Shown here piece after piece: positions 1-35,782 of a stretch of DNA of 35,782 bases. Within the stretch, counting starts at the first letter, position 1; the number at the start of each line of letters is the position of its first letter. Source of the stretch: an uncultured Bacteroidota bacterium (GTDB taxonomy: Bacteria > Bacteroidota > Bacteroidia > Chitinophagales > Chitinophagaceae); NCBI GenBank assembly GCA_903887005.1, contig CAISOH010000221.1, positions 1-35,782 of the forward strand, in the 5' to 3' direction. A program made the translations under genes and the position numbers. The notes under the pieces are model-generated. The model had not been told where the DNA came from, searched no databases, and saw nothing but the letters and a program-made list of their open reading frames with translations.

Positions 1-66
1 ACGAACTTGTTAGTATCAGTGTTTCGACGGTTGAGATGGCGACTGTTTTTGTTTAAAAAGATAAAA

Positions 67-912
67 CTACGCATAGAAGCCGATGTAACAATCAGAAGTC
101 GATGTTCGCGTCAGTGGGTTATGTTCACTTTGTCGCTGAATCAATAATACCGGATTTTTTATTGACCTTGCATATGCCGCCGGACTGAATCCAAATGCTT
201 CAAAACCATTTTCAACACCACCCCAGAAATCCAACAATGCAGCCATGGGAAACGCAGGAACACCCATTTGCCTGAAACGGGAACCTATTGTTTTATACAT
301 GGTACCAAATGGGCACTCAATAATTATGCCCTGTGGTTCTATATGGTAATCATTAATAGATTTTATTATGGCTGCCGCTCCCATGGACGTTCCAAAAAGA
401 ATTATTTTTTGTTCTCCCTTACTTTTTAAAAATTCAAAACAGGTATTTACCTCTTCTGCTTCTTTGAACCCTATGGTGGTCTGGTTGCCTTCAGATCCGC
501 CACAACCCATAAAGTCAACAAGCAATGTATTATAGCCCAGTTTTAAAAATTCCTCAGCTTTGTCAAGCATGGCAGATTTTTCGCCGCTGTACCCATGAAA
601 AATAATAACTGATCCTTTTGCGTTATCAGTTTTAATCCACCAGCATTCAATTTCCTTGTTGCTTTTTAGTCTAATCGTTTCAAAAGGATGAGCAGGAAAT
701 TTCTTATTTACAGGCCTAGGATTACTAATCCCAAATAATAGCGCATCAATTTTCCCGAATAAAGATAGATGTTCGGCATTTTTTGTTTTGGGCTTGTCGC
801 TATTAGCAAAATGAGTGAATTTATAAGAATGCAAAGCTGCAACAACATTCATTGAAATGAATATTAACAGTAAGCCCCATAATGAATACCCGATATTTTT
901 TTTCAATGACAA
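67..912 (-). CDS. Alpha/beta hydrolase, C-terminus broken or divergent
   Basis: The protein has an N-terminal hydrophobic anchor (residues about 9-27), an oxyanion-type HG (106-107) and the nucleophile elbow GTSMG with Ser176, as in alpha/beta hydrolases that act on small esters or peptides outside the cytoplasm or at the membrane. Family members continue after the strand ending NPVLLIQ with the catalytic Asp and, later, the catalytic His. Here the sequence diverges just after that strand and stops about 22 residues on, so neither residue is recognisable. This suggests a frameshift or rearrangement near position 120, close to the window edge. The gene starts 10 bp after the SanA-like stop, so the two are probably co-transcribed. 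The family call is firm; the substrate is unknown and activity is doubtful. Confidence 0.75.
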   Translation of the reverse strand: MSLKKNIGYSLWGLLLIFISMNVVAALHSYKFTHFANSDKPKTKNAEHLSLFGKIDALLFGISNPRPVNKKFPAHPFETIRLKSNKEIECWWIKTDNAKGSVIIFHGYSGEKSAMLDKAEEFLKLGYNTLLVDFMGCGGSEGNQTTIGFKEAEEVNTCFEFLKSKGEQKIILFGTSMGAAAIIKSINDYHIEPQGIIIECPFGTMYKTIGSRFRQMGVPAFPMAALLDFWGGVENGFEAFGFSPAAYARSIKNPVLLIQRQSEHNPLTRTSTSDCYIGFYA

Positions 913-922
913 GTTGTTGCAA

Positions 923-1561
923 TTATTTTATATCTATATTTTCTCCATAATATCTTGCCTGCGTATTAAAAAGCAGGTCGAGGCCCATTTTTACCCTTGC
1001 CAGCTTTTCCCGGAAAGTTGCATCAATATAAGAGTTGCCGTCTTTTGCATTAAAAGCAATGGCGGTAACACGTTTATGGTTGGCTATATAAAGCGCCCTT
1101 TGATTATGGAATTCCTGCGAGATAATAGTAAAATGGTCTTGCCCGAAAATATCCCGGCAGCGAAGTATGCTATCAAGCGTACGAAAACCGGAATTGTCCA
1201 TAAATATTTTGCCGGCAGGTATCCCACTTGCAATGAGGTCGTCTTTCATTATGGCCGGTTCATCATAAGAACCAACATCCTTATATCCGCTTACTATTAT
1301 GAAATCAATTTTCCCGGCCATGTATAAAGCCACCGTCGCATCAATACGGTTTTGATAATACACATTTATTATTTTCCGTCTTTTATCTGCAAATTTTGCA
1401 GTGCCGAGCAAAAGGCCAACTTTATTTTTAGGAATAGTATTTATGTCGGAAAATAATTGTTTTTCTGTTGTCCGGTTAACTATATAATTAATACACCCTA
1501 CAATAGTTATAAGGGAAAATGCAAGAATTATCAGACCTTTAAGCCAAAAACGTTTAAACAT
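923..1561 (-). CDS. sanA: SanA/YdcF-like (DUF218) membrane-anchored protein
   Basis: This 212-residue protein has one N-terminal transmembrane segment (about 9-25) followed by a DUF218 domain. Landmarks are VGLLLGTAK, NRIDATVALY, FIIVSGY and DEPAIMKDDLIASGIP, the usual order in SanA and YdcF proteins. SanA of enterobacteria affects envelope barrier function and vancomycin exclusion; the biochemical activity of the family is not settled. Length and domain order match a full-length SanA. It is the first gene of a probable two-gene minus-strand unit with the truncated hydrolase. The start at 1561 is the only ATG that gives the anchor. The symbol is assigned by family resemblance only. Confidence 0.8.
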   Translation of the reverse strand: MFKRFWLKGLIILAFSLITIVGCINYIVNRTTEKQLFSDINTIPKNKVGLLLGTAKFADKRRKIINVYYQNRIDATVALYMAGKIDFIIVSGYKDVGSYDEPAIMKDDLIASGIPAGKIFMDNSGFRTLDSILRCRDIFGQDHFTIISQEFHNQRALYIANHKRVTAIAFNAKDGNSYIDATFREKLARVKMGLDLLFNTQARYYGENIDIK

Positions 1562-1606
1562 AGATTACTAAAAACGGGAATGCTAATATAGTTTATTTGT
1601 CAGAAT

Positions 1607-1648
1607 AGTATAAAGTCAAAAGTATAAAGTCAAAAGTATAAAGTCGAA
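1607..1648. repeat. Three tandem copies of a 14-bp A-rich unit
   Basis: The unit agtataaagtcaaa occurs at 1607-1620 and 1621-1634, and once more with a single change at 1635-1648. It lies between the divergent SanA-like and pyrophosphatase genes. Similar caaaagt/aaagtc runs occur at other junctions in this window. Confidence 0.9.
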
Positions 1649-1750
1649 AGCTTACCGGATATATCCAATAGCGTTCTGTATTTTCCTTCCGAATATCTTT
1701 CTAATAAAAAAACCTTAACAAAGGTCTTATGATTTTACCAATCAATCAAC

Positions 1751-1758
1751 TATATTTG
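1751..1758 (+). promoter_or_regulatory. Bacteroidota -7 element for hppA
   Basis: TATATTTG matches the Bacteroidota -7 consensus TAnnTTTG and lies 35 bp before the hppA start codon. No clear TTG is seen at the expected -33 distance, so this is a partial match. Confidence 0.5.
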
Positions 1759-1792
1759 CACACTTAAATTTTTATAACAATATATATTAATT

Positions 1793-4051
1793 ATGACTCC
1801 ACTTTTTTACCTCGTACCTGCATTTGGTATTCTGGCTTTGTTGTACACTTTCGTGAAAAGCGCCTGGGTAACCAGGCAAGAAGCCGGAAACGACCGGATG
1901 AGAGAAATTGCCCAATATATTGCGGAAGGCGCCATGGCCTTTCTGAAAGCAGAATATAAAGTGCTTGCTTATTTCGTTGTTATTGCAGCACTTTTGTTGG
2001 CTGTTATGGGTTACAGCAGTTCTAACTGGCTTATCGCTGTTGCTTTTATTATTGGTGCATTTTTTAGTGCTTTAGCAGGATTTATTGGTATGCGGATAGC
2101 TACAAAAGCTAATGTTCGTACGGCACATGCAGCACGTACCAGCCTTAGCAAAGCACTTGCAGTTTCTTTTGGTGGAGGCTCAGTAATGGGTCTTGGTGTT
2201 GCTGGGCTGGCCGTTTTAGGTTTAGGTGGGTTGTTTATTGTCCTGTTAATGCGTTTTGCGCCAGAAGCATTTCATTTGGCGCCTAATGTAATTTACAGTG
2301 CTGATAAAGTATTAGCCGACAATGTAAAATTAGCGATTGAAGTGCTCACCGGATTTTCACTTGGGGCCGAAAGTATAGCCCTTTTTGCACGTGTAGGAGG
2401 TGGTATTTATACTAAGGCTGCTGACGTAGGGGCAGACTTAGTTGGAAAAGTAGAAGCAGGCATACCGGAAGATGATCCCCGCAATCCTGCAACCATTGCA
2501 GATAACGTGGGGGATAATGTGGGAGATGTTGCAGGTATGGGTGCCGATCTATTTGGCTCCTATGTGGCAACTGTTTTGGCAACAATGGTTCTAGGGCAGG
2601 AAACAATTTCTGCGGATAACTTTAGTGGGTTCGCGCCAATACTTTTACCTATGCTTATTGCAGGTACAGGAATTTTATTGTCGATAGTTGGTACTTTATT
2701 TGTAAGAATATCAGACAATGCAGGTTTGAGTACTAAAGCTGTTCAAAATGCACTAAATATGGGTAATTGGGGGTCTATTTTTCTTACAGCGATCACTTCT
2801 TATTTTCTGGTAATGTATTTGTTGCCAGATGATATGACGCTTCGAGAAGTACATTTTTCAAAAAATGGAGTTGTAGGTGCCATATTTGTCGGGCTTGCCG
2901 TAGGTACATTAATGAGTATGATTACCGAGTACTATACAGCAATGGGTAAACGGCCTGTTTTGAGTATAATACGTCAGTCATCGACCGGCAGTGCAACTAA
3001 TATTATTGGTGGCTTGGCTGTAGGTATGGAAAGCACATTTCTACCTATTTTGGTTTTAGCTGCAGGCATTTTTGGTGCCCATGCATGTGCGGGTTTATAT
3101 GGAGTTGCAATAGCTGCTGCAGGTATGATGGCTACCACTGCGATGCAACTTGCTATTGATGCTTTTGGCCCAATAGCTGATAATGCAGGTGGTATTGCGG
3201 AAATGAGTGAACTACCGAAAGAAGTCCGTGAGAAAACCGATATCCTGGATGCTGTAGGTAATACGACAGCAGCTACCGGCAAAGGTTTTGCTATTGCGTC
3301 TGCCGCACTGACTTCATTGGCTTTGTTTGCTGCTTACGTAGGTGTAGTTGAAAAAAATGGGTATGATCTACATAATGCGATCAATATTTATCATGCGGAC
3401 GTGTTGGCAGGTTTGTTTGTTGGTGGTATGATACCATTTATATTCTCATCCTTAGCTATCCGTGCCGTTGGAGAAGCTGCAATGGCAATGGTAGAGGAAG
3501 TACGCCGACAGTTCCGCACTATTCCTGGAATTATGGAGGGTACCGGCAAACCTGAATATGATAAATGTGTAGCTATTTCTACTAATGCGTCGCTTAAGAA
3601 AATGGTACTTCCAGGTGCTATTACCATCATATCCCCACTGTTAGTGGGCTTTATTCTCGGCCCTGAAGTATTGGGTGGTTTCCTGGCTGGCGCTACCGTG
3701 AGCGGTGTATTGATGGGTATGTTCCAGAACAATGCCGGCGGCGCATGGGATAATGCCAAGAAATCATTTGAAAAAGGCGTGGAAATTAACGGTGAGATCT
3801 TTTACAAAAAATCAGAACCGCACAAAGCTTCTGTAACCGGCGATACTGTAGGTGATCCTTTCAAAGATACCTCTGGCCCATCCATGAATATCCTCATTAA
3901 ACTGATGTCTATCGTTGCATTGGTTATTGCACCAACCATTGCTAACCTGCACAGAAATGATGCAGGGCATGAAAAAGCACCGGTAAAAAAAGAAGCTGCT
4001 GCTGCAATAGTAGTTCCAGTTAAAGCTACTACTGTTCAGTCAGTCAATTAA
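1793..4051 (+). CDS. hppA: Membrane-bound ion-pumping pyrophosphatase
   Basis: This is a 752-residue multi-span membrane protein of the H+/Na+-translocating pyrophosphatase family, which hydrolyses PPi and pumps ions out of the cytoplasm. The substrate-binding segment is at residues 211-228 ([18 protein letters not shown]), followed by DNVGDNVGD (237-245). The later [10 protein letters not shown] (489-498) has Ala493 and Gly496 where K+-independent enzymes carry Lys and usually Thr, which predicts a K+-stimulated enzyme. Glu193 (GAES) is in the ion-gate helix, but its position alone does not let me decide between Na+ and H+. A poorly conserved Ala/Val/Lys-rich tail of about 30 residues follows the last helix. 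The gene is monocistronic: it has its own promoter element and a strong terminator. Confidence 0.97.
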
Positions 4052-4072
4052 TAATATTATCCTCCATTTCAG

Positions 4073-4109
4073 ATGCCCTGAACGTAAAAGTTCAGGGCAT
4101 TTTTTTTTT
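4073..4109 (+). terminator. Rho-independent terminator of hppA
   Basis: Perfect 11-bp stem (atgccctgaac at 4073-4083 with its complement at 4090-4100), a 6-nt loop and a run of nine or more T. It begins 21 bp after the hppA stop. Confidence 0.92.
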
Positions 4110-4130
4110 GTGCGTTGCGACAATTTCATT

Positions 4131-4291
4131 TATACTTCTCACGGGGTTAAAACAGTGCAATAAATACCTCTCGCAAAGGCGCAAAGCCGCAAAATATAAT
4201 CATTTGATTGTTAATAAATTATATAAAGGTCAAGACCGCAAAGCCCTCAATAAATATTTGCAATAATCTACCCCGATTACAGCATATTCAG
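4131..4291 (+). repeat. Left arm of a ~160-bp inverted repeat
   Basis: This segment reappears as its reverse complement at 7131-7289. Shared exact runs include caagaccgcaaagccctcaa and acttctcacgggg, with the internal motif ctcgcaaag(g/a)cgcaaag. The arms are clearly related but not identical. Together they bracket the BNR-repeat T9SS gene. The cgcaaag motif suggests a dispersed intergenic repeat family rather than insertion-sequence ends. Confidence 0.85.
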
Positions 4292-4411
4292 CTGAAAAAC
4301 AAAGGATTTTTTATATATGCCAAAATTTACCTTAAATTTACAACTATATAACCTGGCTGTTTTCTAACTTGAATTTGTTTGTTCTATTCATTAATTTGTA
4401 AGGTTTGAGGT

Positions 4412-7018
4412 ATGAAAAAAATACTTTTACTTTTATTTGTTTTTGCAAAAGCCTGTATCGGGCTTCATGCGCAGCCATACATGCATACCTGCGACAGCCC
4501 TCTGAAATTTAGTGATGTGGTAGCCGAATATCAAAAATATTTTGAAGAGAACAATCCAGAGGAATGGAATAATAATGATGAATGGGATGGAATAAGATGC
4601 AAGTTTGAAAGATGGAAATGGAAAATGCAGCAGCAAATTGATGAAAATGGTTATATAGTTCCTTTTTCAAAAACCGTTGAACATTGGCAAAAATATATTG
4701 CGAACCATCATCATAGCGCATCAAGAACTACTACTACCACTTCCAATTGGATATTACAGGGACCCAATGTATCGGCAAGCAGTAATGCATATATTGGGCG
4801 AATAAATGTTGTTGCGTTCGACCCGGTTGATTCCAATACTTTTTATGCAGGAAGCCCTGCAGGAAGCACCTGGAAAACCACTGATGGCGGACATTCCTGG
4901 GTGCCACTTTACGACAAACTGCCCAGCTTGGGAGTTTCTGACATTAAGATAAATCCGCTTAACCGGAATACAATCTACGTAGTTACAGGTGATGTTGATA
5001 ATTTTGATACATATAGTTCAGGTGTTATAGCCTCTCATGATGGAGGCGCCACATGGACTAATATAACCTCTATACCTGGTTTTCCCACAATTGCGTCATC
5101 GTTATTGATAAATCCATTAGACACGAATTCAATGATGTTTGCTACGTTTTTAGGGCTTTATAAAACATATAATGGAGGTATTAGCTGGATAAATGTAAAC
5201 ACCCATTATTTTACTCAATTAATATACAATCCTGCTGACACAAATATTGTATATGGCGCTATTTACGGTTTTGTTTATGCAAGCGGGCAAATAATGCGTT
5301 CAAAAGATGGCGGCGCAACCTGGGATTCTGTGACAAAATTTAAGGATATTACCAGGATTAGTATGGCTGTTTCTCCCGGATACCCTGCAATAGTAAAAGC
5401 AATTGCAGGCAGTAACATTTACGGTTTTAAAGGTATTTATAACTCTTCTGATTCCGGTCAGACTTTTGTGCCAATTGACACTGGTAGCATATCTTGCACA
5501 AATAATTTACTCGGGTGGGAACCTTCACTACCAACTACTTCCTGCGATAATCAATGTGGGTATGACCTTTGTATTGCTATAAATCCTGTAAATCCCAATC
5601 AAGTAGTAATAGGCGGCGTCTATACTTTTTATTCCTCCGATGTCGGTGCAACGTGGCAGATTGCCAATATACCTGATAGTATAACTTTATCAGGAGTTGC
5701 CCATGTTCACCAGGATAAACATTGCCTTGCTTATAACCCGCTTACTGGTGCGCTTTTTGAAGGAAGTGATGGCGGCATTCATAAGACATGGTCGCCATTA
5801 ACAGGCGCATGGACTGATCTTACAGATGGAATATGCGTTACTGAATTTTATTCCAATGCTGTAGATAATGGCGTGCCTTTTTGCCTTGGCGGTTCGCAGG
5901 ATAATGGAACTGTTTTACTTAATGGTAGCATCGTAACCAACCTTATGGGGGGTGATGGGTTTTATACATATATTAATTACGGAGACCCTGGTCATATTTT
6001 TTATACTTCTAATCAAAACGGGGTGTTTATTACAAGGGATGGAGGTGTAACCTACAAAAAGATTTCCGATACACTTTTACCATATTTTAGTGCTCGTTTA
6101 CCTGTGTTTGCGTTACATCCTCATGATACAGGAACATTGTTATTAGGTAGCAATCAACAGGTTTTTGCAAGCTACAACAATGGGATTTCATGGGCGCCTA
6201 TCTCCCCTGTTTTGGATACCAGTCCATATACTAACATTAATATCGTAAAAATCGCTATCAGTAACCCTGATTATTTATATGTGGTTCAGAATTTCGGAAT
6301 AAAAGTTATTCACTATTCTAAAAATTTCGGCGCTTCATGGGATACCATCAGTTGGTCTGTTCCAATTGCTATGAATTATATTAGTAATCTTGTTGTTGAT
6401 CCTAAAAACGAAAAACATTTTTGGGTTACTATCAGGGGAAATACATCCTATAAGGTTTTTAGTTACGATCTTCAGACAAACATATGGACAGATGAAAGCG
6501 GAACACTACCCAATATTTCTATAAACTGTATGGTTGTGGATTCATTCTCAGGTACATTATATATTGGGACACAAACGGGCGTATTTTATAAAACGAATGC
6601 TATGAGCGATTGGGCATTATATGACAACAATCTGCCGGCAGTAAGTGTAAATGACCTGAATATTAACTACACTACAGGTGAAATATGGGCAGCTACTTAT
6701 GGAAGAGGTATGTGGCGTAGCATTAAAAATGATTTGCCAAATGGAGTGCCATTACAAAAATTAAATCCTGGAGTCATTTCAGTTTTACCTAATCCGTCAC
6801 ACGATAAAATCTATATTGCAGCTACAAACCTGAGTGGGGAATATGCAGACATTAGCATAACTGATATTACCGGAAGGGTACTGTTGTTTAAAAAAACGGA
6901 AAATAAGACCGGTAATATTTCAACTCCCTTCGATATTAAATCGCTTTCACCGGGCATGTATTTTGTGACTGTAAAAACAGAAATGCAGCAGTATATAACT
7001 AAGATTGTGAAAGAGTAA
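4412..7018 (+). CDS. T9SS-exported BNR/sortilin-like repeat protein
   Basis: The 868-residue protein starts with a signal peptide (about 1-21, ending LHAQ). It contains many Asp-box/BNR motifs of the S-x-D-G-G-x-T-W type: TTDGGHSW, SHDGGATW, SKDGGATW, SSDVGATW, TRDGGVTY, plus degenerate ones such as SYNNGISW. Such repeats form beta-propellers like those of sortilin/VPS10 and sialidases. The last ~80 residues, from VLPNPSHDKI to the end (TDITGRVL, LSPGMYFVTV, ITKIVKE), are a type A T9SS sorting domain, so the protein is probably secreted or cell-surface bound. No catalytic residues can be assigned; adhesion or glycan binding is a guess. The gene stands alone between two inverted repeat arms. 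Confidence 0.9.
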   Translation: MKKILLLLFVFAKACIGLHAQPYMHTCDSPLKFSDVVAEYQKYFEENNPEEWNNNDEWDGIRCKFERWKWKMQQQIDENGYIVPFSKTVEHWQKYIANHHHSASRTTTTTSNWILQGPNVSASSNAYIGRINVVAFDPVDSNTFYAGSPAGSTWKTTDGGHSWVPLYDKLPSLGVSDIKINPLNRNTIYVVTGDVDNFDTYSSGVIASHDGGATWTNITSIPGFPTIASSLLINPLDTNSMMFATFLGLYKTYNGGISWINVNTHYFTQLIYNPADTNIVYGAIYGFVYASGQIMRSKDGGATWDSVTKFKDITRISMAVSPGYPAIVKAIAGSNIYGFKGIYNSSDSGQTFVPIDTGSISCTNNLLGWEPSLPTTSCDNQCGYDLCIAINPVNPNQVVIGGVYTFYSSDVGATWQIANIPDSITLSGVAHVHQDKHCLAYNPLTGALFEGSDGGIHKTWSPLTGAWTDLTDGICVTEFYSNAVDNGVPFCLGGSQDNGTVLLNGSIVTNLMGGDGFYTYINYGDPGHIFYTSNQNGVFITRDGGVTYKKISDTLLPYFSARLPVFALHPHDTGTLLLGSNQQVFASYNNGISWAPISPVLDTSPYTNINIVKIAISNPDYLYVVQNFGIKVIHYSKNFGASWDTISWSVPIAMNYISNLVVDPKNEKHFWVTIRGNTSYKVFSYDLQTNIWTDESGTLPNISINCMVVDSFSGTLYIGTQTGVFYKTNAMSDWALYDNNLPAVSVNDLNINYTTGEIWAATYGRGMWRSIKNDLPNGVPLQKLNPGVISVLPNPSHDKIYIAATNLSGEYADISITDITGRVLLFKKTENKTGNISTPFDIKSLSPGMYFVTVKTEMQQYITKIVKE

Positions 7019-7088
7019 GCTTATTTGTACATTATTTCCTGACAAACCTATAGGAAGTATTTATAGCCTCATTGAAAAAAAAATTAAC

Positions 7089-7126
7089 CAAACGTTTGTT
7101 TAATTTTAAACGGTTGTTTAGTTTTG
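7089..7126 (+). promoter_or_regulatory. Promoter with two operator-like elements for the tetR-efflux operon
   Basis: TTTG at 7095-7098 and TAGTTTTG at 7119-7126 are separated by 20 bp, an excellent match to the Bacteroidota -33/-7 promoter. Two related elements overlap it: the perfect palindrome caaacgtttg (7089-7098, centred on the -33 box) and a degenerate copy, taaacggttg (7107-7116), 18 bp downstream and just before the -7 box. This arrangement suits repression by the TetR protein encoded first in the operon. Confidence 0.75.
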
Positions 7127-7130
7127 TGCC

Positions 7131-7289
7131 CTGATTATACTGTAATCGGGAAGTTTAGCGCATATTTTAATTGAGGGCTTTGCGGTCTTGAATTTGGTAT
7201 AATTTACTAAAAATCAAACAATTATACTTTGCGTCTTTGCGTCTTTGCGAGAGATATTTTTTGCATTGTTTTACCCCGTGAGAAGTATA
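7131..7289 (-). repeat. Right arm of the ~160-bp inverted repeat, inside the tetR leader
   Basis: Reverse-complement counterpart of 4131-4291. It starts five bases after the -7 element of the tetR promoter, so most of the predicted ~220-nt untranslated leader of the efflux operon is made of this repeat. Confidence 0.85.
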
Positions 7290-7353
7290 GGTTATTACAG
7301 GTATCAACAAATACCGTCCTTTTTAACTTTTGAATTTTGATTTTTGAATTTTC

Positions 7354-7983
7354 ATGGAATTTAACGACAAACAAATAGCCATTATCAACACTGCGGAAAA
7401 ACTATTTGCATTAAATGGATTTGACGGCACATCCGTGCGGGATATAGCCCATGAAGCAGGTGTTAACATTGCAATGATCTCTTATTATTTCGGGTCAAAG
7501 GAAAAATTGATGGAAGCGGTTTTTGAGCAAAGGACCAATATCATTAGGATAAAGGTGGAGAATCTTTTGCAAAATGAAAAGATGACGCACATCGAAAAGA
7601 TGTATGTTCTGATTGATGATTATGTTGACAAGTTTATTCACCAGCAGGAGTTTCATAAGATCATGATGAGAGAGCAACTAATAGAAAAAGATACACCTAT
7701 AGTTGCCCTCATTTTCGAACTGAAGAAAAAAAATATGGCCTCTATAAAAAAATTAGTGATGGATGGCCAGAAAAGCGGGGAGTTCAGAAAACATATAGAC
7801 ATCGTATTGATGATGAACACATTGGTAGGTACTGTGAGCAATATGATAACATCCCAACGATTTTATAAGGAATGCAGCAACCTGGAAAATATGAGTGATC
7901 CGGAATTTCAGAAACACCTGAGAAAAAAATTAAGCGCCCATTTGAAACACATTTTTAAAGCAATTCTGACTAATGAAGCATAA
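7354..7983 (+). CDS. TetR-family transcriptional repressor
   Basis: This 209-residue protein has an N-terminal TetR DNA-binding domain: IINTAEKLFALNGFDGTSVR, then the recognition helix region AGVNIAMISYYFGSKEKL (about 36-53). The helical remainder would bind a ligand and dimerise. It is the first gene of the efflux operon; its last 11 bp overlap the start of the tolC-like gene, which indicates translational coupling. The two palindromic elements in the upstream promoter (7089-7116) are the likely operators, so it probably represses its own operon until a toxic substrate binds. The inducer is unknown. Confidence 0.93.
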   Translation: MEFNDKQIAIINTAEKLFALNGFDGTSVRDIAHEAGVNIAMISYYFGSKEKLMEAVFEQRTNIIRIKVENLLQNEKMTHIEKMYVLIDDYVDKFIHQQEFHKIMMREQLIEKDTPIVALIFELKKKNMASIKKLVMDGQKSGEFRKHIDIVLMMNTLVGTVSNMITSQRFYKECSNLENMSDPEFQKHLRKKLSAHLKHIFKAILTNEA

Positions 7984-9301
7984 TATATACAGTAAACTAA
8001 CCGTTTTATTTTTTGCTATTCTTCTGACGGTAACGGGGCCACAGGTTTATGCGCAAAAAAGTAAAACGCTTACATTAAATGAAGCAATACAGCTGAGCAT
8101 AAAAAACAGCGGGCAATTAAAAATAGCCAATGCAAAAGTGGATGAGGCCATTGCCAGCTATCATGAGGCCTGGAATAATCACCTGCCGGATGCCAAAGCT
8201 TCAGGAACCTACATGCGGCTTGATAATCCGAACGTTGACCTGAAAGTGAAGCTGGGCGCTCCTGGCAATCCTATAAAGGTAAATGAAGCTGCTTATGGAA
8301 TTTTAAATGCCTCGTTACCGGTATTCTCTGGTTTTCGTATCAGGTATGGGGTGGAATCTGCAAAATACCTGGAACAGGCTGCAAAACTGGATGCAGGGAA
8401 TAACAAAGAGGAAATAACGCTCAATACAATTAATGCGTTTAATAATCTTTACAAAGCAAAAAAATCAGTTGACCTGGTAAAAGAAAACCTTGCCCGTGAA
8501 CAACAAAGGGTTACCGACTTTTCTAATTTGGAGAAAAATGGCCTTCTTGCAAGAAATGACCTCTTAAAAGCACAACTACAACAATCGAACATAGAGCTTT
8601 CCCTGCTTGATGCTGAAAACAATCTGAAGATCACTTACATAAATATGGACCTCATGCTCGGTCTGCCGGAAGATACCGAGCTGATACCTGATACCACCGG
8701 ATTTCAGAATATGGGCGATGCAGGCACCATTGTACAATGGGAACAGGAAGCATTGCAAAACCGTAAAGATTTTGCAGCACTCACCTACAGGGAGAAAGCT
8801 GCAGCAACTTCTATTAAATCAATAAAAGGAGAATATTATCCCGGACTTGCGCTCACAGGTGGTTATATTGCCGCCGATGTGCCTAACCTGCTCACCCTCA
8901 CTAATGCGTTGAATGTGGGCGTCGGGCTTCAATATGATTTTGGCGCTATCTGGAAAACGGGCGCCAAAATAGACCAGGCAAAAGCCCGCCTTCATCAACT
9001 TCAGGCTACTGAGGGTATTATTTCAGATCAGATACGTTTAGAAATTAACCAGTCTTACCAGAATTACTTACTGAGTGTAAGGAAAATAGATGTTTACGCT
9101 AAGGCTGTTGAACAGTCCAATGAAAATTACCGCATCACCAAAAACAAATTCGACAATAACCTGGTAACCACTACCGACTTGCTTGAAGCTGATGTAGCAC
9201 AACTCCAGGCACAACTTAATTATACATTTTCAAAAGCCGATGCAGTTGTTGCTTATAAAAAGCTGCAGCAAACAGCAGGCGTTTTATCAAATAAAAATTA
9301 A
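7973..9301 (+). CDS. TolC-family outer membrane efflux protein
   Basis: The 442-residue protein has a signal peptide (about 1-28, ending VYAQ) and the two-fold repeated coiled-coil layout of outer membrane efflux proteins. The repeats begin at LTLNEAIQLSIKNSGQLKIA and EEITLNTINAFNNLYKAKKS, with the second half including LEINQSYQNYLLSVRKIDVY and NLVTTTDLLEADVAQLQAQL. It should form the trimeric outer membrane channel for the EmrAB-type pump encoded downstream. The start overlaps the tetR stop by 11 bp. Length is normal. Confidence 0.93.
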   Translation: MKHNIYSKLTVLFFAILLTVTGPQVYAQKSKTLTLNEAIQLSIKNSGQLKIANAKVDEAIASYHEAWNNHLPDAKASGTYMRLDNPNVDLKVKLGAPGNPIKVNEAAYGILNASLPVFSGFRIRYGVESAKYLEQAAKLDAGNNKEEITLNTINAFNNLYKAKKSVDLVKENLAREQQRVTDFSNLEKNGLLARNDLLKAQLQQSNIELSLLDAENNLKITYINMDLMLGLPEDTELIPDTTGFQNMGDAGTIVQWEQEALQNRKDFAALTYREKAAATSIKSIKGEYYPGLALTGGYIAADVPNLLTLTNALNVGVGLQYDFGAIWKTGAKIDQAKARLHQLQATEGIISDQIRLEINQSYQNYLLSVRKIDVYAKAVEQSNENYRITKNKFDNNLVTTTDLLEADVAQLQAQLNYTFSKADAVVAYKKLQQTAGVLSNKN

Positions 9302-9370
9302 AAAATTAAAAGTAAAAAACGAACTTCTCAACTTTTTAACTACTTAACTTTTTAACTTCTTCATAAAAAT

Positions 9371-10507
9371 ATGTCACAGGCGCCACAACAAACAGGAACA
9401 AAACCACATCAAACTTTTCCGCCCCAGGAGCAGGAAGCTCCTAAAAAGAAAAGTAAAGGATTCATAATTGCGCTGATAGTACTCGTATTGGCGGGTGGTA
9501 CATTTGGCTCTGTTAAGTACATTCATGGACTGCATCATGAAGAAACTGATGATGCCCAGATTGACGCAAACATCAGCCCCGTAATACCACGCATAGCGGG
9601 CTTTGTTACTGAAGTACGGGTAAAAGATAACCAGAAAGTAAAAAAAGGCGATACGCTTGTAGTGCTGGATAACCGCAATGAACAGATACAGGTAGCACAG
9701 GCGCAGGCCGCACTCTCTGCGGCGCAGAGCAGCCACTCTGTAGCTGAAGCAAATACGACGGCTTCCAGGTCAACGATTGCCACTTACCAGGCAAATATAT
9801 CAACAGCTGAATCTCAAATAGAGGCCGCAAAAGTAACCTTGAAACGCGCTACACAGGATTATGATCGTTATGCTAACCTGATCAAAGATCACTCCATAAC
9901 TCAGCAGCAATTTGAGCAGGCTGATGCTGCCAAACAAAGCGCTGAGCGCCAGTTGCAGGTATTGATGGACCAAAAAAATGCGGCAGCACGGCAGACCAGT
10001 GCGGCTACGTCTCAAAGTAATGCTACGGCCCGCCAGGTAAATGTAGCTGAAGCTACTATTCAACAACGCCAGGCGGATCTTGAAAATGCTAAACTTAACC
10101 TTTCTTATACGGTTATTATTGCGCCTGAAGATGGCCTGGTATCTAAAGTGAATGTACAATCAGGCCAGTATTTGCAGGCAGGCCAGTCTTTATTCAGTAT
10201 TGTATTGGATACAAATCCATGGGTAGTAGGCAACTTTAAGGAAACCCAACTCTCCAAAATGCGTACAGGCCAGAAAGTAACCGTACATGTTGACGCGTAT
10301 CCCGGCCATGATTTTGAGGCTAAGTTAACTTCATTTTCGCCTGCAACCGGTGCTCGGTTCGCACTATTACCACCTGATAATGCCTCCGGCAACTTTGTAA
10401 AAGTTGTGCAGCGTATGCCGGTGAAAATAGAGTTTAAAGGAGATGATCCTTTAGTAAAAGAACTTCGTCCCGGTATGAATGTGGTTGTGGATGTGCATAT
10501 TGATTAA
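9371..10507 (+). CDS. emrA: EmrA/HlyD-type membrane fusion protein
   Basis: This 378-residue periplasmic adaptor has a cytoplasmic Pro/Lys-rich tail, one transmembrane segment (about 32-50), a first lipoyl half with PRIAGFVTEVRVKDNQKVKK, a long Ala/Gln-rich coiled-coil hairpin, and the second lipoyl half DGLVSKVNVQSGQYLQAGQS. A beta-barrel ends near LRPGMNVVVDVHI. It links the EmrB-like transporter to the TolC-like channel. The intervening 69 bp before it are A/T-rich low-complexity sequence. The symbol reflects family architecture (EmrA in DHA2 pumps); the drug substrates cannot be read from sequence. Confidence 0.92.
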   Translation: MSQAPQQTGTKPHQTFPPQEQEAPKKKSKGFIIALIVLVLAGGTFGSVKYIHGLHHEETDDAQIDANISPVIPRIAGFVTEVRVKDNQKVKKGDTLVVLDNRNEQIQVAQAQAALSAAQSSHSVAEANTTASRSTIATYQANISTAESQIEAAKVTLKRATQDYDRYANLIKDHSITQQQFEQADAAKQSAERQLQVLMDQKNAAARQTSAATSQSNATARQVNVAEATIQQRQADLENAKLNLSYTVIIAPEDGLVSKVNVQSGQYLQAGQSLFSIVLDTNPWVVGNFKETQLSKMRTGQKVTVHVDAYPGHDFEAKLTSFSPATGARFALLPPDNASGNFVKVVQRMPVKIEFKGDDPLVKELRPGMNVVVDVHID

Positions 10508-10542
10508 TTCAAAATTCAAAATTCAAAATTCAAAATTCAAAA
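10508..10542. repeat. Five tandem copies of ttcaaaa
   Basis: A 7-bp unit is repeated five times directly before the four-helix-bundle gene. A related run in reverse-complement sense (ttttgacttttgaatttt) lies after that gene at about 10988-11018, so the small gene is bracketed by inverted simple repeats. Confidence 0.9.
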
Positions 10543-10543
10543 A

Positions 10544-10939
10544 ATGGACGAAGAATTTTTATTGAATGAACCACAACCGGAATATGGTAAACCTGCTGTA
10601 TATAACATAAAACACAGAGCATTTATTTTCTCGAAGAATATAGTGCTGTATGTTGGAGCATTAAAATTTGATAAAATTTATTTTTCCATTTTCGATCAGT
10701 TGATCAGAAGCGCTACCTCAATTGGAGCAAATTTGGTGGAAGGCAGGGCAGGTTCTTCGGTAAATGACTTTTTGAAATTCTATACCATTGCTTTAAAATC
10801 AGCTAATGAAACAAAATATTGGCTTTGTCTTATAAGAGATACTTTACAAACTGACAAAATTAAAATAATTGAATTGCTTAATGAAGCGGATGAATTATCA
10901 AAAATTATTGCAAAGATCATTATCTCAACAAAATCTTAA
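10544..10939 (+). CDS. Four-helix bundle protein (23S rRNA intervening-sequence type)
   Basis: The 131-residue protein matches the family's signature: aromatic-rich first helix, then FDQLIRSATSIGANLVEGRA (compare the family's QLRRAa-SI-aNIaEG), followed by a helix with FLKFYTIALKSANETKYWL. Relatives are found in intervening sequences of bacterial 23S rRNA genes, beside diversity-generating retroelements (Avd), and as lone genes; they form pentameric bundles that can bind nucleic acid. Here it interrupts the emrA-emrB pair and is flanked by simple repeats on both sides, which points to a late insertion without loss of operon direction. A role in efflux is unlikely. Confidence 0.85.
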   Translation: MDEEFLLNEPQPEYGKPAVYNIKHRAFIFSKNIVLYVGALKFDKIYFSIFDQLIRSATSIGANLVEGRAGSSVNDFLKFYTIALKSANETKYWLCLIRDTLQTDKIKIIELLNEADELSKIIAKIIISTKS

Positions 10940-11021
10940 CATCATTTTTTAATTCCTAAAACTTTCATTTCCTATTCCAAATTTCACCTTTTGACTTTTG
11001 AATTTTGACTTTTGAATTAAT

Positions 11022-12593
11022 ATGACTGAATCACTGGTAGAATATGGCCCGCGGAGAATAATTATCACTGTCACAGCGATATTTTGCGCTTTGCTTGAAA
11101 TCGTGGATTCTACAATTGTTAATGTAGCGCTCAACGATATGAAGGGAAACCTTGGAGCCACACTTAATGAGATAGGATGGGTAATTACCGCGTATGCGAT
11201 AGGCAATGTGATTATTGTACCTATGACGAGCTGGTTATCCGCTCAGTTTGGCAGGCGCAATTATTTTGCAGCATCCATCATGATTTTCACAGTTTGCTCT
11301 ATCCTTTGCGGCAATGCGGATGGTATCTGGCAATTAGTATTTTTTCGTTTCCTGCAGGGTTTGGGAGGCGGCGCACTGCTTGTAACATCTCAAACAATAA
11401 TCACGGAAAGTTACCCTCCCGAAAAACGCAGCATGGCACAGGCCATTTATGGATTAGGCGTTATCATAGGCCCTACTTTGGGGCCGCCATTAGGTGGTTA
11501 TATTGTGGAGCATTATTCATGGCCTTTCATATTTTATATAAATATTCCAATAGGCATAGTTGCAACCTTACTTACATTACAGTTTGTCCGCAGTCCCAGG
11601 TATGCGCTGAAAAAAGCAGCTAAAGATGTTGACTGGGCAGGAATAGGATTACTCGCTGTCTCTGTAGGCTCTCTACAATATGTGCTGGAAAGAGGGCAGG
11701 AAGACGACTGGTTTAGCAGCACAACTATTACTTCTCTTGCGGTTGTCGCTGCACTTGGTTTATTCTTTTTTGTATGGCGAGAGCTAACCGCTAAAAATCC
11801 AATTGTAGCATTACGGGTTTTAAAAAATGGTAATCTCAGGGTTGGTACCATACTTTCCTTCATACTTGGCTTTGGCCTTTATGGTTCTACATTCATAATA
11901 CCGCTTTACACCCAAAGCAGTCTTGGGTGGACTGCAGAACAATCAGGAGCATTGATGATACCGGCTGCCCTTACTACGGCATTTATGATGCCATTTATCG
12001 GCAAATTGCTTCAAAAAGGGGCCAAACAACAAGTACTTGTAGCTATAGGTATGCTTATCTTTTTTATTTACAGCTTCTGGGGTTACAAAATACTCACCCC
12101 GGATACCGGGAAAGATGCATTTTTCTGGATGCTTATTTTCCGCGGGCTTGGTATGGGCTTGCTGTTTATTCCTATCACTGCCCTGTCATTATCATCACTC
12201 AAAGGGCAGGAAATAGGCCAGGGAGCTTCATTTACAGGTATGATGCGCCAGCTTGGCGGTTCGTTTGGTATCGCCCTTATCACCACTTTCATGGCGCACC
12301 AGAACATTGTTCACAGGAATGCCCTCGTGAGCAGGATATCGGCAGATAACCCTATGGTCCAGCAACGTATTCAGGGCATACAACATAGCTATATCCTAAA
12401 AGGTATGGCGCCAGACAATGCGTTAAAAAGCGCTTACCAGACACTTGATTATATGGTCATGAAGCAGGCTGCGGTGCTGTCTTATATGGATGTATTCCTG
12501 TATCTTGGCCTTATGTTCCTTATTTGCGTTCCTTTTGTATTATTGGTAAAGGCTAAAAAAGCTCCCAAAATATCTCCCGGAGAAATGCATTGA
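11022..12593 (+). CDS. emrB: EmrB/QacA-type MFS drug exporter (DHA2, 14 TM)
   Basis: This 523-residue polytopic protein is of the DHA2 major facilitator family, a proton-driven multidrug exporter. Visible landmarks are the TM1 motif LLEIVDSTIVNVALNDMKGN, FLQGLGGGALLVTSQTIITE, and antiporter motif C in YGLGVIIGPTLGPPLGGYI followed by WPFIFYINIPIG. The C-terminal half has GASFTGMMRQLGGSFGIAL, typical of EmrB. It works with the membrane fusion and outer membrane proteins of the same operon to span the envelope. Length and helix number are those of a full-length EmrB. Confidence 0.95.
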   Translation: MTESLVEYGPRRIIITVTAIFCALLEIVDSTIVNVALNDMKGNLGATLNEIGWVITAYAIGNVIIVPMTSWLSAQFGRRNYFAASIMIFTVCSILCGNADGIWQLVFFRFLQGLGGGALLVTSQTIITESYPPEKRSMAQAIYGLGVIIGPTLGPPLGGYIVEHYSWPFIFYINIPIGIVATLLTLQFVRSPRYALKKAAKDVDWAGIGLLAVSVGSLQYVLERGQEDDWFSSTTITSLAVVAALGLFFFVWRELTAKNPIVALRVLKNGNLRVGTILSFILGFGLYGSTFIIPLYTQSSLGWTAEQSGALMIPAALTTAFMMPFIGKLLQKGAKQQVLVAIGMLIFFIYSFWGYKILTPDTGKDAFFWMLIFRGLGMGLLFIPITALSLSSLKGQEIGQGASFTGMMRQLGGSFGIALITTFMAHQNIVHRNALVSRISADNPMVQQRIQGIQHSYILKGMAPDNALKSAYQTLDYMVMKQAAVLSYMDVFLYLGLMFLICVPFVLLVKAKKAPKISPGEMH

Positions 12594-12700
12594 TTAGAGG
12601 GGCCTTCAATTGTTGTACATCCCGTCAATAGATCCTTACGGGTTAACCAGCATTATCTTCCCTGCTGATTATCGTCATTTATACCACGGCACGGGTTTTA

Positions 12701-12708
12701 TATGTTTG
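12701..12708 (+). promoter_or_regulatory. Possible -7 element for the acidic orphan gene
   Basis: TATGTTTG fits TAnnTTTG and ends 16 bp before the start codon at 12725. No good -33 match is visible, so this is tentative. Confidence 0.35.
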
Positions 12709-12724
12709 TTGTAAATAATATACA

Positions 12725-13201
12725 ATGGAAAAGAAACATAACATAGACAAGTTTCAGGGCTACCCCCACTATCCGGCCAGTGAAGATATTACCCGTGCAA
12801 AAAACAATAATGGCAGGAAAAGCATTGATGCTGAAAATACACCTGCACCACAGTATAACAATACTATAGACGAACGGGATAAAGATACAGCGATAGTTGC
12901 CGGAACGGATGCGGATGTTACGGCAGAAGATATCAGGACACTGCAGGCAGCCGAGCAAAACATGGATTCTATGGACAGCAGTAATTTGCAGAAATCATCA
13001 TTAGATAATGTGGATGCTGATGGCGATATGCTAAATGAAGAAAGCAGCCTGAATATAGATATGACCGGTGAAGGCCTGGACATTCCCGGCAGCGGAGCCG
13101 ATGATATGAATGAGAGCATTGGTGAAGAGGACGAAGAAAATAACTACTACAGCCTTGGCGGTGACATTCATGAATCGCAGGAAGAAAATAAAGGGGAATA
13201 A
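12725..13201 (+). CDS. Acidic, probably disordered conserved protein
   Basis: This 158-residue protein has no hydrophobic core. It opens with KFQGYPHYPASEDITRAKNN and ends with an Asp/Glu-rich tail containing GEEDEENNYYSLGGDIHES. From memory, proteins with the same beginning (YPxYPASEDI) and end (EENNYYSLGGD) occur in other Chitinophagales and Sphingobacteriales, so I treat it as a real conserved family of unknown function. Met, Asp, Ser and Asn dominate. It is transcribed in the same direction as the efflux operon but separated by 131 bp with its own possible promoter. No function is inferred. Confidence 0.7.
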   Translation: MEKKHNIDKFQGYPHYPASEDITRAKNNNGRKSIDAENTPAPQYNNTIDERDKDTAIVAGTDADVTAEDIRTLQAAEQNMDSMDSSNLQKSSLDNVDADGDMLNEESSLNIDMTGEGLDIPGSGADDMNESIGEEDEENNYYSLGGDIHESQEENKGE

Positions 13202-13315
13202 AGGTTAACTGGTTAAATAGTTAATTGGTCAATTGGGTGATTCGGCTAAACTCTTTTTACCATGTAATCTCCTGTATTTTTATCGCCATTATTAACCAAT
13301 TAACCTTTTAACCAA

Positions 13316-13465
13316 TTATCCCTTGCTCAGTATAACGCTGCCTGCATAACCGACTACTACTACAATTAGAGCCCCGATTACATTCAGCCAGAGGAATGAT
13401 ACAACATCCAATACATAAATAACCAATACCCTGGCCTCTGCTATTATAGCCGCATAGGCAATCAT
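13316..13465 (-). pseudogene. Remnant of a sodium:solute symporter C-terminus
   Basis: An uninterrupted minus-strand frame of 49 codons encodes two hydrophobic segments including DVVSFLWLNVIGALIVVVVG, which resembles the last transmembrane helix of sodium:solute symporters (SFLW-N-VIG-VV). The frame remains open a little further up to about 13480, where it runs into a REP-like hairpin block and resemblance ends. The rest of the transporter is absent, so this is a decayed fragment. The family call rests on a short motif. Confidence 0.4.
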
Positions 13466-13484
13466 GGAGGCGAGTGCATCTCAT

Positions 13485-13575
13485 TTTTATTCAACCCTAA
13501 CGGGTTGGTGTTTTTATCATCATTTTTCCGGGGGTAATACCCCCGGCTATTCAAATTGCGCCCCATTCGGGCTTT
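13485..13575. repeat. REP-like double hairpin
   Basis: Two GC-rich hairpins stand side by side: caaccctaacgggttg (13492-13507, 6-bp stem) and ccgggggtaatacccccgg (13528-13546, 7-bp stem), followed by an attcaaattgcgccccattcg-like tail. This style of block is common between genes in Bacteroidota. It abuts the symporter remnant. Confidence 0.6.
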
Positions 13576-13618
13576 TCTATCGTTGCCTTACTTTTTCAGC
13601 AGACCCCAAGTACTCTCA

Positions 13619-15042
13619 TCAGTCAGTAAATCTAACTTCGTTATCCGGGCGTATTTTCTGCATGGCAAGGTTCATTTTATTGGTGGGATCCATGTCGGGG
13701 TAATGGCGGATGGAGTCATCCATTTTCAGATCGTCTTCATTGACATCATTGATATTGTTGACCCAAATGATGTTTCCTTCGCGGAAGGGCGATGGGCGCT
13801 GAGAAAGGTGGAAGGGAGGCATAATATTCGGAATTGGCAGTTGGCAGTTTGCAGTTGGCCTGCTTTCCCGAGAAGTCGGGACAGGCTGTTCCCCGCAATG
13901 ACGGGAGGCATTGTCACATTTTCAGGAAAAATTTTTTCGGTATCATTTTGTGATAATGATATATTGCCATTTCCTTCATGAGGCTTTGCTATAGCGGGTT
14001 TGGTGCATATAGATGATGGATGGGACATTGTTACATCATTTGCACACATTATCACATCTCTTTTTTTGGAATTGGGAATTGGGAATTCGGAATTTGGATT
14101 GGTATTTGGTTCATTGGAATTTGGAATTTGAGGTTGGGTTGCTTCGTTCCCCGCAATGACAGGTGGTATTGTCACATTTTCAGGAAAAATTTTTTCGGTA
14201 TCATTTTGTGATAATGATATATTGACGTTTCCTTCATGAGGCCTTATTAGAGCGGGTTTGGGGCATATAGAGGATGGATGGGACATTGTTACATCATTTG
14301 CGCACATTATCACATCTCTTTCTCTGGAATTGGGAATTTGGAATTGGGAATTCGGATTAGTATTTGGTTGATCGGAATTGGGAATTTGGGATTGTGTGCC
14401 TGAAGTTATTTCCGCGTTTTGAGATTGAGTTTCAGCCTCAGCCCGCCCCTCTCCGTTATCTCCAAGGGGAGGGGGAGGTGTTACCGGAGAGGTTTGACAG
14501 GGAGCTTCGGGGGTGTCCGGTAATTGTGTTTTTTCATAATTTTCTAGATTATTCATTACCAAATCCATGCGGACTTTCATCATATCCTCGAACGCTGTAT
14601 TTGAATTCAGCACATTACCCATCACATATTGGTCGGCCAGGTTGGTGACTTTTTTGGCGAGTTCGTGATCTTTTTTATTAATAAACTTCAGTAATTCGGT
14701 ATAGGCCTCCATGTAGGCGCCTGTATGCTGACGACTAATGGTATTTGACATTTTCAGCAGTTTGTACATCATGTTGACCTCTTCCATTGTGGGGCAACGT
14801 TCATCTGGTGTGCGATTGTAAATTCTTTGGTTGATGGCATCGAAATGATTGTAGATGTCGTTGATAATAACGGCAGGCGCTTGCCGTATGGCAATTTTCA
14901 TTTCTTCCCATTTGCCATTTTTCATCCACAGGTATATGGTCCGGCGGTGGACGTTGAGAATGTCGGCAATTTCCTGCTGTGTTTTGTCGGTATTGAGATA
15001 GAGCTCTTTAGCGAGTTGCTGTTGTTCGGATTTTGGTTGCAT
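13619..15042 (-). pseudogene. HTH / terminase-small-subunit-like gene with repeat-derived insert and C-terminal frameshift
   Basis: The main frame (13726-15042, 438 codons) begins with a gpP-type helix-turn-helix: KTQQEIADILNVHRRTIYLW at about 19-38, then a helical domain to about residue 175. The rest is Asn/Pro/Ser-rich and includes an 86-residue unit present twice (RDVIMCANDVTMSHPSS, NISLSQNDTEKIFPENVT). The frame ends in translated dispersed-repeat sequence. A second minus-strand frame, 13619-13822, encodes a much more protein-like tail (NIIWVNNINDVNEDDLKMDD, PTNKMNLAMQKIRPDNEVRF), which I take to be the original C-terminus, put out of frame by a repeat insertion at about 13820-13890. Such proteins resemble phage terminase small subunits or transposition regulators; no terminase large subunit is nearby. 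It may still produce a functional DNA-binding N-terminus. Confidence 0.6.
13891..14400. repeat. In-frame 258-bp tandem duplication inside the HTH gene
   Basis: Two adjacent copies start with ccccgcaatgac at 13891 and at 14149, a period of 258 bp or exactly 86 codons. They share long runs such as tgtcacattttcaggaaaaa and tacatcatttgc. Each copy ends in a run of ggaattgggaatt-type simple sequence. The copies differ mainly by point changes, more in the simple-sequence part. Confidence 0.9.
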
Positions 15043-15189
15043 TTTTTTAGGGAATTAGGAATTAGGAATGTTTTCTTTTTGGATGGTATTGCGAATTAGG
15101 TTGCTCTTTCCTGCTAATTACATGTATTGTATATGGCTAATTTTCAGTCACTTAAAATCATCTCTTTTTTCAACTTTGCCCTCATTATC

Positions 15190-15223
15190 TTACTTTTCTT
15201 TTGCTTGCCCAAAAGAAAAGTAA
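15190..15223. repeat. Perfect 14-bp inverted repeat (hairpin)
   Basis: ttacttttcttttg (15190-15203) and its exact complement (15210-15223) are separated by cttgcc. This palindrome, followed by aacaaaagaaaag, is a familiar dispersed intergenic element in Bacteroidota. The 69-codon open frame over it (15127-15336) reads through the palindrome and is not accepted as a gene. Confidence 0.8.
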
Positions 15224-15336
15224 CAAAAGAAAAGGGCCCTTTTTTTGAAATGCTCCGCACAAAAAAAGATCGCTATACGCTGAAATGTGGGGGAAAGCTA
15301 TTAAAGGTTACCCTTGTTGGCGGGGCTATGATTTAG

Positions 15337-15660
15337 CGAAAGAATCTAAATTTAGCTTGAGCGCTGTTGCATTTGTTCCTTATGACTTAGTTGGGTCGAG
15401 TTGTACTGATTATTTCGGGTGTAAAATTGCAGAGGATTTTTGGTTTTAACAAAACGAAAATCTATGATAATACGAAAAGTGCGTTATCATATACAGCTAT
15501 GTGAATATCATAAAACTTTTTTTTGCGATAATTAGCTGAATGATTGCTTTGTATATATTATAAACCACCCATGGCGGACTAAAGTGATATTATGGCGATT
15601 TTTCTTATTGCGAAAATGATGATATTAGTGATTTTTTTGTTGTTTTTTGGGCTATAATCC
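15337..15660. other. Gene-poor stretch
   Basis: No convincing gene is seen. The stretch is A/T-rich, with a small inverted repeat atgataa/ttatcat near 15460-15490. A 21-codon open frame at 15592-15657 would encode a very hydrophobic peptide (MAIFLIAKMMILVIFLLFFG and one more residue); there is no ribosome-binding or promoter evidence for it. Confidence 0.5.
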
Positions 15661-15664
15661 GCAT

Positions 15665-15753
15665 CCTGTATCTGAATATTGAAGGTAGGAGTGGGAACAC
15701 CCGCGTCGGAGACGACTGTGCCGGGGCATTCTCGTTACAAACGAGAACGAGTT
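15665..15753 (+). repeat. REP-like element, copy 1 of 3
   Basis: The unit runs from cctgtatctgaatattga through the hairpin cgtcggagacg to ctcgttacaaacgag. The same unit follows immediately at 15754-15832 and recurs at 17546-17632. Both internal hairpins (gcgtc/gacgc and ctcgtt/aacgag) are kept in shape while loops vary, as in REP-type sequences. Confidence 0.85.
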
Positions 15754-15832
15754 GGAATCTGTATATTGAAGGCAGGTATGGAATACCCGCGTCAAAGACG
15801 CTGTGCCGGGGCATTCTCGTTGCGAACGAGAA
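15754..15832 (+). repeat. REP-like element, copy 2 of 3
   Basis: Tandem with copy 1 and in the same orientation: tgtatattgaaggcaggt, then gcgtcaaagacgc and gccggggcattctcgttgcg. It is nearer in sequence to copy 3 (17546-17632) than to copy 1. Confidence 0.85.
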
Positions 15833-16047
15833 TTACCTTTACAACATCTACACTATTCACATCATAGCCCTATTCCTTGCCATACACAAAGCCACCCGCA
15901 GAGGAATAGACCCATGTTGTGAAGGCAACCATATAAAGTAATTCCTTCAATCGCTACACTTGCTTTCTCCCAAGCTGCCACTATTGGAATAGTTTATTCT
16001 CACATCGCACAGGCCGTTCACAGGGGGCGGTTCATAATAAAATATAC
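15833..16047. other. Intergenic DNA before the NHL gene
   Basis: No gene is supported. A short minus-strand open stretch near 15890-15950 ends ...AGGFVYGKE followed by a stop; it has no family match I recognise. The last ~60 bp before the NHL gene match the region upstream of the Ig-like T9SS gene. Confidence 0.5.
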
Positions 16048-16074
16048 TTTGAATTGAATAAGTATGTACCTTTA
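16048..16074 (+). promoter_or_regulatory. Conserved promoter region shared by two T9SS genes
   Basis: The 20-mer ttgaattgaataagtatgta (16049-16068) is followed by a -7-like TACCTTTA. The identical 20-mer stands on the minus strand at 26944-26963 before the Ig-like T9SS gene, followed by TATCTTTA. The TTTG to -7 spacing (15 bp) is shorter than usual, so the exact promoter boxes are uncertain. Confidence 0.5.
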
Positions 16075-16091
16075 GGATATAAAATGTGCCT

Positions 16092-17402
16092 ATGAAACAG
16101 ATATTATTCATACTGCTTTTGCTACCTATATATTCGGATGCGCAAATCATTACAACAATTGTTGGTAAAGGAACAGTTGGTTTCAGTGGAGATGGAGGGC
16201 TGGCTACAATGGCTGAAATAAGCTATCCTCGCCAGACGGCTTTTGATAGAAGCGGGAACCTATATATTACTGATAGAAATAACCAACGTATCCGCAAAGT
16301 AACTCCCTCAGGTATTATTTCAACTATTGTAGGAAGTGGTATGGCAGGTTATAGCGGAGATGGCGGTCCTGCCACAATGGCGCGAATTACTAGTCCTTCT
16401 GGAGTGGTTGTTGACAGCTTAGGAAATGTATATTTATGTGGTGGTCCGAATACGCTGCGTAAAGTCGATACAGCAGGCATTATTACTACTTTTGCTGGTA
16501 CTGGAACAAATGGTTTCAGTGGAGACGGAGGTCCCGCCACTGCAGCACAGATATACGACCCTCAAGAATTGGCGATAGACCGTTTAGGGAATATCTATTT
16601 TGCGGATGTTGCGAACCAAAGGATTCGTATGGTTAATACCTTGGGTATCATTTCAACAGTAGCAGGTAATGGCACTGCTGGTTTTAGTGGTGATGGGGGA
16701 GCTGCTACTTTAGCTAATTTGAATTTTCCTGAAGGAGTAAGTGTTGATGAATCAGGTAATATATACATTGCTGAAGTGAATAACAATCGTATCAGGAAGG
16801 TTAACATGGCTGGTATTATTTCAACCGTTGCTGGAAACGGCACTAGTGGGTTTAGTGGCGATATAGGTCCCGCAACTGCGGCTGAAATATCTGAACCTAC
16901 AGGTGTAAGAAATGACAAACAAGGAAATTTATATATTGCTGATGCAAATAATAGTAGAATCCGTAAGGTAGATGGTTCGGGTATAATTACAACAATAGCT
17001 GGGAATGGCATTTTTGCGTTTGCAGGTGATGGCGGTCCAGCTACCGCTGCTGAATTGAATGCCTCGGTAGGAGTAAATGTTGATGCCGCTGGAAATGTTT
17101 ATATTTCTGATTGGAATAATAGCAGAGTTCGCAAGCTTAGCGGAGGGGTAACTACCAATGTTTATTTACCTCACAACTCTATTACAAATGCTCGGGTATT
17201 TCCCAACCCCGCTACCACAGCCCTAACCATCACATCCACCGATAAGATAACCAGTATTGCAATCACTAACCTCATAGGCCAAACCGTTTACAGCAATTCC
17301 TATCACAATGAAGAGGTACAGGTGGTTGTAGCAGATTTGCCAGAAGGCATGTACCTTATAAAGATAAACGGTACAGAGGTGAAGAAGTTTGTGAAGCAGT
17401 AA
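16092..17402 (+). CDS. Secreted six-bladed NHL-repeat protein with T9SS sorting domain
   Basis: I place the start at ATG 16092 (MKQILFILLL...); the frame can also open at GTG 16086. A signal peptide ends SDAQ. Six NHL-type repeats of about 56 residues follow, each with GFSGDGGPAT, then GNLYIADxNNxRIRKV and a strand IISTVAGNGT, predicting one six-bladed beta-propeller. The C-terminal ~70 residues (VFPNPATTALTIT, TNLIGQTVY, YHNEEVQV, VKKFVKQ) are a type A T9SS sorting domain. The protein is probably exported and surface attached; NHL propellers usually mediate binding. It lies alone among REP-like elements. The promoter and sorting domain match those of the Ig-like gene at 25924-26919. Confidence 0.9.
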   Translation: MKQILFILLLLPIYSDAQIITTIVGKGTVGFSGDGGLATMAEISYPRQTAFDRSGNLYITDRNNQRIRKVTPSGIISTIVGSGMAGYSGDGGPATMARITSPSGVVVDSLGNVYLCGGPNTLRKVDTAGIITTFAGTGTNGFSGDGGPATAAQIYDPQELAIDRLGNIYFADVANQRIRMVNTLGIISTVAGNGTAGFSGDGGAATLANLNFPEGVSVDESGNIYIAEVNNNRIRKVNMAGIISTVAGNGTSGFSGDIGPATAAEISEPTGVRNDKQGNLYIADANNSRIRKVDGSGIITTIAGNGIFAFAGDGGPATAAELNASVGVNVDAAGNVYISDWNNSRVRKLSGGVTTNVYLPHNSITNARVFPNPATTALTITSTDKITSIAITNLIGQTVYSNSYHNEEVQVVVADLPEGMYLIKINGTEVKKFVKQ

Positions 17403-17454
17403 CAAGAACATTGCCTAGGATGCCTATATTTCAGCTTTTGTAGCCTGATTGACG

Positions 17455-17516
17455 CCAAGTCCCTTGAACATGCCTACGCTAAAGCTATGGCAGTTGAAAA
17501 AAGCGGAGACTTGGCT
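17455..17516. repeat. Stem-loop repeat after the NHL gene
   Basis: gccaagtc (17455-17462) pairs with gacttggc (17509-17516) and encloses gcctacgctaaagctatggc. The style is that of a dispersed Bacteroidota intergenic element. It might act as a weak 3' stabiliser for the upstream mRNA. Confidence 0.5.
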
Positions 17517-17545
17517 ACGACACGAACACTACGGAAATCCTTATC

Positions 17546-17632
17546 CCTGTATCTGAATATTGAGGGCAGGTATGGAATACCCGCGTCAAAGACGCTGTGC
17601 CGGGGCATTCTCGTTGCAAACGAGAACGAGTT
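17546..17632 (+). repeat. REP-like element, copy 3 of 3
   Basis: Same unit and orientation as 15665-15832, on the other side of the NHL gene: ctgtatctgaatattgaggg, gcgtcaaagacgc, ctcgttgcaaacgag. Confidence 0.88.
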
Positions 17633-17644
17633 AGGAAAGAGTGC

Positions 17645-17759
17645 TCATTTATAGTATTGAGTGAAGAAAAAATATGCCGCAATCTGCATAATTAACACCA
17701 GTATTACCACGAAGAAAAAATACGCCAGTTTTGTTTTTAGGAAGTATTCATCATCTGCA
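17645..17759 (-). other. Open stretch encoding one hydrophobic segment, no start codon
   Basis: A minus-strand frame of 38 codons reads KTKLAYFFFVVILVLIMQIA followed by AYFFFTQYYK and a stop. It looks like a transmembrane helix with a basic flank, but no start codon precedes it. It could be the relic of a membrane protein or a chance frame. Confidence 0.25.
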
Positions 17760-17848
17760 AATTAGTATAAACTTGCATGACTTTTACTCTTTGAATAAAG
17801 TGAATAAATAATTCTCTAATTATCAGATTGACGATTTAAATTTGTCTT

Positions 17849-18175
17849 ATGACTGCTTCACAGAAATATAGAATACTGGATTTGATAGAGCAGATTGAAA
17901 AGGTGGATAAAATGATATTATTTCATGAAAATAGTCCTTCGAAGTTAATGGCGGAACAATATGAGTACAGGAAAAAGTTGTTCTTTAAAGAATTGATTGA
18001 GGAAATAATGAAAATAGATGATCTTTCAAAATACAGTTTTAAGTTAATCAGCCTGGCAATTAATAAATTTTATCCTGAATTAGTTCAGTCATCAGCAGGT
18101 AAGGAATCGAAGAGTATTAAGATCAATAAGCAGCTTAAAGAATTTAAAGAATTGGAGGCTGTACTTGTTGCTTAG
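17849..18175 (+). CDS. Hypothetical helical protein, 108 aa
   Basis: I do not recognise this protein. It is rich in Lys, Glu, Leu and Ile, with no signal peptide or membrane segment, and should be mostly helical (IEQIEKVDKMILFHENSPSK, then FFKELIEEIMKIDDLS). The sequence is not repeat-derived and the composition suits a soluble protein. A TAAATTTG at 17837-17844 matches the -7 consensus but sits only 4 bp from the ATG, so transcription might be leaderless or start elsewhere. An HNH endonuclease remnant follows 20-150 bp downstream. It could be part of the same decayed cassette. Confidence 0.55.
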   Translation: MTASQKYRILDLIEQIEKVDKMILFHENSPSKLMAEQYEYRKKLFFKELIEEIMKIDDLSKYSFKLISLAINKFYPELVQSSAGKESKSIKINKQLKEFKELEAVLVA

Positions 18176-18193
18176 CATGCAGGAAATTGCCTA

Positions 18194-18330
18194 CTAAGAA
18201 TCCGGGACTGAATTATTTTTAGACCATATTCTTGCCTTGGGATATAGGAGGCGAATCTACTTTTGAAAATTTACAAACGCTTTGTTCGGTTTGTAATATT
18301 GGTAAAAGTAATCTTGATTTTAATGTATAA
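18194..18330 (+). pseudogene. HNH endonuclease remnant with frameshift
   Basis: One frame gives ESGTELFLDHILA (to 18236). One base later a second frame continues WDIGGESTFENLQTLCSVCN, then IGKSNLDFNV and a stop at 18328-18330. Together they rebuild the HNH core DHI-x-P-W-x-x-GG-x-ST-x-ENLQTLC-x-x-CN-x-x-K. The first Cys pair and any N-terminal domain are missing. So this is the C-terminal half of an HNH nuclease gene carrying a +1 shift at about 18237, a leftover of a mobile or defence cassette. Confidence 0.7.
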
Positions 18331-18335
18331 ATTTG
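18328..18335 (+). promoter_or_regulatory. Possible -7 element for the retropepsin-like gene
   Basis: TAAATTTG fits TAnnTTTG and lies 19 bp before the ATG at 18355, overlapping the stop of the HNH remnant. No well-spaced -33 box was found. Confidence 0.4.
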
Positions 18336-18354
18336 CAATAAAAAATAACGGTAT

Positions 18355-18774
18355 ATGGGAATGGTATATGCGGACGTAGAATTAATAAATGGCCTTGATG
18401 AAGGCAATGCTAAACGACATATGATAGGTGAGGATGAAGTAAGAAAATTTCCGGTTAATATTTTAGTTGACTCGGGTTCCTATATGCTCGCTATTAATGA
18501 GCATATTCAGGAATATCTTCAGTTACCTGTTGTTGATTCAAAAAGAGCGCAGACTGCAGATAACCGGGTTATCGATTGTGATGTTGTAGCTCCGATTGTA
18601 TTACTATTTGAAAACCGCAGGTTTACCGGCAGCGCAATGGTGCTGCCAGGAGATTCAGAACCATTGCTGGGGACGATACCTTTGGAAGAAATGGATGTCT
18701 TGATCCATCCATTGAGGCAGGAATTGATTGTCAATCCGGAGCATCCTTTATATGCGCAGTTAAAATTAAAGTGA
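18355..18774 (+). CDS. Retropepsin-like (clan AA) aspartic protease family protein
   Basis: This small 139-residue protein has the clan AA pattern: VNILVDSGSYMLAINEHI with the active-site-like triad Asp39-Ser40-Gly41 (DSG in place of the common DTG), the flap-like region TADNRVIDCDVVAPI, and PLLGTIPLEEMDVLIHP, then a terminal VNPEHPLYAQLK. Single-domain members of this bacterial/archaeal family would dimerise to form an active site; their substrates are unknown. Length is typical. The gene is isolated between an HNH remnant and a MITE-like element. A second ATG two codons in (18361) is an alternative start. Confidence 0.8.
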   Translation: MGMVYADVELINGLDEGNAKRHMIGEDEVRKFPVNILVDSGSYMLAINEHIQEYLQLPVVDSKRAQTADNRVIDCDVVAPIVLLFENRRFTGSAMVLPGDSEPLLGTIPLEEMDVLIHPLRQELIVNPEHPLYAQLKLK

Positions 18775-18784
18775 AGGAATGTAT

Positions 18785-18936
18785 TATACTGAGCAAGGGG
18801 TAAATTAGTGGGTTAAGAACTTCGTGCAAGCTTAGGTTCATCATTCCGCATGTCATGGTTCGGCGTGGCTCACCATGACAAATTATCTATTAAGCTATAT
18901 CTGTAAGAGTCACTAATTTATCCCTTGCTGAGTCTA
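18785..18936. mobile_element. MITE-like element, 152 bp with 26-bp inverted ends
   Basis: tatactgagcaaggggtaaa... (18785-18810) and its complement (18911-18936) match at 23 of 26 positions. Inside is a hairpin with stem gtcatggt/accatgac (18852-18879). There is no coding capacity. The size, inverted ends and internal palindrome suit a non-autonomous transposable or REP-type element. The sequence tatactgagcaaggg also occurs (minus strand) at the end of the symporter remnant, around 13319-13333. Confidence 0.6.
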
Positions 18937-18942
18937 AAATAA

Positions 18943-19074
18943 AAAATATTTCCGGATGTTGAAATAACTATCATTCCTGCTTCGGGGAATTCCAAAGGGA
19001 TTGGTAACCCAAAAAAAGTTGCTGAAATGAAAAAAATACTCAGCAAAGTGAAGTACCCATTGCCAACCAGGTAG
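18943..19074 (+). other. Open stretch without a start codon upstream of recG
   Basis: A 43-codon frame reads KIFPDVEITIIPASGNSKGI, then GNPKKVAEMKKILSKVKYPL before a stop. The composition is protein-like, but there is no ATG, GTG or TTG before the conserved-looking part and I do not recognise it. It begins immediately after the MITE-like element, so it may be the 3' end of a gene cut by that insertion. Confidence 0.35.
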
Positions 19075-19200
19075 CAGTTTTATAAAATCCATTTGGGGAT
19101 TTAAGGTTTACCTGCTTATTTTTACCCTATCAACCACTCAATCTCCATATTAGAATCACCCATTGAATTCCTCAAAGGCGTTGGCCCGCAACGTGGCGAG

Positions 19201-21231
19201 ATGCTGCGCCAGGAACTGGAGATCAGCACCTTTGAAGACCTGCTATACCATTACCCCTACAGGTATTTCGACAGAACGCAACTGACTAAGATAGGCGATA
19301 TCAACGGGCAGACTGACTATGCGCAAATTGCAGGTACACTTATTAACATTACCGAAGAAGGCGAAGGCAGAAAGAAGCGGCTGGTAGCTACACTGTATGA
19401 TGATACAGGCAGGATAGAACTACTTTGGTTTCAGGGTGCGCAGTGGATGAAGAAAACACTGAAGGAAAATGAACGTTATATTGTATTTGGAAAAGTGAGC
19501 CTGTTCAGCGGCTATTATAATATAGCCCATCCTGAGATTGAACCATGGAATGCAGATACTGCTATTGCAGGTATGCAGCCTGTTTACTCCACAACTGAGA
19601 AACTAAAGATAAAGGGAATTACCAACAGGTCTTTTGCAAAGCTTACACAGGTCCTTTTTGAAAAAGTACAACCCGGAGATATACCTGAAGTACTACCTGA
19701 AAATATTCTTCGTCAATATAATTTACTAAACCGTTATCATTCGCTTCGCTGGCTGCATTTCCCTGATACGGGGGAACATGAACAGATGGCACGTTACCGG
19801 ATGAAGTGGGAAGAGTTGTTCATTTCTCAGTTGATGATAGCCCGGTTGCGCCTGCAGCATATTGCACAGCAGGGCTGGAAATTTGAAAAAGTCGGAGACC
19901 ACTTTAATGATTTTTTCAGACTACATCTTCCCTTTGAACTGACCAATGCACAAAAACGCGTTTTAAGAGAGATAAGACTTGATACCGGTACAGGCAAGCA
20001 AATGAACCGTCTGCTTCAAGGCGATGTTGGCAGCGGTAAAACGATAGTTGCTATCATGTCTATGTTGCTGGCGCTGGACAATGGGTTCCAGGCATGCATC
20101 ATGGCGCCGACAGAAATACTGGCACAACAGCATTATTTCAGCATTTCAGAATTGCTGGCAGATATGGGCATTCCTGTAAAACTGCTTACCGGTAATATTA
20201 AAGGCAAGGCACGTAAAGAGATACTTGCAGGATTGGCCTACGGGACAACGCCGATAGTTGTAGGCACACATGCGCTCATAGAAGAAAGCGTGCAGTTCAA
20301 AAACCTGGGGCTGGCAGTGATAGATGAGCAACACCGCTTTGGAGTAGGGCAGCGGGCGCGGCTATGGAAAAAGAACGAAATGCCACCTCATGTGCTGGTA
20401 ATGACAGCAACCCCCATTCCCCGTACACTTGCCATGACACTATATGGCGACCTTGAAATATCCATTATTGATGAACTGCCGCCCGGACGCAAGGAAATAA
20501 AAACGGTACACCGAAGGGATGCAGCACGTGCAGGTGTTATGGAATTTATACGCAATGAGGTGGACAAGGGCAGGCAGGCCTATATCGTTTATCCGCTGAT
20601 AGAAGAGTCTGAAAAGATGGATTATGAAAGCCTGATGGCAGGCTATGAACAGGTGAAGATCTGGTTTAACGAGAACAGGTACAGAATAGCGATGGTGCAT
20701 GGCAGGCAGAAATCTGATGAACGTGAACGCAATATGCAGCGCTTTGTGAAAGGTGAGGCCGATGTGCTGGTAGCTACTACTGTAATAGAAGTAGGTGTAA
20801 ATGTTCCCAACGCCTCCGTGATGCTTATAGAAAGCGCCGAGCGTTTTGGGCTTTCCCAGATGCACCAGCTCAGGGGGCGCGTTGGCCGCGGCGCCGATCA
20901 ATCCTATTGTGTACTCCTCACAGGCAATAAACTGTCTGATGAAAGTTACAAACGGATACAGATAATGGTATCCACAACAGATGGTTTCAAAATAGCGGAG
21001 CAAGACCTCGCCATGCGCGGTCCGGGAGATATGTATGGCACTAAACAAAGCGGCGTACTTAAATTTAAGCTGGCGGATATTGTACTTGATGGCGCAATAC
21101 TGGAAGAGACCCGCAAAGCAGCGCAGCAACTGCTTTCACAGGACCCAACACTTAGCCTGCCCCAAAACCAGGGAATAAAAAGTATGCTTGTGCAACAGGG
21201 ACGGCAATCGCATTGGGGGAAGATTAGTTAA
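19201..21231 (+). CDS. recG: ATP-dependent DNA helicase RecG (start codon unclear)
   Basis: This is the RecG branch-migration helicase that remodels stalled forks and Holliday junctions. From the first ATG it has 676 residues: the OB-fold wedge (GQTDYAQIAGTLINITEEGE), Walker A GDVGSGKT (about 274), the DEQH box in VIDEQHRFGVGQRARL, ATPIPRTLAM, QLRGRVGRG, and the RecG-typical RGPGDMYGTKQSG. The conserved N-terminus ESPIEFLKGVGPQRGE lies upstream in the same open frame (from 19105), which has no ATG, GTG or TTG. The true start is therefore a rare codon such as ATT/ATC/ATA, a sequencing or mutational loss, or 19201 with a shortened N-terminus. Confidence 0.95.
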   Translation: MLRQELEISTFEDLLYHYPYRYFDRTQLTKIGDINGQTDYAQIAGTLINITEEGEGRKKRLVATLYDDTGRIELLWFQGAQWMKKTLKENERYIVFGKVSLFSGYYNIAHPEIEPWNADTAIAGMQPVYSTTEKLKIKGITNRSFAKLTQVLFEKVQPGDIPEVLPENILRQYNLLNRYHSLRWLHFPDTGEHEQMARYRMKWEELFISQLMIARLRLQHIAQQGWKFEKVGDHFNDFFRLHLPFELTNAQKRVLREIRLDTGTGKQMNRLLQGDVGSGKTIVAIMSMLLALDNGFQACIMAPTEILAQQHYFSISELLADMGIPVKLLTGNIKGKARKEILAGLAYGTTPIVVGTHALIEESVQFKNLGLAVIDEQHRFGVGQRARLWKKNEMPPHVLVMTATPIPRTLAMTLYGDLEISIIDELPPGRKEIKTVHRRDAARAGVMEFIRNEVDKGRQAYIVYPLIEESEKMDYESLMAGYEQVKIWFNENRYRIAMVHGRQKSDERERNMQRFVKGEADVLVATTVIEVGVNVPNASVMLIESAERFGLSQMHQLRGRVGRGADQSYCVLLTGNKLSDESYKRIQIMVSTTDGFKIAEQDLAMRGPGDMYGTKQSGVLKFKLADIVLDGAILEETRKAAQQLLSQDPTLSLPQNQGIKSMLVQQGRQSHWGKIS

Positions 21232-21330
<99 letters not shown>

Positions 21331-21389
21331 ATCGTGTATCTGAATTTAATAAGAAAATCCATAATTTTATTTCCATAAAAGAGTTACTC

Positions 21390-21719
21390 ATGACAAAAGG
21401 GGAAGAATTATTTCATAAGATCGCTGCTGAAATTCCCAATACTAAGGAAAGCAAAATGTTTGGCGCACTTTGTATAAAAGCGCTGAATGGAAAAGCGGGT
21501 GTAATGTTCTGGAAAGAGGATATGATATTCAAATTAGAAGGCGAAAAGGAACAGGATGCGTTATCACTAACCGGTGCAAAATTGTTTGATCTAATGGGTG
21601 GCAGGCCTATGGGAGGATGGGTGCAGTTATCAGATATTCATGCAGCAAAATGGAAGCATTTTGCAGAAATTGCTATGAAAAATGTAGAGAAGATAAAGGT
21701 AATAAAAAAGATTAAATAA
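21390..21719 (+). CDS. TfoX/Sxy N-terminal-domain-like protein
   Basis: This 109-residue protein resembles the TfoX N-terminal domain: KMFGALCIKALNGKAGVMFW, then MIFKLEGEKEQDALSLTGAK, LFDLMGGRPMGGWVQLSDIH and WKHFAEIAMKNV, matching the family's MFG..-F-.GK and P-M-.-W-V pattern. Stand-alone single-domain members are common and their function is not established; a role in competence, as for full-length TfoX/Sxy, should not be assumed. It has no signal peptide. It is probably monocistronic. Confidence 0.7.
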   Translation: MTKGEELFHKIAAEIPNTKESKMFGALCIKALNGKAGVMFWKEDMIFKLEGEKEQDALSLTGAKLFDLMGGRPMGGWVQLSDIHAAKWKHFAEIAMKNVEKIKVIKKIK

Positions 21720-21890
21720 ATTAATGTGAATGGGTGATTTCTAAATGTAAATAAAATATAGTATTTGATAATTATATAATACATTTCATATCAAGGCTAT
21801 TTTAAAGGCTCTTCAATATATTTTAAATTTAACACATTAAATCGTACGCATAAAATAAATATTTATTTCAAAGTCCAAATCTTTTTCCTG
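21720..21890. other. A/T-rich intergenic DNA
   Basis: No gene, repeat or clear promoter was recognised. The sequence is strongly A/T-rich with several tata and aaatattt runs. The following 75 bp hold a possible small RNA. Confidence 0.5.
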
Positions 21891-21900
21891 ATATTTGCTA

Positions 21901-21965
21901 TACTAACGATGGGTTAGTAAGTACAGTCCTTTCCCGACATACCCTGGTATGTCGGGACTTTTTTT
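21901..21965 (+). ncRNA. Candidate small RNA or orphan terminator
   Basis: Two hairpins lie in tandem: tactaac/gttagta (21901-21919) and a perfect 11-bp stem tcccgacatac (21932-21942) with its complement at 21947-21957, followed by seven T. The nearest upstream gene ends 180 bp earlier. GATATTTG at 21891-21898 differs from the -7 consensus TAnnTTTG at one defined position. It could be a short structured RNA of about 60-70 nt, or only a distant terminator for the TfoX-like gene. Confidence 0.35.
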
Positions 21966-22120
21966 GCAATAGTCTATAGCATAATATCCCTTACCATGTT
22001 CAACGAGTCCTAATGCACGCATAACTTTTCATTATAAGCACTTCTGATTTCTTAAACTATCCATTTGTATAAACTAATCAACTTACTTCGTATTTTGCAC
22101 GTTCAAAAAAAATACAATTC

Positions 22121-22993
22121 ATGAAACATTTTTTCCTTTCGGTATTATTCCTTGCCGCAACAATAGTTGCTGATGCGCAAACTCCTTTAAAGCTTCCTGC
22201 GTTGAGCCCTAATGCAAAAATCTCACAGGATTTTTCTACATCTTCTATTGAGATAAGCTATAGCCGTCCTTCCATGAGAGGCCGGAAGATTTTTGGTGAC
22301 GTGGTGCCATTTGATAAAGCATGGCGTACGGGCGCTAATTCCCCCACTAAAATAAAGATTGGTGAGGAACTGGAAATTGGCGGCCAGAAAGTAAAAGCAG
22401 GAGAATACACCTTGTATGCTACGCCGGGTAAAACGGAGTGGGAGATAGTGTTGAGCAATGGTACCGGAAGTATTGGCCCGGAAGGTTATTCCAAAGAATT
22501 TGATGTGGCGCGCTTCAATATAAAGCCCACCATTACGGAAAAACAATGCCAGACATTTACGATACAGATTTCTGATATTACTTTCACAGCCTGCAAACTG
22601 GAACTGGAATGGGAAAGAACTAAAGTAGTAATACCCATAGTTGCCCGTAACTCTGATCGCATTGAGGAAAGTATTGATAAAGTAATCAATCATCCTGCGC
22701 AGTTACCTTATTTCCAGGCTGCAAGTTATTATTTTGAATCAGACAAGAAAATTGATCTCGCCAATTCTTATGTGAACAAGGCGCTGGAACAAGACCCCAA
22801 GGCATTCTATATCTGGTATCTTAAAGCACGGATTGAAAAGAAACTTGGTAATGAAGCGGAAGCTATGGCAGCTGCAAAGAAATCTATGGAATTAGCTAAG
22901 GGCTCTGCTAATGAAAGAGAGTACATGAATAATAACCAAAAAATTATTGATGATATAAATAGGTCAAAACCCAAAAAACAGGTAAATGATTAA
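22121..22993 (+). CDS. DUF2911 exported protein with TPR-like C-terminus
   Basis: This 290-residue protein has a signal peptide (about 1-19, ending ADAQ). The DUF2911 domain follows, with SIEISYSRPSMRGRKIFGDV, PFDKAWRTGANSPTKIKIGE and the sugar-binding-like strand AGEYTLYATPGKTEWEIVLS. Residues after about 190 are helical with a TPR-like pair (ANSYVNKALEQDPKAFYIWY, EAMAAAKKSMELAKG). DUF2911 proteins are frequent in Bacteroidota; their function is not known. A possible promoter is the TTTG at 22064-22067 with TATTTTG at 22091-22097. The gene ends with its own terminator (23042-23069). Confidence 0.9.
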   Translation: MKHFFLSVLFLAATIVADAQTPLKLPALSPNAKISQDFSTSSIEISYSRPSMRGRKIFGDVVPFDKAWRTGANSPTKIKIGEELEIGGQKVKAGEYTLYATPGKTEWEIVLSNGTGSIGPEGYSKEFDVARFNIKPTITEKQCQTFTIQISDITFTACKLELEWERTKVVIPIVARNSDRIEESIDKVINHPAQLPYFQAASYYFESDKKIDLANSYVNKALEQDPKAFYIWYLKARIEKKLGNEAEAMAAAKKSMELAKGSANEREYMNNNQKIIDDINRSKPKKQVND

Positions 22994-23041
22994 CCTTTAA
23001 AACGGTTATCGTTGTAAGTCTTTATGTAAATAGTACATTTG

Positions 23042-23069
23042 AACCGGCAAAATAATTGCCGGTTTTTTT
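23042..23069 (+). terminator. Terminator of the DUF2911 gene
   Basis: aaccggcaa (23042-23050) pairs with ttgccggtt (23056-23064) over a 5-nt loop and continues into a T run. It occupies the space between the DUF2911 stop and the PIG-L start, ruling out the earlier TTG start for PIG-L. Confidence 0.85.
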
Positions 23070-23077
23070 ATTTCATT

Positions 23078-25549
23078 ATGAGGAAGATACTTTTCACACT
23101 TATTTATATAGTCGCTGCGGCAAATCTTTATGCGCAACAGGTCCGGCCTGCCAATTCAGAAAAGATTTATCACGAGATAGCTCAGTTACGCCATCTTGTC
23201 AACGTGTTATATGTAGCGGCCCACCCTGATGATGAGAATACCCGCCTGCTGGCATGGCTGGTAAATGACAGGAACATACGTACTGGATACCTCTCTTTAA
23301 CCCGGGGAGACGGAGGGCAGAATATATTGGGCAGCGAGCAGGGAGAAGCACTAGGACTTATAAGGACTCACGAACTGATGGAAGCCCGCAAGCTCGATGG
23401 CGCAGAGCAGTATTTTTCCCGTGCTATAGATTTTGGTTTTTCCAAGACCCAGGAAGAAACATTCAAACACTGGACAGAATACCTGCTTACTTATGATGCC
23501 GTTTGGGTGATGCGCAAATTCAGGCCTGATGTGGTGATTTGCCGTTTCCCGCCTAATGTAATGGCAGGACATGGCCAACATGCCGCATCTGCAATAATCG
23601 CGGCAAAGGCATATAAAATGACGGGGGATAAATTGCAATATACAGAGCAACTGCATACTTATCCTGCCTGGAAACCGAAAAGGTTGTTGTTGAATACTTA
23701 TCGTTTTGGCGACCGTAACACCACTTCCGAAGACCAGTTCAAACTTGCGGTGGGGCAATATGTTCCGGAAATAGGAATGGGTGTAGGGGAGCTTGCAGGG
23801 TTAAGCCGCAGCATACATAAAAGCCAGGGAGCAGGTACGCCGGGAGTACCCGGCATTCAAACAGAATATTTCAAAATGGTGGACGGGGATAGCCTTTCAC
23901 AATCATTATTTGATGGGATAGATATAACATGGAACCGGGTTGGCAAGCCGGAAATTGGAGAGGATCTGAAGCTCATAGAAGAACAGTATGATTTCAGGCA
24001 TCCGGATGCAAGCATTCCTGCGCTACTGGCTGTCCGGAATAAAATTGCAACCGTAACGGATGATTACTGGCGAAAACAAAAGATGGACGAGATAGACAGG
24101 ACAATACTTGATTGCACCGGCCTTTTAGCTGAACTTTATACTAAACAGCCACAGGCTGTCAGGGGCGCTTCTTTGCCTTTTACACTTCGTGTTATTGCGA
24201 GGTCCAATACCCCTGTGATGTTGAACAGTATTGAATGGGGCAGCGCAGATACTATGGTGAGAATGGTTATTTCAAATGATACTTTAAGGACCTTTGAACG
24301 TACAATCACCATACCATCAAATACGCCTGTTACACAGCCTTACTGGCTGTCCACCCCGCATATCTCGGGTTCAGATATGTACACTATACCCAATGACACA
24401 TTGATTGGATTGCCGGAAACACCGAATAATCTTAATGCTACTTTACAAATAAGTATAGGCGGGACTTATTTTTCAATAAAGGTACCCTTGTCTTATAAAA
24501 AACTGGATCCAATAAAAGGCGATGTTGTAGAGCAACTAAGAATAGTACCTGATGCAACTATTGCGTTCAATACAACACTGTTAATTACTAATCCCGACGG
24601 CTCCGTTCAGGCAGATGTTCGCTTACATGCCTATAAAGAAATAAAGGATGCTGTGCTGACCGTTTCCGGAACGAAATCTGAAGTAGCGGTTATTAAGGGC
24701 CTTAATTTAAGCCTGTCTGCCGATACTATAATAACAGTCAAAGTATCGCCGCAGTTATCTGTAGCGCAAAGCAAGGATGATTATTACCTGACCGCGGAAT
24801 TAGCAGCAAACGGAAATAAATATGATAAATCCCTTTTCCTGATACAGTATAATCATTTGCCTACGCTTCAGTACTTCACAATGGCTTATACTAAAGTATT
24901 GCGCGCCAACTGGAAATGTACAGCAAAACATATTGGCTTTATAGAAGGTGCTGGTGATTATATACCCTCCTTTTTACGGCTTGCTGGTATGGAAGTTGAT
25001 GTGCTGAAAGAAGCTGATCTTACCAATGCCCAAAAACTCAAAAAGTATGACGCCATCATAACGGGTATAAGGGCTGTGAATGTGGAAAAGCGCATGGCCT
25101 ACTGGCTGCCGGTATTAATGGAATATGCCCAAAATGGGGGTACACTGGTGATGCAATACAATACAACCCAGGATATGGCCACCACCAAACTAGGCCCGTA
25201 TCCTTTTACCCTCGCATCTGACCAAAGGGTAACTGAAGAGGATGCGGCAGTCACTTTCCCTGATCCGAAAAATAAAATACTCAACTACCCGAATAAAATT
25301 ACAGACGCTGATTTTGCAGGCTGGGTACAGGAGCGGGGACTCTATTTCGCATCTAAATGGGATGACAAGTACACGCCTTTATTCTCCATGCATGATGCCG
25401 GTGAGCAGCCGCTGAATGGCGGTACCCTCTATGCTAAAGTTGGAAAAGGAAACTACATCTATACTTCGCTTTCTTTCTCCCGCCAGTTGCCGGTAGGGAA
25501 TAAGGGAGCGATACGGCTGCTGATGAATATGCTGAGTGCAGGGAAATAA
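23078..25549 (+). CDS. PIG-L/LmbE family deacetylase, exported
   Basis: I start the gene at ATG 23078, which gives a clean signal peptide (MRKILFTLIYIVAAANLYAQ). The frame also opens at TTG 23039, but that codon lies beside the upstream terminator. The N-terminal third is a PIG-L domain: VAAHPDDENTRLLAWLVNDR with the zinc ligands His-Pro-Asp-Asp, TRGDGGQN, a conserved ELMEARKLDG, and a later GHGQHAASA that supplies the third zinc ligand. Relatives remove acetyl groups from GlcNAc-type sugars. The rest is beta-rich, ending in a GATase-like region (YDAIITGIRAVNVEKRMAYW, GGTLVMQYN). It probably acts in the periplasm on a glycan or glycoconjugate. Confidence 0.9.
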   Translation: MRKILFTLIYIVAAANLYAQQVRPANSEKIYHEIAQLRHLVNVLYVAAHPDDENTRLLAWLVNDRNIRTGYLSLTRGDGGQNILGSEQGEALGLIRTHELMEARKLDGAEQYFSRAIDFGFSKTQEETFKHWTEYLLTYDAVWVMRKFRPDVVICRFPPNVMAGHGQHAASAIIAAKAYKMTGDKLQYTEQLHTYPAWKPKRLLLNTYRFGDRNTTSEDQFKLAVGQYVPEIGMGVGELAGLSRSIHKSQGAGTPGVPGIQTEYFKMVDGDSLSQSLFDGIDITWNRVGKPEIGEDLKLIEEQYDFRHPDASIPALLAVRNKIATVTDDYWRKQKMDEIDRTILDCTGLLAELYTKQPQAVRGASLPFTLRVIARSNTPVMLNSIEWGSADTMVRMVISNDTLRTFERTITIPSNTPVTQPYWLSTPHISGSDMYTIPNDTLIGLPETPNNLNATLQISIGGTYFSIKVPLSYKKLDPIKGDVVEQLRIVPDATIAFNTTLLITNPDGSVQADVRLHAYKEIKDAVLTVSGTKSEVAVIKGLNLSLSADTIITVKVSPQLSVAQSKDDYYLTAELAANGNKYDKSLFLIQYNHLPTLQYFTMAYTKVLRANWKCTAKHIGFIEGAGDYIPSFLRLAGMEVDVLKEADLTNAQKLKKYDAIITGIRAVNVEKRMAYWLPVLMEYAQNGGTLVMQYNTTQDMATTKLGPYPFTLASDQRVTEEDAAVTFPDPKNKILNYPNKITDADFAGWVQERGLYFASKWDDKYTPLFSMHDAGEQPLNGGTLYAKVGKGNYIYTSLSFSRQLPVGNKGAIRLLMNMLSAGK

Positions 25550-25920
25550 TTTTGTATTATAATAAATCTGGTACAATTGTTGTGGTATTAGACTTTGAAA
25601 ATATACCACTTTGCTATTCCCTTTATTACAAAATTCTTTTCTTAAGTTGCCTTAAAACCTTTCCCAGCTTGTATTTACCTTTAGGCCAAGGGACAAACAA
25701 AATGCCCAGGTGGGCTTCTTCAGAGTGGACTTATCCGCATTCGTGGAGTGTCTCCTCTCACCCAAGTTATTCTTATGTATTAGGTTTGTTAGTTTCACAT
25801 CCCGGGATATTATCTGCTTAGTCGGTCAGGTGCATTATATGGGATTGATGGCGACCTACTACAAAATATGGATGGGAAATGATGTGTAAAAATCGTTTAC
25901 CGGCAACGTGGAAACAGTTT
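25550..25920. other. Intergenic DNA with no supported gene
   Basis: A plus-strand frame of 89 codons (25552-25821) and a minus-strand frame over about 25660-25810 (containing ERRHSTNADKSTLKKPTWAF) are both open, but neither matches a family I recognise and neither has a ribosome-binding site or promoter. It may be debris of a repeat element. Confidence 0.45.
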
Positions 25921-25923
25921 ATG

Positions 25924-26919
25924 CTACTGCTTCACAAACTTCCTGATCTCTGTGCCATTTATCTTTATGAAATACACACCTCTTGGTAGGTCTGCTACAT
26001 CTACCTGTACCTCTTCATTATGATAGTAATTGCAATAAACGGTTTGCCCTATGAGGTTCGTGATAGTGACACTGGTTATCATATCAGCGGAGGAGATGGT
26101 TAGGGAAGTTGTGACGGGATTGGGATAAACTTTCAATCCATCAGGCTGCAACCCTGTTACGACAATCCCCCCCCAGCAGGAACCTGCTTCATGCACTTCG
26201 AATGGATATGTTGCAGTTCCAATACCACATATATTTGTTACAGTATAATTGATAGTATCATTTCCAATTGCCATCCCTTTTACATTTATTCCTTCACCAT
26301 ATAGTGTAGACCCCAATATTGCAATCGCAGTGTTAGCGCTTGACCAAATACCTCCTGATTCGCTTTCATAAAATTCACTCATCTCATCTAAACATAACTC
26401 CCCTCCATAGTAGATGGTTCCACCCAATTTGTGAACCATGATAATAATAGTATCATAACATTTGCCAGTTTGGGTATATGTTATTATTGAAGTACCTTCT
26501 TTAACACCCGATACTACACCAGTAATTGAATCAATGGTAGCAATGGAATTGTTATTGCTTCCCCATTTTCCACCTACGATAGTGTCACTTAAGATGGTTG
26601 TTGATCCAACGCAAACATTGGTAGTCCCAATTATTGGCACTGGGTTAGGTTGTACTGTCACGGTTTTAGTAATATAAGAGGCTCCTACCGCATACGTTAT
26701 GGTAACCGTGCCTGCTGAAATGCCAGTAAATAGGCCTTTTGTAGAATCTATAGTTGCAACTGCAGTTGTGCCACTATACCATTTACCCCCTGAAGTACTA
26801 TCGCTAAAAGTGGCTACAGAACTTATGCAAAAAACTGAATCTGAAGTTATCGGCTTAATAGCAAATGAACTGGATGCAATCAGAAGTAAAAGGAGCAAGG
26901 TGAGGTTAAAGTGTTTCAT
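25924..26919 (-). CDS. Secreted Ig-like (BIG2-type) protein with T9SS sorting domain
   Basis: I choose ATG 26919, which starts the signal peptide MKHFNLTLLLLLLIASSSFA; the frame extends 13 codons further upstream. Three bacterial Ig-like units follow, each with a GGKW/GGIW turn and TAVATIDSTKGLFTGISAGT-type strands (second copy: SIATIDSITGVVSGVKEGTS). The last ~70 residues (VYPNPVTTSLTIS, TNLIGQTVY, YHNEEVQV, KINGTEIRKFVKQ) form a type A T9SS sorting domain nearly identical to that of the NHL protein at 16092-17402. It is probably a surface or secreted adhesive protein. The upstream promoter region is also shared with the NHL gene. Confidence 0.9.
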   Translation of the reverse strand: MKHFNLTLLLLLLIASSSFAIKPITSDSVFCISSVATFSDSTSGGKWYSGTTAVATIDSTKGLFTGISAGTVTITYAVGASYITKTVTVQPNPVPIIGTTNVCVGSTTILSDTIVGGKWGSNNNSIATIDSITGVVSGVKEGTSIITYTQTGKCYDTIIIMVHKLGGTIYYGGELCLDEMSEFYESESGGIWSSANTAIAILGSTLYGEGINVKGMAIGNDTINYTVTNICGIGTATYPFEVHEAGSCWGGIVVTGLQPDGLKVYPNPVTTSLTISSADMITSVTITNLIGQTVYCNYYHNEEVQVDVADLPRGVYFIKINGTEIRKFVKQ

Positions 26920-26936
26920 AGATATTATTTTATATA

Positions 26937-26964
26937 GTAAAGATACATACTTATTCAATTCAAA
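26937..26964 (-). promoter_or_regulatory. Conserved promoter region of the Ig-like T9SS gene
   Basis: Read on the minus strand, this holds the same 20-mer, ttgaattgaataagtatgta, as 16049-16068, followed by TATCTTTA. Similarity continues upstream to a shared ggcggttc (minus, ending 26985) and downstream toward the start codon. Confidence 0.5.
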
Positions 26965-26985
26965 TTGTGTTTATTGCGAACCGCC

Positions 26986-27144
26986 AAAAAGTAAAATGAA
27001 GTGCTGTGAAGTAAAGCATGGTGCATGTTTCCTCCATGTTTACCACTTGAATAGACCGTTGTTTTTATTGCCCATCTCATGATATATGTATCTTGTTGGC
27101 CGAAAGCCTTTACAATAAACCACATAATAGATTATGCACATAAA
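26986..27144. other. Intergenic DNA without recognised features
   Basis: About 160 bp between the Ig-like gene promoter and the terminator at 27145. No gene or repeat is evident. Confidence 0.5.
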
Positions 27145-27172
27145 AAAAGAGCGCCAATTAAGGTGCTCTTTT
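27145..27172. terminator. Hairpin terminator without an adjacent upstream gene
   Basis: aaaagagcgcc (27145-27155) pairs with ggtgctctttt (27162-27172), one G-T pair included, loop aattaa, with A/T runs on both sides. On the minus strand it directly follows the tRNA-Ser 3'-end relic at 27181-27195, just as 27939-27974 follows the intact tRNA-Ser. Confidence 0.8.
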
Positions 27173-27180
27173 CGTTAGAA

Positions 27181-27195
27181 GCGGAGAGAAAGGGA
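27181..27195 (-). other. Relic of a tRNA-Ser 3' end (possible attachment-site copy)
   Basis: gcggagagaaaggga here matches gcggagagagaggga at 27978-27992, the 3' acceptor side of the intact tRNA-Ser, at 14 of 15 positions. Both are followed on the minus strand by a hairpin terminator. This is the pattern left when an element integrates into a tRNA 3' end and displaces the old end. Confidence 0.45.
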
Positions 27196-27276
27196 CAACT
27201 TTCGAACTTTTTTGTGGAGGATTTGAAGAATATTGTTGAGTTTTGATTAATTCGGTAACCCACTAATTTAGATATC

Positions 27277-27891
27277 ATGGAATTGAATTCACAAATAGCA
27301 CAAATTCTGTCGAAGGTCAACAACTTGAAAATGAAAGACCAGTTCTTTCATGTCTTTGGCGCATCTACTCATCAATATAATTTCAACCCAACAAAATCTG
27401 ATGAAGAATTACAAGCGTTCGAAGAAAGGTTCAATATTCAACTTCCGGCAGAGTATCGATGCTTTCTAAAAGTAGTATGTAATGGAGGGGGCGGACCGTA
27501 TTATGGCGTTGAGCCTTTAGAAAATAGTTTGTTTTTGAGTTTAGACTATCCCGATACAAATTTCATAAACAATCCTTCTTTGAAATTCTTGTTTACCGAT
27601 GCATGGAATATGAATCTGGGTGATAGTGATGAGGATGGTTTTGAAGATAGAGAAAAAGAGTATTTCGATACGAAATGGTCGAACGGTCTTTTAAGGATTT
27701 CAAATTTCGGATGTGGTATTTCAATTAACCTAGTTGTAAATGGAGAGGAATACGGCAATATTTGGGTTGATGACAGATGTAATGATAATGGAATTTACCC
27801 CTATAAAAACAGCGAAAATGCCAAAAGGGTAGGATTTCTTGACTGGTATGAATCGTGGTTAGATACAGCGCTATTGCAAGCTGGAGATTAG
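27277..27891 (+). CDS. SUKH (SMI1/KNR4) family protein, likely immunity protein
   Basis: The 204-residue protein has the SUKH fold markers: [20 protein letters not shown], the Asn-Gly turn [15 protein letters not shown], and the late strand [20 protein letters not shown] followed by [17 protein letters not shown] proteins in bacteria commonly neutralise nuclease or deaminase toxins of polymorphic toxin systems. No toxin gene is adjacent, so it is an orphan: a spare immunity gene or a housekeeping relative. The gene is A/T-rich and lies between the tRNA-Ser relic and the intact tRNA-Ser, which suggests it came with a small insertion. Confidence 0.87.
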
Positions 27892-27938
27892 CGAAAATTA
27901 AAGAGAAAATTCCTGTGAACGCCCAAAGGGACTCTTCG

Positions 27939-27974
27939 AATGACAAAACCCGCGCTAAGCGCGGGTTTTGTCAT
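27939..27974. terminator. Bidirectional terminator between SUKH gene and tRNA-Ser
   Basis: An uninterrupted stem of about 17 bp, aatgacaaaacccgcgc against its complement gcgcgggttttgtcatt, with a tiny loop. The A and T runs inside the arms allow termination in both directions: tRNA-Ser on the minus strand and SUKH on the plus strand. Confidence 0.85.
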
Positions 27975-27978
27975 TCTG

Positions 27979-28063
27979 CGGAGAGAGAGGGATTCGAACC
28001 CCCGAACCTGTTACAGTCAACAGTTTTCAAGACTGCCGCGTTCAACCACTCTGCCATCTCTCC
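27979..28063 (-). tRNA. tRNA-Ser (anticodon UGA)
   Basis: Read on the minus strand: acceptor stem GGAGAGA paired with TCTCTCC, D-arm GGCAGAGTGGTTGAACGC, anticodon stem-loop with CTTGAAA (anticodon TGA, reading UCA), a long class II variable arm, T-arm GGGGGTTCGAATCCC and discriminator G. The length of 85 nt and the long variable arm fit serine. CCA is not encoded. Transcription ends at the hairpin 27939-27974. Confidence 0.96.
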
Positions 28064-28276
28064 GGGGTCAAAATTAGATTAACAGACGGACTTTCAAAAG
28101 TTTTTTTTCACATTGACTATATATTTTTAGTCGTAAGCCATTAACCACCACAAAAGACCTTCATAAAATGCATGGAACACATGGTTTTTGTTAAACAAAT
28201 TTTAAAACACAACATTAGAAGCCCTAATATAATGGAGTAACATGTTTTTGCTGTTTATATCCCCTAAATTTGATAA

Positions 28277-28951
28277 ATGACGGAGAAAATTAAATATTTC
28301 ATGTCGCTTTCATTTCTGCTTGCCGGATTTGCAGCATGTGGCCAAAATGATAATTATGAACGATCAAAAACATTTAAACAAATGAATACTGCAATAAAAA
28401 ATGAAACCATGCATAAATCAGAAGCAGCCACTTTTGGCGCAGGATGCTATTGGTGCACAGAAGCCCAGTTCCAGCAACTTAAGGGTGTAGAGAAGGTAGA
28501 GTCGGGCTTTAGCGGCGGGCATATTGACAATCCTGATTACAAGCAGGTATGCTCCGGCACAACCGGCCATGCTGAAGTATGCAATATCACTTACGACCCC
28601 GCCATAATCAGTTTTGATGAACTGCTGGCGGCATTCTGGACTTGCCATGACCCAACAATGCTTAACCGGCAAGGTAATGATGTAGGTACACAATACAGAT
28701 CTGTTATTTTCTACCACAATGAAGAACAAATGAAGAAGGCTAAGGATTATAAAAAGAAACTGAATGATGAAAAAGCATGGGCCAATCCGGTAGTGACGGA
28801 AATAGCCCCTTTTACCAAATTTTATAAAGCGGAAGATTACCACCAGAATTATTATAATGAAAACGGGAATCAACCCTATTGCCATTTCGTAATAGGCCCC
28901 AAAGTAGAGAAGTTTAAAATGGTATTTAAAGATAAACTGAAAAGTAAATAA
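28277..28951 (+). CDS. msrA: Peptide methionine sulfoxide reductase MsrA, lipoprotein form
   Basis: MsrA reduces methionine-S-sulfoxide in damaged proteins. The core is clear: ATFGAGCYWCTEAQFQQL with catalytic Cys57, SGFSGGHIDNPDY, GHAEVCNITYDP, FWTCHDPTMLNRQGNDVGTQ and YHQNYY. The usual GCFW is GCYW here. An N-terminal segment ending AGFAACGQ looks like a lipoprotein signal with acylated Cys21, so the enzyme would act in the periplasm. The start at 28277 keeps the basic n-region. A -7-like TAAATTTG at 28265-28272 is very near the ATG, so promoter and start should be treated with care. No msrB is adjacent. A strong terminator follows. Confidence 0.96.
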   Translation: MTEKIKYFMSLSFLLAGFAACGQNDNYERSKTFKQMNTAIKNETMHKSEAATFGAGCYWCTEAQFQQLKGVEKVESGFSGGHIDNPDYKQVCSGTTGHAEVCNITYDPAIISFDELLAAFWTCHDPTMLNRQGNDVGTQYRSVIFYHNEEQMKKAKDYKKKLNDEKAWANPVVTEIAPFTKFYKAEDYHQNYYNENGNQPYCHFVIGPKVEKFKMVFKDKLKSK

Positions 28952-28955
28952 TTGA

Positions 28956-28992
28956 CAATATAAAAGCCCGGTAAAACCGGGCTTTTATATTG
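28956..28992. terminator. Terminator after msrA, bidirectional
   Basis: caatataaaagcccggt (28956-28972) pairs perfectly with 28976-28992 over a 3-nt loop, giving 17 bp. It serves msrA on the plus strand and the convergent EGF-domain gene, whose stop is at 29014, on the minus strand. Confidence 0.92.
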
Positions 28993-29013
28993 CAGCATTT
29001 TTTAAATTCCTGT

Positions 29014-29721
29014 TTAATTAACAGTCAATGTAAATATCTGATTATTGGTAAATGGAAGTGTTACCGGATAGGTAGTGCCTGTAGAATTGGTGAACTGAAC
29101 ATGGACTGTTGATTGCTGGTAGGCTAAGTAATATCCAAGATCATAAGTAATCCCGTTTTTAGGAATGGTCACATCTCCATATACTTCACCATAAGAAAAT
29201 TGATAATTTACATTGTAATCAATAATATCTAAACTGTGTTTGTTAGCAACTCTGAGGAAGAAATAAGTAGAACCAACATCCAAAGGCACTTTTAAGGTGT
29301 CAGTTGCAGGAAAACTATTGCTGATCTGCCAATTGATTAACACCCCCAAAAGGCCGCCGGGAACATTTGTTCCTAAAGAATTAGCACCGGCAGTTGTAAA
29401 AGCAGTACCTGATGCGGCATTGTTTACTTTACCTGTATAAGAAATTGAACCGCCAACCGGTATACTACCTTCTTTACCATTTACAGTGATGGAGATTGGC
29501 GTAAACGTATTGTTTGTGTATTTTATCACAGTCAAAGCGGCTACTTCACAATTAGTACCGGAAAACCCTGTCGGGCAGCTACAAACACCATTTGCGCACG
29601 ACCCTCCGTTTTGGCAAATAACATTATTACAATTGACTTTGGTACATGCTGTAAAAACCGCTACACTGAAAACGCCGGTTGTAATCAGGGCAGCCAATAA
29701 AATTGTTTTTAAGTTTTTCAT
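29014..29721 (-). CDS. EGF-like domain lipoprotein
   Basis: The 235-residue protein has a lipoprotein signal (AVFTACTK; acylated Cys26). One EGF-like domain with six cysteines (31, 36, 42, 47, 49, 58) reads CQNGGSCANGVCSCPTGFSG. The remainder (about 62-235) is a beta-rich region of unknown family, with SIPVGGSISYTGKVNN and YDLGYYLAYQQSTVHVQFTN. EGF-like domains of this C-x-NGG-x-C type are widespread in Bacteroidota lipoproteins. Location: periplasm or outer membrane surface. Function unknown. It converges on msrA and shares its terminator. Confidence 0.85.
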   Translation of the reverse strand: MKNLKTILLAALITTGVFSVAVFTACTKVNCNNVICQNGGSCANGVCSCPTGFSGTNCEVAALTVIKYTNNTFTPISITVNGKEGSIPVGGSISYTGKVNNAASGTAFTTAGANSLGTNVPGGLLGVLINWQISNSFPATDTLKVPLDVGSTYFFLRVANKHSLDIIDYNVNYQFSYGEVYGDVTIPKNGITYDLGYYLAYQQSTVHVQFTNSTGTTYPVTLPFTNNQIFTLTVN

Positions 29722-30030
29722 TTTATTTATGGTTAGTTAGTGTGCAATCAAAAAATAGTCTGATATTTTTATTCATCAGGCTTGAGGTATCTACTCAATA
29801 TTGAGCAGCTTATTCATTTTTATAAGTTGTGTATTCCTGCGCAAATTTAATGGTTATTTTTTATTAAACTATTTTCTGTAACTGATAAAAAAATATTTAT
29901 TGATTTATTTACAGTCCATAAACGCAAAAAATTACAAAACAGCTACTTTTTTACACATTTTGGAATTAGTAAACATTGATAAAGAGTGGAAAAATTCTTT
30001 TTGATTTTATTGTTAAAAAAATAGATTTTA
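29722..30030. other. Very A/T-rich intergenic DNA
   Basis: Region between the divergent EGF-lipoprotein and cold-shock genes. No gene or repeat is recognised. It presumably contains the promoter of the lipoprotein gene, which I could not define. Confidence 0.5.
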
Positions 30031-30061
30031 TTGTAGTTTTATTCAAAAAAATGTAGATTTG
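30031..30061 (+). promoter_or_regulatory. Promoter of the cold-shock gene
   Basis: TTG at 30031-30033 and TAGATTTG at 30054-30061 are separated by 20 bp, an exact Bacteroidota -33/-7 arrangement. Transcription would begin near 30068, giving a leader of about 22 nt, much shorter than the long cold-shock leaders of enterobacteria. Confidence 0.75.
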
Positions 30062-30090
30062 CCTATTATTAATTTTTCATTCAATTCAAA

Positions 30091-30282
30091 ATGCAAGAAG
30101 GTACAGTAAAATTTTTCAATGAAACTAAAGGATTTGGTTTCATTACGCCATCGAATGGTGGGCAAGACATCTTTGTACACGTTTCTGGTCTGAAAGACCA
30201 AATTCGTGAAAACGACAAGGTGTCATTTGAGGTACAAAATGGTAAAAAAGGTCTAAATGCCGTAAACGTTAAAGTAATTTAA
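30091..30282 (+). CDS. Cold-shock domain protein (CspA family)
   Basis: This 63-residue single OB-fold protein carries RNP1 KGFGFI (13-18) and RNP2 DIFVHVS (25-31). Such proteins bind single-stranded RNA and DNA and act as RNA chaperones. The N-terminus MQEGTVKFFNETKGFGFI is typical of Bacteroidota members. It is slightly shorter than the usual 65-70 residues. It has its own promoter and terminator, so it is monocistronic and probably highly expressed. Confidence 0.97.
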   Translation: MQEGTVKFFNETKGFGFITPSNGGQDIFVHVSGLKDQIRENDKVSFEVQNGKKGLNAVNVKVI

Positions 30283-30309
30283 TTTTACAGCACCACTTAA
30301 TATCATTGC

Positions 30310-30335
30310 AAGACGTGCATCGCACGTCTTTTTTG
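30310..30335 (+). terminator. Terminator of the cold-shock gene
   Basis: aagacgtgc (30310-30318) pairs with gcacgtctt (30322-30330) over a 3-nt loop and ends in a T run. Confidence 0.92.
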
Positions 30336-30419
30336 TTTCAAGTGTCCGGGCTTATTATAACAACATCAAAAAGATGTGGTATTTTTTTGATTAGGTTCAG
30401 GTTGAACAATAGCAATCAT

Positions 30420-30448
30420 CCTGTTAAATAACAGGCTGTTTTTTTTTT
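30420..30448 (+). terminator. Second terminator-like hairpin, no gene before it
   Basis: cctgtt (30420-30425) pairs with aacagg (30430-30435), followed by ctg and ten or so T. It lies 85 bp after the cold-shock terminator and 61 bp before gmhA, with no open frame between. Confidence 0.6.
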
Positions 30449-30474
30449 GTCCACATACTATCCACATCCATTTT

Positions 30475-30482
30475 TACTTTTG
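30475..30482 (+). promoter_or_regulatory. Possible -7 element for gmhA
   Basis: TACTTTTG matches TAnnTTTG. A second match, TATTTTTG, lies at 30494-30501, nearer the ATG at 30510. The nearest TTTG upstream (30446-30449) is 25 bp from the first, a little far. One of the two probably drives the gmhA-gmhB pair. Confidence 0.4.
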
Positions 30483-30509
30483 AATTAACCATGTATTTTT
30501 GATGACTTT

Positions 30510-31088
30510 ATGCAAAAAAAGATAAGAAGTATTATACAGGCATCCGTAGATACCAAGCAAAAAATACTTGAGGATCCTATACTCGTGGAAAGGATTGAAA
30601 CGGTAACCGGAATCATAGCTAAAGCCTTTGCGAATGGTAATAAAGTGCTGTTTTGCGGTAATGGAGGCAGCGCTGCCGATGCACAGCACCTTGCTGCGGA
30701 ATTCAGCGGAAGGTTTTATTCTGACAGAGATCCTTTGCCATCAGAAGCTTTACACTGCAATACTTCATATTTAACAGCGGTAGCAAATGATTATGGTTAT
30801 GATGTTGTCTATAGCCGCATAGTAAAAGGAACAGGAAAGCCGGGAGATATATTGGTGGGACTGAGCACTTCAGGTAATTCTGTTAATATTATCAAAGCAA
30901 TTGAGCAAGCGAGAGAAATTGGTATGATTACTGTAGTACTTTCTGGAGAGACTGGTGGTAAAATGAAGGCTATGTGCGATTACCTGATAAATGTGCCAAG
31001 TAATGATACACCAAGAATACAGGAATCACACATTATGATAGGACATATAATATGCCAGTTAGTAGAAGAGGAATTATTTAAAAAATAA
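30510..31088 (+). CDS. gmhA: Phosphoheptose (sedoheptulose 7-phosphate) isomerase
   Basis: GmhA converts sedoheptulose 7-phosphate to D-glycero-D-manno-heptose 7-phosphate, the first step of ADP- or GDP-heptose synthesis for surface glycans. The SIS domain shows FCGNGGSAADAQHLAAEFSG, ANDYGYD, GLSTSGNSVNIIKAI and a C-terminal TPRIQESHIMIGHIICQLVE, all typical. Length (192 residues) is normal. The next gene starts 8 bp after its stop and encodes the phosphatase of the same route, so the two form an operon. The kinase and nucleotidyltransferase are not in the window. Confidence 0.96.
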   Translation: MQKKIRSIIQASVDTKQKILEDPILVERIETVTGIIAKAFANGNKVLFCGNGGSAADAQHLAAEFSGRFYSDRDPLPSEALHCNTSYLTAVANDYGYDVVYSRIVKGTGKPGDILVGLSTSGNSVNIIKAIEQAREIGMITVVLSGETGGKMKAMCDYLINVPSNDTPRIQESHIMIGHIICQLVEEELFKK

Positions 31089-31096
31089 AATTTTGT

Positions 31097-31675
31097 ATGA
31101 TTATTCTAAGAAATAAACCCGAAATTGATAAAAGCTGGACCCTATTCCTTGACAGGGATGGTGTAATTAATATTGAATCTATCGGTTCTTACATTACTTC
31201 ATGGAGCGAATTCCGGTTTCATGATGGCGCATTGGAAGCTATACGCTCATTGAGCCGCGTATTTGGAAATATTATTGTTGTATCAAATCAGCGGGGCGTT
31301 GGAAGGGGCATAATGTCAATGGAAGCCTTGCGTGAGATAAATTCGAATATGCGTACTGCCATTATTGAAAACGGCGGCAGGTTAGATAAGATTTATTCTG
31401 CTACTTCTGTAAGTGATGATGACCATAACAGGAAGCCTAATACAGGAATGGGGCTCCAGGCGCAGGAAGATTTCCCCGCAATTGATCCTAAGAAAAGTAT
31501 TATGGTTGGTAATAGTATGAGTGATATGGAATTTGGCAAGCGGCTTTCCATGTACACTGTATTTCTTACAACCAAGCATGAACCATTTTCATTGCCGCAT
31601 GACCTGATAGATGAGCAATACGCATCCTTATTCGCATGGGCTACAAGGCTTGCCCCGGTGCAAATGGTTGGATGA
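31097..31675 (+). CDS. gmhB: GmhB-like HAD phosphatase (heptose-bisphosphate phosphatase)
   Basis: This HAD-IIIA phosphatase of 192 residues has motif I LFLDRDGVIN, motif II VVSNQRGVGRGIMS, the substrate-side lysine in NRKPNTGMG, and motif III/IV IMVGNSMSDMEFG. Placement right after gmhA supports the heptose 1,7-bisphosphate 7-phosphatase role. Unlike classical GmhB, the Cys/His zinc loop before RKPxxGM is absent: the region reads SATSVSDDDHNRKPNTGMG with no cysteine. The enzyme may thus be a zinc-free variant or have a related sugar-phosphate substrate. The symbol is based on context and HAD motifs. Confidence 0.82.
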   Translation: MIILRNKPEIDKSWTLFLDRDGVINIESIGSYITSWSEFRFHDGALEAIRSLSRVFGNIIVVSNQRGVGRGIMSMEALREINSNMRTAIIENGGRLDKIYSATSVSDDDHNRKPNTGMGLQAQEDFPAIDPKKSIMVGNSMSDMEFGKRLSMYTVFLTTKHEPFSLPHDLIDEQYASLFAWATRLAPVQMVG

Positions 31676-31767
31676 TAAGTCAAAAGTTAAAGATTTAAAA
31701 CCCGAAAGCGTATAATCACTATCCATTTATCTGCCAGGTTTTTTGTTTAAGGATTGATATTTTGTAA

Positions 31768-32919
31768 TTACAGTATAGGGTGCCTGACAAATATTTTTTC
31801 TCTATCGAATAAATAGCGAAAAGTACAGAGTTCGCGGCTACGGTGTGTGCTCAGGTTCGCCGCAATATTCATCATTTTCGGGTTGAAGTCACCTATCCAT
31901 TGCATTTCATAATCCTCATACTTGGCCTTGGGTTTTATTACGTTTGCTCCTTCAATAATCATGAATGCATCCACACCTTTGCCCTGGAATTCAGGTATGA
32001 CTCCAAATACAAGTCCTACAAAGCGTTTACACTTACCAAATCTCTGTAAAAAAAGAAATTTTATCTTTTCCAACAAACCAAATCTGCCGTTCATGTATTT
32101 GAAATATTGATTCAGATCAGGCAGGTTTATCCACATTGCAATAGGTTCTTCCTTGTAATAAACAAACCAGATAATATGCTCATCCATTACCGGTTTCATT
32201 TTTTTAAACATTATAAGCGCCTGCTTTTCTTCAAGCGTTTTACCGCCACCATGCGAAGCCCATGCTTTGTTGTAGATATAGGTAAAGTCTTTTGCGAATT
32301 TTTCAAGGTTATTTTTACTGATCATTGACGCCTTGTAATTAGGGTCGGCAGAAAGAGCTTCGTGGCGATGATATAACTTTTCATCGAGCCGGTTTGTTAC
32401 CGCAATGCCATAGCAAATCTGGTTATAATAATTTTTGAAACCATAGTTCTCAAAAAACGACTGGTAATAAGGAGGGTTGTAGTTCATACCATATAGCGGT
32501 GAATAAAACCCCTCAATAACCAATCCCCACCATTTATCCCGCTCCCCGAAGTTTATGGGACCGTCCATTGCCTCCATTCCGCGCTCCTGTAGCCATTTTT
32601 TGCAGTAATCAAACATAAAGTTTGCGCATTCCTGGTCATTGATACATTCAAAAAAGCCGATGCCTCCTGTAGGTTGCGCCTGCTTATATTGCCGGTTTAC
32701 AAAAGCTGCAATGCGGCCTATAGGTTTACCCGTATTGTCTTTGAGAATCCATCGGGTACATTCGCCCCTTTTGAAAAATTTATTTTTCCCCGGGTCAAAT
32801 ACTTCTTCGATATCTTTATCTAAAGGACGTATCCAGTTGGGATCGTTTTTATAAATATCAATAGCTACCTGTAGAAATGCCTTTTTATCCGCTTCCGTTT
32901 TCACCTCATGCATGTGCAT
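31768..32919 (-). CDS. GNAT-like conserved protein of unknown substrate
   Basis: The 383-residue protein resembles a long GNAT-fold family common in Bacteroidota: VDIYKNDPNWIRPLD-type opening (here AIDIYKNDPNWIRPLDKDIE), GECTRWILKDNTGKPIGRIA, GGIGFFECINDQ, MDGPINFGERDKWWGLVIEG, and a C-terminal GNAT-like half with FGVIPEFQGKGVDAFMI. The acyl donor and substrate are unknown. ATG 32913 is an alternative start two codons in. It lies 16 bp after the TOPRIM-like gene on the same strand, but because relatives occur without that gene the link may be chance. Confidence 0.8.
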   Translation of the reverse strand: MHMHEVKTEADKKAFLQVAIDIYKNDPNWIRPLDKDIEEVFDPGKNKFFKRGECTRWILKDNTGKPIGRIAAFVNRQYKQAQPTGGIGFFECINDQECANFMFDYCKKWLQERGMEAMDGPINFGERDKWWGLVIEGFYSPLYGMNYNPPYYQSFFENYGFKNYYNQICYGIAVTNRLDEKLYHRHEALSADPNYKASMISKNNLEKFAKDFTYIYNKAWASHGGGKTLEEKQALIMFKKMKPVMDEHIIWFVYYKEEPIAMWINLPDLNQYFKYMNGRFGLLEKIKFLFLQRFGKCKRFVGLVFGVIPEFQGKGVDAFMIIEGANVIKPKAKYEDYEMQWIGDFNPKMMNIAANLSTHRSRELCTFRYLFDREKIFVRHPIL

Positions 32920-32935
32920 AGTAATATCAATACTT

Positions 32936-33580
32936 TTAATTGGAAATTGCCTGATTATTTTTAAGATAAGTATTTAACCGTCTCACATCTTCAAATGTGT
33001 TTATTAACTCCACCATGCTAAGATTGGCTAATAATAGCGGCCCGTCTTTCAATTTGCCATATTTCTTCTTTTTTTTAGTTCCATTCTTTTCATAACGATA
33101 ATATCTGCTCAAAATTACTCCCAGCCAATATGTTGGATTTGGAATTTCTTCAGGAATTAATTTAAAGACATCGTCATTTTCAAGAGTACCGATGCTTATC
33201 AGATTTTTAGAGTAAGTTTTGATGATACATTTTGGCTGGGATAAAATCCATGCTTCCATTTCCTGCACCATAAAAAATACGTGATTTTCGTATTCAGTTA
33301 ATGTTAGTTCGTGAAGTTTATTTGCTTTTTCAGTTTTAGGGGAATCTGAATCAATCAGTAAAATACAATTGTCTTTTTGTTGTTCACTTTTAAATGATTT
33401 TATAGCTTGTTTATAACCGGCTGCAGGTTCAATTACTAAATTAAAAGAATCTAGTGGGAAAATATTTGACAGTATTATATGAAAACTCTCCCGGAACTTT
33501 TCACTGTTATTGAATGTATCGGCATCAATATTACTATTAGGAAGGACACCGCCTTCCACTATAATTTTTATGTTTACCAT
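32936..33580 (-). CDS. TOPRIM-like (DUF4276-type) protein, partner of the ATPase
   Basis: The 214-residue protein begins with KIIVEGG, placing a Glu (residue 9) as in TOPRIM motif 1, then ILLIDSDSPK (DxD at 77-79) as in motif 2, and VFFMVQEMEAWILSQP (104-117), the segment typical of DUF4276 proteins. TOPRIM-like proteins of OLD, PARIS (AriB) and related modules cut nucleic acid when released or activated by an ATPase partner. Its start overlaps the last 7 bp of the ATPase gene, a strong sign of coupled translation. I propose it is the effector of an anti-phage or anti-plasmid pair. Activity has not been shown by anything in this sequence. Confidence 0.75.
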   Translation of the reverse strand: MVNIKIIVEGGVLPNSNIDADTFNNSEKFRESFHIILSNIFPLDSFNLVIEPAAGYKQAIKSFKSEQQKDNCILLIDSDSPKTEKANKLHELTLTEYENHVFFMVQEMEAWILSQPKCIIKTYSKNLISIGTLENDDVFKLIPEEIPNPTYWLGVILSRYYRYEKNGTKKKKKYGKLKDGPLLLANLSMVELINTFEDVRRLNTYLKNNQAISN

Positions 33581-34803
33581 CTTTTCCCGCCTATTTTACC
33601 TCTTAGCCAAAGTTGTCCAACTAAAAAATCGTCATTCCAATCTTCAAAATCACTTTCCGATTTCCGGGTTACTATTGTTTTGTTGTTGTCATCTTTTTCG
33701 AAAACAAGAACATCTTCTATATCAAATGAATTTAAAAGTTGAGGGGAATGGGTGGCTATTATCAGTTGTGAATTATCAAACGAAGCTTTTTTAATTGCTT
33801 CTGCAATAGTGTTAATCATATCCGGATGAAGACCAATTTCAGGTTCATCTAAACTTACAAGATATCCTCTTTCCGGGTTAAGGAAAATTGATAATAACAA
33901 CAGATATCGCAATGTACCATCAGAAATGTGTAATACACTTACAGTGGTAGCCAAATTTTTTTCTCTTAAAGTTAAATAATATTTATCAGCCCATACATCA
34001 AAATTAATGTCTTTAAAGTTTGGGTTTACCTTTTTTAAATAATCTTCTATTTTTTCATATTGAAGGGTGTGTTGATTTTTTATTCTATGTAAAACTTGAA
34101 CTAAATTTTCACCTGTAGGAAATAATTTGGTTTCAATTCCGCTAAAACTCTTTTGCCTAATGCTGCTTTCAAGTGTCGTATCGAAATAGTCGTAAACAGC
34201 AATAGAATCAATAGCTTGCCTTAAAGTATACAAAGGGAAAAATCTATCAGGATCAGAAATTTGTCTCAAAATAAGTTCCTGTTCTTTAAAAAGAATACTG
34301 CCATTTTCTTGTGGATATTGCTGCCATCCAATATTGCCATCTTCCCTTGTTGAAATAATTCCTTTACCATTTTTCATTTTTAAATAAACAAATGGATCGT
34401 TTCTTCTTTCTTTTTTTTCATTATATAAATACTCCTCTAAATAAAAAGAAGTGATTCCACTTTTATGAATAATTATTTCATAAATCGGGTTGTTTTTAAA
34501 TTTATATCCATTGTTATTAATTACTTTATTTATAACATGGTAATCGAACTCATAAACTAGTTTAATAGTATTAGATTTTGATTCATTAAAATTCGCTACA
34601 GTATTAAAACCTCCCCAATCTTTTAAAAATATTTTTTCTAATCCTTTTCCTGAAATGCTTTCATATAAAAAACGAATAGCTTTAAGAAAATTAGATTTTC
34701 CGCTACCATTAATTCCTACAAGTATATTGACCTTAGGATTTAGTTCTATAGTAGTTGATTCGCTGAACGAGAAAAAATTTTCGATTGTTATACTTTTAAT
34801 CAT
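33574..34803 (-). CDS. AAA/ABC-type ATPase (AAA_21, OLD/AriA-like)
   Basis: The 409-residue protein is an SMC/ABC-type ATPase: Walker A GINGSGKS (30-37), a long middle region, signature-like LHISDGTLRY (291-300), Walker B YLVSLDEPEIGLHPD (314-328, catalytic Glu320), switch His352 in IIATHSPQLL, and a C-terminal WLRGKIGGKRW typical of this ATPase group. Such ATPases act as sensors or scaffolds in OLD, PARIS, AbiL-type and Septu-like modules. The downstream gene overlaps by 7 bp and encodes a TOPRIM-like protein. The start lies 153 bp from the likely divergent terC start; TAACTTTG on the minus strand (34808-34815) is a -7-like match almost touching the ATG, so the mRNA may be leaderless or use a promoter further up. 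The base composition is more A/T-rich than nearby core genes. Confidence 0.9.
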   Translation of the reverse strand: MIKSITIENFFSFSESTTIELNPKVNILVGINGSGKSNFLKAIRFLYESISGKGLEKIFLKDWGGFNTVANFNESKSNTIKLVYEFDYHVINKVINNNGYKFKNNPIYEIIIHKSGITSFYLEEYLYNEKKERRNDPFVYLKMKNGKGIISTREDGNIGWQQYPQENGSILFKEQELILRQISDPDRFFPLYTLRQAIDSIAVYDYFDTTLESSIRQKSFSGIETKLFPTGENLVQVLHRIKNQHTLQYEKIEDYLKKVNPNFKDINFDVWADKYYLTLREKNLATTVSVLHISDGTLRYLLLLSIFLNPERGYLVSLDEPEIGLHPDMINTIAEAIKKASFDNSQLIIATHSPQLLNSFDIEDVLVFEKDDNNKTIVTRKSESDFEDWNDDFLVGQLWLRGKIGGKRW

Positions 34804-34876
34804 TTCACAAAGTTATGGTTAAAAGTAAAAATCTTTATGCAAATAGTATATTTATACCAAGTAGTATTTTTAGGCT

Positions 34877-34908
34877 TTTGGGGGCTAACACATATTTGGG
34901 TACTTTTG
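34877..34908 (+). promoter_or_regulatory. Promoter of the terC-like gene
   Basis: TTTG (34877-34880) and TACTTTTG (34901-34908) are separated by 20 bp, a full match to the Bacteroidota promoter. Its position argues that the open frame starting at 34815 is not translated from there and that ATG 34956 is the true start. Confidence 0.75.
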
Positions 34909-34955
34909 CAGGTTTATATGGAAGGCAGGAAAGCGGTCGAAAATTATTTTATTAC

Positions 34956-35726
34956 ATGAACTTACTCGTACAAGAGATAATAAGAGATCCTGTTGCTACA
35001 TTACTTATAATCGGGAACCTCATTATTATTGAAAGCCTGCTTTCAGTTGACAATGCCGCAGTGCTGGCAACCATGGTAATGGAATTACCAAAACGGCAAA
35101 GGAAAAAGGCATTGCAATTCGGGATATTCGGGGCTTATCTGTTTAGGGGTATTTGTCTTTTTTTAGCATCTTATCTTGTGAAGATATGGTGGTTGAAGGT
35201 TCTTGGAGGCTTATATCTGATCTACCTTGTTTGGGATTGGTGGAATAAGAAAAGGAAAAAAGAAACCGGAAAAAATGAAATAAAAAGGGAAAATAGCTGG
35301 TTATATAAAGTTACGGTTGGGCGTTTGGGTCATTTCTGGGCAATTGTCATTTCAGTGGAATTGATGGATCTTGCTTTTTCAATGGACAATGTATTTGCGG
35401 CAGTAGCTTTCTCAAATAATATCCTGATCATTCTTTGTGGTGTATTTATTGGTATCCTCGCTATGCGGTTTGTGGCACAAGGTTTTGTAAAGCTCATGGA
35501 GCGCTACCCATTTCTGGAGGGTAGTGCGTACGCAGTAATTGGTGTTCTTGGAATAAAGCTGACTTTATCTTTGTTCGAGCATTTGTATCCGGAATCAAAT
35601 GTTAGTAAAACTTTAGGTAGCCATGAGGTTGATTGGTTAACATCTATTATTACAATACTCATTTTTTTCGTTCCAATACTTACAAGTGTATTGTTCAATT
35701 TTCCAGGGAGAAAAAAAAATGATTAA
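34956..35726 (+). CDS. TerC-family integral membrane protein
   Basis: From ATG 34956 the protein has 256 residues and about seven membrane spans. Both TerC hallmark acidic motifs are present: IIIESLLSVDNAAVLATMV and ELMDLAFSMDNVFAAVAFSN. TerC proteins are linked to tellurite resistance and, in characterised bacteria, to Mn2+ export during metallation of secreted proteins. The frame is open back to 34815, but that stretch lacks membrane or TerC character and contains the promoter, so I exclude it. It diverges from the ATPase gene. Metal specificity is not readable here. Confidence 0.9.
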   Translation: MNLLVQEIIRDPVATLLIIGNLIIIESLLSVDNAAVLATMVMELPKRQRKKALQFGIFGAYLFRGICLFLASYLVKIWWLKVLGGLYLIYLVWDWWNKKRKKETGKNEIKRENSWLYKVTVGRLGHFWAIVISVELMDLAFSMDNVFAAVAFSNNILIILCGVFIGILAMRFVAQGFVKLMERYPFLEGSAYAVIGVLGIKLTLSLFEHLYPESNVSKTLGSHEVDWLTSIITILIFFVPILTSVLFNFPGRKKND

Positions 35727-35782
35727 TATCATAATTTTTTTTAGACTATTTTTTTTCTTTGTCAATCAACAAGCGATCTTGC

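Follow-up and report, generated by a model that had tools for sequence, protein, structure and literature searches.

The window examined in this study, namely the whole stretch of 35,782 nucleotides from an uncultured Bacteroidota bacterium, contains two overlapping genes that, judged by their profile matches, are a member of HEC-01, a catalogued candidate anti-phage system. The upstream gene (34803..33574, minus strand) encodes an ABC/SMC-type ATPase of 409 amino acids of the HEC-01A type (Pfam AAA_21/AAA_15), and the downstream gene (33580..32936, minus strand) encodes a DUF4276 protein of 214 amino acids of the HEC-01B type, which is predicted to be a Toprim-fold nuclease. The pair probably acts as a HEC-01-type module in which an infection-sensing or infection-switched ATPase with an ABC/SMC head controls a metal-dependent, Toprim-fold DUF4276 nuclease in anti-phage, probably abortive, defence. 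The defence role is the most likely one on the strength of the family assignment, the patchy occurrence of the pair and analogy with known systems, and we infer the physical complex, the nuclease activity, its target and the phage trigger. Two features are new here: most partners of the window type are without the second acid of Toprim motif I, and the genome holds six pairs of an ATPase and a Toprim-like protein.

Organization and family assignment of the gene pair

The initial annotation gave no strand for the two open reading frames, both of which lie on the minus strand. As it had reported, they share 7 bp (33574-33580, minus strand), where the end of the ATPase gene (W-stop) joins the start of the partner gene (M-V); an overlap of this length was found in 25 of 30 two-gene loci, the window among them. 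The partner matched DUF4276 (PF14103) over residues 54-201 with 35.5 bits, above the Pfam cut-off of 30.2, and the ATPase matched AAA_21 with 109.4 bits (cut-off 27). None of the 25 NCBIfam matches listed for the ATPase was over its cut-off, and the partner had zero NCBIfam matches. The A/T-richness ascribed to the pair was borne out, with a GC content of 0.299 versus 0.398 for the remaining window, in which the lowest value among 22 other scored genes was 0.360. Selection on both genes within the genus was purifying, with dN/dS of 0.06-0.18 in 8 of 12 comparisons and saturated dS in the other 4.

When the proteins were compared with the PADLOC-DB version of 2023, the best model for the ATPase was HEC-01A (1.9e-74), ahead of AbiLi (9.7e-34) and AriA (6.7e-32), and the best model for the partner was HEC-01B (PDLC04201; 6.6e-15, 53 bits, residues 1-209). 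Both window proteins thus take the two component model sets of HEC-01 as their best matches. Since this database already names the ATPase HEC-01A and the partner HEC-01B, the module had been catalogued, and the view of it as a new find is not supported; because the partner scores no higher than 53 bits against its best HEC-01B model, the window pair appears to be a divergent HEC-01 subtype. The abbreviation HEC is said to stand for Hma-embedded candidate, reportedly after a 2024 preprint by Payne et al. Embedding in an Hma operon gives the system its name, whereas no Hma gene was seen beside the window pair: among the 10 window proteins scanned, no PADLOC match to Hma or another defence gene was obtained at 1e-5, on a contig that ends on the right side. 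In our view, Hma embedding is not required for HEC-01 membership. Our literature search found no experiment on HEC-01 itself, no paper naming DUF4276 and no paper naming HEC-01 together with PADLOC. Among other candidates of the series, HEC-04 is described as active, and several HECs including HEC-06 as active against phage, in passages of two papers (PMC12111858, PMC12988326).

Linkage of the two genes and the proposed mechanism

The co-occurrence of the two genes was followed in both directions. Relatives of the partner were matched in 7 of 99 related genomes, the window's genome included, and 23 loci came from the GTDB collection. A tblastn search located the ATPase in 30 of the 31 loci, that of the window among them, that the partner protein had retrieved, and the single exception, L031, holds just a fragment of the partner. 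In the reverse search, which covered the 30 ATPase matches with loci (one being the window), hmmsearch identified a DUF4276-type partner in 28; in one of the remaining two, the contig stops 57 bp past the ATPase, and the other is possibly broken. Across these loci, the two genes are therefore nearly always found side by side. A survey of the class with PF14103 detected DUF4276 in 34 of 296 genomes, and 30 of the 43 matches, those with loci and including the window, were examined: the adjacent ORF, upstream and in the same orientation, had Walker A and Walker B-type patterns in 24 of them, Walker A only in 4, Walker B only in 1 and neither in 1. When the phylum was surveyed with the profile of the partner, 16 of 392 genomes matched, and both Walker patterns were seen in 16 of 17 loci, with the one miss at a contig start. 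No open frame in the 17 matches listed exceeded 262 amino acids, so that no fusion of ATPase and partner is present among these 17. In control loci with terC or the GNAT-like gene from the genus, both patterns were found in 0 of 57, and Walker A only in 2 of 57. Moreover, the mirror-tree correlation over 26 loci was 0.896, a value reached in 0 of 5000 permutations, although shared ancestry alone gives some correlation. Clustering of 127 neighbour ORFs revealed no third conserved gene; the largest group spanned 4 loci, three of them from Oscillatoria/Laspinema and one from elsewhere.

DUF4276 continues to be listed as a "domain of unknown function", and the linkage together with the Toprim-type residues described below gives the hypothesis of a restrained Toprim nuclease. 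The ABC-type ATPase would monitor cell or phage factors and would hold or activate its Toprim nuclease partner; upon infection, it might free the restrained nuclease, as AriA releases AriB in PARIS. Passages of PMC12409363 describe AriA as sensing phage triggers and AriB, once released, as a tRNA-cutting dimer, and passages of PMC7049728 describe the OLD enzymes as having both activities in one chain and cutting DNA. Restraint of the nuclease until infection is preferred, but only moderately, over direct cutting of DNA by an OLD-like complex; it is favoured because the partner is small and encoded as a protein of its own, and its gene hardly ever occurs without that of the ATPase. The same near-obligate linkage, with the ATPase gene upstream and mostly overlapping, would also suit a toxin-antitoxin-like or maintenance pair, in which a toxic nuclease partner is restrained by the ATPase and the genes are retained mainly through addiction, and the Pfam text for AAA_21 reads "putative AbiEii toxin, Type IV TA system". 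This reading is hard to tell from PARIS-like defence because the mechanisms overlap, but we consider it unlikely, as the partner had no match in the plasmid collection.

Predicted structures and candidate active-site residues

The conservation of motifs was counted in 28-row alignments, one per protein (A1, for the partner, without L018, L026 and L031, which are broken or fragments; A2, for the ATPase, without L006, L026 and L031). All of the ATPase residues that the initial annotation had named were present. The Walker A motif GINGSGKS (residues 30-37; 34693..34716, minus strand) has G30, G35 and K36 in 28/28 rows, and position 37 is S in 26 and T in 2. An ABC signature-like SDGT (residues 294-297; 33913..33924, minus strand) has S294 and G296 in 28/28 and D295 in 27/28. 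The Walker B and D-loop-like stretch, which ends in DEPE..LHPD (residues 315-328; 33820..33861, minus strand), has E320, E322, H326 and D328 in 28/28, and D319 is D in 24 of 28 rows and E in 4. The H-loop histidine H352 (THS; 33748..33750, minus strand) is likewise invariant (28/28), and the tail of the ATPase carries a conserved GGxRW. The AF2 model of the ATPase (pLDDT 88.3, pTM 0.88) was matched best by Foldseek to retron IA/PtuA complexes, followed by SMC/Rad50 heads, OLD and GajA. The Septu/retron PtuA proteins are thus the closest solved structures to this model, whereas their partner is an HNH nuclease (PtuB) and that of the window is DUF4276.

The partner residues singled out earlier were also found in place. 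The glutamate E9 of the putative Toprim motif I (in VEGG; 33554..33556, minus strand) is conserved in 28/28 rows and ends the predicted strand 2-9; D77 and D79 of the D-x-D motif (DSD, residues 77-79; 33344..33352, minus strand) are conserved in 28/28, and D77 ends the predicted strand 71-77. The segment MVQEMEAWIL (residues 104-113; 33242..33271, minus strand) has M104, Q106, E109 and W111 in 28/28, and K176 (33053..33055, minus strand) is equally invariant (28/28). Toprim domains have a glutamate after strand 1 and a DxD motif after strand 3. The AF2 model of the partner (pLDDT 83.8, pTM 0.78) begins with the elements E2-9, H20-38, E46-53, H56-67 and E71-77, a predicted alternating beta/alpha core in which E9 follows strand 1 and D77-x-D79 follows strand 3, in the Toprim order; the same layout of E and DxD is given in passages of PMC7049728. 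With Foldseek, the best PDB match of this model was 6nk8_B, the C-terminal Toprim region of an OLD protein (E 7.4e-3, prob 0.97, TM ~0.45), and there were zero PDB matches at E <= 0.001; given this E value and a TM of 0.45, the structural support for a Toprim fold is moderate. Hhalign of the window-type partners with OLD gave 43.5% (E 2.4e-4) over 55 columns, in a stretch ending in the DxD motif, and the reversed control gave E 0.74. Neither the partner sequence nor its profile had a credible match when searched against solved structures. Of the two outcomes that would have spoken against the initial annotation, neither occurred: the predicted structure has a Toprim-like topology, and the two genes nearly always co-occur in the loci surveyed. 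The partner is most likely a Toprim-fold, metal-dependent nuclease, with a predicted fold and a presumed nuclease activity.

In BpOLD, metal A is bound by E400, D455 and D457 and metal B by E404, T506 and E508, and K562 takes part in catalysis, as described in passages of PMC7049728. In our pairing by chain order, E9, D77, D79, E109 and K176 would be the counterparts of these residues, with E109 as a candidate second metal ligand and K176 as the candidate counterpart of the catalytic lysine/arginine of OLD (K562 of BpOLD; passages of PMC7049728). Together with K36, E320 and H352 of the ATPase, these five are the candidate functional residues of the system. The position of BpOLD E404, the second acid of motif I, is different: OLD nucleases have this acid, whereas it is missing in 27/28 window-type rows of alignment A1 and acidic only in L008. 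An insert with a conserved D (22/28 rows; N24 in the window) takes its place. Four residues past the motif-I glutamate, 11 of 12 classic and 8 of 12 divergent DUF4276 proteins have an acid, as counted with a simple pattern that failed on 2 proteins and was possibly misplaced in others (L038, for example), and the outlying window-type partners L047 and L048 from the class survey retain the acid. The apparent loss of the second motif-I acid in the window type is a lead, not a result.

These observations bear on the possibility that the pair is a split OLD/Gabija-like nuclease, in which a stable complex of ATPase and Toprim protein would cut phage DNA, with the ATPase gating access and without cell suicide. 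The Class 1 and Class 2/GajA OLD nucleases have the combination of an ABC ATPase and a Toprim domain in common with the window pair; the OLD Toprim region is the one solved fold to which the partner is credibly matched, the heads of OLD and GajA are among the matches of the ATPase model, and E, D, D, E and K correspond in order to the metal A ligands, metal B and K562 in our pairing. Nevertheless, OLD proteins hold both domains in one chain and the window pair has two genes, the best matches of the ATPase are retron/PtuA chains rather than OLD, and the second motif-I acid is mostly missing. A split nuclease of this kind is thus a possible, albeit doubtful, explanation, and the restrained nuclease remains the preferred one.

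Relationship to PARIS, AbiL and RloB

The window pair and PARIS (AriA/AriB) have in common the two-gene arrangement of an ATPase with a Toprim-type partner and the general logic; the partner is DUF4276 in the window and DUF4435 in PARIS. The initial annotation had held that DUF4276 replaces DUF4435, and such an effector swap on an AriA-type ATPase was disfavoured by a tree of 74 ATPases built with a quick method. In this tree, the 22 window-type ATPases (18 from HEC-01 loci, the window's and those of L046-L048) group in a single branch (SH-aLRT 100), separate from the 3 ATPases that go with DUF4435 partners, and the 12 ATPases of classic DUF4276 proteins form another (support 99). Six partner classes need 7 changes over the tree, as compared with a minimum of 5 and a shuffled mean of 44.8. 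The ATPases of divergent DUF4276 proteins alone need 5 changes, with 4 of 14 rows beside OLD/DUF4435 or RloB ATPases, and the OLD, RloB and DUF4435 classes need 3, 2 and 2, respectively. The fragment L044 and L051, which has no Walker A in the available stretch, were left out, and the deep joins are unsure because long branches meet there. This tree suggests that each partner family has mostly stayed with its own lineage of ATPases; because the ATPases largely group by partner type, an effector swap probably did not occur.

The profile searches pointed in the same direction. The partner matched DUF4276, and the AriA and AbiLi models matched the ATPase below HEC-01A; at E 1, the partner had no match to the AriB/DUF4435 or the RloB/AbiLii models of PADLOC and Pfam. 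The window pair thus has an ATPase and a small partner in common with the AbiL/RloB pairs, and the AbiLi model matches its ATPase, but its partner is without an AbiLii or RloB match. The claim of a two-gene candidate defence module of an ATPase and a Toprim-like protein distinct from PARIS is supported. By hhalign, the window-type partners (HEC01B set without L018, L026, L027 and L031) gave 98.3% to the divergent and 94.5% to the classic DUF4276 sets, and 0.4% to RloB (profile without L151 and L153) and 0.2% to DUF4435 (3 rows), the same level as controls. The classic set gave 25.6% with RloB (E 7.5e-4, 16 columns) and 25.4% with DUF4435 (E 7.6e-4, 40 columns), and the divergent set 11.3% and 14.1%, with reversed controls at <=0.6%. 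Given these faint signals from the classic and divergent sets, DUF4276 may be distantly related to RloB and DUF4435. A PARIS variant with DUF4276 swapped for DUF4435 could account for the AriA matches of the ATPase and for the AriA/AriB-like pair in the same genome; however, the far better HEC-01A scores, the partner's missing AriB match, its hhalign value to DUF4435 and the separate ATPase branch leave this variant with hardly any credence.

Genomic context of the pair

In the window, the pair lies between terC (identified by a Pfam TerC match) and a GNAT-like gene. These flanks had been called core genes, and within the genus set of 35 genomes terC is matched in 32 and the GNAT-like gene in 33; the name "GNAT", which was given by the initial annotation, has no support from Pfam, as this gene had no match at E 1. 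The pair itself is present in 4 of the 35 genomes, namely that of the window, G014, G019 and G026. In G016, terC adjoins the GNAT-like gene without the pair, and the DNA similarity between the window and G016 ends at the partner stop codon (32937) and returns in terC (34995). In G014, the pair separates a DEAD-box helicase gene from the GNAT-like gene, two genes that are direct neighbours without the pair in 7 other loci. YajQ is its neighbour in G019 and G026; of the 30 YajQ loci, the remaining 28 have no pair in the available DNA, several of them being cut by contig ends. The DEAD-box helicase and YajQ genes, and likewise bshA, MORN, SanA and pyrophosphatase, are presumed identities read from the translations. 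The GC content of the pair is 7-10 points under that of its surroundings in all four carrier genomes. Owing to its patchy presence, different core neighbours, empty sites and low GC, the pair behaves as an accessory module, which is common for defence genes. The window ends 56 bp past terC and, judging by the L062 flank, comprises the entire contig, so that the right-hand neighbourhood is out of view.

A housekeeping function, be it in DNA repair, in the handling of the chromosome or in the control of the cell cycle, has also to be considered. The ATPase has an SMC/Rad50-type head, the scanned window neighbours are without a defence match, and the archaeal OLD-family ATPase Cran1 is reported in such a role (PMC12796447). 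Against this role stand the occurrence in only 4 of 35 genomes, the sites without the pair in others and the low GC of the insert, which make it very unlikely. Around 22 related loci, 127 ORFs matched 80 PADLOC families at 1e-8 as compared with 8 families for 127 ORFs randomly drawn from the 154 in 20 arbitrary regions of single-contig relatives, an excess in a comparison in which several models match one protein and the control is unmatched by phylum. At the settings used, a tblastn search of the partner against plasmid and phage collections gave no match, nor did its profile against viral contigs, a search with one short pattern by which relatives could be missed. ATPases 57-62% identical to that of the window were found in Bacteroidota, Desulfobacterales/Desulfococcaceae, Cyanobacteria and Thiotrichaceae, whereas those of the same-order genomes G070 and G092 are only 37-47% identical, but the number of phylum changes that the tree needs does not exceed the minimum of 3. 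Transfer between phyla is no more than suggested.

Implications and related pairs in the same genome

If the DUF4276 protein is a tRNA or DNA nuclease, the window pair would be another split ATPase-Toprim system next to PARIS. As a tentative view, to which we attach somewhat less than even chances, the DUF4276 pairs may be a separate, anciently co-evolving immune lineage of split ATPase and Toprim proteins, parallel to PARIS and AbiL and not derived by a swap. The active site of the window subtype would then be remodelled, with the insert and its conserved D (N24 here) standing for the second motif-I acid, hinting at another substrate or metal chemistry, and the host would stack its six pairs, of four catalogued types and solitary where visible, as a layered repertoire.

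The six pairs of an ATPase and a Toprim-like, or suspected Toprim-like, protein in this genome include that of the window. Two further DUF4276 pairs, on contigs C204 and C349, are both best matched by HEC-01 models. In addition, an AriA/AriB-like pair lies on C126, an AbiL-like pair on C1 and a PDC-M31-like pair on C369, each seen with about 1.5 kb of its surroundings. Six such pairs in one genome were above our expectation.

The ATPase of the pair ends in a nearly invariant GGKRW tail (window 33577-33591), in which G405, G406 and R408 were found in all 28 aligned rows and W409 in 27. This tail was also present in L008 and L019, two loci in which the genes of the pair do not overlap, which argues that it has probably been retained for the sake of the ATPase protein. 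The DUF4276 partner is a candidate contact of the tail. A further observation concerned the motif-I region of the partner (residues 9-26; window 33503-33556). Most other DUF4276 proteins carry an acid four residues past the motif-I glutamate, whereas this acid was absent from 27 of the 28 window-type partners; in the window type, an insert at this position has a conserved D, where the window has N24.

Copies of the pair with stops or frame changes were found in other genomes (L018:1339-1980, L026:4725-6570 and L240), as would be anticipated either from the turnover of an accessory module or from errors in assembly. Besides the pair in the window, the host genome contained five two-gene pairs of an ATPase with a DUF4276, DUF4435 or RloB-type partner, on contigs C204 (L126:4434-6034), C349 (L127:5148-7214), C126 (L141:1309-3325), C1 (L151:160-2091) and C369 (L153:12-1830). 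The C204 and C349 pairs are surrounded by apparent housekeeping genes.

Most relatives align with the neighboring terC ORF only from about residue 45, so the listed ORF probably begins 47 codons too early (window 34815-34955). Translation may instead initiate at 34956, in which case the divergent promoter region would span about 150 bp. A 438-aa ORF elsewhere in the window (13726-15042), which contains internal repeats, such as PHPSSIC and PPVIAGN, had no PADLOC match. Window 923-4051 was compared with L123:6980-10001 of the congener G014, both harboring two genes that we take to be SanA-like and proton-pyrophosphatase-like. These genes directly follow the GNAT-like gene in G014 and lie approximately 28 kb from it in the window; thus, the gene order beside the pair differs.
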